Positions 1 through 64,000 of a stretch of DNA of 64,000 nucleotides are shown piece after piece. The notes beneath the pieces were generated by a model. The model worked only from the letters and a program-made list of their open reading frames with translations. It made no database searches and was not told the DNA's origin. Origin of the DNA: Nonlabens xylanidelens (GTDB taxonomy: Bacteria; Bacteroidota; Bacteroidia; Flavobacteriales; Flavobacteriaceae); contig NZ_PTJE01000002.1 of assembly GCF_002934445.1 (NCBI RefSeq), forward strand, positions 253,392 through 317,391, written 5' to 3'. The translations under genes and the position numbers were made by a program. Position 1 is the stretch's first letter. Each line of letters begins with the position of its first letter.

Positions 1-290
1 AATGGTACAGCTATTAATTTAAGAAGGTTGACAAAGATTTTACCAAAAGGCTCTATCCAACGACTAACAAAATGACGTGCATTAGAAATATAAACATCTT
101 TAGCTGGTATAATAGATTCTGTAGTAATAATTTTACCATCAACGATACTATTCTTAATATCTACCTTTGAGGCAATAGTTTTAACAAAAATTTCTTCTTG
201 TCCCCAACCTAGTTGCATAAGAATAAACCCAAATGCGATTCCGAGAATCATTCCTATTAATATCTGCCAGTGTAATGCTAATTTCTTCAT
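1..290 (-). CDS. Dicarboxylate/amino acid:cation symporter, N-terminal part (cut by window edge)
   Basis: Reading leftward from an ATG at 288-290, an open frame of 96 codons runs off the window. The product begins MKKLALHWQILIGMILGIAF, a first hydrophobic helix, and later contains WIEPFGKIFVNLLKLIAVP. This charged-then-hydrophobic block is typical of the sodium or proton:dicarboxylate symporter family (DAACS, PF00375; GltP/DctA type), where it lies around TM1-TM2. The family imports C4-dicarboxylates or acidic amino acids across the inner membrane. Between the two helices is an approximately 45-residue soluble segment, which is common in Bacteroidota members. Substrate cannot be judged because the binding region lies outside the window. 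Confidence 0.8.
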   Translation of the reverse strand, partial: MKKLALHWQILIGMILGIAFGFILMQLGWGQEEIFVKTIASKVDIKNSIVDGKIITTESIIPAKDVYISNARHFVSRWIEPFGKIFVNLLKLIAVP

Positions 291-350
291 GTAAAGACGT
301 CTTCTTTTTTTCTATGTGGTGTAATATACTTAAAGTTTTTGTGGTGTTTC

Positions 351-366
351 CGCTTTCGCGAAAGCG
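351..366. repeat. 16-bp palindrome CGCTTTCGCGAAAGCG, copy 1
   Basis: Perfect palindrome between two minus-strand genes, with flanks TTC on the left and AAACTAAA on the right. The same flanking bases recur around the copy at 48130, so the repeat unit is slightly longer than its 16-bp core. First of 11 copies exact over at least 15 of 16 bases, plus five more diverged ones. Confidence 0.95.
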
Positions 367-380
367 AAACTAAAACTATC

Positions 381-893
381 TTAATCTAACAAATTGATTA
401 TCTGCTTTCTAAGCAAAATAACGAGTAGTCCTATGAGTAAATAAAAAATATCATAGGTAATGTCATAAGTGACTGATCCTGAATAAAAGTCGTTTAAATA
501 TAAATCGTTAGTGCTGTGAGAAACATCACTTTGAAACTTTTTAAATACCCAATGCAAGAAATCTGGAAGTACATCAATGATATTCATCATTCCCAAAGTG
601 AACAAAATCACTTCAAATATTTTTTCTGTTTTCACAGCTCCTAGTGTGATCTGTGTAGTATCAAAACCTTTATCCAATTTTAAAACAGTTATAAGCTGGT
701 CTACAAACACAAAAAAAACAAAGTAAATAACTATACTGACTAACAATAAGGATGCAGCCATTAATAAAATACTCATTGTGTTTTCACTTTCCATAATAGG
801 AAATACTAATGAAAACAAACTGATAAACACGTAGAATAAACTTACTACCCCTATACTTTTAAATACTAATCTAAATAAATCTCGTACCGACAT
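381..893 (-). CDS. Hypothetical four-helix membrane protein
   Basis: 170 aa, family not recognised. Four hydrophobic segments are visible at about residues 10-33, 40-66, 90-110 and 148-166, so it is very probably an inner-membrane protein. Between helices 3 and 4 lies a polar stretch (about 115-145) rich in Ser, Asp and Tyr. Its start codon lies one base from the aroC stop codon on the same strand, so the two are probably co-transcribed from the promoter in front of aroC. A role in aromatic biosynthesis is not implied by the sequence itself. Confidence 0.6.
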   Translation of the reverse strand: MSVRDLFRLVFKSIGVVSLFYVFISLFSLVFPIMESENTMSILLMAASLLLVSIVIYFVFFVFVDQLITVLKLDKGFDTTQITLGAVKTEKIFEVILFTLGMMNIIDVLPDFLHWVFKKFQSDVSHSTNDLYLNDFYSGSVTYDITYDIFYLLIGLLVILLRKQIINLLD

Positions 894-894
894 A

Positions 895-1959
895 TTAAAT
901 TTTTGATGTACGTGCTCTCAAAAAATGATCTGCAAGAACTAAGGCTGCCATAGCTTCTACAATAACTACAGCTCTAGGCACCACACATGGGTCGTGCCTA
1001 CCTTTACCTTGCATCTCTACTATATCACCATTAGAATTAATGGTTTCTTGTGATTGCATAATAGTTGCTACTGGTTTAAAAGCTACTCTAAAATAGATGT
1101 CCATACCGTTAGAAATACCACCTTGTATACCACCACTTAAATTAGTTTTGGTCGAACCGTCTGTATTATAAAGGTCGTTATGCTCACTACCTTTCATTTT
1201 TGCACCGCAAAAACCACTACCGTACTCAAAACCTTTTACCGCATTTATGGATAGCATCGCTTTTCCTAAATCTGCATGTAGTTTATCAAAGGCTGGTTCT
1301 CCTAATCCTGCCGGTACTCCTTGCACAACGCAAGTTATAGTACCACCTATGGTATCTCCTTCTTTTCTTATTTGGAGTATTCTTTCTTCCATAGCTTTTG
1401 CAGTAACTGGGTCTGCACAGCGTACGATATTGTTTTCAATTTCTGAGAAGTCAAGTGCTTGATAAGGTTTATCAATAAAAATATCACCTACACTACTAGT
1501 GAACGCAGTCACTTTAATTTGTGAAAGCATTTGTTTTGCGATAGCACCTGCTACTACTCTACTAGCCGTTTCTCTAGCGCTGCTGCGACCACCACCGCGA
1601 TAATCACGATGTCCATATTTATCTTCATACACCTTATCTGCATGACTAGGTCTAAAAGTATCTTTTATATGGGAATAGTCTTTTGACTTTTGGTTCTCAT
1701 TTACAATCTGAAAACCTATAGGAGTTCCTGTAGTTTTCCCTTCAAATATTCCCGAATAAAACTGCACCGTATCGCTTTCTTTGCGTTGTGTAACAATTTT
1801 ACTTTGTCCTGGTTTGCGTCTATCTAGATCGTATTGAATTGCTTCTAGATCTATATCTATTCCTGCTGGGCAACCATCTATAACACCACCTATTGCAGCG
1901 CCATGTGATTCTCCATATGTTATAACGGTAAAGTTTTTACCAAAGGTATTTCCTGCCAT
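895..1959 (-). CDS. aroC: Chorismate synthase
   Basis: 354 aa, full family length (about 350-360). It converts 5-enolpyruvylshikimate-3-phosphate to chorismate, the last common step to aromatic amino acids, folate and quinones, using reduced FMN. Diagnostic blocks are [18 protein letters not shown] at residues 16-33, RRKPGQS near 47, [16 protein letters not shown] near 117 (FMN/substrate binding) and the C-terminal [10 protein letters not shown] near 320. All expected His and Arg blocks are present, so it should be active. A -7 box TATATTTG ends five bases before the ATG, which suggests a very short or absent 5' leader. Confidence 0.97.
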
Positions 1960-1964
1960 GTGAG

Positions 1965-1972
1965 CAAATATA
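1965..1972 (-). promoter_or_regulatory. -7 promoter box TATATTTG for aroC
   Basis: Read on the minus strand this matches the Bacteroidota -7 consensus TAnnTTTG. Only five bases separate it from the aroC ATG, so transcription should begin at or next to the start codon. No TTG was found at the expected -33 distance. Confidence 0.55.
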
Positions 1973-2030
1973 ATGCATCAATAGCATTAGCTTTGTAGGT
2001 AACAATCACTTTTACATGTAAAATATCTTT

Positions 2031-2801
2031 ATGAAAAACATTCTATTTATAATTGTCGCTGCGATACTTCTACTACCGTCTTGTAAATCTAAAAAAGTAG
2101 CAACAGTAAATGAGGTTGTAATTTCTAATTATTCAAAGGCAAAAATGGCTTTATCTTCAGGAGAAATTGACTTAGGTACAGATCTTATAGACAAAGCTCT
2201 TCAAGATAATGATCCAACAGAATTAGAAGAATTGTATTACCTAAGAGGTTTTATCTTACACGCTTATGGTAAAACTGAAGACGCTAGAACTTATTATCAA
2301 AAGGTTTTAGACATGAATACCACTTATTCCTCTTACTCTAAAAAAGCACAAATACTTCTAGACCTAACTTATGAAGAAGAAGCTTATAAAAAATCAAAGA
2401 TGGAAGAAGATGAAAAAGAAAGCAACCATGATGATAAACCCATAAATATTGAAGATTTTCAAGTGATAGAAAAACAACCTAGGTTTGAAAGTTGTCCAGA
2501 TACTACAAATACAGAAATTCAACGATGTACTAATCACACATTACAAAGACACATAAGTAGGAATTATGACAGTTCTATAGGAAAACAATTTGGAGTCCAA
2601 AAAAGAACAAGAACCTATGTACTATACTCGGTTAATGAAGAAGGTATAATATCAAATGTAAGAGCACGAGGTTCTAACAAATTCTTAGCTTTGGAAGCAA
2701 AAAGAGTCGTTTATAGCATCCCTAAAATGATACCTGGTTTACAAAAAGGAGAACCTGTGTCGGTGCCATATAGCATACCAGTGACCTACGCACCTTATTA
2801 A
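2031..2801 (+). CDS. TPR lipoprotein with TonB-C-like domain
   Basis: 256 aa. Residues 1-18 form a lipoprotein signal ending in the lipobox LLPSC, so the mature protein is predicted to be lipid-anchored. Residues about 25-125 are helical with TPR-like spacing (DLIDKALQDNDPTELEELYY, then ARTYYQKVLDMN). Residues about 150-256 resemble the C-terminal domain of TonB-type proteins: the elements YVLYSVNEEGIISNVRA and IPKMIPGLQKGEPVSVPYSI match the usual 'f.Vn.dG.i...' and 'P.m.Pg...G..v.v.y..P' pattern. There is no TonB membrane anchor or Pro-rich linker, so it is not a classical energy transducer. The next gene has the same terminal domain. Confidence 0.7.
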   Translation: MKNILFIIVAAILLLPSCKSKKVATVNEVVISNYSKAKMALSSGEIDLGTDLIDKALQDNDPTELEELYYLRGFILHAYGKTEDARTYYQKVLDMNTTYSSYSKKAQILLDLTYEEEAYKKSKMEEDEKESNHDDKPINIEDFQVIEKQPRFESCPDTTNTEIQRCTNHTLQRHISRNYDSSIGKQFGVQKRTRTYVLYSVNEEGIISNVRARGSNKFLALEAKRVVYSIPKMIPGLQKGEPVSVPYSIPVTYAPY

Positions 2802-2910
2802 TTAAGATAAACAGTTAATAAATTAGGATAAAACCACATGAAATAAAAGCTACACTACTTTTAACTTAATGCTTGCTAAATCTAATATATTTGAAAAAAA
2901 ATAATAGAAA

Positions 2911-3375
2911 ATGAAAAAAATACTTATAATCGCAACGCTTCTAGTAGGATCAATAGGTTATGCTCAAAGCTCATCCTTAGAAGCATTATCGATGGACAAC
3001 GTTGATCAAGCACCATTATTTGATAACTGTAAAATAGAAGATTCTAAAAACTGTTTTTCAACTAGCATTACAAGTTTTATCAATAAAAACATTAATAAAG
3101 ATCTTGCTAAACAAAGTAACCTTTTAGGAAAACAACGAGTTGTATCTCAATTTTCAATAAATGAAGAAGGTCGTATAGAAGGTATTACTTCTGTTTCTAC
3201 TCAAGACATTTTGAAAAAAGAAATGAGTCGTGTTTTAAATATGTTGCCTACTTTAAAGCCTGCTATGAAAAATGGTAAAGCAGTAACGGTAAGTTATAGT
3301 GTACCAGTAGAGTTTGCTTCAAAACTAGACTTCCCCATCTCAGCTCCTAATCCTAATAAAGTTCAAAACAACTAA
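2911..3375 (+). CDS. Secreted TonB-C-like domain protein
   Basis: 154 aa with a cleavable signal peptide at residues 1-18 (MKKILIIATLLVGSIGYAQS). The remainder is a single domain homologous by eye to the C-terminal half of the preceding gene: a Cys pair (DNCKIEDSKNCF), then GKQRVVSQFSINEEGRIEGI and LPTLKPAMKNGKAVTVSYSV. The pair therefore looks like a local duplication, or a domain carried once alone and once fused to a TPR. The product is expected in the periplasm. Substrate or partner is unknown. Only two bases separate its stop codon from the next gene, so they probably form one transcript. Confidence 0.65.
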   Translation: MKKILIIATLLVGSIGYAQSSSLEALSMDNVDQAPLFDNCKIEDSKNCFSTSITSFINKNINKDLAKQSNLLGKQRVVSQFSINEEGRIEGITSVSTQDILKKEMSRVLNMLPTLKPAMKNGKAVTVSYSVPVEFASKLDFPISAPNPNKVQNN

Positions 3376-3377
3376 TT

Positions 3378-4169
3378 ATGTTCAACAAAATCCTATTTGC
3401 TTTTTGCTTAATAGCTGTCATATCATGTGATTCTAGCGATGATAATGACGGCAACATGACTAACACAGACTTTAATTATTTTCCACTGTCTGTTACAAAT
3501 ACATGGAATTTTGAAATAACAACAGGTACAGACACACCTTCTAACGAATCCCTTACGGTAGAGACAGTCTCTGGTACAGAGTTCACACTTACATCAGATC
3601 CCACTGATCCTGCAGGATTCATGACACGTATTTTAAGTGGTGGAGCTTTAAAGGATGAAAACGGTACTTTAATAGGCAATGGAAACATTGACTTCGGCTT
3701 ACAAGGTTTAAGTAATTTTAATGTAGCTATTGTAAATGGTACCTTATATGATCAAAATGCAAACGTTAACACTGAGCTGTTCTCAACAACTGGTACTACC
3801 TCACAAACAGTAGATGTTTATGATCTAGATATCACGTATCAAGTTAGAACTGTACAACAGGCAGATGTAGCTCAAATGGTAGTAGAAGGTGTTACTTATA
3901 GCGATATTATACACTCACAACTTATTATCAACGCAACAATATCTACAGATGTAACAATAGGTAATTTTACTCAACAAGTACCTTTATTAGATCCTCAAGA
4001 CGTTATAGTTGTAGATAATTACTGGTCAAAGGACATAGGTTTAATAAAATCAGATAATCAACTAGATTATGAATTAAGAGATTATTCAACTTTAGGTCTT
4101 ACGTTACCAGTACCACAAAGTGCTAGTATTTTAACAACTCAAAATTTAACGACTTACACAGTTCAATAA
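3378..4169 (+). CDS. Lipoprotein of unknown function
   Basis: 263 aa, not recognised. Residues 1-17 are a lipoprotein signal with lipobox AVISC followed by an acidic D-S-S-D-D-N-D stretch, the Asp-rich tether often seen on flavobacterial outer-membrane lipoproteins. The mature part begins FNYFPLSVTNTWNFEI, a phrase common to Bacteroidota lipoproteins built largely of beta strands, and it is rich in Thr, Val and Asn. The gene starts two bases after the preceding stop and is followed by a strong terminator, so it ends a three-gene envelope operon (2031-4169). Confidence 0.6.
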   Translation: MFNKILFAFCLIAVISCDSSDDNDGNMTNTDFNYFPLSVTNTWNFEITTGTDTPSNESLTVETVSGTEFTLTSDPTDPAGFMTRILSGGALKDENGTLIGNGNIDFGLQGLSNFNVAIVNGTLYDQNANVNTELFSTTGTTSQTVDVYDLDITYQVRTVQQADVAQMVVEGVTYSDIIHSQLIINATISTDVTIGNFTQQVPLLDPQDVIVVDNYWSKDIGLIKSDNQLDYELRDYSTLGLTLPVPQSASILTTQNLTTYTVQ

Positions 4170-4185
4170 ATCAGTTAATTTTTAT

Positions 4186-4227
4186 AAAAAAGTGCTATTG
4201 TCGATAAAAAACAAAAGCACTTTTTTT
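4186..4227 (+). terminator. Rho-independent terminator after the 3378 lipoprotein gene
   Basis: Stem AAAAAGTGCT pairs with AGCACTTTTT across a 20-nt A-rich loop, followed by a T run. It lies 17 bases after the stop codon. Confidence 0.75.
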
Positions 4228-4267
4228 ATGCTTTATAAGAAAAGATTAAGTAGGAAATTGATATAAA

Positions 4268-4305
4268 GCAAAAAACGTCCTTACAATTAAGTAAGAACGT
4301 TTTTG
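4268..4305 (-). terminator. Terminator of tRNA-Arg
   Basis: On the minus strand AAAAACGTTCTTAC pairs with GTAAGGACGTTTTT around a short AT loop and ends in T residues, immediately downstream of the tRNA 3' end. Confidence 0.75.
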
Positions 4306-4379
4306 TGAGCCCGATAGGATTCGAACCTATGACCGCCTCCTTAGAAGGGAGGTGCTCTATCCAGCTGAGCTACGAGCCC
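4306..4379 (-). tRNA. tRNA-Arg (anticodon TCT)
   Basis: The minus strand folds as a complete 74-nt cloverleaf: acceptor stem GGGCTCG/CGGGCTC (one G-G mismatch or sliding allowed at the inner pair), D arm GCTC...GAGC, anticodon stem CCTCC/GGAGG with loop CTTCTAA, and T arm ATAGG-TTCGAAT-CCTAT. Anticodon TCT reads AGA/AGG arginine codons, the main Arg codons in this AT-rich genome. The discriminator base is A and CCA is not encoded. It has its own promoter and terminator, so it is a single-gene transcription unit. Confidence 0.96.
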
Positions 4380-4407
4380 TAATGCTTAAATTATCTCTAA
4401 GCGGTTG

Positions 4408-4436
4408 CAAATATAATACTATTTTATAAAGTGCAA
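4408..4436 (-). promoter_or_regulatory. Promoter of tRNA-Arg (TTG-N18-TATATTTG)
   Basis: On the minus strand a -33 TTG (4434-4436) is followed after 18 bases by TATATTTG (4408-4415), a full match to the Bacteroidota primary-sigma promoter. It lies 28 bases before the mature tRNA 5' end. Confidence 0.75.
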
Positions 4437-4497
4437 CAATAAAAATGAAAAATAAAAATGACTTAATTCGCATAGGTTAATAACTACTTGAATTACT

Positions 4498-4505
4498 TAA
4501 TTTTG
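4498..4505 (+). promoter_or_regulatory. -7 promoter box TAATTTTG for the PAP2 gene
   Basis: Matches TAnnTTTG and ends five bases before the ATG at 4511, the same short spacing seen at aroC and uvrA. Confidence 0.5.
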
Positions 4506-4510
4506 CATCT

Positions 4511-5398
4511 ATGAATTTTTTGAAAAATATTTTTACGTTAGTGCTATTATTGGCTGTTTCCAGTCTTTATTCGCAAAATTTCAAGCCAGATTCTTATACA
4601 GCTGTAGATGTAGAAGAAATGAATACATGGCAATTACTTAAATACGATGGTCTTAATGCACTTAATGGTGTTGGCTACTCCTATCTGAGACCTTTTAATT
4701 GGCAAAAAAATGACTTCTATAGAGCTGGAGCCACTGGATTATTAGTTGGTGGTCTTTATACATTTGATAATGAATCTAGTGATTACTTTAGAAGACAAGA
4801 AAAAGACATCCCTACTTACATCAAGGATTTTGGTTGGTACTTTGGTAGTCCACAAAACAATTATGGTGTTACTGCTGGTATTTATGCTTACGGATTAATA
4901 ACTAAAGACCCAGAATGGAGACGTACTGGTGTCTTAATGATATCTAGCGCAACAGCTGGTGGACTTTTACAACAAATATTAAAGACATTAACAGGAAGAG
5001 CTAGACCAGAAACTGATCTAGGGAGAAATGAATTTAGACCATTTTCAGGAGAGTCTGGTTTTAGATCATTTCCATCTGGGCACACTGTACTTGCATTTAC
5101 CACAGCTTATGCCCTAGCAAAACATTTTGATAACCCATTTGTAAAAGCTGGTATTTATACGGTAGGTCTCATATCGCCAGTATCTAGATTATGGGCAGGA
5201 GCACACTTTTTAACAGACGTAGTTCTTAGTATGGCTATTACTATTGCTACTGTAGAAGCTGTAGACAGGTACTTAGATACTAGAAATGGATATGGTGAGA
5301 AAAGGTACGGTACAGGTAAAACTGGCCAGAATCCAAAAAAAATGGTGTTTAACATAACAGCCACCACGAACACTTTAGGTGTAACTTTAAATTTTTAA
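4511..5398 (+). CDS. PAP2-superfamily phosphatase
   Basis: 295 aa with an N-terminal signal (residues 1-22, cleavage after SLYSQ). The three catalytic motifs of type 2 phosphatidic-acid phosphatases are present: KTLTGRARP (about 158-166), FPSGH (about 187-191) and SRLWAGAHFLTD (about 226-237), containing the nucleophilic His and the acid/base His. Such enzymes dephosphorylate lipid phosphates or pyrophosphates (phosphatidate, PGP, undecaprenyl-PP) at the membrane or in the periplasm. The core has fewer long hydrophobic helices than integral PAP2 enzymes, so a periplasmic or envelope-associated form is likely. Substrate is not decidable from sequence. Confidence 0.88.
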   Translation: MNFLKNIFTLVLLLAVSSLYSQNFKPDSYTAVDVEEMNTWQLLKYDGLNALNGVGYSYLRPFNWQKNDFYRAGATGLLVGGLYTFDNESSDYFRRQEKDIPTYIKDFGWYFGSPQNNYGVTAGIYAYGLITKDPEWRRTGVLMISSATAGGLLQQILKTLTGRARPETDLGRNEFRPFSGESGFRSFPSGHTVLAFTTAYALAKHFDNPFVKAGIYTVGLISPVSRLWAGAHFLTDVVLSMAITIATVEAVDRYLDTRNGYGEKRYGTGKTGQNPKKMVFNITATTNTLGVTLNF

Positions 5399-5438
5399 AC
5401 GTTTAACATCTCAATTATTTAGTTAAACGATTTTGGAT

Positions 5439-5446
5439 TAACTTTG
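5439..5446 (+). promoter_or_regulatory. -7 promoter box TAACTTTG for folE
   Basis: Consensus TAnnTTTG, 17 bases before the folE ATG. No convincing -33 TTG. Confidence 0.5.
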
Positions 5447-5463
5447 AATCATATATCAATATT

Positions 5464-6063
5464 ATGGCGCCATATAGAGTTTTTGAAGAGTATAACATTA
5501 AGATCACCGAAGAGATTCAGGACAAGTATCGCGACGTTATTAAAGAAATAGGAGAAGATGTAACTCGAGAAGGGTTAGTTAAAACTCCTGAAAGAGCTGC
5601 CAAAGCAATGCAATTTCTAACGTCTGGTTATGATATAGACCCAGCTGAAATCCTTAAAGGAGCCATGTTTGCAGAGGATTACAATGACATGGTAATCATT
5701 AAAGATATAGAGTTATATTCTCTATGCGAGCACCACATGCTGCCTTTCTTTGGTAAAGCGCACATTGCTTATATACCTAATGGACATATCGTAGGGCTTT
5801 CTAAGATACCTCGTATAGTAGACGTGTTTGCACGTAGATTACAAGTACAAGAAAGACTTACTCACGATATATTAGAGTGCATTGATAAAACATTAAAGCC
5901 GCAAGGTGTAGCTGTAGTAATAGAAGCTTCTCATATGTGTATGATGATGCGCGGCGTACAAAAACAAAACAGCGTTACTACCACTAGTGGTTTCAGAGGT
6001 CAATTTGAAAAAGTAGAAACGCGTAGCGAGTTTATGAACCTAATTAGCTCAAAATTACACTAA
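5464..6063 (+). CDS. folE: GTP cyclohydrolase I
   Basis: 199 aa. It hydrolyses GTP to 7,8-dihydroneopterin triphosphate, the entry step to tetrahydrofolate (and to queuosine-type pathways). Zinc-ligand motifs are visible: [20 protein letters not shown] (Cys and His ligands near residue 88) and [10 protein letters not shown] near 157 (third Cys ligand). Also present are [20 protein letters not shown] and the C-terminal TTTSGFRG. Length and motif order match the canonical type I enzyme, so activity is expected as a toroidal homodecamer in the cytoplasm. Confidence 0.96.
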
Positions 6064-6115
6064 AACCTCTTTTTGGAACGTTATTTGACTATACACTAGT
6101 ATTAAATTCAAATAT

Positions 6116-6418
6116 ATGTTTCAATCAAAACGTTCAAAATTAATTGCTAGTATTGTATTAGACCTAATTGGTATGGCATCTGTACCACTAGGGTTTACTG
6201 AAATACTGGATTTAGGTTGGGCACCCATTGCAGGTTATTTAATGACCAAATTATATCCAGGTAAATCTGGAGTAACAGCTGGGGTACTTACAACCATAGA
6301 AGAATTAATGCCAGGTATGGACGTGATTCCATCATTTACCATAATGTGGTGTTATACTTACCTGATCAAATCAGGTGTAGAAAAAGAAGAAAACGTCATA
6401 GATGTAGATCATTCATAA
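6116..6418 (+). CDS. Small conserved membrane protein of unknown function
   Basis: 100 aa. Three hydrophobic stretches (about 8-26, 33-58 and 65-88) are interrupted by a Gly/Pro-rich segment (LYPGKSGVTAGV) and by a motif EELMPGMDVIPSFTIMW that looks conserved rather than random. It follows folE by 52 bases in the same direction and is closed by a bidirectional terminator. No function can be assigned; membrane location is inferred from hydropathy. Confidence 0.6.
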   Translation: MFQSKRSKLIASIVLDLIGMASVPLGFTEILDLGWAPIAGYLMTKLYPGKSGVTAGVLTTIEELMPGMDVIPSFTIMWCYTYLIKSGVEKEENVIDVDHS

Positions 6419-6448
6419 TAAAAAAGCTCCATAAAGGAGCTTTTTTTT
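6417..6448. terminator. Bidirectional terminator between 6116 gene and msrA
   Basis: AAAAAAGCTCC-ATAA-AGGAGCTTTTTTTT between convergent genes: a strong stem with A and T tracts on either side, working for both strands. Confidence 0.85.
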
Positions 6449-6451
6449 ATT

Positions 6452-6982
6452 TTACACTGCGAGCTCTTTAAAGCCATCCATTAATTTCTTAATCTTAGGA
6501 TCTATAATCACCTGACAGTATCGTTGATCACGATTATTATTGTAATAATCATTATGCCCTTCTTCGGCTAGATAAAACTCAATTGCAGGTGCTATTTCAG
6601 TAACAATAGGATCGTCAAATGTAGAAGATGCATCGAGTTCTCTAACCAGCTCTTTAGCTATTTTCTCTTGCTCTTCATTTACATATAGAATAGCACTTCT
6701 ATATTGTGTACCTACATCATATTGTTGCCTATTTAAAGTAGTAGGATCATGAGTAGCCATAAATACTTGTAATAATTCTTTAAATGAAACTATATCATTG
6801 TTATAAGTTATTTCAATAGCCTCTGCATGACCAGTTCTTCCTTGCATCACCTCTCTATATGGAGGGTTTTTAATAAAACCACCACAAAAACCAGATCGCA
6901 CCTGCTCCACTCCTTTCACTCTTTGAAAAACGGCTTCGGTACACCAAAAACATCCACCTGCTAAAATCGCTTTTTCCATCAT
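6452..6982 (-). CDS. msrA: Peptide-methionine (S)-S-oxide reductase
   Basis: 176 aa. It reduces methionine-S-sulfoxide in proteins and free Met, repairing oxidative damage. The catalytic motif GGCFWCTEAVF sits at residues 9-19; GCFWC is the family signature, with the nucleophile as its first Cys. HNDYYNNNRDQRYCQ near residue 143 contains a candidate resolving Cys. It has no signal peptide, so it is cytosolic. It is not fused to MsrB, and no msrB is adjacent. An AAAGGATG stretch just before the ATG could act as an unusual Shine-Dalgarno-like site. Confidence 0.95.
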   Translation of the reverse strand: MMEKAILAGGCFWCTEAVFQRVKGVEQVRSGFCGGFIKNPPYREVMQGRTGHAEAIEITYNNDIVSFKELLQVFMATHDPTTLNRQQYDVGTQYRSAILYVNEEQEKIAKELVRELDASSTFDDPIVTEIAPAIEFYLAEEGHNDYYNNNRDQRYCQVIIDPKIKKLMDGFKELAV

Positions 6983-7092
6983 CCTTTTTTTATTTACAAT
7001 TTACAACCAAGAGCTCAATTTTTACTTTAATTAACAAGTCTTTAATGAATTCATTTTTTGTAGTCCTTAGATTTGCTTTTTGTTTAAATTTT

Positions 7093-9546
7093 ATGAGTAA
7101 AATTCATTATTTTTTCTTTGCAATCCTTTTTTGTTCCGCTTTCGCGAAAGCGCAATCATCTACAGCAACCTCAGACTCTCTAGTAGTTAAGAGAAAAACG
7201 TACCATGCCACAAGAGTTACAACTACACCTGTTATTGATGGGAATCCATTTGAAAGTTTTTGGGACCCTATTCCTGTAGGAAATAATTTTATAATGACAG
7301 AACCTACTAATGGTTTAAAGGAAAGAGATACTCATAAGACAGAGTTTAAAATAGCCTACGATGATAACGCTTTATATGTTGCTGGCTTTTTATATGATAA
7401 TGATGCACAAAATATTGCGAGACAGTTCTCTCAAAGAGATGATGTAAACGCACAAGCAGACCTTTTTGGATTCTTTATAAATACCTATAACAATCAGATT
7501 AACCAGACTAGGTTTTATGCAACTAGTGCAAACGCCCTAGGTGATGCCATTGCCGAGGGAGATCGTGAGGATTTTAGTTACAACGTAGTTTTTCAATCAG
7601 AAACGAGTATTAATGAACGTGGATGGTATGTAGAAATGAAAATCCCTTATCGCACCCTACGTTTTCCAGAGGTAGATATTCAAAACTGGAGTTTTCAAAT
7701 ATTTAGAAAAATACGTTCTATTAATGAAGAATACACTTATAACTTTCTAGACATAACAAAAGGTGTAGGCACACAATATGATGCTTTACTTACTGGTGTA
7801 GAAAAAATCGATCCACCGTTAAGATTAAACTTGTATCCTTATGCTTCTATTATTCACGATAATTTTGATGGTAATTCTACCACAGAATACAGCGCAGGAA
7901 TGGACCTTAAATACGGTATAAATGATGCATTTACCTTAGATGCGACACTTATTCCTGACTTTGGACAGGTTGCGTTTGATCAGGTAAGGCTTAATTTAGG
8001 ACCATTTGAACAAGCCTTTGGGGAGAACAGAGCATTTTTTAATGAAGGTACAGACCTTTTTAATAAAGGAGGCATATTTTTCTCACGTAGAATAGGAAAA
8101 AGACCTAGTGGATCTGGCAATCTAAATTTACAAGAAGATGAGTCTGTGGTTGAAAACCCTAGTAAAGCACAATTGCTTAACGCTATTAAAATTACGGGAA
8201 GAACTAAAGGTAGACTAGGTGTAGGTTTTCTAAATGCCATTACCGAAAAAACTGAAGCCATAGTAAACAACGATCTCGACGGTACTACTCGTAAAGTGGT
8301 AACAGAGGCGCTTACTAACTATAACATGTTAGTACTGGACCAACAGTTCAGTGCAAATAGCTCTATCTCTCTAGCTAATGCCAGCACCATAAGAAATGGA
8401 AGTTTTACTGATGCAAACGTGACCGCTATTGTCCTAAATCACAACGATAAAAAAGCAGCAAATAATTATGGTACTGAGTTAAAAATGAGCAATCGTTTTA
8501 CACCTACCGGAACAGATACAGGTTATCAAGCTCAGGCTACATGGGAACGCACAACTGGTAAATGGAGGCCCTTTTTAGGTTATTATTATACCGGTGAAAA
8601 CTGGGATCCTAACGACCTAGGTATAAACTTTGAAACCAACTCTAGCATTTTTGCAGGAAATCTAGATTACGTTCAATTTACCCCACAAGGTATTTTTAAC
8701 AGATATGAATTAAGAACGAGAGTTAGACACCGTAGACAGGCCAGTCCAGATTTACATTTAAACAGTCAGCTTACCTTTAACCCTTTCTTTTTCACACGTG
8801 AGCGTCTTGCCTTCGGTGCTACATTTGATATTACAACTAGAAATTTAAATCAATTTGAATCTAGAATTCCAGATCAAATTGTTCGTTATAATTCTTCTTA
8901 CTATACAAGCGGTTTTATCTCTACAGATTATCGTAAGAAACTCGCACTAGACATGAGCATATCTAGATTTAAAAGATTTAACGACCTAGAACACAGTTAT
9001 GATTTTGATCTAAGCCCTAGGTATAGATTCTCTGACAAATTTTTACTTATCTATAATTTTAATTGGGATAAGAGCGATAATAGATTAAGCTATGTAACCA
9101 TAGATAACGATCAGGCCATAATGAGTAGAAGAAACACACACTCTGTGGAAAATAGAATTTCAGGGACGTATAACTTTAATAACAAGCAAGCATTGAGTCT
9201 TTCTTTTAGAAACTTTTGGTCTAAGGCTAGATTTAATCGTGATTTTCTAGAACTACAATCAGACGGTACAAGTGAAGAAAGCGATTATGCTCTAGACGAA
9301 GGTGTGAATCCAGATGCAAATTTTAATATTTGGAATCTAGATCTATCCTATTCTTGGAGATTTGCACCTGGTAGTGAAGCTACATTATTATACCGCAATA
9401 GTATCTTTAATCAAAATGATCAAGGAACCATTTCTTATCAAGAAAGTCTAGACGATTTATTAAAGCAACCTACTAGAAATAATGTATCGTTGAGAGTTAC
9501 GTATTTCTTAGACTTTAATAATGCAAAAAAATGGTTTAAAGCATAA
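7093..9546 (+). CDS. DUF5916 outer-membrane protein with CBM9-like domain
   Basis: 817 aa from the chosen ATG at 7093; an upstream in-frame ATG at 7045 would add 16 residues in front of the signal peptide and is less likely. Residues 1-22 ([20 protein letters not shown]) form a signal peptide. Residues about 40-230 resemble a family-9 carbohydrate-binding module ([46 protein letters not shown]). The rest (about 240-817) alternates short amphipathic strands with charged turns and ends in an aromatic-rich strand, as in outer-membrane beta-barrels. It belongs to the Bacteroidota DUF5916 group; substrate unknown. The signal-peptide cleavage region is encoded by a copy of the 16-bp palindrome. Confidence 0.8.
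7137..7152. repeat. 16-bp palindrome, copy 2 (inside the signal-peptide codons)
   Basis: Perfect core, read as Ala-Phe-Ala-Lys-Ala. It lies in the C-region of the DUF5916 signal peptide and so supplies the Ala-x-Ala cleavage residues. Confidence 0.95.
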
Positions 9547-9553
9547 AAATCCA

Positions 9554-9561
9554 TTACTTTG
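9554..9561 (+). promoter_or_regulatory. Possible -7 box TTACTTTG for the lolD-like gene
   Basis: One mismatch to TAnnTTTG and again five bases before the ATG. It lies just after the upstream stop codon. Confidence 0.35.
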
Positions 9562-9566
9562 TACTT

Positions 9567-10226
9567 ATGATTAAAGCAACACAGATTTATAAAAGTTTTG
9601 GAGATTTACAAGTATTAAAAGGTGTAGATCTAGAGATAAAAACAGGAGAGATAGCTAGTGTTGTAGGTAGCTCTGGTGCAGGTAAAACAACACTACTGCA
9701 CATATTAGGTACACTAGAACAACCAGATTTTAAACCAGGTAGTAGCCTAGAAATAGACGGCACTGACATTATAAAATTAAAAGGAAAACAACTCAGTAAA
9801 TTTAGAAATAATTCTCTAGGCTTTATATTTCAATTTCATCAATTATTACCAGAGTTTACGGCATTGGAGAACGTATGCATTCCAGCATATATTGCAAATA
9901 CCGATAAGGCTGCCGCAGAGAAAAGAGCCAAAGAACTTCTATCCTATTTAAAACTATCTGATAGATTTAATCATAAACCTGGAGCACTTTCTGGTGGTGA
10001 ACAACAACGCGTGGCAGTAGCTAGAGCATTGATCAATAATCCTAAAGTTATTTTTGCAGACGAGCCTACAGGTAATCTAGACAGTGCAACTGCAAATGAT
10101 CTTCACCAACTCATATTTCAACTGAGAGAAGAATTGAATCAGACTTTTGTAATCGTCACACATAACGATGAACTTGCAAACCTTGCAGATCGTAAACTAG
10201 TAATGAGCGATGGTAAATTTTTATAA
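9567..10226 (+). CDS. LolD-type ABC transporter ATP-binding protein
   Basis: 219 aa. Complete ABC ATPase: Walker [10 protein letters not shown] (about 35-43), Q-loop region [18 protein letters not shown], signature [15 protein letters not shown] (about 138-152), Walker [14 protein letters not shown] and switch His in VIVTHND. The sequence is nearest the LolD/MacB/FtsE class, which drives release of lipoproteins from the inner membrane or related mechanotransmission. No LolC/E-like permease lies beside it, so the partner must be encoded elsewhere. It starts 20 bases after the DUF5916 gene and directly abuts the next ORF. Confidence 0.85.
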
Positions 10227-10994
10227 ATGAATCGTAAAGAACTTAAAGAATTTCTAGATATAAAAGTAGAGCAATACAACACGCCAGATTTTATACCGCA
10301 CGATCCTATTCAAATTCCTCATCTTTTTACCGATAAGAAAGATATAGAAATTGCTGGCTTTTTAGTCGCTACCATCGCATGGGGAAATCGTAAATCCATA
10401 ATCAACAATTCTAACAAATTGATGGAATTGATGGATCATTCTCCAGCAGATTTTATAAAGAATCATGAAGAAAGTGATCTCGATAGATTTGATGGTTTTG
10501 TCCACCGCACTTTTAATAGTGAGGACTGCAAGACCTTTATGCGATCTCTACAACATATTGAGAGTAAGTATGATGGTTTAGAGCACGCTTTCGCGAAAGC
10601 GTATCTAGAACAAAACAATTTACAAAAAGCGATCTCACAATTTAAAACCATCTTCTTTGAGGTAGATCATTTGCAACGTACACAAAAACACGTGAGTGAT
10701 CCCATGAAAAATAGCAGTGCAAAAAGGATCAACATGTACCTGAGATGGATGGTGAGAAAAGATAATGCAGGTGTTGATTTTGGGATCTGGGATTCTATAC
10801 CTATGAGCGCACTTTCATTACCACTAGATGTACACACTGGTAATGTAGCTCGTAAACTCAAGTTATTGAAACGCAAACAAAACGACGCAAAATCTGTCGC
10901 AGAGTTAGATAAAGTATTGCGCAAGTTTGATCCAGTAGATCCTATAAAATATGATTTTGCATTATTCGGCCTAGGAGCATTTAAAGAATTGTAG
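10227..10994 (+). CDS. TIGR02757 (DUF2400) family protein
   Basis: 255 aa. Features of the family: HDPIQIPHLFTDKKDIEIAG near residue 25, AWGNRKSIINN near 50, RTFNSEDC near 92, KRINMYLRWMVRKD near 165, and LPLDVHTGNVARKL near 198. The last two resemble the helix-hairpin-helix and Asp region of DNA glycosylase folds, so a nucleic-acid role has been suspected, but no activity is established. The ATG directly follows the stop of the ABC gene, indicating translational coupling. Codons 120-125 (about) are a palindrome copy encoding AFAKA. Confidence 0.8.
   Translation: MNRKELKEFLDIKVEQYNTPDFIPHDPIQIPHLFTDKKDIEIAGFLVATIAWGNRKSIINNSNKLMELMDHSPADFIKNHEESDLDRFDGFVHRTFNSEDCKTFMRSLQHIESKYDGLEHAFAKAYLEQNNLQKAISQFKTIFFEVDHLQRTQKHVSDPMKNSSAKRINMYLRWMVRKDNAGVDFGIWDSIPMSALSLPLDVHTGNVARKLKLLKRKQNDAKSVAELDKVLRKFDPVDPIKYDFALFGLGAFKEL
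10586..10601. repeat. 16-bp palindrome, copy 3 (inside the TIGR02757 gene)
   Basis: Perfect core, read in frame as Ala-Phe-Ala-Lys-Ala within EHAFAKAYLE, a helix-like segment. Confidence 0.95.
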
Positions 10995-11036
10995 GAAAAA
11001 AGAATTTATTTTCATCATATTTTTAATTAATAAGAC

Positions 11037-11044
11037 TAACTTTG
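11037..11044 (+). promoter_or_regulatory. -7 promoter box TAACTTTG for the histidine kinase gene
   Basis: TAnnTTTG match, 24 bases before the ATG at 11069. Confidence 0.5.
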
Positions 11045-11068
11045 ATGTAATCTGTTTAATCTAATCAT

Positions 11069-12271
11069 ATGGTAACTGCTCCTTTACATCCTAAAGAAGA
11101 TGAACGTATTGCATATTTGGAGTCGTTTCATATAGAAACAGATCGTGAAAAAGTACTGGACGAATTAACCGAACTAGCCTGTAAACTTACTAAGGTACCT
11201 AAAAGCCTTATCTCTATAGTAGATAAAAACGAGGTGTGGTTTAAATCACAAAACGGACTAAAATTAGACAGTTCTCCTAGAGAATTAAGTTTTTGCGCCC
11301 ATGCCACCAGTATGGACGAAGACAACTTTTTTTACATAGAAGATGCTAGCAAACATAGCGATTTTAAAGACCTTCCTTATGTTAATGTAGAGAATGGTGT
11401 TAAGTTTTATGCAGGTGTACAACTTAAAGATAGCAACAACTTACCACTAGGTACTGTTTGCGTTCTAGATGATAAACCTCATAGTCTAGATGATTCTCAA
11501 AAACAGTCCTTAATCATGATAGCAGATCTGGTTATGAGACAGCTAGAACTCAACAAACGAAATACTGATCTCTCAGAAAAAACTCGATTATTAGAAGAGA
11601 ATAACGAGATGCTTAGAAATTTTGCTCACGTAGTTTCTCACGACATGAAAATGCCACTTGCAAATATGATACTTACTAGTGATGTGATGTCTCATAAATA
11701 CAGCGATATTTTAGATGCAGATGGTAAGCGATATTTGAAAACGATAAAAGACTCTGCTTTTTCTATGAGTCATTATGTAGATAATATATTGAGCCATTAT
11801 GAAAGTGATCAACTAGCTATAGAAGAAAAAGATCAATTTGATATTTACTCCATTATTGAAAAAGTAGAAGAGTTGCTAGGTCGTAAAGATGATATTCAAA
11901 TAGTATTTCCAGAAGATAATCTGGTTATATATAGTAATAGTGCTGCCATAGAACAAATACTTCTTAATCTTATAGGCAATAGTATTAAGTACAACAACAG
12001 TGACCTTATAAAAATTCAAATTCTAGCTACAGAAACGCCTAAATATTATCGTGTTGCTGTAAAGGATAACGGTATAGGGATTCCTAAGGATAAGCAAAAA
12101 GACATCTTCAAATTATTCACTACTCTTAATAAAACAGACCGTAGTGGTAAAAAAGGTAATGGTATAGGGCTTTCTACTGTTAAATTACTAGTCGATAAAC
12201 TAGGCGGTGTTATTAAATGTGATTCTCAAATTAACTGTGGAACTACCTTTATATTTACCGTAAGAAAATAG
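11069..12271 (+). CDS. GAF-domain sensor histidine kinase
   Basis: 400 aa, no membrane segment, so a cytoplasmic sensor. Residues about 20-165 are a GAF domain (LSFCAHATSM, FYAGVQLKDSNNLPLGTVCV). A short coiled coil (about 166-190) leads to the HisKA dimerisation helix with the phospho-acceptor His in FAHVVSHDMKMPLANM near 207. The HATPase domain follows: N box ILLNLIGNSIKYNN, G1 KDNGIGIPKD, G2 GNGIGLSTVK. No response regulator lies beside it. The ligand is unknown; flavobacterial GAF kinases of this build often act in light, redox or nitrogen sensing, but nothing here chooses between them. Confidence 0.88.
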   Translation: MVTAPLHPKEDERIAYLESFHIETDREKVLDELTELACKLTKVPKSLISIVDKNEVWFKSQNGLKLDSSPRELSFCAHATSMDEDNFFYIEDASKHSDFKDLPYVNVENGVKFYAGVQLKDSNNLPLGTVCVLDDKPHSLDDSQKQSLIMIADLVMRQLELNKRNTDLSEKTRLLEENNEMLRNFAHVVSHDMKMPLANMILTSDVMSHKYSDILDADGKRYLKTIKDSAFSMSHYVDNILSHYESDQLAIEEKDQFDIYSIIEKVEELLGRKDDIQIVFPEDNLVIYSNSAAIEQILLNLIGNSIKYNNSDLIKIQILATETPKYYRVAVKDNGIGIPKDKQKDIFKLFTTLNKTDRSGKKGNGIGLSTVKLLVDKLGGVIKCDSQINCGTTFIFTVRK

Positions 12272-12293
12272 AGGCTTTTTTAAGCAAAGGCAG

Positions 12294-12301
12294 TATCTTT
12301 G
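12294..12301 (+). promoter_or_regulatory. -7 promoter box TATCTTTG for the BatA-like gene
   Basis: TAnnTTTG match 18 bases before the ATG at 12320, after the histidine kinase stop. Confidence 0.5.
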
Positions 12302-12319
12302 ATATTGCAATTTCTATAG

Positions 12320-14221
12320 ATGTTATTTAAAAACCCAATAATTCTTTACGGCCTATTTTTTCTAATAGTTCCTATTATTGTTCATCTTTTTCAACTGAGA
12401 AAATTCAGTAAAGTCTCTTTTACTAATGTTGCTTTTCTTAAACCGCTTATTTCTCAGACTAGAAAAAGTCGTCAACTTAAAAAATGGCTTACTTTACTAG
12501 CTAGATGTGCTGCTGTTGCTTGTATAGTTATAGCATTTGCCCAACCTTTTTTACCTGGTAGTAAAACTGCTACTCAAGAAAAACAGACTGCTATCTACCT
12601 AGATAACTCCTACTCCATGCAGTTAAATGGAAAAAATGGAGAGTTATATAAAAATGCAACCAGCCAGCTATTAGAAAAATTACCTGCAGACAAAGTCTTT
12701 ACACTTTTTACTAATGACAAAGTATTTGCACATACTAACAGACAGCAAATTACTAACGAGTTGCTTAGTAACAACTACTCTAGCACTGTCCTTTCATTTG
12801 ATCAAATACAGCTTAAGGCTGCTTCTTTACTAGACGATAAAAACGCGGTCAAGGAAATAATTCTTATATCTGATTTTCAAAACAGTACGGCAACTGATTT
12901 TCCTGACACACTTAAAAATGTAAAAAGAGAACTGGTTAAATTAGAACCTCAAGAAATCAATAATATTTCTATAGACACTGCATTTATAGTTAGCCAGGCT
13001 AGTAACAGTATTAAAATACAAGTAGACCTTAGATCTAATTATAAAATAGAGCAACCAGTTACCGTATCTCTAGATAACAATAACATTCTACTAGCAAAAA
13101 CATCTACCGTATTAGAAAATAATAAAGGGACTGTGATTTTTGAAATTGAAGCTAATGAGCCTATTACAGGAAGAATATATCTAGAAGATCAAGGTCTTAG
13201 CTATGACAACGAGCTTTTTATAAGTACAGGATCTAAAAAGAAAATCAAGGTATTGAGCATCAATGGTGCCGACTCTAATTTTTTAGACAGACTGTATAGT
13301 GATCAGCAATTTGATTACACCAGTGTTAAGGAAAGAGATGTCAACTATAATTTAATTAAAGAACAGAACATCGTTATTCTCAATGAAGTAATCAATCTAC
13401 CAGCTAGTCTAAGTAAAGAGATCAACTCATTAACTAACAAAGGTGGCTATCTAGTACTAATACCGTCAGATAAAGCAACGGCTAATTATACTTCTATAGG
13501 TTTACCTGGTATAGAGTTTAATGAGATTTCCAAAAAAATAACCACCATTAATTTTAATCATCCATTATTTAAAGGTGTGTTTAATAAACGTATATCTAAC
13601 TTTCAATATCCTAATGTAAATAGTGTCCTAAAAAGTACTAACGCGCTAGACCCTATTTTAAAGTATGGAGATGGCAGTAGCTTTTTATACAAGAATCAAA
13701 ATACTTATGTATTTACTAGTAGCTTAAATGTAGAGAACAGTAATTTTCAAAACTCGCCGCTTATAGTTCCAGTTTTTTATAACATGGCTATTAACGCGTT
13801 ACCGGTCCCACAGCTGTACTATGAACTAGATAATAATAATGAGATTGCTATTAATACCGCAGTTAATCAAGATGATATTTTGAATCTTTCTAATGAGTCT
13901 ACTCAAATCATACCTAGACAGCAAGCGTATGATAATTATGTTTTACTTACCGCTGGTAAAGAACTATCACTTTCTGGTAATTACAATGTGACGGTTAAAA
14001 ATGAAAACATTTCTACCTTAAGTTTTAACACAGCTAGGGCAGAAAATCAACTAAAATATTACTCTGATGCAGATTTAGGTAACAACCTATTAGAATCTAT
14101 AGACGATTTGCTGTATAAACTCAATCAAGAAGAGAATATTCTTTCCTTGTGGAAATACTTTGTTATGGGAGCATTATTCTTCCTTATTTGTGAACTATTG
14201 ATTTTAAAGTTTGTAAAATGA
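12320..14221 (+). CDS. BatA-domain membrane protein
   Basis: 633 aa. The N-terminus MLFKNPIILYGLFFLIVPII through about residue 80 is the double-transmembrane BatA-type domain (TIGR02226): a first helix, the motif HLFQLRKFSKVSFTNVAFL, then a second helix. A large periplasmic region follows with a von Willebrand-like beginning (YLDNSYSMQLNG near 93; the D-x-S-x-S metal site reads D-N-S-Y-S), and the protein ends in a helix (about 608-630). This is the usual flavobacterial 'BatA domain' protein, thought to act in envelope maintenance; no enzymatic role is known. Its stop overlaps the start of the next gene by four bases. Confidence 0.82.
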   Translation: MLFKNPIILYGLFFLIVPIIVHLFQLRKFSKVSFTNVAFLKPLISQTRKSRQLKKWLTLLARCAAVACIVIAFAQPFLPGSKTATQEKQTAIYLDNSYSMQLNGKNGELYKNATSQLLEKLPADKVFTLFTNDKVFAHTNRQQITNELLSNNYSSTVLSFDQIQLKAASLLDDKNAVKEIILISDFQNSTATDFPDTLKNVKRELVKLEPQEINNISIDTAFIVSQASNSIKIQVDLRSNYKIEQPVTVSLDNNNILLAKTSTVLENNKGTVIFEIEANEPITGRIYLEDQGLSYDNELFISTGSKKKIKVLSINGADSNFLDRLYSDQQFDYTSVKERDVNYNLIKEQNIVILNEVINLPASLSKEINSLTNKGGYLVLIPSDKATANYTSIGLPGIEFNEISKKITTINFNHPLFKGVFNKRISNFQYPNVNSVLKSTNALDPILKYGDGSSFLYKNQNTYVFTSSLNVENSNFQNSPLIVPVFYNMAINALPVPQLYYELDNNNEIAINTAVNQDDILNLSNESTQIIPRQQAYDNYVLLTAGKELSLSGNYNVTVKNENISTLSFNTARAENQLKYYSDADLGNNLLESIDDLLYKLNQEENILSLWKYFVMGALFFLICELLILKFVK

Positions 14222-15468
14222 TATTACTAAAGAACGCTACAATTATAGACGCTACTTCTACCCTAAATGGTAAAAAGCGAGATGTCCTTATCAAAAATGG
14301 TAAGATTGAAAAGATAGCGTCGTCTATAGAAAATAGTGACGCAAAAATCATTCAAAAAGACAACCTACATCTTTCTATAGGATGGATGGATACCAGTGTG
14401 AGTTTAGGAGAACCAGGATTTGAAGAAAGACAGACACTCAAAAATGGTATCAAGGCTGCCGCTGCAGGTGGTTTTACAACTATAATGCTCAACCCAAACA
14501 ATCAGCCTAATCCACAAGATCAATCTGGTGTCATGTATTTAAAGAATGTTACGGCAAATCAAGCAGTGAGCATTTTACCTGTAGGTTCTTTTACTCTACA
14601 TCAAGATGGAGAACACCTTGCGGAATTGTATGATATGCAAAAAGCAGGTGCCGTTTCATTTTATGACTACAAACATGAGGTGACTAATGCAAATCTTCTT
14701 AAAGTAGGACTTCAATACACTTCTTCCTTTAACAGTGTCGTACAGTCTTATCCTCAAAACAAAGACATTGCTGGAAAGGGAATAGTAAATGAAGACTTAG
14801 TAAGTACCAACCTAGGTCTCAAATCCATGCCCAGTCTAGCCGAAGAATTACAGATAGCCCGAGATTTGAGAATAGCAGCCTACACAAAAGGTAGATTGCA
14901 CATCCCTACCGTAAGTACTACCGAAGGTTTAAAACTAATCAAGGAATATAAAAAGTCTTCTAAAAATGTAAGCTGTAGTGTGTCTATACATCATCTTACT
15001 TTGTCAAGTAATGAATTAGAAAGCTTTGATGCTAACTTTAAATTACAACCACCACTAAGAGATGATAAAGAAGTAAAGCAACTACAGAAATTCCTAAATT
15101 CTGACGTGATAGATGTAGTGACCAGCGACCATATGCCGCTTACTATAGAACATAAAGATCTAGAATTTGATAGAGCAACTGCAGGTACAATAGGAATGGA
15201 AAGTGCCTTTGGCGCTTTAAATAACTTAATTGCTACAGATAAAGCTGTAGAATTATTAACTAACGGTTACACTGTCTTTAATCAAGATAGACCACAAATA
15301 GAAGAAGGACAGATAGCAAACCTTACTATTTTTGAACCAGATACGAGTTATACCTTTGAAAAAAGCAATATTGTTTCTACATCAAAAAACTCGGCATTTT
15401 TAGGTAAAACTATGAAAGGAAAGGTAATAGGAATTATCAATAATAAAAAAGCCCTCTGGAATGAGTAA
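14218..15468 (+). CDS. Dihydroorotase-like amidohydrolase lacking metal ligands
   Basis: 416 aa with the overall fold of class I dihydroorotase: EPGFEERQTLKNGIKAAAAG near 61, QPPLRDDKEV near 280, VTSDHMPL near 299 and GTIGMESAFG near 322. The metal-binding His-x-His normally just before EPG reads S-V-S (DTSVSLGEPG), the Arg of LREPG is Gly, and the late ligand His is replaced (LHIPTVST where active enzymes have HxxHVST). It is therefore probably catalytically inactive, like the PyrC-prime subunits that only scaffold aspartate transcarbamoylase. It overlaps the BatA-like gene by four bases and the next gene by eight, so it is tightly coupled to membrane-protein genes rather than pyr genes. Confidence 0.8.
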   Translation: MILLKNATIIDATSTLNGKKRDVLIKNGKIEKIASSIENSDAKIIQKDNLHLSIGWMDTSVSLGEPGFEERQTLKNGIKAAAAGGFTTIMLNPNNQPNPQDQSGVMYLKNVTANQAVSILPVGSFTLHQDGEHLAELYDMQKAGAVSFYDYKHEVTNANLLKVGLQYTSSFNSVVQSYPQNKDIAGKGIVNEDLVSTNLGLKSMPSLAEELQIARDLRIAAYTKGRLHIPTVSTTEGLKLIKEYKKSSKNVSCSVSIHHLTLSSNELESFDANFKLQPPLRDDKEVKQLQKFLNSDVIDVVTSDHMPLTIEHKDLEFDRATAGTIGMESAFGALNNLIATDKAVELLTNGYTVFNQDRPQIEEGQIANLTIFEPDTSYTFEKSNIVSTSKNSAFLGKTMKGKVIGIINNKKALWNE

Positions 15469-15823
15469 AAATCCACCAGCAAAAAACCTAGCCATATTAG
15501 CTTATGCCAGCGCTATATTTCTATACATTCATTTTATAGTATTCGTTGCCGTTTTCGGAATTGCCGTTATTCTTAATTACAATAAAGGAAACAAATTTGC
15601 CAGCTTTCACATAAGACAAATGTTCGGTATAGGGATTATTGCAGTAATCATTTCTGTATTTTCTGGAGCCATACCAGAAGACCAACTATTACTACCGTTA
15701 ATTATCATAACCATGATGGTTTTACTAGCTCTATTAGGTCTAGTAAGCGCATTGCGCAATCAACAAGATTTATTACCATACATAGGAAAGTACTTCCAAG
15801 AATGGTTCAACTTTATTAAATAA
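15461..15823 (+). CDS. Small DUF4870/Tic20-like membrane protein
   Basis: 120 aa with hydrophobic helices at about 8-40, 52-68 and 75-98. The pattern LAILAYASAIFLYIHFIVFV followed by NKGNKFASFHIRQMF resembles the DUF4870/Tic20-like group of small integral membrane proteins ('H.rQ' motif after the first long hairpin). Function is unknown. The start overlaps the preceding frame by eight bases and the next gene follows after five bases, so it belongs to the 12320-16503 cluster. Confidence 0.65.
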   Translation: MSKNPPAKNLAILAYASAIFLYIHFIVFVAVFGIAVILNYNKGNKFASFHIRQMFGIGIIAVIISVFSGAIPEDQLLLPLIIITMMVLLALLGLVSALRNQQDLLPYIGKYFQEWFNFIK

Positions 15824-15828
15824 AAACA

Positions 15829-16503
15829 GTGAATACTTCTCTTACTTTACAACATATCACACGTCCTGCACGCAAAGAAAACGCTCCTTTACTCCTACTA
15901 CTTCATGGTTATGGTAGTAATGAAGAAGATCTATTCTCATTTGCGCCAGAGATAAGTGAAGATATTTTTATAGTATCTGCACGCGCTCCATATGACATGC
16001 AACCACAAGGCGCCGCGTGGTATGCCATTAATTTTGACGCTGCAGGCGGCAAGTTTAGTGATAACGACCAGGCTAGAGAGAGCATGATGAAAATCAATAC
16101 TTTTCTAGAAGAATTAAAAACAACCTACTCTATCGACCCTAACAACATGAACGTGTTAGGCTTTAGTCAGGGCGCGATACTTTCTTATGGACTTAGCCTT
16201 TCTCAACCAGGCTTATTCCGCAATGTTGTGGCGATGAGTGGTTATATTAATGAAGATATTATTGCAGGTAGAGATGGATTAGGAGTACGCTTTCGCGAAA
16301 GCGAGATCAAAACCAACTATTTCATATCACATGGAACCGTAGATCAAGTTGTACCTTATGAATGGGCAAAAAAAGCACCATTGCTTATGGAGGAAATAGG
16401 TGCGGGATATGTTTTTAAAGACTACCCAATAGGTCACGGTGTTTCTAGAGATAATTTCTATGACATGAAGGAGTGGCTCGAAACTAGGGTTTTGAAAAGT
16501 TAA
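15829..16503 (+). CDS. Alpha/beta hydrolase, phospholipase/carboxylesterase family
   Basis: 224 aa starting at GTG. The serine hydrolase triad is visible: Ser in GFSQGA (about 112-117), Asp in SHGTVDQVVP (about 168-177) and His in IGHGVS (about 203-208); the oxyanion region is LHGYGSNEEDL near 25. These are hallmarks of the PF02230 carboxylesterase family (YpfH/EstB type), which cleave short acyl esters. No signal peptide, so cytoplasmic. Codons near residues 154-159 (RFRES) are contributed by a palindrome copy, downstream of the nucleophile and before the Asp. Confidence 0.85.
   Translation: MNTSLTLQHITRPARKENAPLLLLLHGYGSNEEDLFSFAPEISEDIFIVSARAPYDMQPQGAAWYAINFDAAGGKFSDNDQARESMMKINTFLEELKTTYSIDPNNMNVLGFSQGAILSYGLSLSQPGLFRNVVAMSGYINEDIIAGRDGLGVRFRESEIKTNYFISHGTVDQVVPYEWAKKAPLLMEEIGAGYVFKDYPIGHGVSRDNFYDMKEWLETRVLKS
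16288..16303. repeat. 16-bp palindrome, copy 4 (inside the esterase gene)
   Basis: Perfect core, read as Arg-Phe-Arg-Glu-Ser, a different phase from the copies at 7137 and 10586. Confidence 0.95.
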
Positions 16504-16535
16504 GTGATAATTACTAAAAGCAATGAGATATTGAG

Positions 16536-17132
16536 ATGACCGAATTTAAAGCAACAGGAAATAAAAATGATAAATTAAAATGGGTTATCTATATCGTATT
16601 AGGTATAAGCCTTTTAATATTTATTTTTAAATATCCTGAATGGCATCTTATCTTCAAACTTATAATTTCAATTCCTATAATAATTAATTTATTATTTGAT
16701 TTTTCTTATTTAAATAAAGAAAAGCATATCATATCTGAATTGAATTTTACCGATACCGAAATTGTAATTAGAGAAAAAAAAACAATTACCATTAAATATT
16801 CTGATTTAAAGTACTCAATTAGAAAAAGGAAGTTCGATAAACAAAAAACAGAAATTGAATTAAAAGCTAAAAAGTTTTTAAAATACAAAACGATAGGCAG
16901 GATACATATTAAGAATTGGGACCATATATTTCAAATTGAAAAAGAACTAGAAAATAATCGCGTCTTAAGAACTGAATGGAAACCTAAGACCCTTTGGGGT
17001 AAATATTGGGGCATTTTTATTGACTTACTTTTCTTTGCAACCGGGCAAGATGATCTAGGAATGCTTGAATATCAAGAACGTTCTGAAAAGGAAGCTACAG
17101 AAAACCCCATTGAAAAAGAAAACAATTTTTAA
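16536..17132 (+). CDS. Hypothetical protein with two membrane helices
   Basis: 198 aa, not recognised. Two closely spaced helices at about 15-31 and 37-55 form an N-terminal hairpin. The rest is strongly basic and Lys/Ile/Glu-rich (about 60-150), resembling PH-like membrane-attached proteins (TEIVIREKKTITIKYSDLKY), and the C-terminus is acidic. Codon use is more AT-rich than in the neighbouring esterase and helicase, which could indicate a recent insertion or just low expression. It ends nine bases before the helicase ATG. Confidence 0.55.
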   Translation: MTEFKATGNKNDKLKWVIYIVLGISLLIFIFKYPEWHLIFKLIISIPIIINLLFDFSYLNKEKHIISELNFTDTEIVIREKKTITIKYSDLKYSIRKRKFDKQKTEIELKAKKFLKYKTIGRIHIKNWDHIFQIEKELENNRVLRTEWKPKTLWGKYWGIFIDLLFFATGQDDLGMLEYQERSEKEATENPIEKENNF

Positions 17133-17141
17133 AATTTAACA

Positions 17142-18458
17142 ATGAACAATTCCATAAAATCACGTCAGCAAATTCTAGATAAATTAGGAATTGTTTCACT
17201 TAACGATATGCAGCAACAGGCGCATAGCGCAATCACAAACCATAGAGATACTGTGATTATCTCTCCTACTGGTACTGGAAAAACCCTAGCGTTTTTACTG
17301 CCAGTTATAGAGTTATTAAATCCATCGATTACAGAAGTACAAGCCTTAATTCTGGTACCTTCTCGTGAGCTTGCTATACAAATAGAGCAAGTTATAAGAG
17401 AAATGGGAACTGGTTATAAAGCAAATGCTATCTATGGAGGCCGTGCTGGAGCAAAGGACAGAGAAGATTTATCACATACTCCTGCCATTCTAGTAGGAAC
17501 TCCTGGTAGAATAGCCGACCATTTACGACGTGAGACCTTTGATCCTTCTTTTATTAAAACACTTATTCTAGATGAATTTGATAAATCTCTTGAGACAGGT
17601 TTTGAAAAAGAGATGAAAGAAATAGTATACGCACTACCTCATGTAGGGCGTAATATATTAACTTCTGCAACTTTTAAAGCTGAGGTACCTTCATTTGTCG
17701 GTCTACAAGATCCACAGGTTTTAAAATTTGAAAAGAAAACCGATAGTGTTCTACAAATTAAAACTCTAGCATCTGATTCTAAAAATAGATTCTTAAATCT
17801 AGAACAAATCATTGCTCGTACTAATAAAGGTAACGGTATTATATTCTGTAATTTTAAGGATTCTATTGAAGAGGTAAGCGAATTTCTTAATGGAAAAAAC
17901 ATATCTCACTCTGTATTTTATGGTGGTCTAGAGCAAAGAGACCGTGAACGTGCTTTGATAAAATTTAGAAATGGTACGCACCAGTTATTACTAGCAACAG
18001 ATCTTGCGGCTCGTGGTATCGATGTGCCAGAATTAGATTTTATTATCCACTTTGAATTGCCTTTTCACAAAGAAGAGTTTACACATAGAAACGGTCGTAC
18101 CGCTAGAATGCATGCAGACGGTACCGCTTATATCTTACACAATAAGAAATATAAACTACCAGATTACATAGAAAATAGTACTCCATTAGAATATTCAGAA
18201 CGCTTAAAAGTAGACCAAGTACAAAAATGGGAAACCCTATTTATTTCTGGTGGTAGAAAGGATAAAATATCAAAGGGCGATATCGCTGGTTTATTCTTTA
18301 AACAAGGTAATCTAGATAAAAATGAGTTGGGTAATATCGAGTTGAAACAGGACTGTGCTTTTGTAGCCGTTCCTTTTGAAAAAGCATACCAACTTTGTCA
18401 AGATCTAAATAACTCTAGGATTAAGAAGCGTAAAGTGCGTATTTATAGGCTGGATTAA
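17142..18458 (+). CDS. DEAD-box family RNA helicase (DEFD variant)
   Basis: 438 aa. Helicase motifs in order: Q motif NDMQQQAHSAI (about 20), I SPTGTGKT (about 40), Ia PSREL, Ib GTPGR (about 125), II LDEFDKSLE (about 146), III TSATF (about 178), IV IIFCNF, V ATDLAARGID (about 286) and VI HRNGRTARM (about 316). Motif II has Phe in place of Ala, so DEFD. After about residue 365 a short C-terminal domain ends in a basic tail (NNSRIKKRKVRIYRLD) like the RNA-binding domain of DbpA-type helicases. Likely role: ATP-dependent RNA remodelling, perhaps ribosome assembly. Confidence 0.9.
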   Translation: MNNSIKSRQQILDKLGIVSLNDMQQQAHSAITNHRDTVIISPTGTGKTLAFLLPVIELLNPSITEVQALILVPSRELAIQIEQVIREMGTGYKANAIYGGRAGAKDREDLSHTPAILVGTPGRIADHLRRETFDPSFIKTLILDEFDKSLETGFEKEMKEIVYALPHVGRNILTSATFKAEVPSFVGLQDPQVLKFEKKTDSVLQIKTLASDSKNRFLNLEQIIARTNKGNGIIFCNFKDSIEEVSEFLNGKNISHSVFYGGLEQRDRERALIKFRNGTHQLLLATDLAARGIDVPELDFIIHFELPFHKEEFTHRNGRTARMHADGTAYILHNKKYKLPDYIENSTPLEYSERLKVDQVQKWETLFISGGRKDKISKGDIAGLFFKQGNLDKNELGNIELKQDCAFVAVPFEKAYQLCQDLNNSRIKKRKVRIYRLD

Positions 18459-18480
18459 AAGATCTAATAGATAACCATAT

Positions 18481-18699
18481 TTAATTAGTACTGAGAAAAC
18501 GGATTTGTAAATAGTAAGTCAAAACAATTAAAAACACTCCCATAAAACCATTGTGGAATCTATCTAGTGCTACAATTCTTTTTTTGATTCTAAAAAGACG
18601 CAAGAAATTATCGAGTATCGATGGTAATCCCTTATAAGTAGCGTAAAAAAAATACAAACTGAATAGAATAAAAAGTATCTGTAAAAGTCTGTAATTCAT
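18481..18699 (-). CDS. Small hypothetical membrane protein
   Basis: 72 aa with two hydrophobic segments (about 5-22 and 50-67) separated by a basic loop containing RLFRIKKRIVALDRFHNGF. It lies 21 bases after the stop of the 171-aa gene and runs in the same direction, which supports it being a real gene at the end of a three-gene unit. No family recognised. Confidence 0.5.
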   Translation of the reverse strand: MNYRLLQILFILFSLYFFYATYKGLPSILDNFLRLFRIKKRIVALDRFHNGFMGVFLIVLTYYLQIRFLSTN

Positions 18700-18720
18700 A
18701 AATGGATTTTAAATACCTAC

Positions 18721-19236
18721 CTACTTCCTATTTCTATCATACAAAACTGAAGATACCGTTTCCATGGTTACATTTTTATCTACGTCAAAGTCGTAGCGTA
18801 TAAGCACATCACCCCAGCGATCGTTATCAGTAAAGTTAGCCAGTACCCATTTATGATTGATAAATTTTGTGTCTATAATTCTAAAACCACGACCTTGTCC
18901 TTCATATGGTACCAAAGGGTTGCCATTAGGTTTTACGTTTAGATCTAAAAGCTCTTCACCTATTATATATTCCACCTCTTCTGGTGTAAGTCCTATGTTG
19001 TATAAGTAATTCTCAGCTTCTGGGTTTCCTTTAAGAGAAAAAACAGAATTCTCATAATCTACTTTGTACGGTACAGACTCTGCTTCTTTTCTAGCTTGGT
19101 CTTTTTTATAAACCTCAGTTCTCAGACTTTTTACTTGACTTTCTAGTTTTTCTTGATACTTTCTACCATTTACATAGATAACTAGTGCTATAAGTGACGC
19201 AAAGATGAACAGGTATAAATAAATGCTTTTTTTCAA
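18721..19236 (-). CDS. Hypothetical membrane-anchored protein
   Basis: 171 aa. One N-terminal helix (about 5-22), then a basic coiled-coil-like stretch (about 25-55, KYQEKLESQVKSLRTEV), then a compact domain with EAENYLYNIGLTPEEVEYII and conserved-looking aromatic residues (NHKWVLANFTDNDRWGDVLI). Single-pass membrane topology is inferred. Its start overlaps the stop of the MBL-fold gene by four bases, so the two are translationally coupled. Function unknown. Confidence 0.55.
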   Translation of the reverse strand: MKKSIYLYLFIFASLIALVIYVNGRKYQEKLESQVKSLRTEVYKKDQARKEAESVPYKVDYENSVFSLKGNPEAENYLYNIGLTPEEVEYIIGEELLDLNVKPNGNPLVPYEGQGRGFRIIDTKFINHKWVLANFTDNDRWGDVLIRYDFDVDKNVTMETVSSVLYDRNRK

Positions 19237-20003
19237 TGTGATATAATTTGAAGGTTATCGTATGCCAAAAATACATTTTCAGGAAGTGTTTTCTCTACTT
19301 CTTCATGAAAACCTAAGTGATGGCTTATGTGTGTAAAGTAAGTACGTTTAGGTTGCAATTCCCTTACTAATTCTAATGCTTCTTCTAGATTAAGATGTGT
19401 CGCATGCTCTTCTTCTCTCAACATATTGAGAATAAGAACGTCTAGATTTTTAAGTTTCTCTTTTTCGCCTTGAGCGATAGTCTTAACATCTGTCATGTAA
19501 GCAAAATTGCCTATTCTAAATCCATGAACTGGTATATAACCATGGTCTGCAAGAACTGGAGTCACCTGAATACCATCTATAAGGAAAGGCTCATTTTCAA
19601 ATTCATGAACATCTAGGGTTGCTACACCTGGATATTTATTTACCGTGGTAAAAATATAACTGAAACGCTCTTGCAACGCTTTATGAACGCGTGCTGTCAT
19701 GTGGCATTGTAAATTACCTTGTCTAAAATAAAAAGGTCTTAAATCATCTAGCCCAGCGGTATGGTCTGCATGTTCATGAGTAAAAAGCAGTGCGTCTATA
19801 CTAGAAATACCTTGAGTAAGCATTTGCTGACGGAAATCTGGACCACAATCTATTATAAATCGTTTATCATTTACCTCTACCATCGCACTTACCCTAAGAC
19901 GCTTGTCCTTAGAATCCTTACTTAAACACACTGGATGTGAGCTACCTATAACAGGAATACCTTGTGAAGTCCCTGTTCCTAAAACCGTAATTTTTACTTC
20001 CAT
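19233..20003 (-). CDS. MBL-fold metal-dependent hydrolase (PhnP/RNase Z-like)
   Basis: 256 aa from ATG at 20003; an upstream ATG at 20036 would add 11 residues and overlap the divergent gene. The product begins MEVKITVLGTGTSQGIPVIG, as in PhnP-like hydrolases, and has the metallo-beta-lactamase motif THEHADH (H-x-H-x-D-H, about 76-82), a later Asp in FAYMTDVKT, and terminal His motifs THISHH. Such proteins hydrolyse cyclic phosphodiesters or related substrates using two metal ions. The real substrate cannot be read from sequence. It is divergent from the 20085 gene and shares the intergenic promoter region with it. Confidence 0.85.
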   Translation of the reverse strand: MEVKITVLGTGTSQGIPVIGSSHPVCLSKDSKDKRLRVSAMVEVNDKRFIIDCGPDFRQQMLTQGISSIDALLFTHEHADHTAGLDDLRPFYFRQGNLQCHMTARVHKALQERFSYIFTTVNKYPGVATLDVHEFENEPFLIDGIQVTPVLADHGYIPVHGFRIGNFAYMTDVKTIAQGEKEKLKNLDVLILNMLREEEHATHLNLEEALELVRELQPKRTYFTHISHHLGFHEEVEKTLPENVFLAYDNLQIISH

Positions 20004-20054
20004 AATTGTTTTATAAAAGTATTGATATTTTTTCATTTAAGTACGGCTGTTTGC

Positions 20055-20062
20055 TACCTTTG
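20055..20062 (+). promoter_or_regulatory. -7 promoter box TACCTTTG for the 20085 gene
   Basis: TAnnTTTG match 22 bases before the ATG at 20085. An in-frame ATG at 20022 lies upstream of this box, which argues against it as the translation start. Confidence 0.5.
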
Positions 20063-20084
20063 TGAGAACAGCAAAAGATATATA

Positions 20085-21569
20085 ATGGGAATTACCTTAC
20101 CAGGAGATCATGATTTTGAATCAGTTCCGTCTATAAAGAATAAAGTTTTAAGAATTAACCTGAACCGTAATATTTACGGAACCTTTGCTGAAATAGGCGC
20201 TGGACAGGAAACCGTACGACAGTTTTTTAGAGCTGGTGGTGCCTCTGGTACTATTGCAAAAGCGATGAGTGCTTATGATAAGGACTTTTCTGACTCCATT
20301 TATGGTGTACAAGATGACGGCCGTTATGTAACAGAATCTCGTTTAAAGAAGATGTTACAACACGAGTCTAATCTTATAGAAGAAAGACTATCGAGAGAAA
20401 AACATCCAGAAAAATTATTCTTTACCTATGCAAATACGGTAGCAACTATAGATTTTGCAAAGCGTTATTTAGGTCACGGATGGGTAGGAATAAGATTCCA
20501 AGCTTCTCCAGAAGAAGAGTATTCTGAGATTATTCTTCATGTTCGTTTTAAAGAACGTGATGCACGTCTACAACAAATAACACTAGGTATTTTAGGTACT
20601 AACCTTATATATGGTGCTTTTTATAAGCACGATAACCCTAGAAAATTATTAGAATATTTATACGATCATATCGATAAGGATAAGATTGAGATAGATATGA
20701 TTAACTTTTCTGGCCCACGATTTAAGCAAGTTGATAACCGTTTAATGAGTTTACAACTTCTTAAACACGGTATGACAGAGGCGGTAATGTTCGGCCCAGA
20801 TGGTAATAATATTTTAAGTGCGCGTATTCTTTATAAAAAGAATGTACTGGCGTTGCGTGGTAGTTTCCGCCCGGTGACTAAAGTGAACATGGATATGTTT
20901 GAAACCGCACGTCGCAGATTCTTAAAATCTGGAACTGTAAAAGAAGAAAATGTAGAAACCATTTTTGAAATTACTCTTTCTAACTTAAGGTCTCAAGGAG
21001 AAATAGATGAAGAAGATTTCATGCACAGAGCAGAATTGTTATGTTCTCTAGGACAAACAGTTATGATATCTAACTTTAAGGAATACTATAAGCTAGTAGA
21101 ATACTTTAACAACTATACAAAAGCACGTATAGGACTGGTAATGGGTGTTAATAATCTAGTAGAAATATTTGATACAAAATACTACACTCATTTAAGTGGT
21201 GGTATTCTAGAGGCCTTTGGAAAACTATTCTTTAAAGACCTGAGAGTATACCTATACCCTATGCTAGATAAAGAAACTGGCGAACTTACTACAAGTGAAA
21301 ATCTAAAAGTACACCCACGTATGAAGGAACTTTATAAGTTCTTTAAATACAACGGTAAACTTAAAGATCTAGAAGACTATAATCCTGAAATACTTCACAT
21401 ATTCTCTAGAGAAGTATTGCGTATGATAGATGCAAATGAAGACGGATGGAAAGAAATGCTTCCTGAAGGTATACCAGCATTGATGGAAAAAGAGAACCTC
21501 TTTGGCTGCAACAATAAAGTAACTTCTCATAAAGATACCGACTCTCACGTAGAAGACGCACCTTTATAG
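20085..21569 (+). CDS. Conserved Bacteroidota protein of unknown function
   Basis: 494 aa from MGITLPGDHDF; this start is downstream of the -7 box. The sequence is full of motifs that look strongly conserved: LNRNIYGTFAEIGAGQETVR, FFRAGGASGTIAKAMSAYDK, NTVATIDFAKRYLGHGWVG and LLKHGMTEAVMFGPDGNN. Related proteins in this phylum have been given conflicting automatic names (a nucleotidyltransferase or a TonB receptor); I see neither an HxGH nucleotidyl-transfer motif nor a signal peptide or barrel, so no name is adopted. It is soluble and cytoplasmic by composition. A terminator follows. Confidence 0.7.
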   Translation: MGITLPGDHDFESVPSIKNKVLRINLNRNIYGTFAEIGAGQETVRQFFRAGGASGTIAKAMSAYDKDFSDSIYGVQDDGRYVTESRLKKMLQHESNLIEERLSREKHPEKLFFTYANTVATIDFAKRYLGHGWVGIRFQASPEEEYSEIILHVRFKERDARLQQITLGILGTNLIYGAFYKHDNPRKLLEYLYDHIDKDKIEIDMINFSGPRFKQVDNRLMSLQLLKHGMTEAVMFGPDGNNILSARILYKKNVLALRGSFRPVTKVNMDMFETARRRFLKSGTVKEENVETIFEITLSNLRSQGEIDEEDFMHRAELLCSLGQTVMISNFKEYYKLVEYFNNYTKARIGLVMGVNNLVEIFDTKYYTHLSGGILEAFGKLFFKDLRVYLYPMLDKETGELTTSENLKVHPRMKELYKFFKYNGKLKDLEDYNPEILHIFSREVLRMIDANEDGWKEMLPEGIPALMEKENLFGCNNKVTSHKDTDSHVEDAPL

Positions 21570-21589
21570 TATAAGTAACTTTTAAATAT

Positions 21590-21632
21590 AAACCCCAAAT
21601 GGTTGATGAAATTCAACTATTTGGGGTTTTAT
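21590..21632. terminator. Bidirectional terminator between 20085 gene and bcp
   Basis: AACCCCAAAT pairs with ATTTGGGGTT across a loop that itself holds GTTGA/TCAAC, with A-rich and T-rich flanks; it sits between convergent genes. Confidence 0.8.
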
Positions 21633-21667
21633 AATTTTAATAAAACTACATTAATAAGTTAATAGCC

Positions 21668-22117
21668 TTATAAAATCTGAGCTGCGTGATCTTTAGTTTT
21701 CACTTTACCTATCACATCGGTAATCACGCCATTTTCATCAATAACAAAAGTAGTGCGGTGAATACCATCGTATTCTTTACCCATAAACTTTTTAGGTCCC
21801 CACACTTGAAATGCGTTTAACAACTTGTGATCTTCGTCTGCAAGAAGGTCATAGGGTAGTTCATATTTAGTTTGAAAATTCTTCTGTCTCTTAGGACTGT
21901 CTGCACTTGCTCCTAGTATTTCATAACCGCTTGCGCGAAAACGATCTACATTATCCCTTAAATTACACGCCTCGGCCGTGCAACCTGGCGTACTTGCTTT
22001 AGGGTAGAAGAATAAAACCAATTTCTTACCTGAGAAGTCAGACAAAGAAACTGTTTTCTCATCTTGATTAATAACCGAAAAATCTGGAGCCTTATCTCCT
22101 ACTTTTAATGAAGTCAT
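21668..22117 (-). CDS. bcp: Thioredoxin-dependent thiol peroxidase (Bcp/PrxQ)
   Basis: 149 aa. Peroxiredoxin that reduces hydrogen peroxide and organic hydroperoxides with thioredoxin. Motif FYPKASTPGCTAEACNLRD (about 37-55) contains the peroxidatic Cys, and the second Cys five residues later is the resolving Cys of the atypical 2-Cys PrxQ class. Length matches the family (about 150). The FRASG codons near residue 60 coincide with a degenerate palindrome copy. Cytoplasmic. A TATCTTTA box (near-match to TAnnTTTG) lies 26 bases upstream on the minus strand. Confidence 0.94.
   Translation of the reverse strand: MTSLKVGDKAPDFSVINQDEKTVSLSDFSGKKLVLFFYPKASTPGCTAEACNLRDNVDRFRASGYEILGASADSPKRQKNFQTKYELPYDLLADEDHKLLNAFQVWGPKKFMGKEYDGIHRTTFVIDENGVITDVIGKVKTKDHAAQIL
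21928..21943. repeat. Degenerate palindrome copy (CGCTTGCGCGAAAACG) in bcp
   Basis: Two mismatches to the 16-bp core. It may be a decayed copy or chance. Confidence 0.35.
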
Positions 22118-22154
22118 ATCGTATTTTTGAATGAATTAAAGCATAAAGATAGGA

Positions 22155-22817
22155 ATGAACAAATCAGAAAAAGTTGAATTTATCATAAATAAATTAGCAG
22201 AGTTATATCCAGAAATTCCTATACCGCTAGATCACACGAGCCCTTATACCTTATTAATAGCGGTTTTAATGAGTGCTCAAAGTACAGATGTACGTGTTAA
22301 TCAAATAACTCCACTCCTATTTGACCGTGCAGATAATCCTTATGATATGGTAAAATTATCTGTCGACGAGATACGTGAAATCATAAAACCAGTAGGACTA
22401 TCACCTATGAAAGCAAAAGGTATACATGGACTATCACAAATTTTAATTGATAAACACAATGGTATAGTACCTAGAACTTATGAAGAGCTAGAAGAATTCC
22501 CTGCAGTAGGACATAAAACTGCAGCTGTTGTTATGGCACAATCCTTTGGGATCCCTACATTTCCTGTAGACACACACATACACCGATTAATGTACCGCTG
22601 GAATCTGACTAATGGTAAGAACGTCGTACAAACAGAAAAAGATGCTAAACGTCTCTTTCCAGAAGAAGTATGGAACGACCTACATCTTCAAATTATCTGG
22701 TACGGTCGTGAATATAGTCCCGCTCGCGGTTGGGATCTAGAAAAAGATATCATCACAAAGACTGTTGGTAGAAAGACTGTTCTTGATGAGTATTATAAGA
22801 AGCTGAAGAAAAGGTGA
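22155..22817 (+). CDS. nth: Endonuclease III-type DNA glycosylase without Fe-S cysteines
   Basis: 220 aa. Base-excision repair glycosylase/AP lyase for oxidised pyrimidines. The helix-hairpin-helix and catalytic Lys are in LEEFPAVGHKTAAVVMAQSF (about 112-131) and the catalytic Asp in FPVDTHIHRL (about 136-145). The C-terminal four-Cys [4Fe-4S] loop of E. coli Nth is absent: the region reads GREYSPARGWDLEKDIIT with no Cys. Active-site residues are retained, so it is probably functional. It starts 37 bases from, and divergent to, bcp. Confidence 0.88.
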   Translation: MNKSEKVEFIINKLAELYPEIPIPLDHTSPYTLLIAVLMSAQSTDVRVNQITPLLFDRADNPYDMVKLSVDEIREIIKPVGLSPMKAKGIHGLSQILIDKHNGIVPRTYEELEEFPAVGHKTAAVVMAQSFGIPTFPVDTHIHRLMYRWNLTNGKNVVQTEKDAKRLFPEEVWNDLHLQIIWYGREYSPARGWDLEKDIITKTVGRKTVLDEYYKKLKKR

Positions 22818-22856
22818 AAACGTAAAACACAATATTTAAATTCTTAATAATAGAAA

Positions 22857-24224
22857 ATGATAAAGATATTTAGTTACCTTATAATTATATATATTCTAGC
22901 AATTAGTTGTCAATCTCCCAAAATGAATAATCAGTTTGAAAAAATTGATTTCCCTACGACTAGCTTTATAATAAATCAAACAAAAGACACTACTCTATTT
23001 GGACCAGAAGGAACAAGGATTTTTATAGGTTCTAAAACATTTGAATTTCCTAACGGTACTCTAGCAAAAGATTCTATTAGGTTAGATTTAAAAGAATTTT
23101 ATAAAAAATCAGATATAGTTCTTGCCGAATTATCAACTGTTTCAGATAGTAAATTACTTGAAACAAGAGGGATGATAAAGATAGAGGCATCCTCAAACGG
23201 TGAGATACTTTCCTTAAAAAAAGGGAAGGAAATTGTAATTCATTTTCCGAAAAAGAAATTTGATTTCACTAAAAAAATGAATCTTTTTTATGCTGATGAA
23301 ACTGCAACAGACAGCTCTGCTTTAAACTGGAAAATTGACACTGTAAATCTTGTTAAAAAGACTCTTAAGCTTAGCTCATTTGGCTGGTGGTATCCTTCTA
23401 CAAATGACTCAACAAGCTATAATTTCATTCCTAAAAAACGGATAGATACTTTATACAGCTGGAACCCTCTTGATTATTATATAAGAGCTTATGATTTCAC
23501 CTCAGAAACGAAAAAAGAAATTGAGACTACTCTTAACAAAAACGATTATCCGAATTTTGAGAATTGGAATGATTACGGTGTGGAATGCGAAATGGAAATT
23601 TCTAAAAATGGCCGTCTCAAGAACATTAAGATAAATACTAAAGTTTCAAATTCTACAAAACAAGAAATAGTAAAATTCTTAAAAAACTTACCCCTACTCG
23701 AACCTGGTAGAAACAAAAATGGTGATATTATTGAAAGAAAAGGTTTATTATTTATTCAAGGAGGAAATGTAATACCTCTCTATCAAACTAAAAAAGAATA
23801 TATCACCTCATTTGATCGGAAATATTCAAAGTTTGAAAAAGAAGTTATAAAAGACATTGATGATGCAGAGTTAGAATACTACATATTCAGTGTTACTAAT
23901 CTTGGCTGGATCAATTGTGATATATTTATTGATTTTGATGAAAAAATGGATCTAATAGTAGACACTCCTCTTTCTTCTAATACAAAATTAAAAATGGTTT
24001 TTAATGAGTTTGATGGTGTATTGAAAGCAAATACAAAAGATGGAAAATATACATTCCTAAATGTTCCCAAAGGGCAAACAGCAACCATCATTGGGATACA
24101 AAATAATAATGGTAAAATAATGGTTGCTTTTAAAGAAATTAACATCTCTATTAACCAAATTAATGGTTTAAAATTTGAAGAGACAACTCTTTCTGAATTA
24201 AAAAATAAACTTGATAACTTATAA
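22857..24224 (+). CDS. Large lipoprotein with TonB-C-like segment
   Basis: 455 aa. Lipoprotein signal at residues 1-18 (lipobox LAISC). Residues about 30-130 contain a beta-rich module frequent in Bacteroidota surface lipoproteins (FGPEGTRIFIGSKTFEFPNG, then ETRGMIKIEASSNGE). Residues about 235-300 hold a TonB-C-like stretch (ECEMEISKNGRLKNIKINTK, LPLLEPGRNKNG). The C-terminal 120 residues look like another beta domain. No function recognised. Base composition is more AT-rich than in flanking housekeeping genes. Confidence 0.55.
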   Translation: MIKIFSYLIIIYILAISCQSPKMNNQFEKIDFPTTSFIINQTKDTTLFGPEGTRIFIGSKTFEFPNGTLAKDSIRLDLKEFYKKSDIVLAELSTVSDSKLLETRGMIKIEASSNGEILSLKKGKEIVIHFPKKKFDFTKKMNLFYADETATDSSALNWKIDTVNLVKKTLKLSSFGWWYPSTNDSTSYNFIPKKRIDTLYSWNPLDYYIRAYDFTSETKKEIETTLNKNDYPNFENWNDYGVECEMEISKNGRLKNIKINTKVSNSTKQEIVKFLKNLPLLEPGRNKNGDIIERKGLLFIQGGNVIPLYQTKKEYITSFDRKYSKFEKEVIKDIDDAELEYYIFSVTNLGWINCDIFIDFDEKMDLIVDTPLSSNTKLKMVFNEFDGVLKANTKDGKYTFLNVPKGQTATIIGIQNNNGKIMVAFKEINISINQINGLKFEETTLSELKNKLDNL

Positions 24225-24286
24225 AAGTACACGTAATTAGTTTTACCAATAAAAGTAAATCTAGTCTAGGAGTAACTAAAATATTT

Positions 24287-24300
24287 TTTTCGCGAAAGCG
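24287..24300. repeat. Partial palindrome copy (TTTTCGCGAAAGCG)
   Basis: Right half intact, left arm replaced by a T run; intergenic, downstream of the 22857 gene. Confidence 0.6.
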
Positions 24301-24311
24301 AAAACATCATT

Positions 24312-24350
24312 AAAAAAGAAATCCACTCTCAATAGCAATGAGAATGGATT
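24312..24350 (-). terminator. Terminator of the sigma-factor/small-ORF unit
   Basis: On the minus strand AATCCATTCTC pairs with GAGAGTGGATT around a short loop, followed by TCTTTTTT. Confidence 0.75.
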
Positions 24351-24388
24351 ATCTAACTGAAAACATAATTGATAATAGGCTGATAATA

Positions 24389-24535
24389 TCAATTATTAAA
24401 TGTCTCAAACGTCATATTCTTGTATCGAGTCACACTTAATGCTTTTGAGAAACTAAGTAAAAAGTTGATAGTTTCTTTTTTGGGTCCTGTTGGTTTCACT
24501 GGTTCAGGTAATGATTCATTGTAAAGTTTTGCCAT
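24389..24535 (-). CDS. Small 48-aa protein downstream of an ECF sigma factor
   Basis: ATG at 24535, TGA at 24389, 48 codons. The product begins MAKLYNESLPEPVKPTGPKK and continues with a helix-like LLSFSKALSVTRYKNMTFET. It sits 74 bases after the sigma-factor stop and ends before a terminator, so the two should share a transcript. The amphipathic C-terminal half and the clean boundaries suggest a real gene, but the family is not identified; a partner, anti-sigma or unrelated small protein are all possible. Confidence 0.5.
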   Translation of the reverse strand: MAKLYNESLPEPVKPTGPKKETINFLLSFSKALSVTRYKNMTFETFNN

Positions 24536-24609
24536 GTGCAAGTAAGTTTATTTTTGAATTAAACGCACTTTTCAAAACTATATTATAAGAAATGACCAGA
24601 AAAAGTTAT

Positions 24610-25194
24610 TTATCTTGTTAATACGATATTATGCTTATCAATTACTTTACGTAAGTTAATTAAGGCATATCGCATTCTCCCTAAGGCTGTGTTGATACTC
24701 ACGTCTGTAGATGCTGCTATTTCTTTAAAGGACATCTCTTTAAAGATGCGCATAGTAAGTACTTCTTTTTGATCTTCTGGCAGTTCTTCTACCAGACGTC
24801 TTACGTCTTCATGTACCTGACTGGTAATCATGTCAAATTCCATGCTCTCTTCTCCATCGCTTATTACATCAAAAATATCAAAATCATTACGAGATTGAAA
24901 TTTAGGCATGCGTTTATTGCGACGGAAATGATCGATGACTAGATTATGCGCAATACGCATCACCCAAGGAAGAAATTTACCTTCTTCATTGTACTTACCT
25001 TTTTTAAGGGTACGTATTACTTTTATAAATGTATCTTGAAATATATCTTCAGTAATGTCGCGATCCATTACTTTAGAAAAAATAAAACTGTAGATTCTTT
25101 GCTTGTGACGTACGATAAGAGTTTCTAATCCCTTTTCATTACCTTCCATATACTGCCTTACCAACGCAGCATCTTGTACATTTTCTAATTTCAT
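24610..25194 (-). CDS. ECF-type RNA polymerase sigma factor
   Basis: 194 aa. Region 2 motifs: FSKVMDRDITEDIFQDTFIK (about 54-73) and LPWVMRIAHNLVIDHFRRNK (about 84-103). Region 4: LPEDQKEVLTMRIFKEMSFK followed by the helix-turn-helix IAASTDVSINTALGRMRYAL. Layout is that of sigma-70 family group 4 (ECF) factors. No membrane anti-sigma gene is adjacent, unlike many Bacteroidota ECF units; instead a 48-aa ORF follows. Flavobacterial RpoE-like factors of this type usually regulate envelope or stress genes, but the targets here are unknown. Confidence 0.92.
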   Translation of the reverse strand: MKLENVQDAALVRQYMEGNEKGLETLIVRHKQRIYSFIFSKVMDRDITEDIFQDTFIKVIRTLKKGKYNEEGKFLPWVMRIAHNLVIDHFRRNKRMPKFQSRNDFDIFDVISDGEESMEFDMITSQVHEDVRRLVEELPEDQKEVLTMRIFKEMSFKEIAASTDVSINTALGRMRYALINLRKVIDKHNIVLTR

Positions 25195-25368
25195 ATTATA
25201 ACAACTTAAGTGACCTCAGATAGAGCCTTAGATCAGATTTTTTAAAGTAGTGTTATAGTATAAGCAGTATGTTTAGAAATTGTTACCGGGATAAATATAC
25301 CAACATTTATTCCACAAATACAAAAAGTGACAACATTTTTTAACATTTTTATTACAATAAACGATTTT

Positions 25369-25396
25369 TTGAAGGACAAAGTCCCTCTTATCTTTG
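25369..25396 (+). promoter_or_regulatory. Promoter of uvrA (TTG-N17-TATCTTTG)
   Basis: A -33 TTG at 25369-25371 and -7 box TATCTTTG at 25389-25396 separated by 17 bases: a complete Bacteroidota promoter. The box ends five bases before the uvrA ATG at 25402. Confidence 0.75.
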
Positions 25397-25401
25397 TAGT
25401 T

Positions 25402-28203
25402 ATGCCAGAAACAAAATTGTTTGCCGATATAGACCAGTTAAGCCCTAAAGAGAATATTCTTATTAAAGGCGCACAACTACACAACTTAAAAGATTTAGAT
25501 GCTGTTATCCCTAGAAATAAACTTGTTGTAATAACCGGTTTATCTGGTAGCGGTAAGTCTTCTCTAGCTTTTGACACGCTATATGCAGAAGGTCAACGTC
25601 GTTATGTAGAAAGTCTTTCTTCTTATGCAAGACAATTTTTAGGTCGTTTAAATAAGCCTAAAGTAGAATATATTAAAGGTATTGCACCTGCCATCGCTAT
25701 TGAGCAAAAGGTAAATTCTACTAACCCTAGATCTACGGTAGGAACTACTACTGAGATTTATGATTATTTAAAATTATTATTTGCTCGTATAGGACGTACC
25801 TACTCACCTATCTCTGGCGACGAGGTGAAAAAAGACACTGTAACAGACGTTGTTAATTATGTAAAACAACAGGACGAAGGTTCTAAATTGCTATTAACTA
25901 CCAGACTTATAGTTAAAGGTAAACGTGATATTGCTGCACAACTGCAGGTACTCTTACAACAAGGTTTTACACGTATAAAAATAAACGACAGCGTCCATAG
26001 AATAGACGAAGAAGATTTGACTTATTCTAAAAAAGACGAAGTAAAAATAGTCATAGACCGTATAATCGTACGAGATAATGAAGATTTCTATAATCGACTA
26101 GCAGACGCTATTGATACTGCTTTCTTTGAAGGAAAAGGAGTTGCCTTTATAGAACACATGGACGGCAGCAAAGTGCGCGAGTTTACTAATAAATTTGAAC
26201 TAGACGGCATAGAATTTCTAGAACCTAATCCGCATTTGTTTAGTTTTAATAATCCTTATGGCGCCTGTCCTAGATGTGAAGGTTATGGAGATGTAATAGG
26301 TATAGATGCAGACCTGGTGATTCCTAACACCGCACTTTCTGTATATGAACAAGCTGTTTTCCCATGGCGTGGTGAGAGTATGTCTTTTTATAATAACCAG
26401 CTTATTATTAGTGCTGGTAAGTTTGACTTCCCTATTCACCGACCATGGTTTGAGCTTACTGAAAAGCAAAAACGACTGGTTTGGGATGGAAATAAATACT
26501 TTGAAGGAATTCATTCCTTTTTTGAAGAACTAGAAGCAAAAGCATACAAGATCCAGAATCGTGTCATGTTATCTCGATACCGTGGTAAAACTAAATGTAG
26601 CAACTGTAATGGCGCTAGATTGAGAAAAGAAGCAGACTATGTAAAAATAGCTGACACTACCATAACAGATCTGGTAACGTTACCTATTAAAGAGTTGGTC
26701 TTATTCTTTAAAGATTTACAATTAAACGATCACGATCAACAAATTGCAAAACGTTTACTTATTGAGATCAATAATAGACTTGCTTTTTTATCTGACGTAG
26801 GGCTAGATTACTTAACCCTTAATCGTAAATCTAATAGTCTTTCTGGTGGAGAATCTCAACGTATCAATCTAGCGACATCTTTGGGTAGTAGTCTGGTAGG
26901 TAGTATGTACATTCTAGATGAGCCTAGTATAGGTTTACATCCACGAGACACAAAACGATTGATTAAAGTACTCAAGAATTTACGTGATTTAGGGAATACG
27001 GTCATCGTCGTGGAGCATGATGAAGAAATCATGCAAGCCGCAGACCAAATTATAGATATAGGTCCAGAGGCTGGTACTCATGGTGGTGAAGTGGTTGCTG
27101 CAGGAACACTGGACGAGATCTTAAAATCTGACAGTCTTACTGCAAAGTATTTGAATGGATCTATGGAGATTCCGCTTCCGCGAAAGCGAAGACCTAACAA
27201 GTATTATATAGATATAAAAGGTGCGAGACAGAATAACCTGCAGAATATAGATGTGCGTTTCCCACTAGGTGTTTTAACTATGGTAACCGGTGTTTCTGGT
27301 AGTGGAAAATCAACTCTGGTAAAACAAATTCTATATCCAGCAATCTTAAAAAAACTAGGTGGTTATGGAAAAAAAGCAGGACAATTTACAGAGATATCTG
27401 GTAAGTTTGAAAATGTAAAAACAGTAGAATTTATAGATCAAAACCCTATAGGTCGCAGCTCTAGATCTAATCCTGTAACCTATATAAAAGCTTATGATGA
27501 CATACGTAATCTATTTGCAAATGAGAAAGTTGCAAAAATAAGAAACTATAAGCCTAAACACTTTTCTTTTAACGTAGATGGCGGTAGATGTGAGACTTGT
27601 AAAGGAGATGGTGAAGTAACTATCGAGATGCAATTCATGGCAGATGTTACTCTCAAATGCGAAACCTGTAATGGAAAACGTTTTAAGAAAGAGATTCTAG
27701 AAGTGAAGTTTTTTGATAAGAATATAGACGATGTTCTCAACTTAACTATTAACGATGCAATAGCGTTTTTTAACACCAATAAAGAAGCTAAAATCACAAG
27801 AAAACTACAACCTTTACAGGACGTAGGATTAGGATATGTAACCTTAGGACAAAGCTCTTCTACCCTATCTGGTGGAGAAGCTCAACGTATTAAGTTAGCT
27901 AGTTTTTTAGTAAAAGGAACCACGTCAGATAAAACGCTTTTCATATTTGACGAGCCTACTACTGGACTTCATTTCCATGATATCAATAAATTATTAGATA
28001 GTTTTAATGCATTAATAGAAAAGGGACACTCTGTAATTGTGATAGAACACAACATGGATCTGGTAAAATGTGCTGACTATGTTATAGACCTAGGTCCAGA
28101 AGGCGGTAAACTAGGTGGTAAATTAGTCGCCGCAGGAACACCTGAAGAAGTGGCTAAGATTAAAGACAGCTATACCTCTCCTTACCTGGCAGAAAAATTA
28201 TAA
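25402..28203 (+). CDS. uvrA: Excinuclease ABC subunit A
   Basis: 933 aa from MPETKLFADIDQ; an in-frame ATG at 25327 lies upstream of the promoter and is rejected. UvrA is the damage-recognition ATPase of nucleotide-excision repair. Seen: Walker A 1 GLSGSGKSS (about 46), zinc-binding CPRCEGYGD and CSNCNGARL, signature LSGGESQRINLATS (about 490), Walker B LDEPSIGLHPRD, Walker A 2 GVSGSGKST (about 632), zinc finger CETCKGDGEV/CETCNGKRF, second signature LSGGEAQRIKLA and FDEPTTGLH. Between the two halves, LPRKRRP is encoded by a palindrome copy with one mismatch. No uvrB is adjacent. Confidence 0.97.
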   Translation: MPETKLFADIDQLSPKENILIKGAQLHNLKDLDAVIPRNKLVVITGLSGSGKSSLAFDTLYAEGQRRYVESLSSYARQFLGRLNKPKVEYIKGIAPAIAIEQKVNSTNPRSTVGTTTEIYDYLKLLFARIGRTYSPISGDEVKKDTVTDVVNYVKQQDEGSKLLLTTRLIVKGKRDIAAQLQVLLQQGFTRIKINDSVHRIDEEDLTYSKKDEVKIVIDRIIVRDNEDFYNRLADAIDTAFFEGKGVAFIEHMDGSKVREFTNKFELDGIEFLEPNPHLFSFNNPYGACPRCEGYGDVIGIDADLVIPNTALSVYEQAVFPWRGESMSFYNNQLIISAGKFDFPIHRPWFELTEKQKRLVWDGNKYFEGIHSFFEELEAKAYKIQNRVMLSRYRGKTKCSNCNGARLRKEADYVKIADTTITDLVTLPIKELVLFFKDLQLNDHDQQIAKRLLIEINNRLAFLSDVGLDYLTLNRKSNSLSGGESQRINLATSLGSSLVGSMYILDEPSIGLHPRDTKRLIKVLKNLRDLGNTVIVVEHDEEIMQAADQIIDIGPEAGTHGGEVVAAGTLDEILKSDSLTAKYLNGSMEIPLPRKRRPNKYYIDIKGARQNNLQNIDVRFPLGVLTMVTGVSGSGKSTLVKQILYPAILKKLGGYGKKAGQFTEISGKFENVKTVEFIDQNPIGRSSRSNPVTYIKAYDDIRNLFANEKVAKIRNYKPKHFSFNVDGGRCETCKGDGEVTIEMQFMADVTLKCETCNGKRFKKEILEVKFFDKNIDDVLNLTINDAIAFFNTNKEAKITRKLQPLQDVGLGYVTLGQSSSTLSGGEAQRIKLASFLVKGTTSDKTLFIFDEPTTGLHFHDINKLLDSFNALIEKGHSVIVIEHNMDLVKCADYVIDLGPEGGKLGGKLVAAGTPEEVAKIKDSYTSPYLAEKL
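27173..27188. repeat. 16-bp palindrome, one mismatch (inside uvrA)
   Basis: CGCTTCCGCGAAAGCG; encodes part of LPRKRR in the linker just before the second ATPase half. Confidence 0.8.
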
Positions 28204-28258
28204 TTAAACAGACTCTCGCGCTATATAAATGAGTGCGATTTATTCAGTTTAAACTTAT

Positions 28259-28266
28259 TACATTTG
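28259..28266 (+). promoter_or_regulatory. -7 promoter box TACATTTG for corA
   Basis: TAnnTTTG match 28 bases before the ATG at 28295. Confidence 0.45.
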
Positions 28267-28294
28267 ATTAAGTCTGCATTCTAAAGTCATATTC

Positions 28295-29371
28295 ATGAGA
28301 AAACCTAATATAAGATTGCGTCGTAAAGCGACACCTAAGTCTAGAACTAACGTATTCCAGCCACCTGGAACCATTTCTTATGTAGGAGAAGATAGGACTG
28401 GCGAAGTTAGCGCAGAGACTATTCTGTATGATGAGACCCATTTTTCTAAGCAAAATGGTATATTCTTAGATCAATTAAAGGAAAATCGTGTTAATTGGTT
28501 TAATGTAGATGGAGTACATGATATCGCTATATTAGAAAAGATAGGTAGTAAATTTCATTTACACCATTTACTACTAGAAGACATAGCAAACACTACGCAA
28601 CGTCCTAAAACTGAATTTTACGGAAACTATATATATCAATGCATTAAGATGATTTCTTATGATGCAGAGAATCATGAACTTAATGAAGAACAAGTAAGCC
28701 TAATACTAACTGAAGACGCTGTTATTACTTTTCAAGAGAAGACAGGAGATGTATTTGAAAATATTAGAGACCGCATAGAAAACAGTCGTGGTCGCATAAG
28801 ATCTGTTAAAAGCGATTATTTATTCTATGCTCTTATAGACAGTATAATAGATCACTACTTCATAGCTGTTGAACAAATAGGAGAATATCTCGATCAACTA
28901 GAAGACGAAATTTTTGATAACCCTCAAAAAGATTCCCTGAATAAAGCACAAAAGAATAAAAGGATGCTGCTTCAATTGCGTCGTGCTATTTTTCCTTTAA
29001 GAGAATCTATTTCTAGGTTGCTTAAAGAAGACAGCGCCCTGATAGAATCTAAAACACATGCTTATTTTCAAGATGCCTATGATCACTGTATTCAAATTAT
29101 AGAAACCGTAGAATCTTATAGAGAAATAAATGCTGGATTACGTGACATGTACCTATCTAGTGTAAGTCATAAGATGAATCAAATCATGCAGGTACTTACT
29201 ATTATGTCTTCTATATTTATACCACTTACTTTTCTAGCAGGTATTTATGGAATGAATCTACCTGACATGCCAGAAATGGGATGGGAAAATGCTTATAGTT
29301 ATTTCTGGATTGCTTGTGGAGTCATATTCTTCTCATTACTGGGCTTTTTTAAGTGGAAAAAATGGCTTTAG
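28295..29371 (+). CDS. corA: CorA family magnesium/cobalt transporter
   Basis: 358 aa. A long cytoplasmic N-terminal domain (to about 290) with helices such as DYLFYALIDSIIDHYFIAVE, then two C-terminal membrane helices at about 297-317 and 330-350 with the selectivity motif GMN in FLAGIYGMNLPDMPEMGW between them. This matches CorA pentameric channels for Mg2+ (also Co2+/Ni2+). The C-terminal KKWKKWL ends the second helix on the cytoplasmic side. The next gene starts inside its last codons. Confidence 0.94.
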   Translation: MRKPNIRLRRKATPKSRTNVFQPPGTISYVGEDRTGEVSAETILYDETHFSKQNGIFLDQLKENRVNWFNVDGVHDIAILEKIGSKFHLHHLLLEDIANTTQRPKTEFYGNYIYQCIKMISYDAENHELNEEQVSLILTEDAVITFQEKTGDVFENIRDRIENSRGRIRSVKSDYLFYALIDSIIDHYFIAVEQIGEYLDQLEDEIFDNPQKDSLNKAQKNKRMLLQLRRAIFPLRESISRLLKEDSALIESKTHAYFQDAYDHCIQIIETVESYREINAGLRDMYLSSVSHKMNQIMQVLTIMSSIFIPLTFLAGIYGMNLPDMPEMGWENAYSYFWIACGVIFFSLLGFFKWKKWL

Positions 29372-30681
29372 GCTTATCAACATCTGTAAAAATTGTTTTT
29401 GCGGCCTTCATCCTACTCTTAATTTTAAGTTGTGAAAATCAACCACAAGAAATAGAGATTGCTTTAAACGACATTTCTTTAAGCGGTAACACAATTGCAG
29501 TAGGGTTCGATAATGAACCAACTAGAAGTTCCCAAATAATATCGATACAAGACAAAATCTATAAATATGTCGATGCACCTTCTGGTTTAAATTTTAGAGA
29601 TGCGCCTAAGGGGAAATTACTTGGCAAATTTCCTGATAATTATAGATTAGAAATTCTTGAAATGACAGATGTTTCCAGCATTGTTAAAGATGGGAATAAA
29701 GAAATCTCTGGCACATGGGTAAAGGTTACCACTGGTCGTGTAATAGGTTATGTATTTGATGGTTATTTATCAGATAACTATAAAGAGATAGCATATGAAA
29801 ACAACATTAATAATCTCTCTATTCTTACCATGGATAGTTATGAAAAGAAGAATGATGAAACTATTCCATTTATATCCTTGACAGACGGTTATTGGTCTAA
29901 TCGTTTTCCTAAAGTTCTAGAAGAATATCAAAATGAATCGAGCATAAATAATGACGAAAAGCAAAACGAAATCTATTACCATATAAAAGGTGAAGAAAGA
30001 ATTACTTTTTTAAACAATAGAGAGATAGACGAATCAGATTTTTTATTCATTTATAACTATCAAACAGATCAATTAAAACAATTTAAAGTAAAAGATGTAC
30101 CTCTTTTTACTCATGAAAGTATTTATGGTGGTGGTGATTATCTTACCGGTTTTAACCTAGAAGGATTAATAGAAACTAACAACTACTCCTATTATAATTC
30201 TTTTGCACATGTAGACAAAGAAAACCCCTTCCTGACAAATTCATTAAGTAGCATTAATTGGAAAGCTATAAATACAAGCAAAGTGCCTAAAATCGAATTG
30301 GCCTATGGAGAATTTTTTAAATCTACTCAATACGATATAAAAGTAGCCTATCACTATGTAATAGATAACAACGATTACTACTACACACGTAATAGCTTTG
30401 ACAATGGAACTTACACGGCAGACTACATATTTGCATTATCTCCATCTAAACAGGTCTTATACATGACAGAAGTAACTGACAGTGAAAGTCACAGTCCTTC
30501 TCTTTACCTTGAAGAAAACACGGAACTGCCAAAAGAGCCGAATCATTATGCTGGCAGATTATTTAAAGATAAACCACCTGTTATTTTCGGACTTTACTAT
30601 ACTAGTTTTGGTTGTCCATTTATCGCATTTTTAGACGATAAAGAACGTATTATTTATATACAATGTGATAATAGACATTAA
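29353..30681 (+). CDS. Lipoprotein with SH3-like domain
   Basis: 442 aa; an internal ATG three codons later (29362) is an equally good start. The signal region LSTSVKIVFAAFILLLILSC ends in a lipobox Cys at about residue 27. Residues about 70-140 look like a bacterial SH3 domain (LNFRDAPKGKLLGKFPDNY, then GTWVKVTTGRVIGYVFDGYL), usually a peptidoglycan or wall-binding module. The rest (150-442) is a large beta/alpha domain with many Tyr and Asp, not recognised. It overlaps the end of corA by 19 bases but is not functionally linked to it by sequence. Confidence 0.6.
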   Translation: MEKMALGLSTSVKIVFAAFILLLILSCENQPQEIEIALNDISLSGNTIAVGFDNEPTRSSQIISIQDKIYKYVDAPSGLNFRDAPKGKLLGKFPDNYRLEILEMTDVSSIVKDGNKEISGTWVKVTTGRVIGYVFDGYLSDNYKEIAYENNINNLSILTMDSYEKKNDETIPFISLTDGYWSNRFPKVLEEYQNESSINNDEKQNEIYYHIKGEERITFLNNREIDESDFLFIYNYQTDQLKQFKVKDVPLFTHESIYGGGDYLTGFNLEGLIETNNYSYYNSFAHVDKENPFLTNSLSSINWKAINTSKVPKIELAYGEFFKSTQYDIKVAYHYVIDNNDYYYTRNSFDNGTYTADYIFALSPSKQVLYMTEVTDSESHSPSLYLEENTELPKEPNHYAGRLFKDKPPVIFGLYYTSFGCPFIAFLDDKERIIYIQCDNRH

Positions 30682-30757
30682 AGGTTAAAGAAATAAATCA
30701 TTATTGATAATAAAAGACCTCAAATTTTTAGAATATGACAATAAACGTAAAAATATA

Positions 30758-30771
30758 TTATGCGCGCATAA
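30758..30771. repeat. 14-bp perfect palindrome TTATGCGCGCATAA upstream of a sigma-54-type promoter
   Basis: Self-complementary over all 14 bases and only five bases upstream of TGGCAC. It could be an operator, although activators of sigma-54 usually bind further away (about 100 bases). Confidence 0.6.
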
Positions 30772-30776
30772 CACTT

Positions 30777-30792
30777 TGGCACAGGTATTGCT
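30777..30792 (+). promoter_or_regulatory. Sigma-54-type promoter (TGGCAC-N5-TTGCT)
   Basis: TGGCAC at 30777-30782 and TTGCT at 30788-30792: GG and GC are 10 bases apart, the -24/-12 geometry of RpoN promoters. Predicted start of transcription is near 30803. No other intergenic match was seen in the window. Confidence 0.6.
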
Positions 30793-30801
30793 TTATTAGT
30801 T

Positions 30802-30861
30802 ATGAAGGTTAACAAGAGTAATTTTCAAAAAGTTTTTTGGTTGGTTAGTAAGAATTCCTGA
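30802..30861 (+). CDS. Candidate 19-codon micro-ORF
   Basis: ATG at 30802, TGA at 30859-30861, peptide MKVNKSNFQKVFWLVSKNS: basic, with an aromatic centre. It begins at the predicted sigma-54 start site and its stop lies in the terminator stem. It may be translated or may just be the start of a noncoding RNA. Confidence 0.25.
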   Translation: MKVNKSNFQKVFWLVSKNS

Positions 30862-30896
30862 GTTGTCATCTTGATAGCTCGGGATTCTTCATTTTA
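30803..30896 (+). ncRNA. Candidate sigma-54-driven short transcript
   Basis: Bounded by the predicted RpoN start site and the terminator at 30850-30896, the transcript would be about 90-95 nt. It lies between the SH3 lipoprotein gene and the 30968 lipoprotein gene, which has its own -7 box, so no known gene seems to need this promoter. Existence is inferred; no conserved RNA family was recognised. Confidence 0.35.
30850..30896 (+). terminator. Terminator of the intergenic unit
   Basis: AAGAATTCCTGAG pairs with CTCGGGATTCTT (one bulge, one wobble) around a 15-nt loop and is followed by CATTTT. It could also end transcription from the 29353 gene. Confidence 0.6.
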
Positions 30897-30955
30897 TGAC
30901 AATTTGTATTTTATGCCCAAAACAAATCCATACCAATAACCATTTAAATAATAAC

Positions 30956-30963
30956 TACTTTTG
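30956..30963 (+). promoter_or_regulatory. -7 promoter box TACTTTTG for the 30968 gene
   Basis: TAnnTTTG match ending four bases before the ATG. Confidence 0.45.
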
Positions 30964-30967
30964 ATAT

Positions 30968-31546
30968 ATGAAGCAAATAATCACCATAACCTTACTCCTA
31001 TTATTTATAAGCTGTAAAACAGATTCAAAAAAACCTGTCGTAGAAAAATCTGTAAAAACTGAAAAGGTAAAGAAAGAACTTATTTTTCCTAATGACTTTT
31101 TAGGCATTTATAAAGGTAATTTAGTAAACACAACCAGTAATGGATTAGAAGATATTCCCATGGAATTTCATTTACTTGCTACAACTGACAGTTTAAAATA
31201 TGATTATAAAATATTTTACGGTACAGAACGAGAAGAAAGAGCCTACACTCTTATACAAACAGGAAATAAGAATATTTATGAGCTAGACGAGAACAATGGT
31301 ATTATTTTGCCTATAGCACAATCACGCAACACCTTATTTAGTACCTATGAAGTGGCTGGTAATTTAATAAACAACAGCGAGGTGTTTTATGAAGACCGTA
31401 TGGACTTTATGATAACCATGTCTAGTTTAGAAAACAAAGAAGAAACAGGAGAATCTGCTGGTTACAAGGTGAATAGCTATCCTATTTTAGTAATGCAACA
31501 AGCTACGCTTTATAAAGTCGAAGTTGAGTTACATAATGGTAAGTAA
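30968..31546 (+). CDS. Lipoprotein of unknown function
   Basis: 192 aa. Signal at residues 1-16 with lipobox LFISC, followed by a Lys-rich linker (about 20-38). The body (40-190) is a single beta-type domain beginning FPNDFLGIYKGNLVN with a later YEDRMDFMITMS; this 'G.Y.G.L' start is seen in lipocalin-like or DUF-type lipoproteins, but no family is assigned with confidence. Its own -7 box with a four-base gap to the ATG suggests a leaderless message. Confidence 0.55.
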   Translation: MKQIITITLLLLFISCKTDSKKPVVEKSVKTEKVKKELIFPNDFLGIYKGNLVNTTSNGLEDIPMEFHLLATTDSLKYDYKIFYGTEREERAYTLIQTGNKNIYELDENNGIILPIAQSRNTLFSTYEVAGNLINNSEVFYEDRMDFMITMSSLENKEETGESAGYKVNSYPILVMQQATLYKVEVELHNGK

Positions 31547-31657
31547 TATTTAATGACGTAGAATTGAACTTGATCTTTTGAAGATTAATATTTTAAAAGC
31601 AAAATTAAAGTTAGATTTTTAGCATTATAAATTTATTAACCATAGAAAAATTAAAAC

Positions 31658-31936
31658 ATGACTAACTATAGAGCATGGGCATTTAGATTATTTTTATATC
31701 TAGTCATTATAAATATAATTGCAACCATAATTGTAATAAATAATGATTTTACTATTATAAATAAACTTTCAAACATTTTAAATATTACATCTATTCTAGC
31801 TATGTTTTTTTTATTTACTGGAATAATTCTCACCATAATTATGGTTATTAAAAAAGAAGCAAAGGACTATAAATATTATGTTTCTGTAATCGGTTATCCT
31901 TTATTGATTTTATTTCACTTATCGTCGTTGCTATAA
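31658..31936 (+). CDS. Small hypothetical membrane protein
   Basis: 92 aa with three hydrophobic helices (about 8-30, 42-66 and 72-90) and almost no soluble part. Asn and Ile rich, AT-rich codons. It is followed by a strong bidirectional terminator. Not recognised; integral membrane location is inferred. Confidence 0.5.
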   Translation: MTNYRAWAFRLFLYLVIINIIATIIVINNDFTIINKLSNILNITSILAMFFLFTGIILTIIMVIKKEAKDYKYYVSVIGYPLLILFHLSSLL

Positions 31937-31966
31937 ATTCATGAAACTCTACTAAAATATTAACCA

Positions 31967-32001
31967 TAAAAAAAGTCCTGTTTAGACAGGACTTTTTTTT
32001 T
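31967..32001. terminator. Bidirectional terminator
   Basis: AAAAAAAGTCCTG-TTTA-CAGGACTTTTTTTT between convergent genes. Confidence 0.85.
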
Positions 32002-32023
32002 ATAAATATAATCTAGTTATCAT

Positions 32024-33280
32024 TTATGCAAACGCAGCAGCAACACTAGCACTTAATCTTTTATAAACACCACTATCTAGACGCTCACGTATACCTTCAA
32101 AGGCAGTTAACGTCTCTTCTATGTCTGCCATAGTGTGTGATGCAGTAGGAATTAATCTCAATAAGATTAACCCTTTAGGTATAACTGGATATACAACTAT
32201 AGAACAAAAGACACCAAAGTTTTCACGTAAATCTTTTACTAGAGCCATAGCTTCAGGAATACTACCTTTAAGATAAACTGGTGTTACACACGATTGAGTA
32301 GTACCTATATCAAAACCACGATCTTTAAGTCCACTCTGTAATGCATTTACGTTTTCCCATAGCTTTTCTTTAAGCTCTGGCATAGTACGTAACATATCTA
32401 GACGTTTCAAAGCACCTACTACAAGTTGTGATTGTAACGACTTTGCAAACATTTGAGAACGCAAGTTATATTTTAAGTAATCAATTATTTCTTTATCAGC
32501 TGCAATAAAAGCACCTGTACTAGCAAGAGATTTTGCAAATGTTGCAAAGTACACATCTATTTGATCTTGTACACCTTGCTCTTCACCTGCTCCAGCACCA
32601 GTTTTACCTAGAGTACCAAAACCGTGAGCATCATCTACAAACAGTCTAAAGTTGTACTTTTCTTTAAGAGCTACTATTTCTTTTAATTTTCCTTGCTCTC
32701 CACGCATACCAAAAACACCTTCAGAAATCACAAGAATTCCTCCACCAGTTTGTTCTGCTATTTTAGTAGCACGTTGAAGGTTCTTCTCGATGCTTTCTAA
32801 ATCATTATGCTTATAAGTAAAACGCTTACCATGATGTAAACGTACACCATCAATAATACACGCGTGTGCATCTACATCGTAAACGATAACGTCATCTTTA
32901 GAAACTAAAGCGTCTACAGTAGACACCATTCCTTGATAACCAAAATTCAATAAATAAGCTGCTTCTTTATCTACAAATTCTGCAAGCTCATTTTGTAGTT
33001 GTTCATGAAGATCAGTATGACCACTCATCATACGTGCTCCCATAGGGTAAGCACTTCCATACTCAGCACCAGCCTCTGCATCTACCTTTCTTACCTCTGG
33101 ATGATTTGCTAATCCTAAATAATCGTTAACACTCCAAGTAATTACTTCTCTACCGTTAAATTGCATACGGTTAGAAATAGGTCCTTCTAACTTAGGAAAC
33201 ACAAAATATCCTTCAGCTACACTCGCCCATTTCCCTAGCGGTCCTTTGTCCTTGTATATTTTATCAAATAAATCTTTCAT
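32024..33280 (-). CDS. Alpha-oxoamine synthase family enzyme, probable cysteate-fatty acyltransferase
   Basis: 418 aa from MKDLFDKIYKDKG, placed by a -7 box 17 bases upstream; a longer reading from 33325 overlaps that box. PLP fold type I of the KBL/SPT/AONS family: substrate loop PMGARMMSGHTDLHEQL, stacking His and Asp in FVDDAHGFGTLG (about 213-224), and the PLP Lys in FATFAKSLASTG (about 243-254). Such enzymes condense an acyl thioester with an amino acid. The neighbouring cysteine-synthase-like gene makes cysteate plausible as the amino acid, giving 3-ketocapnine for sulfonolipids, as shown for a Flavobacterium johnsoniae homologue needed for gliding. Serine palmitoyltransferase is the main alternative. 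Confidence 0.75.
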   Translation of the reverse strand: MKDLFDKIYKDKGPLGKWASVAEGYFVFPKLEGPISNRMQFNGREVITWSVNDYLGLANHPEVRKVDAEAGAEYGSAYPMGARMMSGHTDLHEQLQNELAEFVDKEAAYLLNFGYQGMVSTVDALVSKDDVIVYDVDAHACIIDGVRLHHGKRFTYKHNDLESIEKNLQRATKIAEQTGGGILVISEGVFGMRGEQGKLKEIVALKEKYNFRLFVDDAHGFGTLGKTGAGAGEEQGVQDQIDVYFATFAKSLASTGAFIAADKEIIDYLKYNLRSQMFAKSLQSQLVVGALKRLDMLRTMPELKEKLWENVNALQSGLKDRGFDIGTTQSCVTPVYLKGSIPEAMALVKDLRENFGVFCSIVVYPVIPKGLILLRLIPTASHTMADIEETLTAFEGIRERLDSGVYKRLSASVAAAFA

Positions 33281-33297
33281 ATCACTAATTAAGCTCA

Positions 33298-33305
33298 CAA
33301 AGATA
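33298..33305 (-). promoter_or_regulatory. -7 promoter box TATCTTTG for the oxoamine synthase gene
   Basis: TAnnTTTG on the minus strand, 17 bases before the ATG at 33280. It gives this gene its own transcript. Confidence 0.55.
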
Positions 33306-33400
33306 CGACTTTCGCAGCAATTCATCTATAGATTATGCATGCATAGTATTTTGTGATTTGTTAATAATGTGTTGAAGAATATACAGTTAGAAGTGGATCT

Positions 33401-33416
33401 CGCTTTCGCGAAAGCG
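33401..33416. repeat. 16-bp palindrome, copy 5
   Basis: Perfect core in the gap between the two PLP enzyme genes, about 95 bases upstream of the -7 box. Confidence 0.95.
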
Positions 33417-33426
33417 TAATAAAAAA

Positions 33427-33460
33427 TAAAACCCTAATCGTTTATAGATTAGGGTTTTAA
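33427..33460 (-). terminator. Terminator after the cysteine-synthase-like gene
   Basis: AAAACCCTAATC pairs with GATTAGGGTTTT around a 7-nt loop, with A/T tracts on both sides. Confidence 0.8.
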
Positions 33461-33480
33461 ATTATAAAATATTTAAAAGA

Positions 33481-34521
33481 CTACTTAATGTACTCTATAT
33501 GTTGTTGATCTGCAGTCGATTTTGAATCAAAAAAGCCTTGATCTTGCATCCACTCATCATTATAAATTTTACTCATGTAACGAGATCCGTGATCTGGAAA
33601 AATAATTACCACATTAGAATTCTCATCAAAAACACCTTCGGCAGCTAGTTGTTTAGTTGCTTGTAATGCAGCACCACTTGTGTACCCTACAAATAGACCT
33701 TCAGTTTGGGATATAAAACGTGCCGTATGAGCAGCCTCTTCATCCTTCACCTTTGTAAAACTATCGATAGCATCAAAATCTGTCGCAGTTGGGATTAAAT
33801 TTTTACCTAATCCTTCTATACGGTAAGGATAAATTTCATCCTTATCAAATTCTTGAGTTTCATGATATTTTTTAAGAACACTACCGTAAGCATCAACTCC
33901 TAAGATTTGAATATCAGGATTTTGCTCTTTTAAAAAACGTGCCGTACCAGATATAGTACCACCTGTACCACTACAGGCTACTAGATGTGTAATCTCTCCA
34001 GCAGTCTGGTTCCATATTTCTGGACCAGTAGATAAGTAATGAGCCTCCATATTCAACTCATTAAAATACTGATTGATATAGATGCTGTTCTTAATTTCAT
34101 CATGCAAGCGCTTTGCTACTTGATAATAACTACGTGGGTCGTCTGCACTTACATTTGCTGGACACACATAAACTTTGGCACCCATAGACTTTAACATGTC
34201 TATTTTATCTGCACTAGATTTTGAACTTACTGCTAGAATACAGTCGTATCCTTTTATGCGGCTTACCATTGCGATACTAAAACCTGTATTACCAGATGTT
34301 GTTTCTATTATAGTATCTCCAGGTTTAAGAATTCCCTTGCGCTCTGCCTCTTCAATAATATGAAGAGCGATACGATCTTTTGAAGAATGTCCTGGATTGA
34401 AAGCCTCTACTTTGGCGTAATAATTACCTGGAAAATTTTCTACTGTTTTAGAAAGTTTTATAAGAGGTGTCTCTCCTATTAATTCCAATACATTATTGTA
34501 CGCTTTGATATTGTCGCTCAT
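33481..34521 (-). CDS. Cysteine-synthase-fold PLP enzyme, possible cysteate synthase
   Basis: 346 aa, longer than housekeeping CysK (about 310). PLP fold type II: Lys in [15 protein letters not shown] (about 39-53), phosphate/substrate loop [13 protein letters not shown] (about 68-80) and GTGGTISG (about 187-194). The OASS substrate region (usually 'petMS.ERR') is replaced by [20 protein letters not shown], which points to a different second substrate. It lies directly upstream of the oxoamine synthase on the same strand, so making cysteate for sulfonolipid synthesis is a reasonable role. It has its own terminator. Ordinary O-acetylserine sulfhydrylase or a cystathionine-type synthase are alternatives. 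Confidence 0.75.
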
Positions 34522-34657
34522 ATATAGGGTTTTGTTAAGAACCTGTACTGCGTTAGACTACAATTTTAGGAAAAGGTTGCATCCTAACTTTACAGAACCT
34601 GCTCTTTTGCACTTTAAATTTTAGCACAAAAACTTTGCAAATTTACACAAAAAAAAA

Positions 34658-36709
34658 CTAGTTGTTAATATTTTCTAAATCTAATAAAAAAGCAAAATCT
34701 ATAGCAACCTCTTTTAAAGCATCATATCGCCCTGATGCTCCACTATGACCACTAGAAAGATCTGTTTTAAATAACAATAAATGATCGTCCTTTTTAAGTT
34801 CTCTTAGCTTTGCAACCCATTTTGCAGGTTCCCAGTACTGTACTTGTGAGTCGTGGTAACCTGTTGTTACTAACATGTTAGGATATGACTGCGCAATCAC
34901 TTGATCATATGGAGAGTAGCTTAACATATACTCATAACTGTCTTTATTATTAGGATTTCCCCACTCGTCATACTCACCTGTAGTAAGTGGTATACTGTCA
35001 TCTAACATGGTAGTTACTACGTCTACAAATGGTACCGCACTTAAAATACCGTTATAAAGTCCTGGTGCCATATTAATAATAGCTCCCATAAGAAGCCCTC
35101 CTGCACTACCGCCTGAAGCGTATAAGTGTTGTGAAGTTGTATATTTTTCTTCTATTAAAAATTTACTACAGGCTATAAAATCTGTAAAAGTATTGCGCTT
35201 TTCAAACATTTTACCTGTTTCATACCATTCACGCCCTAGATATTCTCCACCACGTATGTGTGCGATAGCAAATACAAAACCACGGTCTAATAAACTTAAT
35301 CTGGATATTGAAAAATAAGGATCTATCGTACTTCCATAACTACCATATCCATATTGCAATAAAGGATTACCGTCTGGATTTTTCTTATCTTTTCTGTACA
35401 CTAAACTGATAGGCACTTTTACACCATCTACTGCAGTAGCCCATACACGCTCAGACACATAGTTATCTGGATTAAAGTTAGGGTCTTCTATAGGTTGTGT
35501 TTTAAGTACTATTTCTTCTCTAGTTTCCATATCAAACTCTATAACCGACGGTGGTGTGGTCATAGAATTATAATTGTAACGCAATTTATTAGTCTTAAAC
35601 TGAAAGTTTGCACTGGTAAAAGCAGTGTATGTCTCGTTGTTAAAGGGTAGGAAATAATCTACTGTATTATCCCATGCTTTAATTCTTATGCGATTTAAAC
35701 CATTAAAACGGTCAGATATAACAAAGTAATTCTCAAAAAGGTCAAAATCTTCTAGAAGCACCTCTGGATCATGAGCAATAAAATCTACCCAATTCTCCAT
35801 TTGCGGTGTCTCGATAGCGGTTTTCATGATTTTAAAGTTAGTCGCCTCATCTTTATTAGTCATAATATAGAAGCTGTCTTTGTAATGAGACACACTATAT
35901 TCCATTTCTGGCAGGCGCTCTTGTACTAACTTAAACTCACTATCTGGCTGGTCTGCATCGATAAATCGTACCTCGTCAGATAACGTAGCAGATGATTTGA
36001 TCATGATAAAGCGCTCTGACATGGTTTTGTAAACAAAGCAATTAAAGATCTCGTCCTTTTCCTCAAATATCAATTGGTTAGATGCAGCTGGTGTACCTAT
36101 TTGATATTTATAAATTTTATTGGCGCGCAGTGTTTGCTGGTCCTTGCGTGTAAAGAATAATGTTTTATTATCATTTGCCCACACAGATCCACCTGTTGTT
36201 AATTCTAGATAATTTTCAAAAATCTCACCGGTCTCCAGATTCTTAATGTAAATGGTGTACTCACGACGTCCTTTAGTGTCTACTCCATAGGCTACTAATT
36301 TATTATCGGGAGAAATATTCATAGAGGTAAGTTTATAATACTCATTCCCTACTGCCATTTCATTTACATTAAAAAGCAACTCTTGTTCTTCACTGCCGTC
36401 TTTACGTCTGTAATAGTATGGATAACTCTCGCCAGTTTCCATCTTACTTATATACCAGTATCCATTTAATAAATAAGGTACAGACTCGTCGTCTTCTTTT
36501 ATACGGCCTTTGATTTCATTAAAAAGATCGTCCTTTAATTGATTTGTATGTGCAGTACTGGCATCATAATAATCATTTTCTTTTTTTAAATAATCGATAA
36601 CTTCTGGAGCATCACGCTCTGTCATCCAGTGGTAGTTATCTATTCTTTGATGTCCATGAATGTCATGAACGTGAGATATTTTCTTTGCAATCGGAGCTTT
36701 ATGAGCCAT
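34658..36709 (-). CDS. Oligopeptidase B-like S9 family peptidase
   Basis: 683 aa from MAHKAPIAKKISHVHDIHGH; an in-frame ATG at 36733 would add eight residues. Residues about 5-400 form the beta-propeller (YHWMTERDAPEVIDYLKKEN, DGSEEQELLFNVNEMA). The alpha/beta hydrolase part has Ser in ASGGSAGGLLMG (about 522-533), Asp in VTTGYHDSQVQYWEP (about 608) and His in DLSSGHSGASGR (about 650). This is the prolyl oligopeptidase/oligopeptidase B class, which cleaves short peptides, usually after basic residues. No signal peptide was seen, so cytoplasmic. Confidence 0.9.
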   Translation of the reverse strand: MAHKAPIAKKISHVHDIHGHQRIDNYHWMTERDAPEVIDYLKKENDYYDASTAHTNQLKDDLFNEIKGRIKEDDESVPYLLNGYWYISKMETGESYPYYYRRKDGSEEQELLFNVNEMAVGNEYYKLTSMNISPDNKLVAYGVDTKGRREYTIYIKNLETGEIFENYLELTTGGSVWANDNKTLFFTRKDQQTLRANKIYKYQIGTPAASNQLIFEEKDEIFNCFVYKTMSERFIMIKSSATLSDEVRFIDADQPDSEFKLVQERLPEMEYSVSHYKDSFYIMTNKDEATNFKIMKTAIETPQMENWVDFIAHDPEVLLEDFDLFENYFVISDRFNGLNRIRIKAWDNTVDYFLPFNNETYTAFTSANFQFKTNKLRYNYNSMTTPPSVIEFDMETREEIVLKTQPIEDPNFNPDNYVSERVWATAVDGVKVPISLVYRKDKKNPDGNPLLQYGYGSYGSTIDPYFSISRLSLLDRGFVFAIAHIRGGEYLGREWYETGKMFEKRNTFTDFIACSKFLIEEKYTTSQHLYASGGSAGGLLMGAIINMAPGLYNGILSAVPFVDVVTTMLDDSIPLTTGEYDEWGNPNNKDSYEYMLSYSPYDQVIAQSYPNMLVTTGYHDSQVQYWEPAKWVAKLRELKKDDHLLLFKTDLSSGHSGASGRYDALKEVAIDFAFLLDLENINN

Positions 36710-36794
36710 ATAAATCTTAAAATTAAAAAGCATTGCAAGATATAAAATAGCTTTCCATTTGCTACTATAGTTAGTAGAGAGTTATTTTTGTTCT

Positions 36795-36810
36795 CGCTTT
36801 CGCGAAAGCG
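36795..36810. repeat. 16-bp palindrome, copy 6
   Basis: Perfect core in the divergent gap between the peptidase gene and ybaB, about 50 bases before the ybaB ATG. Confidence 0.95.
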
Positions 36811-36855
36811 GAACTACAACAAACATTTTACACATTTAATTTAAAAAGATAAATT

Positions 36856-37170
36856 ATGTTCGGAGATATGATGGGGAAACTGAAGGAGACCCAAGCAAAA
36901 GTAGAAGAAACTAAAAATAGAATGAATACTGTTCTTATAGATGAGCAATCTAGTGATGGCTTATTAAAAGTAACGGTAACTGCTAGTCGTCAGATTAAAA
37001 ATGTAACTGTCGATCCAGAACTTTTGGAAGATAAAGAGCAACTAGAAGATTATCTAGTTATGGTAACCAATAAAGCGCTTGCCAAGGCTGAAGAAATTTA
37101 TGAAACTGAAGTTGCTGCAGTTGCCAAAGATGGAATGCCTAACATACCTGGAATGGATATGTTTAAATAA
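36856..37170 (+). CDS. YbaB/EbfC family nucleoid-associated protein
   Basis: 104 aa. The helix [20 protein letters not shown] is followed by the conserved core [20 protein letters not shown] and [20 protein letters not shown], as in YbaB/EbfC DNA-binding proteins that form dimers and help organise the nucleoid. Length matches (100-110). Not next to dnaX or recR here, unlike in proteobacteria. Terminator follows. Confidence 0.93.
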
Positions 37171-37190
37171 TTCTCTGAATCTTACGGAAT

Positions 37191-37231
37191 AAAAAAAGGG
37201 CTGTTCTCTTAATAAGAACAGCCCTTTTTAT
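37191..37231. terminator. Bidirectional terminator
   Basis: AAAAAAAGGGCTGTTCT pairs with AGAACAGCCCTTTTT between the convergent ybaB and T9SS genes. Confidence 0.85.
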
Positions 37232-37247
37232 GTGAATTATAAATTGA

Positions 37248-40200
37248 TTAATTAACAATCAATTGTTTACTCGTTGTAATACCTGATGCATTTTTAATTT
37301 GCAAGATGTAATTACCTACTTTTAAATTATTACCTAAATCTAATTGAGCCTCGTTGTTAGACGCATCGATCTCATTCCAGTTAATAATTTGCTGACCTAA
37401 CATATTATATAATGAAGCAGATTTTATAGTCTCTACACCAGTACCTGATATATAAATAGTCTTATTTGCAGAAGTAGGATTAGGATATATAGTAAATTCT
37501 ACCATATCAAGCTCTTCTAAAGAAAGGACTGCATTTGAGAACTTAATTTCAAATCTATTTGCGGCACTAGAAGAAGCATCTGTAGACTGTATAGAATAAT
37601 TATAGATATTATTACCATCGTTTAATAAAGTGTACGACCCTAAGAAATTATCTTTTAAGTATACTGGTAAACCTACTGTAGTTACATCTAGAGATAATGC
37701 ATAGTCTACTGATCTGTAGGTTACTATATCTAGAAAAAGTGTTTCATTATCTTGAGGTGTAAAACGATTTTCAATACTTAATTTATCAGTTCCATTCATA
37801 AAACTAAGAGTTTCATCTAGGTTGCTGAATTTTATAGCATCATTACCATCCACACCGTTAGAGCTAGCTGGGTCAAATCTTACCACTACTCCATCACGAG
37901 CAGACATACCGTTTTGCAACTCTGTTTGCTCATATAGTTGTACAGATATAGAACCTGTAGTGGCACTGTTTCTTGCGCTATTAGAAAAACCAGCCGTTAT
38001 ATCTTTATCAGATTCTGTAAAAGAAACACTTGCTGCACCATCTGCTAGTGTAGAAATAAAGAATGACGTGTTAGGTTGTAAATACTTATCCATAAGAGAA
38101 CTAGCGTTATTTGAGCTATTTGCACTTACATCTACGGTAACATAAGCACCTCTAGTATTGATAGCTGGGTCCCATAAATATACAAATGAACTGCTCACGT
38201 TATTGGAAGCAGCTAGCACAGTACTTAAATCTACTGGTGCCTGGTATGGATTACCTACAAAGTTAAACTCTCCTGCTACGGCGCTTAAACTACCGTCAGT
38301 TACATTTCCTGTAACTAGATTACCTGTCGCAGTAAGAGTAGTATTAGAAGGTGTTGCAGCATTATTTGTTAAATCTACTGTTCTATCACCTCTCACTAAC
38401 ATACGGTATGCTTTACCAGCAACTAACCCTAGTGTAGAAGTGTTTGCAATAGCCTCCCATTGTTGACCTGTATTATTATAAGTAAATAATGAAGGAGCAC
38501 CAGAACTAGTCATGTCAAAACCATTTGCTCCAGTATCAGAACCTGTAATATGTGTTCCAGCACCACTAGTTAGACCAGAATCGTTTTGCCAGTTATCTGC
38601 TATACTGTTTGCTGTAGTTAAGGATGGGCTCAAGAATCTAAAAGATCTTTTTGCAGGTACATAATGCTCTACAGCAAAGTTACCAGTTATAGATCCATTT
38701 ACTGGTCCTACATAAGCCGTGCCTGTAGCGTTACTAGTAAGCAACATCATATTTGCAGGGTTTACAGTTAAATCATTATTAACTGTCAGTAAATTATTTA
38801 TTGATACATCTGTATTAATCACAAGCTCATTATCTACTATTAAATTATTTAGACCAAAGCTGTTACCACTAATTGATTGACTAGAAGTTCCTGACACAGA
38901 TAAAGTTCCTTGAGAACCAATAAAAGTTCCATCTACTTGTAAGTTTTCTCTCAAATCGATTCCTGTAGTACCTAAATCTAGCGTTGCACCAGTTTGAACA
39001 GTAACATTATTAAATAAAGACATTGCAGTTAAACTTGCAGTACCATTCATTACTGTAACATCTTCTGCCTGATATTCAGAACCGCTTGGGTCATAAGGTG
39101 ACCAAGAATTATTGTAAATAAAGTTAATGTCTTCACCAGCATTAGCCGTTACATCATTAAAACTTGATATAGTTTCTATAATCCATTCTGAAGCTGTCCA
39201 AGTATCGTTAGCATCTGAAACTGTGATTTTTCTAATGGCACGAGAATTAGAGTAATCCCAAGCCTGCCCACTTCCATTCTGACCTAGTACACCATAAATA
39301 TCAATTACTTCATCTGCGCCGTTGAACAATACATAAGCGTCATTTCCATCTCCATTAATAACATTGTATTCTGTTAAATCTGGAGTAAAAGAACCTCCTG
39401 GTCTACCAATAGTATAATATTGCCCAGGTTGCAGTGTAGCTGTTATATCAACATTATTACCTGCAGAAGAACCTCCATCATATGCGATTCCTAAATAGTA
39501 ACCTTCAGCACTAAGATCTACTGATACAGTACCGTAATTAAAAATTTCTACATAACCTTCGTTAATCCCATTAGAACCGGTACTAACAACCTCTGTAATT
39601 ATAATAGTTGGATCTAGAGAAATGGTAGTTGTTGCATTTGCTAGAGGAGCTGTTGAATTAAGATAGTCGATATCTTTACCTACGTTAGAAAATGCTATAA
39701 GCTGGAAGTAATAAGTAGTATTAACATCTAGATCGTTGAACACATAATTCTCAACACCACTATTTACTTTTACAAGACCACTTCCATCAGAAAAATCAAA
39801 ATCATTTGAAAAGTCTGTTCCATCTGTAAAAGTCGGAAAACTACCTGATGTAGTACTTACTGCAAGTGCATAACCATCGGCACTATTTGTACCTACAGCA
39901 TCATTCCAACTTAGGTTGATGTCTACACCATTTGAAGTAGCTACCAAACTTGTTGCTTGATTTGAAGGTTCTGGAAAACTTTGATACTCAAATTTAAACA
40001 CAGCACCAGGATTTGCAACACCTAAAGAAGATGTCCCTGAAGGTCCTGAAGTAGAACCACCACTATCAGTTACTGCATAAATAGTATTACCATCTGCAGA
40101 AATAGCAATATCTCTATATCTATCTATGGATGAGTGAAACTCAATAAGGTCTGTTGTTATATTATTAGATGCATCGACACCATAACGGTAAAGAGCTCCT

Positions 40201-41510
40201 TTTTTAAGTGTAGGAATGATTAAATTTTTAGAAAAAGGTAAGTTACCATTACCCTCATACACATCAATACTTGAAGGTGCTACAGTAGGCCATGTTAAAA
40301 AGCCTCCTTGTGGCACAGCAGTGACTGTACTACCATAAGTTGCTATAGGTCCTTGAAAATCTACTGGTAAAGGAAAATCTGTCTCTTTATTTGTAAGTGC
40401 TCCAGAAGGGCAATCATTATTTCCTGTCCATGAGCAACCAGCTGCAGATCCTTTAATACATTGCTCATAACCTAGGTCATCTCGTTCACCTACGATAAGT
40501 GGCCATCCATAATTTTTACCTCCTACTAGAACATGAACCTCGTCATCTACTCTATCTCCATGCTCGGATTGAAATAAAGTTCCGTTACTATCAAAAACAA
40601 TTCCCTGCGCATTTCTATGTCCATAAGTAAAAATATGAGATTGTACCTTATCAGAATCTGGGCGCATAGTATCCGCATTATTTGGTACTGGCGAATTAGA
40701 AAATGGATTACCTGCACTTCCATCAGGTACAGCAAATGGGTAAAATTTAGGATTATCAACTGGAATCGTTCCATCTAAGTTAATACGTAATGATTTCCCT
40801 TTATAGGCTGACCAATCATTTGCATTAACCGCAGCTTGTGTAGGTAATGCTTGCGACTGTACTAACTGACAGAAATTTTGAAATTGATTTGCTCCTAAAT
40901 CACCAGAAGTGTAATAAATTTTAAGGTCTGGCCCTATTTTCATTCTACCAGAATTATGATCATTACTAGCATCCATTCCTTGGATGAGTACATTAGAAGT
41001 ACCATCACTAATAGTTCCTGTAGTAGATGTGTTAGGTACTAATGTATTCGTTGAATTATCATATTCAAATCGTTCTATTCTTAAACTGCGATCTCTACCG
41101 TATGGAGATGAAGTATTAGAGTATGTATAAGCTAGGTAAACATAATTATTAGTCGTAGTCGTTATATCTGTATAAAGATCTGGATGTATAGCCATTCCCA
41201 TAAGACCATCTTGTCCAGCTGCGCTATACACCTCATTATGAAGGTCTAACATTACGGTTTTTGCACCAGTATTAGGATCTATACGCACCACGCGTTCTCC
41301 GTTAGTAGCATCTGATGTATTATCTAGCGCTGCTCTTTCTGTAATCCACAAAAAGCCATCAGGTCCATAAGTAATTTCATTAGGATAAGAAACTAACTGA
41401 TCCATGTTAGCCAACTTTGTAACTGTCCAGTTTCTACCGTTAGTTTCAGGATTTTGTGCTAGAGAAAAAATACTCCAACAAAATGCTAATACGAGTAAAG
41501 TTTTATTCAT
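37248..41510 (-). CDS. T9SS-secreted PQQ-glucose-dehydrogenase-like multidomain protein
   Basis: 1420 aa. Signal peptide residues 1-18. Residues about 25-510 are a six-bladed-propeller sugar dehydrogenase closely resembling soluble PQQ glucose dehydrogenase: HNSGRMKIGPDLKIYYTSGD (catalytic His block), YGHRNAQGIVFDSNG and GGKNYGWPLIVGERDDLGY. About 515-625 is FN3-like (QATSLVATSNGVDINLSWND), 635-790 a lamin-tail domain (IIITEVVSTGSNGINEGYVE), then beta-rich repeats, and about 1335-1420 the Por secretion tail (FTIYPNPTSANKTIYISG ... LKVGNYILQI). The enzyme is therefore predicted to be exported to the cell surface or medium. PQQ genes are not in the window. Confidence 0.86.
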   Translation of the reverse strand: MNKTLLVLAFCWSIFSLAQNPETNGRNWTVTKLANMDQLVSYPNEITYGPDGFLWITERAALDNTSDATNGERVVRIDPNTGAKTVMLDLHNEVYSAAGQDGLMGMAIHPDLYTDITTTTNNYVYLAYTYSNTSSPYGRDRSLRIERFEYDNSTNTLVPNTSTTGTISDGTSNVLIQGMDASNDHNSGRMKIGPDLKIYYTSGDLGANQFQNFCQLVQSQALPTQAAVNANDWSAYKGKSLRINLDGTIPVDNPKFYPFAVPDGSAGNPFSNSPVPNNADTMRPDSDKVQSHIFTYGHRNAQGIVFDSNGTLFQSEHGDRVDDEVHVLVGGKNYGWPLIVGERDDLGYEQCIKGSAAGCSWTGNNDCPSGALTNKETDFPLPVDFQGPIATYGSTVTAVPQGGFLTWPTVAPSSIDVYEGNGNLPFSKNLIIPTLKKGALYRYGVDASNNITTDLIEFHSSIDRYRDIAISADGNTIYAVTDSGGSTSGPSGTSSLGVANPGAVFKFEYQSFPEPSNQATSLVATSNGVDINLSWNDAVGTNSADGYALAVSTTSGSFPTFTDGTDFSNDFDFSDGSGLVKVNSGVENYVFNDLDVNTTYYFQLIAFSNVGKDIDYLNSTAPLANATTTISLDPTIIITEVVSTGSNGINEGYVEIFNYGTVSVDLSAEGYYLGIAYDGGSSAGNNVDITATLQPGQYYTIGRPGGSFTPDLTEYNVINGDGNDAYVLFNGADEVIDIYGVLGQNGSGQAWDYSNSRAIRKITVSDANDTWTASEWIIETISSFNDVTANAGEDINFIYNNSWSPYDPSGSEYQAEDVTVMNGTASLTAMSLFNNVTVQTGATLDLGTTGIDLRENLQVDGTFIGSQGTLSVSGTSSQSISGNSFGLNNLIVDNELVINTDVSINNLLTVNNDLTVNPANMMLLTSNATGTAYVGPVNGSITGNFAVEHYVPAKRSFRFLSPSLTTANSIADNWQNDSGLTSGAGTHITGSDTGANGFDMTSSGAPSLFTYNNTGQQWEAIANTSTLGLVAGKAYRMLVRGDRTVDLTNNAATPSNTTLTATGNLVTGNVTDGSLSAVAGEFNFVGNPYQAPVDLSTVLAASNNVSSSFVYLWDPAINTRGAYVTVDVSANSSNNASSLMDKYLQPNTSFFISTLADGAASVSFTESDKDITAGFSNSARNSATTGSISVQLYEQTELQNGMSARDGVVVRFDPASSNGVDGNDAIKFSNLDETLSFMNGTDKLSIENRFTPQDNETLFLDIVTYRSVDYALSLDVTTVGLPVYLKDNFLGSYTLLNDGNNIYNYSIQSTDASSSAANRFEIKFSNAVLSLEELDMVEFTIYPNPTSANKTIYISGTGVETIKSASLYNMLGQQIINWNEIDASNNEAQLDLGNNLKVGNYILQIKNASGITTSKQLIVN

Positions 41511-41544
41511 GATTTTATTTTAATTGATTAGGGCAATTGAAAAA

Positions 41545-41580
41545 AAAACTGCTTTTGTTTTTACTTACAATAGCAGTTTT
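41545..41580 (-). terminator. Terminator after the 1908-aa T9SS gene
   Basis: On the minus strand AAAACTGCT pairs with AGCAGTTTT around an 18-nt loop and is followed by a T run. Confidence 0.7.
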
Positions 41581-41594
41581 CAAATTAATACTGT

Positions 41595-44500
41595 TTAGTT
41601 TACTATGATCTTTACAGATTTTTTAGTTCCTTTTACATCTATCTCAACAAGGTAAATGCCTGAAGAAACTTGAGGGATGTAAATACCGTTTTGTATGTTG
41701 GTAAGTTCGCTTTCGCGGAAGCTGAATAATGATTTACCTGAAAGGTCATATACATTCATTGCACTTACAGATTCTTGTAAATGATCTACATAAATCTTAC
41801 CATCATTATTTAAATAATAAATATCTATTTGTTCTAAAGTCTCCTCGTCTAAGCCTAAAGTTCTTTGTTCAAAGACGATTTCAAATCTAGAACTGTTTTT
41901 ACCATCTGCAGAAAGTGTGAAGTAATATTCTCCATTTCTTAAATCATGATAAGTATTAGTCTCGTTATCTCTTAAATATAGTTCTTGAGATGCAGAAATG
42001 TTAGCAATCTCCTTTGCACTTATCTTGTAATTAACTGTAGAAATTCCATGAACGGTTAATGGTACTACCTTAGAAGGTGTAATTTGATCAAAAGATCTTA
42101 TTACAAAGTTTTTACCATTATAAGAGGTGTACATATCTGTATCTCTTAAAGCTTCAAACATAGCTCCATCATATCCATAATCTACTCCATCGGTAAGAAA
42201 ATCTGCAAAACCTAAAACGATCTCTTTGGACGCTCCATTATCAGCTTCTAACTCTAATCTTAATATATCAATAGTCTCATCTTGATAATCAGATCTATCT
42301 GCTGTAGGTTGTGGTGAACCTGGTGCGCTTACAAATATACTTTCTCCTAAACTTTCTTGTTTAAAGACACGTTGCCCATTGTTAAAGTTCAATGTACCAT
42401 TATCTGTTAGAGTTACAAAGAATCCTTGAGATACTGGTAAGAAAAATGTAGGGACTACTGTACCTACAGTTGTACCTCCTAAAGCTCCACTTCCTGCAAT
42501 TTGTGTTGCATTTACTGTTGCCATTTTTGTTATAGTTGCATAACCACCTTCATAGTTTGCTAGTATATGGTCGGTACTACCGAATTGATCCCATAAGTAA
42601 ACGGCACCATCTATAACACTTGCATTATCATCTATAAATGTACGTGCATCGATCGCACTAGGATAAGGATTACCTAATAATGAAGTAGTTAGATCTACAG
42701 TTGGATCACCATCGGTATCTATTGCTGTAATATTTATAGAACCGTTGTTAGGTTTACCTTCAAATAAATATTCTTGATCACCTACTGCTCCTGCCCCTTT
42801 CTGACTCCATCCATGACCTGCATCTATAGGACTAGTACCATCTATTCTTAACCAGTCTGCATATGAAACTCCATTATTAAAAGTATGTAACCATCTACCA
42901 CTTATCGTTGTAGGAATTGTTACAGGTGGTGTTCTTACTCCTACACCAGTAATATTAATAAAGCCATCTGCATCTTGTAACATACCTAAATTAAAAGTAT
43001 TGTTATTACTAGTTGTATTTTCAACTCCTACAGGAGAACTCCAGTAATTGTAACTAAACACATCACTTTTACCTTCTTGCCATCTCTTTAAACGACCAGC
43101 ACTTGAAACATCTAAATCACTATCAATGGTTTGTACTAGTTGCGCATCTCCTTCTAGGTCTATTAAACCATTAAGAATTACATACCATTCATTCTCTAAA
43201 TAATTACCATCTTCGACCATAATAGAAGCTGCAGCGTCTACTACAACACCTACTGTAGATATAATAACATCTAGTGTCGTTTCATGTCCTACTTTAATAA
43301 TGGTGTAATCGTAGTTTTCAATATCTGCTGGATCCCATACTACGGTCTGTACAAAAGTTGCGTTATCAGATAACAATCCATCTTGAGCGGTAACATAAGG
43401 AATAGGTGCTGTTTGTGGCACTATCTTCTTCACATTATACATTCTTATATCTGTATTACTTGCAGCATCAAATACGATATCACCTTCTATACTGGCAAAG
43501 TCATAATAAACAGCAATATCATTCCATAAAACACTTGTGTTCTTAGGTAAGATCTTACCAGTAACTAGTGTTCCATTAGCTTCTATTTCTTGGTACATAA
43601 GTCTTCTTACATCAGCAATGTCTATACCTTTGTTGAATACCCTAATTTCATCTAAGAATCCTCTATAATAATTTGAAGATCCAGCCGTAGCTGAATTACC
43701 TACTGTAAAATGACTACCAGATGCCGTTGATAAAGCAGAGCCACCTGTAGCAATAGTAGCTTCTTCTACACCATTAATAAATAGTTTAAGATCTGTAGCA
43801 CTATATGTTGCCGAAATATTTACCCACTTAATATTTGAAATAGTACCAGGAGAGGAAACTGTATAAGTGTTACCACCTACATCGATAGCAGTTACTATTA
43901 CCCTACTCGCACTATCTAGAGAAATATTAAAATTCTCTTCTCCCATCACGGTTACATTTGTACCAGTATTTTCTGCAAGAACCCATGCCATAATAGTAGA
44001 ACTACTTAGGCCAGCAGTTACAGGTGCAGGAGTTTGTAAATAATCATTTCTACCGTCAAAGAATATGGATAAATCATCATCTAGATCTATAGGCGCACCA
44101 TAAATACCTGTATCAAAGTCGTTGTTACCATCATAAACACCATCTCTATCGGTGTCTACGCTACCATCTACTCTACCATCACCATCACCATCCTGACCTG
44201 CGTAATAGGAATTATCAATATCACTACCATTAGATAGATCATTTAAATTATCGTTACTATCTACATCTATATAATCAGGTATACCATCACCATCTGTGTC
44301 TAATGGAGGTGTGTAACCAATCGTACCATGATCATCAAAACCTGTATCATCATCATTTTCATCCAAAAGGGCTAATAATCCATCTCCATCAAATTCATCC
44401 GTATCTAATACTGTAGAAACATCCGTACCATCACCTTTACCATCACCATTGATGTCTAAATCACCAAATCCATCATATTCTAAAACATCAAATATCCCAT

Positions 44501-47321
44501 CATTATCACTATCTAGATCCAAATAATCTGGAACTCCATCGCTATCCGTATCTACCGGTGTGTAGGATTCGTAAGCATCATGCAAACCATTTTCGTTAAC
44601 ATCCACCCAAACAGCACCTAAGGTTGTTCCATCTAAATCACTATCAACAATAGAAATCCCTGCAGGTCTACCTAACTCATAAACATTAGGTATACCATCG
44701 TTATCATTGTCTAAATCAATAACATCAGCGACACCATCACCATCCAAATCACATAACGACTGAGTAATTTTGATATCATCTAGTGCTAAATCATTTCCTA
44801 AACCACCTGGAGAATTATTTACCAGTTGGATTATAAAATCACTTTCTGATAAAATAACAGTAGTATTAAATTGAATCCATTCTGATAAAGAACCACAACC
44901 GTTTTGCGAGCCATCTGCACAACGCGTCACATCACCAGGATTATAAGTATCAAGTAAAACACTCTTATCTGAATTAAAGAAATTAACAGTTACATTAGGA
45001 AGAATTCTAGGTAATTCAAAACTAGAAAAGTCTGAATCCTGTCTATCAATATTTAACGCCCAGAACTCATAAAAAATTGGAGCACCTGAAACAGTACCTA
45101 CTATTTCTGTTTCATAGAAAACTCCTGGATCAACATCTGCGTTAAAAATAGCCATCCTACCATTTACATCTCCTGGAGTATGGTCTTCACCATAATACCA
45201 AACATCTTCTGCCCAATCTGAAACATCTGGATTTGATGTACCTATATCCGTATTCCCATCATTATTACTTATTGAATAATGAACTGTATAATCTCCGTCA
45301 TTAAGATTAGCTTCTGCATCACATTCATTCGGTCCTTGAACAATAGTACCATCTTCATAACAATAAGTAGTGGTAACACCTGGATTGGCACCATTAATAG
45401 TCACCCTATTTAAACCAGCAGCAAAAGTTTCATTTAAAAAAACAACATCTGCTATGCTACCGAGAGGACTTATTGAACAAGAGTTTTGTTCATCTACATC
45501 TCTTATCCCATCATTATCATCATCTACATCAATATTATCAGGAATTCCATCATCATCAGTATCCGGATAAATTTGCTGACCCTCACCATGAATTGCAAAA
45601 AGGAAAGGATTTTCATCTGGATCATTACTATATACTTCTACGGTACCATCATGTAAACCTGTTGTACGAGGAGAGAACAGAATCTCAAAAGTTAACGAAC
45701 CACCAGAGGTTATAACTGATCCAGCAGGTGGTGCATTTACAATGGTAAATGAAGTTGCTGTACCAAGAGATAAAGCAACTGGTATTGCACCTAAAATCAA
45801 ATCAGAAGTCCCATTATTAGATATTGTAAAAACATGTACCGCACCACCTATATTACTATCCTTGACCCCATAATCGGTATCGTCTGCCATAGAAGCAGTT
45901 AAAGTATTATGAGTAATATCAACACTATTACCTGACAGTGCTATATTAGTACCAGCAGTTGGTAACACCTGAATAAGATAATCTTCAAACTCTTCAGAAT
46001 TCCCAGAAGTTGTCCCACAAGACTCTACACTAGCCCAATACCTTCTACTACCTACACGTAAAATCTTATTACCTACTGTTGCTCCATTAGGAATAGTAAA
46101 ACTTCTTACAGCATATGGTACTGGCTCCGTACCTCCAGTACCATTAGTGGCATAAATATTATCACCTACCTCATTAAAACTTCCATCTCCATCAAAATCA
46201 ATAAAAGCTGCCCATCCAGAACTACCATTACCGTTAAAGACATCTACATCTATAGTATAAGTTCCACCTGGTACTACATCGGCAGCTGGCAAACCTAAAT
46301 AATCTCCATAACCTCCATCATCTCCAGTTGTGTTATCAATGTTTTGAGATTCTCCAGAAATTTGGACTCTAGTAATATAATGAACCTCCCAAGGCTGCCC
46401 CCTTTCATCTGAATCTGAAGTAGGTACACAAACGTTAGAAGTAACAGAAATATTAACAACAGCGGTATCACAATCTCCAAGAGAATCACACAACGTATAG
46501 GTGAAAGAATCTGAACCTATAAAATCTGTAGCAGGTGTATATTCAAAAACACCATCGGTAATTTCTATAACTGTACCTCCATTTGCCGTAGATAATGGCA
46601 TTACCCCTGTACTGATACTATAATCATCACCATCTCCTCCATCCGTTCCGATCGCGTCATTTGTACTAACATCTATTTGACCTGTATTATTAAGCACAAC
46701 AGTTAAATTATCATCCGAAGCAGCTGGATCATCCCCTGTAGGTATTGTAATTTCATAATCTTCAGTTTCACCATGATTATAATTAATAAAACAAGTATTT
46801 GATCCGTTATAATTATAACTGTCTTGTTCTAATATTAATCGCAACCTATAATCACCAGCAGCTAAAGCACCAGGAATCGCTATGGTAAAGTTTCTTGTAG
46901 TACCATTTTGAACAGTACCTGATGAATACAATCGTTCCGTCGCATCACTTAAAACACCATCGTCGTTAAGATCAAGAAACGCAACAACATTATGATTCAT
47001 CCAATTAACACTAACAGTATTAGTAACAGATAAACTCATATTTGATCCAGGGATTGCTATTATTGAAAGGCCTGTATAATCCCTATAATTGACATTATTA
47101 TTTGCATCTCCTATAGAAGTATTTGTTACACCATTGATAACAACTTCACTGATAAACAAATCTTGTTGATTTCCCCTATGTTGAGGAGTACAATAAGTTT
47201 GCCCTACAGATAAACTACTTGTGAATAAAAAAGAGATCATTAAAACCATTCTAATAAAAGAGACTTTAAACTCATTATTATTAGGTGGTAATATTTTATT
47301 TATTAAGTAAAGTTTATTCAT
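41595..47321 (-). CDS. Giant T9SS-secreted adhesin-like protein (GEVED, TSP3, LamG domains)
   Basis: 1908 aa from ATG at 47321; an ATG at 47349-47351 lies two bases from a -7 box and is unlikely. Signal peptide at about 24-42 (VLMISFLFTSSLSVGQ). Then GEVED-like domain (about 45-185), Big/cadherin-like domain (about 200-300), second GEVED (about 310-460), an ASPM/HYDIN-like domain (about 465-585), TSP3 calcium motifs (TDDDGIPDNIDVDDDNDGI near 590; several DxDxDGxxD repeats about 855-1080), a LamG/pentraxin domain (about 1090-1245) and a long beta-rich region. The Por tail is at about 1830-1908 (SVSAMNVYDLSGKSLFSF, IPQVSSGIYLVEIDVKGTKK). Predicted surface adhesin; no enzymatic motif seen. Confidence 0.84.
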   Translation of the reverse strand: MNKLYLINKILPPNNNEFKVSFIRMVLMISFLFTSSLSVGQTYCTPQHRGNQQDLFISEVVINGVTNTSIGDANNNVNYRDYTGLSIIAIPGSNMSLSVTNTVSVNWMNHNVVAFLDLNDDGVLSDATERLYSSGTVQNGTTRNFTIAIPGALAAGDYRLRLILEQDSYNYNGSNTCFINYNHGETEDYEITIPTGDDPAASDDNLTVVLNNTGQIDVSTNDAIGTDGGDGDDYSISTGVMPLSTANGGTVIEITDGVFEYTPATDFIGSDSFTYTLCDSLGDCDTAVVNISVTSNVCVPTSDSDERGQPWEVHYITRVQISGESQNIDNTTGDDGGYGDYLGLPAADVVPGGTYTIDVDVFNGNGSSGWAAFIDFDGDGSFNEVGDNIYATNGTGGTEPVPYAVRSFTIPNGATVGNKILRVGSRRYWASVESCGTTSGNSEEFEDYLIQVLPTAGTNIALSGNSVDITHNTLTASMADDTDYGVKDSNIGGAVHVFTISNNGTSDLILGAIPVALSLGTATSFTIVNAPPAGSVITSGGSLTFEILFSPRTTGLHDGTVEVYSNDPDENPFLFAIHGEGQQIYPDTDDDGIPDNIDVDDDNDGIRDVDEQNSCSISPLGSIADVVFLNETFAAGLNRVTINGANPGVTTTYCYEDGTIVQGPNECDAEANLNDGDYTVHYSISNNDGNTDIGTSNPDVSDWAEDVWYYGEDHTPGDVNGRMAIFNADVDPGVFYETEIVGTVSGAPIFYEFWALNIDRQDSDFSSFELPRILPNVTVNFFNSDKSVLLDTYNPGDVTRCADGSQNGCGSLSEWIQFNTTVILSESDFIIQLVNNSPGGLGNDLALDDIKITQSLCDLDGDGVADVIDLDNDNDGIPNVYELGRPAGISIVDSDLDGTTLGAVWVDVNENGLHDAYESYTPVDTDSDGVPDYLDLDSDNDGIFDVLEYDGFGDLDINGDGKGDGTDVSTVLDTDEFDGDGLLALLDENDDDTGFDDHGTIGYTPPLDTDGDGIPDYIDVDSNDNLNDLSNGSDIDNSYYAGQDGDGDGRVDGSVDTDRDGVYDGNNDFDTGIYGAPIDLDDDLSIFFDGRNDYLQTPAPVTAGLSSSTIMAWVLAENTGTNVTVMGEENFNISLDSASRVIVTAIDVGGNTYTVSSPGTISNIKWVNISATYSATDLKLFINGVEEATIATGGSALSTASGSHFTVGNSATAGSSNYYRGFLDEIRVFNKGIDIADVRRLMYQEIEANGTLVTGKILPKNTSVLWNDIAVYYDFASIEGDIVFDAASNTDIRMYNVKKIVPQTAPIPYVTAQDGLLSDNATFVQTVVWDPADIENYDYTIIKVGHETTLDVIISTVGVVVDAAASIMVEDGNYLENEWYVILNGLIDLEGDAQLVQTIDSDLDVSSAGRLKRWQEGKSDVFSYNYWSSPVGVENTTSNNNTFNLGMLQDADGFINITGVGVRTPPVTIPTTISGRWLHTFNNGVSYADWLRIDGTSPIDAGHGWSQKGAGAVGDQEYLFEGKPNNGSINITAIDTDGDPTVDLTTSLLGNPYPSAIDARTFIDDNASVIDGAVYLWDQFGSTDHILANYEGGYATITKMATVNATQIAGSGALGGTTVGTVVPTFFLPVSQGFFVTLTDNGTLNFNNGQRVFKQESLGESIFVSAPGSPQPTADRSDYQDETIDILRLELEADNGASKEIVLGFADFLTDGVDYGYDGAMFEALRDTDMYTSYNGKNFVIRSFDQITPSKVVPLTVHGISTVNYKISAKEIANISASQELYLRDNETNTYHDLRNGEYYFTLSADGKNSSRFEIVFEQRTLGLDEETLEQIDIYYLNNDGKIYVDHLQESVSAMNVYDLSGKSLFSFRESELTNIQNGIYIPQVSSGIYLVEIDVKGTKKSVKIIVN
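41708..41723. repeat. 16-bp palindrome with two mismatches (inside the T9SS tail)
   Basis: CGCTTTCGCGGAAGCT, encoding SFRESEL on the minus strand within the secretion tail. Confidence 0.7.
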
Positions 47322-47353
47322 AATACCAAATGTTAGAGATTTAGGGGACATTA

Positions 47354-47361
47354 CAAATTTA
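47354..47361 (-). promoter_or_regulatory. -7 promoter box TAAATTTG for the giant T9SS gene
   Basis: TAnnTTTG match, 32 bases before the ATG at 47321. Confidence 0.45.
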
Positions 47362-47565
47362 ATCTGGACACATTAATAATTATTTAAATAACAGAGATCC
47401 AAAATAAATATCGTTGAATAACCTATTAATCAGTTATAACACATAGCAAGTGATAGATACTATATGTCTTTAATCGGTTATTAATAATCATTGTAAATAT
47501 AATTGATTACCAACTGTCCAGTTTTACCTATATTTTCCTACAATTATGTAACATTTTAACAAAAA

Positions 47566-47592
47566 AAAGCCTCGCGAGTAGCGAGGCTTAAC
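47566..47592 (-). terminator. Terminator after the LysM gene
   Basis: On the minus strand AAGCCTCGC-TACTC-GCGAGGCTT followed by eight T: a short, GC-rich, strong hairpin. Confidence 0.85.
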
Positions 47593-47627
47593 ATTTTATA
47601 AAGACTTTTTTAAGACTTTATGCTGTA

Positions 47628-48005
47628 CTATAGATTAGGAATAACTAGTTCCTGACCTGGATGTATCACATCTGGATTATCTAGCAAACCAGTATTTGCT
47701 TCAAAGATTTGCTTGTACTTCATTGGGTCTTTAAAGTAATGCTTTGCAATAAGACTTAATGACTCACCACTCTTTACAGTGTGCTTTGTATAAATAGAAT
47801 CATCGGCAACTTGAATATCAGCCATAAGATCTGCTGGGTTATCACCACCTACCTTTTTAATCTCGTCCCATAATAAATCCTTATCATATGGAGTTGCTGC
47901 TGTACCTCTTATTTCAATTTTATCACCATTCACCTGTACATCACCATCTTGAATACTTAGTTTTTCTCCTAAGTCTAGTACGCTTTGATATTTTGCTTTT
48001 ACCAT
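47628..48005 (-). CDS. BON-LysM protein (YgaU/Kbp-like)
   Basis: 125 aa. N-terminal BON-like half (about 1-70: KLSIQDGDVQVNGDKIEIRG) and a C-terminal LysM module (about 75-125: HTVKSGESLSLIAKHYFKDP, then IHPGQELVIPNL). This is the architecture of the E. coli potassium-binding protein Kbp/YgaU. There is no signal peptide, so it is cytoplasmic like Kbp, and a peptidoglycan role is not implied by LysM alone. Own terminator; no clear -7 box. Confidence 0.9.
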   Translation of the reverse strand: MVKAKYQSVLDLGEKLSIQDGDVQVNGDKIEIRGTAATPYDKDLLWDEIKKVGGDNPADLMADIQVADDSIYTKHTVKSGESLSLIAKHYFKDPMKYKQIFEANTGLLDNPDVIHPGQELVIPNL

Positions 48006-48129
48006 TGTATATTTTTGTTTTAGTTAATAATGTTAAAGTTAAGGATATTAATCGTTATTTCTAAATTTGTACCGATAAATAGATTTACATCGGTAAAATA
48101 CATAAATAACCTACTAACTGTAATCATTC

Positions 48130-48145
48130 CGCTTTCGCGAAAGCG
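48130..48145. repeat. 16-bp palindrome, copy 7
   Basis: Perfect core between the LysM and yebC genes, with the same TTC...AAACTAAA flanks as the copy at 351. Confidence 0.95.
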
Positions 48146-48162
48146 AAACTAAACGAACACCT

Positions 48163-48186
48163 CTCCTACTCCTACTCCTACTCCTT
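48163..48186. repeat. Hexamer repeat CTCCTA (about four units) at the yebC stop
   Basis: On the minus strand the gene ends ATG-AAG-GAG-TAG and the GAG-TAG pair is repeated in frame, so three consecutive stop codons follow each other. Slippage here could not change the protein. Confidence 0.75.
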
Positions 48187-48915
48187 CATAGTAGTATAGA
48201 CGTTATTCACGTCATCATCCTCATCTAGTTTATCTAGAAGTTTATCGATATCTGCGCGCTGCTCTTCGGTTACTTCTTTTTCTATAGTAGAAATGTATTC
48301 AAAATCTGAACTTAAGATTTCTATATTAAGTTCTTCCAGTCCTTTTTGTAGCGTACCATAATTTTGAAAATCTCCATAAATCATAATTCCATCTACAGAG
48401 TTGCTGTCTTCCTCATCCTTCTCATCAAAGAATAACTCTTCGGCACCGAAGTCTATTAACTCCAATTCTAATTCTTCTAAGTCTTGACCTTCGGCAGGGA
48501 TTCTAAAATGACATTTATGGTCAAACATAAATTCCACAGATCCTGATGTCCCTAGGTTACCATCACTTTTTGTAAAATGACTACGCACATTTGCTACCGT
48601 TCTGTTATTATTATCTGTAGACGTTTCTACCAGTACAGCAATACCATGTGGTGCATAACCTTCAAAAAGTACGGTCTCAAAATTTGCAGTATCCTTATCA
48701 GTTGCTTTTTTAATCGCACGCTCTACATTTACCTTAGGCATGTTTACCGCCTTGGCATTTTGTATAACAGCACGCAGGCGAGAGTTAGAATCTGGATCTG
48801 GCCCACCTTCTTTTACAGCAATAACTATGTCTTTACCTATTCTAGTAAATGCCTTAGACATTGCACTCCATCTTTTCATTTTACGCGCCTTGCGAAATTC
48901 AAATGCTCTACCCAT
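48178..48915 (-). CDS. YebC/PmpR family DNA-binding/translation factor
   Basis: 245 aa. Begins MGRAFEFRKARKMKRWSAMS and has DPDSNSRLRAVIQNAKAVNM, FEGYAPHGIAVLVE and DNNNRTVANVRSHFTKSDGN, all hallmarks of the YebC/TACO1 family. Members have been described as transcription regulators and more recently as factors that ease translation of proline stretches on ribosomes. An acidic C-terminus (LDEDDDVNNVY) follows the core. No adjacent ruvC, unlike in proteobacteria. Confidence 0.93.
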   Translation of the reverse strand: MGRAFEFRKARKMKRWSAMSKAFTRIGKDIVIAVKEGGPDPDSNSRLRAVIQNAKAVNMPKVNVERAIKKATDKDTANFETVLFEGYAPHGIAVLVETSTDNNNRTVANVRSHFTKSDGNLGTSGSVEFMFDHKCHFRIPAEGQDLEELELELIDFGAEELFFDEKDEEDSNSVDGIMIYGDFQNYGTLQKGLEELNIEILSSDFEYISTIEKEVTEEQRADIDKLLDKLDEDDDVNNVYTTMKE

Positions 48916-48979
48916 TTCTATTTAATTTTTAATAAGTTGTAAATATAAAATCTTGCAGCTATGTTTACAACCATAAATA

Positions 48980-49012
48980 TCAAAAAGCAGCAATAAAACT
49001 GCTGCTTTTTGA
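48980..49012 (-). terminator. Terminator after the 49090 gene
   Basis: AAAAAGCAGCA pairs with TGCTGCTTTTT around a 7-nt loop; the outer TATCA/TGATA extends the stem. Confidence 0.85.
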
Positions 49013-49089
49013 TATTTTATTATTCTATTGAGTCTCTAATTAATTCTTATATATAATAAGGACAGTCCTTTTAATAAAACGCTTTATCA

Positions 49090-50055
49090 TTATCCTGCAC
49101 GATGTGGTACATGAGTCTGTAAAAAATTAGCGCTTATTTCCCTCCACTCTTTGTAAAAAGTTTCTCTCCACACATTTGCCTCATGGATTGCCGTATTATA
49201 TGCATCTGTTTTTGCCATAATGTTCTCTCTAGAACCAGTCTGGGCAACTTCCTTAATAACCTCTATAGGTTTAAGGTCTACCGTTACTTGTGTATTTAAT
49301 TTCTCATTGTACTTAAACAGCGCTTTGTACAAACTGTCATCTGTACTGTAAGAATTAAATCTATCTAGTTGCGTAGTGTCGTATAGTTTTGATTTTAAAG
49401 CCTCTACATCATTACGATAGCTAGTAATATCTTTTTCATTTAAGCCCTGCCAGAAGTTTCTCTCTGCTTGTTGCAAACTAGAAAAAGCCAGCTGCAGCTC
49501 GTTATAATAATCATAAACCATAATAGTCTGTTTCATATTAAGAGCCAGTTCACTCGTGTTTTCTTTAATGATTAAATCGTGTTTATTTCCATAAACAGCA
49601 ACCGCATCATTATAGTCGGCTCTTAACTTATACACCGCCTTTCTTATATTTTGTATAATTTGCAATTGATTTGTAGTAACCTTACTAACATCTTTATTCT
49701 TTAAAAGCGCTAGTAAGTCTTCTTTTACAATAGCCTGATTACCTTCTAGATAATTAATCATCGCTAGTTTTAAATCTGAATCAAAAGCATTTACCTTTTT
49801 CACCTTTGTAATACTATTGCGTATGGTGTTTTCTAGTTTTTTACGCTTTCCTTTTATGGCGATATCATCCTTAGAAAAAGTATACAGTCGCATGTAATCC
49901 CATACACTGGTGACTACCTTTTCATTTTGACCATCTATAAAGGTAAGGTAAGATTTTGCATCATTAGAATTTTGCGCTCTTACTTCGTTTGCCATAAAAA
50001 CCAGCAACACAAAGAGGTAGCTTAATTTAAAAATGGATTTTGTAGGTAATTTCAT
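49090..50055 (-). CDS. Secreted protein of unknown function
   Basis: 321 aa from MKLPTKSIFKLSYLF; an ATG at 50070 adds five residues. Signal peptide about 1-28 (cleavage after EVRAQ). The mature part is almost all alpha-helical, with long charged helices such as QLQIIQNIRKAVYKLRADYN and LQQAERNFWQGL, and a C-terminus containing HVPHRAG. Predicted periplasmic or outer-membrane-associated helical protein; no domain recognised. Confidence 0.6.
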   Translation of the reverse strand: MKLPTKSIFKLSYLFVLLVFMANEVRAQNSNDAKSYLTFIDGQNEKVVTSVWDYMRLYTFSKDDIAIKGKRKKLENTIRNSITKVKKVNAFDSDLKLAMINYLEGNQAIVKEDLLALLKNKDVSKVTTNQLQIIQNIRKAVYKLRADYNDAVAVYGNKHDLIIKENTSELALNMKQTIMVYDYYNELQLAFSSLQQAERNFWQGLNEKDITSYRNDVEALKSKLYDTTQLDRFNSYSTDDSLYKALFKYNEKLNTQVTVDLKPIEVIKEVAQTGSRENIMAKTDAYNTAIHEANVWRETFYKEWREISANFLQTHVPHRAG

Positions 50056-50180
50056 GAATTGTGTTAACAATAATTAATAGAATAAATTATAATTTCAGAA
50101 CAATAGTTGCGTTCTTTATGCTGTGATCTGATTTTAAACTAGCAATTTCTATACCGATATAGCACTGTTGATTTCAGTTT

Positions 50181-50196
50181 CGCTTTCGCGAAAGCG
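50181..50196. repeat. 16-bp palindrome, copy 8
   Basis: Perfect core, 50 bases before the M16 gene; the flanks GTTT and AGAACACC resemble those of the intragenic copy at 59205. Confidence 0.95.
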
Positions 50197-50245
50197 AGAA
50201 CACCAAAAAAACCAATAATCAAAACTAACCCAAAAAACCAATTAA

Positions 50246-53122
50246 ATGAAAAAAGTATGGATTCCTTACTTAGGAGCACTTGCGCTTACCATAGCCGCAT
50301 GTGGACCTAAAGTAACCGACAACAAGACAAACACCCCACCGCCACCGCCTCCACCACCAACTTTACAAGTTCCTGCAGTTGCTGGAATGACAGAAGCCAT
50401 ACCTATGGATCCTAGTGTGCGCATGGGGACATTACCTAACGGTCTTACTTATTATGTAAAAAACAACGGTAAACCAGAAGATAAAGTAGAATTAAGACTT
50501 GCTATCAACGCAGGATCTGTTCTAGAAGATGACGACCAGCAAGGTCTTGCGCATTTTATGGAACACATGAATTTTAATGGTACGAACCATTTTGAGAAAA
50601 ATGAATTAGTAGATTATCTACAAGGAATAGGTGTCAAATTCGGTGCAGATTTAAATGCTTACACCAGTTTTGACGAGACTGTTTACATTCTTCCTATACC
50701 TAGTGACGACCCAGAAAAGCTAGAACAAGGTTTTACTATTATAGAAGACTGGGCTGGCGGTGCAAAACTAGAAACAGATGCTATTAATGACGAGCGTGGT
50801 GTGGTACTAGAAGAATCACGTACTGGTAAAGGTGCGTCAGATAGAATGAATAAGGTTACTATACCGGTACAGTTCTATAATTCAAAATATGCCGATAGAT
50901 TACCGATAGGAAAAGATGAAATTCTTAAAAACTTTAAACCTGAGGTTTTAAAAAGATTTTACAAAGACTGGTACCGTCCAGATCTTATGGCAGTAGTTGC
51001 TGTGGGAGATCTAGATGTTGCTGTTATGGAGCAAAAGATCAAAGATCATTTTGCTAAAATTCCTAAACCAGTAAATCCTAGAAAACGTCCTGTAATAGAA
51101 TTACCTAATCACCCAGATACAAAGGTGGCTATCGCACAGGATAAAGAAGCAACATTTGCCAGTGTAAACATATCTTACAAGGATAAAGTAGCCTCTACTC
51201 CTACTCTTACGGTAGGTGATTATAGAGATGACCTAGTGAATGGGCTTTTCTCTTTTATGATCAACAACAGGTTACAAGAACTGACACAAAAGCCTAATCC
51301 GCCGTTTATATTTGGTTCTAGTAGTTACGGTGGTACAGTAGCAAGAAACAAGAATGCTTATTCTTCGTTTGCTGGTAGTGCACCAGATGGACAGCTTGCT
51401 GCTTTAAAAGCATTACTAGAAGAAAATCAACGAGTGAAGTTATACGGTTTTGGTCAGGCAGAACTTGATCGTGCAAAACAAGCTTATGGTTCTTTCTTTG
51501 ATTCTTATTACAAAGACAGAGATAAACTAGAAAGCAGTCGTATAGTAGGACAGTATGTACAAAGTTATTTTTCTAAAGAAGCAGTACCAAGCATCGAGTG
51601 GAATTATAATAAGACTATGGAATTACTTCCTGGTATTAATGTAGAAGAAGTAAATGCAAAAATTAACGATTACATCCATGATGATAACCGTACTATCGTT
51701 TTTACTGGTCCTACCACAGACACTCCACCTACAGAGGCGCAAGTGCTTAAAGTAGTAAGTGAAGTTGCAGCTACTAAAGTTGCTCCATATGAAGATACAG
51801 AAGTAAGAGAGAGTTTAATTGAAAAACTACCTGCTGCAGGAAGTATTTCTAAGACTACATCTAACGATAAAGTAGGTACAACTACCTACACATTAAGCAA
51901 TGGTGCTACAGTAACTGTAAAACCTACTGACTTTAAAAATGACGAGATTCTTATGAGCGCCTTCAGTTATGGTGGTACAAGTTTATACAGCGATGAAGAT
52001 GCAAAGAAAACTGGACTAGCAAATGGTGGTTTAACACAAGCTGGTGTTGCTGGTATGTCTCAAACAGATATGTCTAAGTTTTTGACTGGTAAATTAGTAA
52101 ATGTATCGCCACGTATAGGTTCTCTTACTGAGAGTTTTAGAGGTAGCGCTACCCCTAAAGACCTAGAAGTAATGTTTCAATTGATTCATTTATACTTTAC
52201 CGATTTAAATAAAGATGACGAAGCTTTTGCTAGTTTTATCTCTAAGCAAAAATCTTTTATAGGTCGCATGATGTCAGACCCTAACACTTACTTCAGTAAC
52301 GAGATTAATAAAATACGTTACGGTTCTAACCCTCGTTACTCAGGCTTCCCAACTGAAGAAAAATTTGATGAGGCAGACTATGATCTAGCTTATAAATTAT
52401 ATCAAGAACGCTTTGCAGACGCTGGTGATTTTCACTTTTATCTAGTAGGAAATATAGATAAAGCACAAGTAGAAGAATTCTCTAAGAAATACATCGCTAG
52501 TTTACCTGGTTTAAATTCTAACGAGAGTTACAAAGTAAACGACTGGAGAGAAGCAAAAGGTACACGCAAGAAAGTGGTTAAAAAAGGTACTGATGACAAG
52601 AGTAGCGTGAGAATAAACTGGAGTTATGAAGTACCAGCTTATAGCGCACAAGAAAACCTTGCTGTAGATGCACTAGGAGAAGCTCTTACCATTAAGATTA
52701 TAGAAACGCTACGTGAGAAAGAAGGCGGTATCTATTCTGGTGGTGCACGTGGCTCTTTGAGAAAAACACCTTATCCAGCATTTAGTTTTGGTATCTCGTT
52801 CCCTTGTGGACCAGATAACGTAGATAAACTAGTAGATGCAACCATGAATGAAATCGATCTTATCAAAAAGAACGGACCTTCAGAAAAAGACTTGAATAAA
52901 GTAAAAGAAGGGTATTTACTAGACTATAAGGAAACGGTAAAAACTAACCGTTACTGGTTAAATGTTCTTGTAGATGCTGACGAAGATAAAAAAGACATCA
53001 ATAAAGTATTAGAATATGAAAAAGCTGTAAACGCACTTACTGCAAAAGATATTCAAGATGCTGCAAACAAATATCTTACAAAAGATTACTTCTTAGCCAT
53101 CCTAAAACCAGAGGATAAATAA
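50246..53122 (+). CDS. M16 family zinc metalloprotease lipoprotein
   Basis: 958 aa, two tandem M16 halves of about 450 residues. N-terminal lipoprotein signal with Cys at about residue 19 (LTIAAC), followed by a run of eight Pro (TPPPPPPPPTL). The active half has the inverted zinc motif GLAHFMEHMNFNG (HxxEH, about 99-111) and the distant Glu in ERGVVLEESRTG (about 178-189). The second half (about 530-958) lacks HxxEH, as usual for the inactive partner half. Predicted envelope-anchored peptidase degrading small peptides. A terminator follows. Confidence 0.93.
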   Translation: MKKVWIPYLGALALTIAACGPKVTDNKTNTPPPPPPPPTLQVPAVAGMTEAIPMDPSVRMGTLPNGLTYYVKNNGKPEDKVELRLAINAGSVLEDDDQQGLAHFMEHMNFNGTNHFEKNELVDYLQGIGVKFGADLNAYTSFDETVYILPIPSDDPEKLEQGFTIIEDWAGGAKLETDAINDERGVVLEESRTGKGASDRMNKVTIPVQFYNSKYADRLPIGKDEILKNFKPEVLKRFYKDWYRPDLMAVVAVGDLDVAVMEQKIKDHFAKIPKPVNPRKRPVIELPNHPDTKVAIAQDKEATFASVNISYKDKVASTPTLTVGDYRDDLVNGLFSFMINNRLQELTQKPNPPFIFGSSSYGGTVARNKNAYSSFAGSAPDGQLAALKALLEENQRVKLYGFGQAELDRAKQAYGSFFDSYYKDRDKLESSRIVGQYVQSYFSKEAVPSIEWNYNKTMELLPGINVEEVNAKINDYIHDDNRTIVFTGPTTDTPPTEAQVLKVVSEVAATKVAPYEDTEVRESLIEKLPAAGSISKTTSNDKVGTTTYTLSNGATVTVKPTDFKNDEILMSAFSYGGTSLYSDEDAKKTGLANGGLTQAGVAGMSQTDMSKFLTGKLVNVSPRIGSLTESFRGSATPKDLEVMFQLIHLYFTDLNKDDEAFASFISKQKSFIGRMMSDPNTYFSNEINKIRYGSNPRYSGFPTEEKFDEADYDLAYKLYQERFADAGDFHFYLVGNIDKAQVEEFSKKYIASLPGLNSNESYKVNDWREAKGTRKKVVKKGTDDKSSVRINWSYEVPAYSAQENLAVDALGEALTIKIIETLREKEGGIYSGGARGSLRKTPYPAFSFGISFPCGPDNVDKLVDATMNEIDLIKKNGPSEKDLNKVKEGYLLDYKETVKTNRYWLNVLVDADEDKKDINKVLEYEKAVNALTAKDIQDAANKYLTKDYFLAILKPEDK

Positions 53123-53142
53123 GAACTAATTCTTAAAATTCA

Positions 53143-53179
53143 AAAGCCCATTTCAATTACTTGAAATGGGCTTTTTTTT
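53143..53179 (+). terminator. Terminator after the M16 protease gene
   Basis: AAAGCCCATTTCA pairs with TGAAATGGGCTTT around a 6-nt loop and is followed by seven T. Confidence 0.9.
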
Positions 53180-53201
53180 ATGCTTAAAAAATACTACCAA
53201 A

Positions 53202-53346
53202 ACCCTTCCCTAACCCTAAAGGGTAGGTTTCTATTTATTAATTTATAAAAAATAGTGCAAGTCATTTTCCGCACCCTTTAGGGTTGGGGAACGGAAAATT
53301 TCAAGTCCTTTTTTCCGCATCCTTCAGGGTTGGGGAACCGAAAATT
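53202..53346. repeat. Intergenic repeat cluster: two direct and one inverted 'CCCTTTAGGGTTGGGGAA' units
   Basis: Units at 53265-53300 and 53311-53346 agree at nearly all of 36 positions; their core is CCGCACCCTTTAGGGTTGGG. The stretch 53202-53227 is a third unit in opposite orientation (CCCTTCCCTAACCCTAAAGG). Transcripts could fold into a hairpin between the inverted and direct copies. It lies in the 306-bp gap between the M16 gene and a small minus-strand gene; no coding signal there. Confidence 0.75.
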
Positions 53347-53361
53347 CTCAAAACAAGCCAC

Positions 53362-53393
53362 AAAAAAACCGTCTAGAAAAATTCTAGACGGTT
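53362..53393 (-). terminator. Terminator after the 53428 gene
   Basis: On the minus strand AACCGTCTAGAA pairs with TTCTAGACGGTT around three bases and is followed by seven T. Confidence 0.85.
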
Positions 53394-53427
53394 ATCATAT
53401 ATAGTACAATGCTATATAAAAAGAATA

Positions 53428-53598
53428 TTACTTCTCTTCTTTAAGCTTTGCTTCTTTCTTTAATTTTCTCTTTTCTAACAATGCTCCTGTAATCCAAAAA
53501 GGAATTACAAATGTTGTTAAAAATATCATTAACCAAAATCCTAAAGTTAGAATTCCTAAAAATGCTAAAAAGCCTAAGTATTGATCAAAATCGAACAT
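53428..53598 (-). CDS. Small single-helix membrane protein
   Basis: 56 aa from MFDFDQYLGFLAFLGILTLG, starting 18 bases after a -7 box (53617-53624); a longer frame from 53661 begins upstream of the box and is rejected. One long hydrophobic segment (about 8-37) is followed by a strongly basic and acidic tail (EKRKLKKEAKLKEEK). Membrane protein with a cytoplasmic charged tail; function unknown. Confidence 0.6.
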   Translation of the reverse strand: MFDFDQYLGFLAFLGILTLGFWLMIFLTTFVIPFWITGALLEKRKLKKEAKLKEEK

Positions 53599-53616
53599 GG
53601 TATCTCTTGTTTGCTG

Positions 53617-53624
53617 CAAAGATA
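53617..53624 (-). promoter_or_regulatory. -7 promoter box TATCTTTG for the small membrane protein
   Basis: TAnnTTTG on the minus strand, 18 bases before the ATG at 53598. Confidence 0.5.
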
Positions 53625-53740
53625 AAGACTTGAACTTAATTATGAAAAAACTACACAGCATTTATTAACAAAAAACTGTTTATAACAGCCCTTATTCTAT
53701 TAATTACTAGAATTAGTCAGGTTAGAGCGTTTATAATTAC

Positions 53741-53756
53741 GCTTTCGCGCAAGCGG
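53741..53756. repeat. 16-bp palindrome with one mismatch
   Basis: CGCTTTCGCGCAAGCG in the divergent gap upstream of fumC. Confidence 0.85.
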
Positions 53757-53816
53757 CACCTCCATCCTACTTGTTATTATTATCTATAATGAGATGGTAA
53801 AACAACGCTCAAGTTT

Positions 53817-53824
53817 TATATTTG
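53817..53824 (+). promoter_or_regulatory. -7 promoter box TATATTTG for fumC
   Basis: TAnnTTTG match 17 bases before the ATG at 53842; in-frame ATG 53794 is upstream of it. Confidence 0.55.
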
Positions 53825-53841
53825 TGAAAAATTCAACCACA

Positions 53842-55236
53842 ATGGAATATAGAATAGAAAAAGATACGATGGGACAAGTAGAAGTCCCTGCAGATAAACT
53901 TTGGGGTGCGCAAACGCAGCGTTCTCGCATGAATTTTAAAATAGGTGCTCCTGGTAGCATGCCACTAGAAATTGTATATGGTTTTGCCTACCTTAAGAAA
54001 GCCGCTGCTTACACTAACCATGACCTAGGTGTTCTTACAGAAGAAAAACGTGATCTTATCGCACAGGTTTGTGACGAGATTCTAGAAGGTAAACATGACG
54101 ACCAGTTTCCACTTGTGATATGGCAAACAGGTTCTGGTACACAGTCTAATATGAATGTGAACGAGGTGATCGCAAACCGTGCACACCAACTAGCTGGTAA
54201 AAAAGTAGGTGAAGGTGAAAAAACCATACAGCCTAATGACGACGTGAATAAATCACAGTCCTCTAACGATACCTTCCCTACAGGAATGCACATCGCCTGT
54301 TATAAGAAAGTGGTAGAAAACACCATTCCTGGTATCAAACAATTGCGCAACACATTACACAACAAGTCTATAGAATTTACCGATGTGGTAAAAATAGGTC
54401 GTACGCACCTTATGGATGCGACTCCATTAACACTAGGACAGGAATTTTCTGGTTACGTTTCTCAACTGGACCATGGAATCATCGCACTAGAAAACACACT
54501 AGCACATTTAAGTCAGCTAGCACTAGGTGGTACTGCCGTAGGTACAGGATTAAACACACCACTAGGATATGATGTAAAAGTAGCTGAGTATATCGCACAG
54601 TTTACAGAATTGCCATTTATAACAGCACATAATAAATTTGAAGCTCTTGCAGCACACGATGCTCTAGTAGAGACTCACGGTGCTTTAAAACAAGTAGCCG
54701 TATCACTTAATAAAATTGCACACGATATAAGAATGCTTGCTAGTGGCCCACGTAGTGGTATCGGTGAGTTAATCATACCTGCAAACGAGCCAGGTAGTTC
54801 TATCATGCCAGGTAAAGTAAACCCTACTCAGGCAGAGGCTATTACTATGGTATGTGCTCGCGTTATGGGTAACGACACAACAGTTACTGTAGGTGGTATG
54901 CAAGGTCACTTTGAATTAAACGTATTTAAACCAGTTATGGCTGCTGCGGTTCTAGAAAGCGCACAGTTAATAGGTGACGCATGTAGAAGTTTTGACGAGA
55001 ATTGTGCCGTAGGAATTGAGCCTAACAAAGAAACGATCAAGTCTTTACTAGACAACTCATTAATGCTAGTAACTGCTTTAAACACTAAAATAGGATACTA
55101 TAAAGCTGCAGAAATTGCAAACAAGGCGCACGAAGAGGGAACTACACTTAAGGCTGCTGCCCTAGCTCTAGAATATGTAACGTCTGAAGAATTTGACGAA
55201 TGGGTAAAACCAGAAGACATGGTAGGTCACAGATAA
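53842..55236 (+). CDS. fumC: Class II fumarate hydratase
   Basis: 464 aa from [20 protein letters not shown], nearly identical in length to E. coli FumC (467). It interconverts fumarate and malate in the TCA cycle without Fe-S clusters. Motifs: [18 protein letters not shown] (about 98-115), [30 protein letters not shown] (about 185-204) and the family signature [13 protein letters not shown] (about 315-327). All catalytic blocks are intact. Homotetramer in the cytoplasm. Terminator follows. Confidence 0.97.
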
Positions 55237-55260
55237 TATCTGTCTTACTTAAAACAGTTA

Positions 55261-55293
55261 AAAGCCGCTTCAATTCATGAAGTGGCTTTTTTT
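55261..55293 (+). terminator. Terminator after fumC
   Basis: AAAGCCGCTTCA pairs with TGAAGTGGCTTT (one G-T pair) around five bases and is followed by a T run. Confidence 0.85.
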
Positions 55294-55307
55294 ATGTGGT
55301 TCAGTTT

Positions 55308-55323
55308 CGCTTTCGCGAAAGAT
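55308..55323. repeat. 16-bp palindrome, truncated right arm
   Basis: CGCTTTCGCGAAAGAT: the core is intact except the last two bases. It follows the fumC terminator. Confidence 0.8.
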
Positions 55324-55529
55324 AGACACACAGCACCACTACCCTAACCTCCTAATTGATTCACCTCATTAAGGGAAACCGTAAATAAGAGATTAGAAAT
55401 TTATTTAAATTGCTGGGGTTATTATTGTTAATTTAAGAATTGAATAATTTGGGAATGGTAGATTAAACAAAACGTTTTTTATTCTTACATTAACTAGTAT
55501 TAAAACAATACCAACTTTACAAAACACGT

Positions 55530-56498
55530 ATGACGGTTAAAGAAGCAATTTTAAAAAGTTTAGAAGACATAAATGGACTAACTAATTATATGGAAATTCA
55601 CGATCATATAATTAATAAAAATTATTACGATTTTGGATCAGCAAAAACACCACCTGCAACCATATCTGCCTTATTAGGAGATTTTATCAGGAATGGAGAT
55701 ACCAGAGTTAAACGATTAAAACAATCAGGAGGAACTTATTCATATTACTTAACTAAAAATGAACAAGAAATCGGAATAGAGATATTATCCGGATCAACTG
55801 ATACTTCTCCAATTAAAATAAATAAAAGCAAAGTAAAAACATACGCAGAAAGAGACTTACATAAACTATTGAGTAGCTATCTCAAAAACACAAAAATTTA
55901 TTCTAAAACAATTTTTCACGAACACTCAAAAAATGGAAAAGATTCTAATCAAATATGGACGCATCCAGATATGATAGGAGTTAAATTATTAAACTTACAA
56001 ACTAAGGTTAGTCAAAATTTTTTGAAATCAATAAATAGAGTAGATACTTTTAAATTAAGTTCTTATGAACTTAAAAAAGAGATTAATTCAGATTCAGAAT
56101 TAAAAAAAGCATATTTTCAAGCTGTTTCTAATTCTAGTTGGGCTAACTATGGCTATCTCGTAGCTTATGAGTTTAGCGATAGTTTATCAGATGAAATGGA
56201 GAGGTTAAATCAATCATTTGGCATAGGAATTATTGAACTAAACGCTAATCCCTACCAAAGTAAAGTTCTATTCCCAGCTAACTACAGAGACCTTGATTTT
56301 AAAACAATTGATAAGCTCTGTAAAATAAATAAGGAGTTTGAACAGTTTATAGAGCAAACCGATCGATTAATGACAGCGCAAGAAAGATATTACAAATCAA
56401 CTGAAAAAGAACTCGATGAGTTTTGTGATTCATATTTTGAAAAAGATACAGAAATAGAAAAATACTGTATAGATAAAAATATTCCTTTTGGAGATTAA
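55530..56498 (+). CDS. HARE-HTH and PD-(D/E)xK endonuclease-like protein
   Basis: 322 aa. Residues about 1-75 form a HARE-type winged helix (TVKEAILKSLEDINGLTNYM, then TISALLGDFIRNGDTRVKRL). After a linker, residues about 105-265 fit a PD-(D/E)xK nuclease fold: a helical Glu in TYAERDLHKLLSSYL, Asp in IWTHPDMIGVKLL, and the E-x-K pair in KLSSYELKKEIN, with AYFQAVSNSSWANYGYLVAY after it. This pairing is that of COG2958-type predicted restriction-endonuclease-like proteins. No methyltransferase or specificity subunit is nearby. AT-rich and lone, so it may be an accessory gene. The 3' end reads into the next gene. Confidence 0.72.
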   Translation: MTVKEAILKSLEDINGLTNYMEIHDHIINKNYYDFGSAKTPPATISALLGDFIRNGDTRVKRLKQSGGTYSYYLTKNEQEIGIEILSGSTDTSPIKINKSKVKTYAERDLHKLLSSYLKNTKIYSKTIFHEHSKNGKDSNQIWTHPDMIGVKLLNLQTKVSQNFLKSINRVDTFKLSSYELKKEINSDSELKKAYFQAVSNSSWANYGYLVAYEFSDSLSDEMERLNQSFGIGIIELNANPYQSKVLFPANYRDLDFKTIDKLCKINKEFEQFIEQTDRLMTAQERYYKSTEKELDEFCDSYFEKDTEIEKYCIDKNIPFGD

Positions 56499-56520
56499 TC
56501 CATTAAACAACCCAACCACC

Positions 56521-57000
56521 ATGAAAAAAATAATCTTTACCCTACTAGTAATCATAGCTGTTCAAACAAGTAACGCACAAAGCTCACAACTTACTGAAGA
56601 TCAATTTAGAGAAAAAGTAAGTACTGAATTCCAAACTAGTTATAATAAGGCACTCACCTCTTTTGAAAACTCCATGGACTATGGTATGACCAAAAAGAAC
56701 GAAAGCTGGAGTGTTTACGAGTTTGATAATAAAAGAATATTTAAAATAGAATCTAAAAAGAATAACACCACTTTTATAGAAACGTATTTTGAAGTAGATG
56801 GCCAATTGCGCTATGCTCAGGAAAAAGAAATCAGCTTTATAAACACACCAGATACTATAGAATGGAACTGTAAATATTTCTTAGAAAATGGCGCTATAAA
56901 AACCATCATGTCTCTAGGCCATGGAAAAACAGAAAGAGACGACTGGGATTCTAACGAGATATTAACTTTATATCAAAAGAGAAAAGCTTTATTAAAATAA
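56521..57000 (+). CDS. Secreted protein of unknown function
   Basis: 159 aa from MKKIIFTLLVIIAVQTSNAQ, a clear signal peptide with cleavage after the final Ala-Gln region; an in-frame ATG at 56488 overlaps the previous gene and would put polar residues in front of the signal. The mature part (about 130 residues) is a mixed alpha/beta domain with FENSMDYGMTKKNESWSVYE and ETYFEVDGQLRYAQEKEISF. Periplasmic by inference; no family recognised. It follows the endonuclease-like gene by 22 bases. Confidence 0.6.
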   Translation: MKKIIFTLLVIIAVQTSNAQSSQLTEDQFREKVSTEFQTSYNKALTSFENSMDYGMTKKNESWSVYEFDNKRIFKIESKKNNTTFIETYFEVDGQLRYAQEKEISFINTPDTIEWNCKYFLENGAIKTIMSLGHGKTERDDWDSNEILTLYQKRKALLK

Positions 57001-57123
57001 TCAGAAAAATATAAACACAAACCGCAAATACCCCACAAAAACAAGGGTGCCATATTAAATAAAACTACTTTAATCAAAACCACCCCTAAAATTATAAGGG
57101 TATTACTTTCATTATATGTAAAA

Positions 57124-57148
57124 AAGTTACAAATTACGCTCGTAACTT
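57124..57148. promoter_or_regulatory. Inverted repeat upstream of the alanine dehydrogenase gene (possible operator)
   Basis: AAGTTAC and GTAACTT are 11 bases apart, ending 14 bases before the ATG. Location fits an operator, but the protein that would bind it is unknown and the arms are short. Confidence 0.3.
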
Positions 57149-57162
57149 AAAGTTTAAAAAAA

Positions 57163-58251
57163 ATGATTGTCGGTATTCCAAAAGAGATTAAAAACAATGA
57201 AAGCAGGGTCGGTATGACACCTGGCGGAGTTTATGAATTGGTTAAAAAGAAACACACCGTTTATGTGCAATCAAATGCTGGAGAAGGCAGCGGCTTTTTA
57301 AATTCTGATTACTTAAAAGCAGGTGCGATTATTCTAGATTCTATCGGTGAAGTGTATGCAATTAGTGAAATGATTGTAAAAGTAAAAGAACCTATCGCTG
57401 AAGAATACGACTTGATTCAAGAAGGTCAAATACTTTTTACCTATTTCCACTTTGCCTCTAGTGAGCCGTTAACAAAGGCTATGATTAAGGCAAAAGCTAT
57501 TTGCATTGCTTATGAAACTGTAGAAGATACAGACGGTACACTACCATTATTAACTCCTATGTCAGAGGTAGCTGGTAGACTAGCCATTCAACAAGGAGCA
57601 AAATACTTAGAAAAACCAGTAAAAGGTCGTGGTGTTCTTTTAGGTGGTGTTCCTGGAGTAGCACCTGGTAAAGTACTGGTCTTAGGTGCTGGAATAGTAG
57701 GCATACAAGCTGCAAAAATGGCTGCAGGACTTGGAGCACATGTCACCATGTTAGATATCAACATGAAACGTTTACGCTATGTAAATGACGTCATGCCTCC
57801 ACATGTGGTTACTGAGTTCTCTAACGAATTCAACATTAGAAAACACATTAAAACTCATGATCTAATCATAGGCGGTGTATTACTTAAAGGTGCCAAAGCT
57901 CCTAACCTTATCACACGCGACATGCTCAAAGAAATGCGACCAGGGACCGTAATCGTAGATGTAGCAGTAGACCAAGGTGGTTGTGTAGAAACTACCAGAC
58001 CTACAACTCATGAAGATCCTGTATATATTATAGATGACGTGGTGCATTACTCTGTTGCAAACATGCCTGGTGCAGTACCATTTACGTCTACTATGGCACT
58101 GACTAATGTAACTTTACCCTACGTTCTAAAAATAGCAAATCTAGGCTGGGAAACAGCATGCGATTCTAACCCTAGTCTTAAAAAAGGACTAAATATCATA
58201 TCTGGAACTATCGTTTACCAAGAAATTAAAGAGGCCTTTAATTGGAATTAA
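57163..58251 (+). CDS. ald: Alanine dehydrogenase
   Basis: 362 aa. NAD-dependent interconversion of L-alanine and pyruvate plus ammonia. Begins MIVGIPKEIKNNESRVGMTP, as the family does, and has PLLTPMSEVAGRLAIQQGAK (about 128), the Rossmann motif VLVLGAGIVGIQAAKMAAGL (about 169-188) and the C-terminal HYSVANMPGAVPFTSTMALT (about 300), where the substrate-contacting residues lie. Slightly shorter than the usual 370 aa. Cytoplasmic; monocistronic with a strong bidirectional terminator behind. Confidence 0.95.
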   Translation: MIVGIPKEIKNNESRVGMTPGGVYELVKKKHTVYVQSNAGEGSGFLNSDYLKAGAIILDSIGEVYAISEMIVKVKEPIAEEYDLIQEGQILFTYFHFASSEPLTKAMIKAKAICIAYETVEDTDGTLPLLTPMSEVAGRLAIQQGAKYLEKPVKGRGVLLGGVPGVAPGKVLVLGAGIVGIQAAKMAAGLGAHVTMLDINMKRLRYVNDVMPPHVVTEFSNEFNIRKHIKTHDLIIGGVLLKGAKAPNLITRDMLKEMRPGTVIVDVAVDQGGCVETTRPTTHEDPVYIIDDVVHYSVANMPGAVPFTSTMALTNVTLPYVLKIANLGWETACDSNPSLKKGLNIISGTIVYQEIKEAFNWN

Positions 58252-58306
58252 TCAGTCATTAAAAAATAGAAATAGAGAGTATATTAAAGAAATCTAAATC
58301 TTAAAA

Positions 58307-58344
58307 AAAACGGTAAACAGATGCGTCCATCTGTTTACCGTTTT
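58307..58344. terminator. Bidirectional terminator
   Basis: AAAACGGTAAACAGATG-CGTC-CATCTGTTTACCGTTTT, a 17-bp perfect stem between convergent genes. Confidence 0.92.
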
Positions 58345-58348
58345 ATAA

Positions 58349-59596
58349 TTATAAAATCACACTTCCTTCTATCTTGCTTATAACAGCATTTGCAGCTGCT
58401 TTACCATTTAACATCGCAGCGTTAAGTGATCCATTACTCAATTGATCTCCAGCTAGAAAAACACTATCTGTAAGTTGTGTTTCTGACGCATTCATGCAAT
58501 AATTTAAAGAATCTAGTTGTGGCAATGCTTTCTTTATATGATACAGTTTTACCAGTTCATTTGCCTTAATATGAGTCTCTTCTCTTAGTTCTTTTACCAC
58601 ACGCTCTGTAAGTTGCTGGTCAGATAATTGATGCTTTTTAATAACAGAAACGCTTATGATATTCCTGTGGTTATCAAAAACATCATTTAAAAAATGAAAG
58701 TTATTGATCAGTACATCATCGTTTGCTACTAGTCCTATAATAGCCTGATCTAATCCTGTATGATCGGTTTCAAAATACAGCACAGTAACTTGATGCCACG
58801 GCATGTTTTCATTAGGTAAATTAGGTACTAAATCTCCTGCTGGTGTAGCTACTATAGTATAATCAGACTTTATTTTCTCACCATTTTCTAGAGAGATTTC
58901 ATTACCTATCACTGCTGTTACCTTGTGATTAAGATGCATAGAATCTTCAGGTAATTGAGCAGCCAGTTGTTCTGGTATAGCTTTGATACCGCCTGCAGGT
59001 ATCGTTGCATTTCCTTCTGTAAACATTTTAAAGACAAATTCAAACATGCGACTACTCGTTGCTAGCTTTGTCTCTAAGAATATTCCTGTATAAAAAGGAG
59101 TAAAGAAACTAGCAATCATCTTTTTAGAAAATCCATAATTCTCTAGATAGATCTTTGTGGTAGTCTCTGGACTAGTAAATATGTCGTGTATTGATTTTTG
59201 TTTCAGCTTTCGCGAAAGCGAGTACACCAACCATTTATCTTTTAAAGATCCCACACCAGCCGTAATCGTGCTCCACAAGAAACTACTATCTCTAGTAGGA
59301 TCGCCTAGTTTATGAGTTTTACCATCTTTAAATATTAAGGAACCTGGCACAAATTTGCGCAATTTTAGAGCCTCAATATCTAGAAATTCATTCACCGCAG
59401 GATAAGCATCTAGCATCACTTGAAAACCGTGATCTAATATCAATCCAGAAGTGGCATCACTGCTTACACGACCACCGACAAATGAATTTGCGTCATAAAC
59501 AGTTGCTTTATATCCAGCGTTTTGCAATGTAACAGCTGCAGTAAGACCGCTTACTCCAGCGCCTATAATAGTAATATGTGGTTGGTTATCATTCAT
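58349..59596 (-). CDS. FAD-dependent amine oxidase/desaturase-like oxidoreductase
   Basis: 415 aa. N-terminal dinucleotide motif ITIIGAGVSGLTAAVTLQNA (about 8-27) followed by the GGRVSSD block (about 41), then LDHGFQVMLDAYPAV, IPAGGIKAIPEQLA (about 204) and the C-terminal FLAGDQLSNGSLNAAMLNGK. These match the amine oxidase/protoporphyrinogen oxidase/phytoene desaturase superfamily. No neighbour points to carotenoid or haem synthesis, so the substrate is open. Codons for SLSRKL (near 130) are a palindrome copy, in the third reading phase. Confidence 0.82.
   Translation of the reverse strand: MNDNQPHITIIGAGVSGLTAAVTLQNAGYKATVYDANSFVGGRVSSDATSGLILDHGFQVMLDAYPAVNEFLDIEALKLRKFVPGSLIFKDGKTHKLGDPTRDSSFLWSTITAGVGSLKDKWLVYSLSRKLKQKSIHDIFTSPETTTKIYLENYGFSKKMIASFFTPFYTGIFLETKLATSSRMFEFVFKMFTEGNATIPAGGIKAIPEQLAAQLPEDSMHLNHKVTAVIGNEISLENGEKIKSDYTIVATPAGDLVPNLPNENMPWHQVTVLYFETDHTGLDQAIIGLVANDDVLINNFHFLNDVFDNHRNIISVSVIKKHQLSDQQLTERVVKELREETHIKANELVKLYHIKKALPQLDSLNYCMNASETQLTDSVFLAGDQLSNGSLNAAMLNGKAAANAVISKIEGSVIL
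59205..59220. repeat. 16-bp palindrome, one mismatch (inside the FAD oxidoreductase gene)
   Basis: AGCTTTCGCGAAAGCG on the plus strand; the minus-strand gene reads it as Leu-Ser-Arg-Lys-Leu. Confidence 0.9.
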
Positions 59597-59695
59597 GATG
59601 TAAAAATAGTATAGAGTTTTATAATCTAAAGGATTTAATTAATGCTTAACAAAAAGAATTTTACTACAGACTATCTTTACTGTAAACCCAATTTT

Positions 59696-60622
59696 ATGCC
59701 ATTGCAAGATCAAGTAGAAGACATTAATATTTCTGATAGAATTACTAACACTACGTATTCTTATTATGAAAATTTCATCGATTTTCTACCACGGCTGGCT
59801 TTAGGTCTCGCTATTATCATATTGGGCGTTTTAATCGCTAGTTTTTTGGGTAGGTTTACCACCTCTAGCGTGATACGCAGGACTAAAGATCCTTTGATGA
59901 GTCGTTTTTTAGGTAAGGCGATACGCTTTGTATTTATCATCATTTTTATAATGCTCGCATTGAGAGCTGCAGGATTAGGTGATATAAGCGCCGGTATTCT
60001 TGCAACAGCTGGTGCTAGTGCCGTAGTTCTAGGGTTTGCCTTTAAAGATATAGGACAGAATTTTATAGCTGGTGTAATTCTTAGTTTTAACAGACCATTT
60101 GACGTAAATGATACAGTAGAAATCGGGAATAACTTTGGTCGTGTAAAAGCACTAGAATTTAGATATACAAAGCTTAAAACCTTTGACGGCAAAGATGTTT
60201 ACATCCCTAATTCAGATGTGATAACGCAACCGGTAACTAATTATACAGAAGACGGTTTTTACCGTTGGGATTTTGTGGTAGGTGTAGATTATGACGATGA
60301 TATTAACGAGGCAAAACAAAGCATCATGGACGCTTTAAACGCAGACCCTAAAGTTGTGACTGACGAAGATCATGTAAGTTATGTCATAGAAGACGAGCTA
60401 GCGACCAGCACCGTAAATCTTAAAGTGTTCTTTTGGGTAGACACCTTAGACTTTGGACGCGTTGCAAACACCACACGTGGCCGCGTGATAGGAAATGTAA
60501 AAAGAGCTTTAATGCAAAAAGGCTTCTATTTACCAGCAGATATTCAAGAAATCAAGCTGTATGGTCGTGATTCTGAACTACCTTTGTCACTTCAAGATAA
60601 ACGTGTAAAAAAAGATGCTTAA
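59696..60622 (+). CDS. MscS-family mechanosensitive ion channel
   Basis: 308 aa from MPLQDQVEDINISDR; a near-promoter TATCTTTA box lies 16 bases upstream, and the in-frame ATG at 59642 is upstream of that box. Three membrane helices (about 33-55, 74-96, 104-125). The pore-lining helix carries AGILATAGASAVVLGFAFKD, and the beta domain begins FNRPFDVNDTVEIGNNFGRV, the MscS signature region. C-terminal domain residues (VTNYTEDGFYRWDFVVGVDY) are typical. Acts as a safety valve on hypo-osmotic shock. Confidence 0.92.
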   Translation: MPLQDQVEDINISDRITNTTYSYYENFIDFLPRLALGLAIIILGVLIASFLGRFTTSSVIRRTKDPLMSRFLGKAIRFVFIIIFIMLALRAAGLGDISAGILATAGASAVVLGFAFKDIGQNFIAGVILSFNRPFDVNDTVEIGNNFGRVKALEFRYTKLKTFDGKDVYIPNSDVITQPVTNYTEDGFYRWDFVVGVDYDDDINEAKQSIMDALNADPKVVTDEDHVSYVIEDELATSTVNLKVFFWVDTLDFGRVANTTRGRVIGNVKRALMQKGFYLPADIQEIKLYGRDSELPLSLQDKRVKKDA

Positions 60623-60905
60623 AACATTCAAATATCTAGCTATAGTAGAAGGTTACTCCTTTTTATTCATCCTTTTTCTAACCATGCCTCTTAAATATCT
60701 AGGTGGTATTCTACTACCCAATAAAATTATGGGAATGGCACACGGTTTCCTTTTCCTTAGTTATGTGGTCATGGCCATAGTAGTAAGCCAGATCCTTAAA
60801 TGGGATCTCAAAAAACTCTTTATAGTTCTTGCCATGTCTGTAGTTCCATTTGGAACTTTCTGGATGGAAAGAAAGTACTTAGAAGAAGACCTTAAAAAGG
60901 CTTAG
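60615..60905 (+). CDS. DUF3817 family integral membrane protein
   Basis: 96 aa. Begins MLKTFKYLAIVEGYSFLFIL and contains MGMAHGFLFLSYVVMAIVVS and VVPFGTFWMERKYLEED: the DUF3817 (YdzA-like) pattern with three helices, a His near the middle and a terminal acidic tail. Function unknown. It overlaps the end of the MscS gene by eight bases, so the two are coupled. Confidence 0.88.
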   Translation: MLKTFKYLAIVEGYSFLFILFLTMPLKYLGGILLPNKIMGMAHGFLFLSYVVMAIVVSQILKWDLKKLFIVLAMSVVPFGTFWMERKYLEEDLKKA

Positions 60906-60906
60906 T

Positions 60907-61308
60907 TTAATCAAAGCCTTTCTTTTTCATGCGCTCACTCTGGTATTCTACCTCAGTTTTACCGTGTGCAAGTGGTTTACCGTCTTCACCTAGATTTACT
61001 AGAATTATATTTTCTATAGTAATAATGGTGTCATAGGTCATTTTATTACGCACCACACACTTTAAATCGATAGAACTGGTACCAAATTTATTTACCTCTA
61101 GTCCTATCTCTACTATGTCACCAGTTTTTGCACTGGCTACAAAGTTGATTTCACTCATGTATTTAGTCACCACTTTTTGATTCTCGATTTGTATGATCGC
61201 ATAAAGTGCTGCCTCTTCATCAATCCATTCTAATAATCTACCGCCGAAAAGCGTCCCATTAGGATTTAAATCTTCTGGCTTGATCCATTTTCTAGTATGA
61301 AAATTCAT
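60907..61308 (-). CDS. Hotdog-fold acyl-CoA thioesterase
   Basis: 133 aa from MNFHTRKWIKPEDLNPNGTL; a reading from 61329 would start inside the -7 box. The hotdog core reads NPNGTLFGGRLLEWIDEEAA, where Asn and Asp/Glu around GG are catalytic in YciA/acyl-CoA thioesterases, and TGDIVEIGLEVNKFGTSSID. Hydrolyses acyl-CoA (chain length not known). Divergent from the TrmH-like gene, with promoters overlapping. Confidence 0.88.
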   Translation of the reverse strand: MNFHTRKWIKPEDLNPNGTLFGGRLLEWIDEEAALYAIIQIENQKVVTKYMSEINFVASAKTGDIVEIGLEVNKFGTSSIDLKCVVRNKMTYDTIITIENIILVNLGEDGKPLAHGKTEVEYQSERMKKKGFD

Positions 61309-61326
61309 ATTGTATAGGTTTATATT

Positions 61327-61334
61327 CAAAGATA
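61327..61334 (-). promoter_or_regulatory. -7 promoter box TATCTTTG for the thioesterase gene
   Basis: TAnnTTTG on the minus strand, 18 bases before the ATG at 61308. It sits immediately beside the opposite-strand promoter of the methylase gene. Confidence 0.55.
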
Positions 61335-61336
61335 CA

Positions 61337-61364
61337 TTTGATCTGCTTTAAAAACCTATTTTTG
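61337..61364 (+). promoter_or_regulatory. Promoter of the TrmH-like gene (TTTG-N16-TATTTTTG)
   Basis: TTTG at 61337-61340 and TATTTTTG at 61357-61364, 16 bases apart; the box ends four bases before the ATG. Confidence 0.65.
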
Positions 61365-61368
61365 TACT

Positions 61369-62184
61369 ATGAAACACATCTCTAGCCCTAATAATGCCGT
61401 TATACGACACGTAGAACAACTGCAACGTAAAAGCAAAGCTCGCAAAAAAGAAGGCCTTTTTATCATAGAAGGACAGCGCGAGATCTTACTAGCTACTAGA
61501 GGTAAATTTATCATGGAACAGATCTTAGTTTGCGGCCCTATCCTACTCGATACGAGTACGTTTACAGCGCAAGATGTGTACTCAAAATTAGAGATCCATC
61601 AGTCACCAGAAATTATATCTGTCACGCAAGAAGTCTATGAAAAGATGGCTTATCGTAGTGGTACAGAAGGTTGTATCGCTTTCGCGAAAGCGAGATCCCA
61701 ACAATTAAATGATCTAGAACTAACCGACACACCATTAATCCTCATTGCCGAATCTACAGAGAAACCAGGTAATCTAGGCGCTCTATTAAGAACTGCCGAT
61801 GCTGCCAAAGTAGATGCCGTAATCATAGCAAACCCTACGGCAGATCTTTTTAATCCAAATGTTATACGCTCTAGTGTGGGCTGTCTATTTACCATTCCTA
61901 CTGCTGTGTGCAGCACAAAAGAATTGATAGGTTTCTTAAGTGATAAAAATATCGATTTATATGCCGCGACTTTGCAAAGTAGCGAGCGTTATGACCGGAT
62001 AGATTATAGAAATGCCAGCGCCATAGCCGTAGGTACTGAAGCCACAGGACTATCAGAAGAAATGAGAGCCGCTGCAAAGGCAAACATCATTATACCTATG
62101 TCTGGCGAGATAGACTCCATGAATGTGTCTGTAAGTGCAGCAATCATGATTTTTGAGGCAAAAAGACAACGAGATTTTAAATAA
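61369..62184 (+). CDS. TrmH/SpoU family RNA 2'-O-methyltransferase
   Basis: 271 aa. SPOUT methylase: N-terminal substrate-binding part (HISSPNNAVIRHVEQLQRKS, then KARKKEGLFIIEGQREI), then the knotted domain with ESTEKPGNLGALLRTADAAK (motif 1, Arg-containing, about 127-146), NVIRSSVGCLFTIPT (motif 2) and GTEATGLSEEM / MNVSVSAAIM (motif 3 region, about 222-262). Modifies a ribose 2'-OH in tRNA or rRNA using SAM. The AFAKA codons near 104-108 are a palindrome copy lying just before the SAM-binding domain. Confidence 0.9.
   Translation: MKHISSPNNAVIRHVEQLQRKSKARKKEGLFIIEGQREILLATRGKFIMEQILVCGPILLDTSTFTAQDVYSKLEIHQSPEIISVTQEVYEKMAYRSGTEGCIAFAKARSQQLNDLELTDTPLILIAESTEKPGNLGALLRTADAAKVDAVIIANPTADLFNPNVIRSSVGCLFTIPTAVCSTKELIGFLSDKNIDLYAATLQSSERYDRIDYRNASAIAVGTEATGLSEEMRAAAKANIIIPMSGEIDSMNVSVSAAIMIFEAKRQRDFK
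61677..61692. repeat. 16-bp palindrome, copy 9 (inside the TrmH-like gene)
   Basis: Perfect core read as Ala-Phe-Ala-Lys-Ala, in the interdomain linker. Confidence 0.95.
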
Positions 62185-62202
62185 GAATTTGACCTTACTT
62201 TT

Positions 62203-63447
62203 ATGACACCAGCTACTGTATTTTATATCATTATAGGGATTCTTATTTTTGATTTTTTATTAGAACGTATTTTAGGTTTTCTCAACTACACCTGGTATTC
62301 AAAGCCTGTACCACAAGAACTTACTGATGTTTATGATGCTGCAGAGTATGATAAATCTCAAGAATACAAGAAGACCAATTTTAAATTTGGCTTGTTATCC
62401 AGCACCTTTTCCTTTATCGGTATGCTGTTGTTTTTATTCTTTAAAGGTTTTGCTATAGTAGATGAGATCGCAAGGTCTTATGCGCAAAATGAAATCGTCG
62501 TGGCTTTATTATTTTTTGGTATTATTATGCTGGCGAGTGAGATCATTTCACTGCCTTTTTCTATCTACTCTACCTTTGTGATAGAAGAAAAATTTGGATT
62601 CAATAAAACTACCGTAAAGACCTTCATTCTAGATAAATTAAAGGGTTATGTACTTACTACCGTTTTAGGCGGCGCTATTCTATCTTTAATTATCCTTTGT
62701 TATAACTGGGCTGGTGATAATTTCTGGTGGTATGTATGGATATTGATATTTGTGATATCGCTGTTTATGAATATGTTTTATGCAAAACTATTTGTGCCGC
62801 TTTTCAATAAACAATCACCCCTAGAAGATGGCGATTTAAAAAATAAAATAAGTGAATATGCAGCAACAGTAGGTTTTCAACTAGACAAGATTTTTGTGAT
62901 AGATGGTAGCAAAAGATCTACTAAGGCCAATGCTTATTTCAGCGGTTTCGGTAGTGAGAAACGTGTGACGCTGTACGATACCCTAATAGAGCAATTAACC
63001 GAAGAAGAAATAGTGGCAGTGCTTGCTCATGAAGTAGGTCATTATAAAAGAAAACATATTATTTATAACCTTATCGCTGGTACGCTCACCACTGGTTTTA
63101 CCTTGTGGTTATTTTCTCTATTTGTAGACAGTACCTTACTTTCTGAAGCGCTAGGTGTTGCTATTCCTTCTTTTCATATAGGTTTAATCGCTTTTGGCTT
63201 GTTGTATTCTCCTATATCTACATTAACCAGTATCATCATGAATTTGCTATCTAGAAGATTTGAATATCAAGCAGATTATTATGCAAAAAGCACTTTAAAA
63301 AAAGAACCATTAATAAGCGGTTTAAAAACACTTTCTAAAACTAGTCTGAGCAATTTAACTCCGCATCCTGCTTATGTATGGTTTCATTATTCCCACCCTA
63401 GTTTGCAACAACGTATTGCTGCCATGAAAAGCGATGTCGTTTATTAA
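62203..63447 (+). CDS. M48 family (Ste24-type) membrane zinc metalloprotease
   Basis: 414 aa. Multiple membrane helices (about 5-22, 65-90, 98-122, 155-177, 180-200, 290-310, 325-345) and zinc motif LAHEVGHYKRKH (HExxH, about 274-285), with a downstream Glu in FEYQADYYAK (about 350), as in CAAX prenyl protease/Ste24. The start MTPATVFYIIIGIL and the N-terminal WYSKPVPQEL are typical. In bacteria such M48A proteases likely act on membrane or misfolded proteins. Last gene of the window. Confidence 0.93.
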   Translation: MTPATVFYIIIGILIFDFLLERILGFLNYTWYSKPVPQELTDVYDAAEYDKSQEYKKTNFKFGLLSSTFSFIGMLLFLFFKGFAIVDEIARSYAQNEIVVALLFFGIIMLASEIISLPFSIYSTFVIEEKFGFNKTTVKTFILDKLKGYVLTTVLGGAILSLIILCYNWAGDNFWWYVWILIFVISLFMNMFYAKLFVPLFNKQSPLEDGDLKNKISEYAATVGFQLDKIFVIDGSKRSTKANAYFSGFGSEKRVTLYDTLIEQLTEEEIVAVLAHEVGHYKRKHIIYNLIAGTLTTGFTLWLFSLFVDSTLLSEALGVAIPSFHIGLIAFGLLYSPISTLTSIIMNLLSRRFEYQADYYAKSTLKKEPLISGLKTLSKTSLSNLTPHPAYVWFHYSHPSLQQRIAAMKSDVVY

Positions 63448-63470
63448 ATAATTCTATTTATCACCACACA

Positions 63471-63682
63471 AAACTAACAGCTCCTTTCCTTAGTTAAGGA
63501 AAGGTGGGTAAATCGCAGCGCAGCGCAGATTTGGTCGGAAAGGTTGTGCGGTGTTTTTTAGAATCTAGTTGCAGGAATATATTCTAAGTCTTGTGCAACT
63601 TTCCAGCATCGCATCAACCACTCCGAGGTTTTTGCAAAACCCCACCTCGCCTATTCTTAGGCGAGGTGCTTTCTTGCTTTTT
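63471..63682. repeat. Noncoding repeat unit 1 (about 212 bp)
   Basis: Begins AACTAACAGCTCCTTTCC, then CCTTAGTTAAGG palindrome, an internal inverted repeat GGTTGTGCGGTG/CACCGCATCAACC-like, and ends in a strong hairpin CACCTCGCCTA-TTCT-TAGGCGAGGTG (63643-63668) followed by a T-rich tract. It may act as a terminator for the M48 gene. No coding frame. Confidence 0.85.
63643..63682 (+). terminator. Terminator-like hairpin in repeat unit 1
   Basis: CACCTCGCCTA pairs perfectly with TAGGCGAGGTG around TTCT, then CTTTCTTGCTTTTTTT. Confidence 0.7.
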
Positions 63683-63720
63683 TTATAGGTAAATAGTTGA
63701 CAATTAAATAACAAAACTCA

Positions 63721-63934
63721 AAACTAACAGCTCCTTTCCTTAATTAAGGAAAGGTGGGCAAATCGCAGCGCAGCGTAGATTTGGTCGGAAAGGTTGTGCG
63801 GTGTTTTTAATAATCTAGATTTTGGAATAAGTTCTAAATCCAGTGTAACTTTCCAACACCGCATCAACCACTCCGAGGTTTTTGCAAAACCCCACCTCGC
63901 CTATTCTTAGGCGAGGAGCTTTCTTGTTTTTTTA
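63721..63934. repeat. Noncoding repeat unit 2 (about 214 bp)
   Basis: Direct copy of unit 1, 250 bp further on, identical over long stretches (for example the CCGAGGTTTTTGCAAAACCC block) but with a diverged middle (around 63810-63850). It repeats the same terminator-like hairpin at 63893-63918 with one mismatch. Confidence 0.85.
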
Positions 63935-63981
63935 AATAATATTATATTCTTTACTTTAATAATAAATCTGTAAAAAGGAAA

Positions 63982-64000
63982 GAACTAACAGCTCCTTTCC
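63982..64000. repeat. Start of repeat unit 3 (cut by the window edge)
   Basis: GAACTAACAGCTCCTTTCC matches the first bases of units 1 and 2, so the array continues outside the window. Confidence 0.8.

Follow-up and report, generated by a model that had tools for sequence, protein, structure and literature searches.

The gap between two lipoprotein-type genes of Nonlabens xylanidelens is predicted to encode a stand-alone regulatory RNA of ~94 nt, which would be transcribed from a sigma-54 promoter and which contains a segment, UUUUGGUUGGUUAG, that appears to be common to several RNAs of the cell, both other small RNAs and the 3′ ends of sigma-54-dependent mRNAs. We consider it probable that these transcripts form a sigma-54-controlled regulon of base-pairing RNAs with complementary sponge or partner RNAs. 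In this system, sigma-54 and an activator would respond to stress, such that all of these transcripts would deliver the same seed; in most genera the 3′-end carriers appear to be mRNAs for envelope-type proteins. The seed would pair with CUAACCAACC-type sites near the start codons of target mRNAs, and translation would thereby be blocked or altered, while separately promoted RNAs bearing the exact complement (e.g. between a Crp/Fnr-type gene and fumC) would act as sponges or regulated partners. Post-transcriptional control is almost unmapped in the Flavobacteriaceae, a major group of marine bacteria and fish pathogens, and a near-universal RNA family with one sigma factor, one seed and conserved complementary partners would offer a concrete entry point. 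If the proposal holds, the sigma-54 response would have a non-coding arm extending over its whole regulon, and an RNA–RNA circuit would operate in bacteria where Hfq was not found.

Each element that an earlier note had named at this locus was confirmed by a sequence check of the window (the whole stretch of DNA analysed, 64,000 nucleotides); the features of this gap and the neighbouring genes described with it lie on its + strand. The gap is bordered upstream by a gene (29353..30681) whose product is a lipoprotein by its signal, which has no Pfam or NCBIfam family and which lies outside the RNA, and downstream by a lipoprotein-like gene (30968..31546) that is conserved as a neighbour within Nonlabens only. 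The downstream gene is preceded by TACTTTTG, corresponding to the separate TAnnTTTG box that had been proposed for it. Further upstream are uvrA (25402..28203), which is conserved as the upstream neighbour of the RNA in many genera, and a CorA-type transporter gene (28295..29371), which is located between uvrA and the RNA and is conserved in Nonlabens.

The sigma-54 promoter, TGGCAC-N5-TTGC (30777..30791), consists of TGGCAC at 30777-30782, five intervening bases and TTGC at 30788-30791. The -24/-12 spacing is correct and the pattern occurs once in 64 kb versus 0.05 times expected. By the usual rule, in which transcription begins 12 nt after the C of the -12 element, the RNA would start at ~30803. 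Among the Nonlabens copies examined, TGGCA[CAT]-N5-TTG was present in 34/46, and homologues in many other genera also have a sigma-54 promoter. It is found in the orthologous gaps of other Nonlabens species, so an objection based on its absence from close relatives does not hold. The genome contains rpoN (RpoN domain, E 6e-52) and encodes two strong sigma-54 activator proteins (PF00158, E 4e-72 and 2e-66).

The predicted RNA (30803..30896) folds at -26.2 kcal/mol, with a z-score of -4.19 relative to shuffled sequences, and it matches a covariance model of the family (CM R1), which was restricted to the transcript and excluded the promoter, at 65.3 bits (E 2.5e-12). A predicted 5′ hairpin (30803..30827) is followed by the core or seed, TTTTGGTTGGTTAG (30835..30848), which is essentially unpaired in both the minimum free energy and centroid structures, and then by a terminator-like stem-loop (30856..30884) and TTCTTCATTTTA. 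Only 0.1 such hairpins were expected in shuffles of the region, in agreement with the terminator that had been proposed downstream of the promoter. Across 100 homologues the mean unpaired probability of the core was 0.61, and the 5′ segment was more stable than shuffles (median z -2.4; z < -1 in 87%). Covariation, which the earlier note had suggested as a check, was found in the terminator, where 8/10 consensus pairs have changed on both sides with pairing kept. Family members share a layout of a variable 5′ hairpin, an unpaired UUUUGGUUGGUUAG and a terminator hairpin of changing sequence. Judged by its sequence, this would be a short non-coding RNA with its own promoter and intrinsic terminator.

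The locus had been described as an orphan, which proved wrong. The same genome carries four exact copies of the core, with a consensus sigma-54 promoter at two of the three stand-alone copies, and when 30690-30960 was compared by blastn with 99 relatives, almost all genomes of the same genus were strongly matched, several of them by tandem copies. A GTDB-wide search for the promoter-plus-core pattern identified 68 loci, 67 of which came from records of Bacteroidota, almost all of these carrying a Flavobacteriaceae name (Nonlabens, Aequorivita, Salinimicrobium, Mesonia, Mangrovimonas, Ulvibacter, Galbibacter, Sinomicrobium, Zhouia and others); the sole locus outside Bacteroidota was on a Verrucomicrobiales contig that ends right after the core. 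Wherever the contig continues, a hairpin and terminator are present, and folding gave the same layout in most cases. Because this pattern demanded the core, the invariance of the core among these loci is by design and is not evidence of conservation; searches with the covariance model and with the exact 14-mer were used instead.

At E 0.05, CM R1 had matches in 232/249 Flavobacteriaceae genomes, with several in many of them; this count is an upper bound, since ordinary terminators are among the weaker matches where a genome is AT-rich. Of 128 genomes sampled across the phylum, six passed E 1e-5: five were Flavobacteriaceae and one belonged to another family. Matches below ~33 bits in the genome of the window were set aside, being mostly ordinary terminators. 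Taken together, promoter, hairpins and terminator recur both in the orthologous Nonlabens gap and in homologues across the family, and the terminator covaries, which gives the earlier suggestion of a regulatory RNA good support. No Rfam family was found at its gathering score for the window and 17 relatives, and FopS, BTnc201 and Bacteroides-1, which gave permissive matches far below their cut-offs, were rejected as identities. No description of this RNA family was found in the open literature (subscription papers and supplements were outside the reach of the search), and searching papers for the core sequence yielded unrelated papers only, among the matches listed.

Many of the CM R1 matches are not small RNAs; they are the 3′ UTRs of genes for three protein classes: proteins of ~400 aa with a basic Arg/Ser-rich tail, proteins of ~200-220 aa, and lipoprotein-like proteins of ~300 aa. 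The representatives tested from these classes had no Pfam or NCBIfam family. For 20/22 closed genes with the element in their 3′ UTR, a sigma-54-like site (score of at least 8 of 10, with nearly all of the 20 reaching at least 8.5) was located within ~110 bp of the start codon, and sites of that quality occur by chance in 1.5-2.8% of 110-bp stretches. The genome of the window has a member of the Arg/Ser-rich class, in which the sigma-54 promoter is present and the element absent.

The association was also surveyed without reference to promoters. The exact 14-mer occurred 99 times in 60 Flavobacteriaceae genomes versus 16 times for its reversed control, and 60 regions outside Nonlabens, containing 63 sites, were fetched regardless of promoter. 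A terminator-strength hairpin followed the core at 41/63 sites. By their upstream sequences, 28 of these 41 terminator-linked cores appear to be sigma-54-driven, comprising nine stand-alone elements and 19 3′ UTRs of genes with a sigma-54 promoter; the other 13 are not visibly sigma-54-driven, so the link to sigma-54 is strong without being exclusive. The existence of some copies that lack a sigma-54 promoter counts against the reading favoured here.

Several features of the 3′ elements were observed in passing. The terminators behind genes for the Arg/Ser-rich proteins have one unusual loop in common across genera, GCCTCAAAGC (loci L169, L171, L174, L187, L190, L196, L199, L204 and L205). The 3′ UTR of a gene for a 156-aa secreted protein contains a core variant that is one base longer, TTTGGTTTGGTTAG, together with a terminator (L313; L154, at G000:C9:27723-27827); this protein is Spy/CpxP-like by eye and has no Pfam match. 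Another core-plus-terminator RNA was seen in four genera (L325, L335, L338, L358), with CTGTCCCCAATC upstream and without a sigma-54 promoter.

The remaining 22/63 survey sites were informative when read on the opposite strand. At nine of the 22, CTAACCAACCAAAA is found directly before a terminator, these being candidate RNAs with the exact complement of the core (CUAACCAACCAAAA). Six of these nine terminator-linked complements lie between fumC and a convergent gene, the visible end of which resembles a Crp/Fnr-type regulator, and they have the appearance of a separate small RNA: they are preceded by a palindrome-type site, TTAACAAATGTTAA or TTAACATTTGTTAA, and in most cases a TATATTTG box is present. 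This fumC-side candidate RNA with CUAACCAACCAAAA is conserved in six genera (L318, L323, L327, L336, L365 and L368; position 187, complement strand), and duplexes predicted between the window RNA and six terminator-linked complement RNAs had energies of -36 to -53 kcal/mol.

At five of the last 13 sites the complement is located just before the ATG of a long ORF, versus 4.6% at random positions (0.6 expected). The distance to the ATG is 5-11 nt in four of them; the fifth (L332) is doubtful and could have arisen by chance. Among the genes concerned is one for a VC_2705/ActP-like sodium/solute symporter (L346). Across genera, conserved complements were found joined to terminators and, weakly, at start codons, whereas in the genome of the window complements of the 14-mer with up to two mismatches were not enriched (40 versus 37 for the reversed control), and a one-mismatch complement lies in a hairpin loop at G000:C2:494559. 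A search for TAACCAACC before an ATG in eight Nonlabens genomes gave no convincing recurring target, the matches being mostly sense or self matches. This result and the lack of enrichment in the genome of the window count against the reading favoured here. The genome of the window also has a site where an ECF sigma gene begins (L296), but it did not recur in the near relative G013 and was discarded.

A more tentative proposal, to which we give somewhat less than even credence, is that the Flavobacteriaceae have two mutually complementary small-RNA families, one sigma-54-driven and carrying UUUUGGUUGGUUAG, a seed that many sigma-54 mRNAs also contain at their 3′ ends, the other carrying the exact complement and expressed from a Crp/Fnr-type palindrome beside fumC. 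Pairing between them would link envelope stress with central metabolism or the redox state without Hfq.

The main rival to base pairing is that UUUUGGUUGGUUAG is a protein-binding site, in which case the RNAs would titrate or recruit an RNA-binding protein, or the segment would protect the 3′ ends of sigma-54 transcripts. Such a site would suit a segment that is repeated (GGUUGGUU), multicopy and often tandem, that occurs in 3′ UTRs as well as in small RNAs, and that in some members is accompanied by a second copy, GGTTAGTTAG or GGTTGGTTA, upstream. However, conserved exact complements at terminators and start codons would not be expected of a protein site and speak against it, if not decisively, and a Pfam search of this genome turned up neither Hfq nor an RRM protein, a result that also weighs on the reading favoured here, for which it offers no helper protein. 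We therefore regard protein binding as unlikely.

A considerably poorer account treats the element as part of the downstream gene, acting as its leader or attenuator, and not as an independent RNA. Although a same-strand gene does lie within a few hundred bp in Nonlabens and Salinimicrobium, many copies are found directly behind uvrA across genera and the gene that follows them varies in identity and strand, being in many genera on the opposite strand or unrelated; we rejected the leader on this ground. Moreover, the next gene in the window has a separate promoter, located after the terminator, and the same element is found at the 3′ end of other genes, which makes this explanation improbable. 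A repeat that moves or has been amplified, with a promoter and terminator simply carried along, would fit the several copies per genome, some of them tandem, but it is very improbable because only the core has been preserved and the two hairpins have diverged in sequence, the neighbourhood behind uvrA is conserved across genera, and the terminator covaries.

Least credible of all is that the transcript encodes a 19-residue peptide. An ATG (30802) and a 19-codon ORF, MKVNKSNFQKVFWLVSKNS (30802..30861, stop at 30859-30861), are indeed present at the start site as had been described, and the ATG and frame also exist in a few Nonlabens copies, but the small peptide read into them was rejected, since most Nonlabens copies have lost the start or have a shifted frame, in some cases through one-base indels within the conserved block, and no matching ORF was found outside the genus. 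Additionally, with its ATG right where transcription is predicted to start, the ORF would be leaderless. We judge the ORF to be a by-product of the conserved RNA sequence.

The regulon of base-pairing RNAs that we favour can be set beside known systems. The Qrr RNAs of Vibrio are multicopy small RNAs from -24/-12 promoters, and CpxQ of enterobacteria is a 3′ UTR-derived sRNA of an envelope-stress regulon. GlmY of E. coli is a sigma-54-dependent sRNA that acts as a decoy in a two-RNA circuit (PMC6075780), and the SigmaE-dependent RybB and MicA constitute the non-coding arm of an envelope-stress sigma regulon in enterobacteria (PMC1804206). Qrr and GlmY share the -24/-12 type of promoter with the RNA described here and differ from it in host and architecture, and there is no Rfam match at gathering scores. 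RybB, MicA and CpxQ work in the way proposed for it, as a non-coding arm of an alternative sigma or envelope-stress regulon in stand-alone and mRNA-3′-derived forms, but they belong to another sigma factor, are Hfq-dependent and have no sequence relation to it; here, in contrast, one identical seed is common to stand-alone RNAs and many mRNA 3′ ends.

Within the phylum the nearest analogue appears to be the FopS/GibS sRNAs of Bacteroides thetaiotaomicron, which are multicopy paralogues whose conserved seed is unpaired and which end in an intrinsic terminator (Rfam RF04319; PMC11697453). They are mostly intergenic, with one derived from a 3′ UTR, and act close to the start codon to repress mRNAs for outer-membrane proteins; they have a housekeeping (sigma-ABfr) promoter, a bile-salt response, a seed at the 5′ end and an associated protein, RbpB (PMC11697453). 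The likeness thus lies in a multicopy paralogous family from the same phylum with an unpaired seed and intrinsic terminator. In contrast, the promoter here is of the -24/-12 type, the seed is not at the 5′ end, no RRM protein was found, and the window RNA scores 18.3 bits (E 0.68) against RF04319, far from the gathering score of 56. In Flavobacterium psychrophilum, the mapped sigma-54 regulon comprises chaperones, envelope stress, gliding, lipoproteins and one putative regulatory RNA, Rfp36, which has a mapped start site (TSS 840245) and a sigma-54 promoter and clusters by co-expression with genes for the envelope and for gliding (PMC9723704). Rfp36 may be a homologue; the text consulted describes no shared 3′ element or complementary RNA for it (PMC9723704).

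Upstream of the promoter, the palindrome TTATGCGCGCATAA (30758..30771) spans ~-45 to -32 and ends 5 bp 5′ of the -24 element. It is real, as the earlier note had it, stands at a fixed spacing from the promoter and is seen almost only in Nonlabens: TATGC-NN-GCATA occurs at the same 6-bp spacing in most copies of this genus, with a variable centre pair, and in one case outside it (L126). Its centre at ~-38 is unusually near the core promoter for an activator site. The palindrome is likely a genus-specific transcription-factor site.

A second palindrome, TATGCATGCATA, was noticed at 33334-33345, just upstream of a gene for a 433-aa protein (32024-33325), and a palindrome of this type lies ~50 bp upstream of the orthologue in at least three other Nonlabens loci (L054, L084, L098). 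Possibly the same regulator acts on this gene and on the promoter of the RNA. A 16-bp palindrome, CGCTTTCGCGAAAGCG, occurs nine times in the window versus 0.00 expected (positions 351, 7137, 10586, 16288, 33401, 36795, 48130, 50181 and 61677) and is also found in other Nonlabens loci (L003, L005, L210, L301); it is a genus-wide repeat. Finally, some tandem Nonlabens copies of the RNA have no sigma-54 promoter (L032:980-1120, L035, L036, L037, L040) and have (A)GATATTTGTA in common upstream in its place, so the seed may also be made under a second control.
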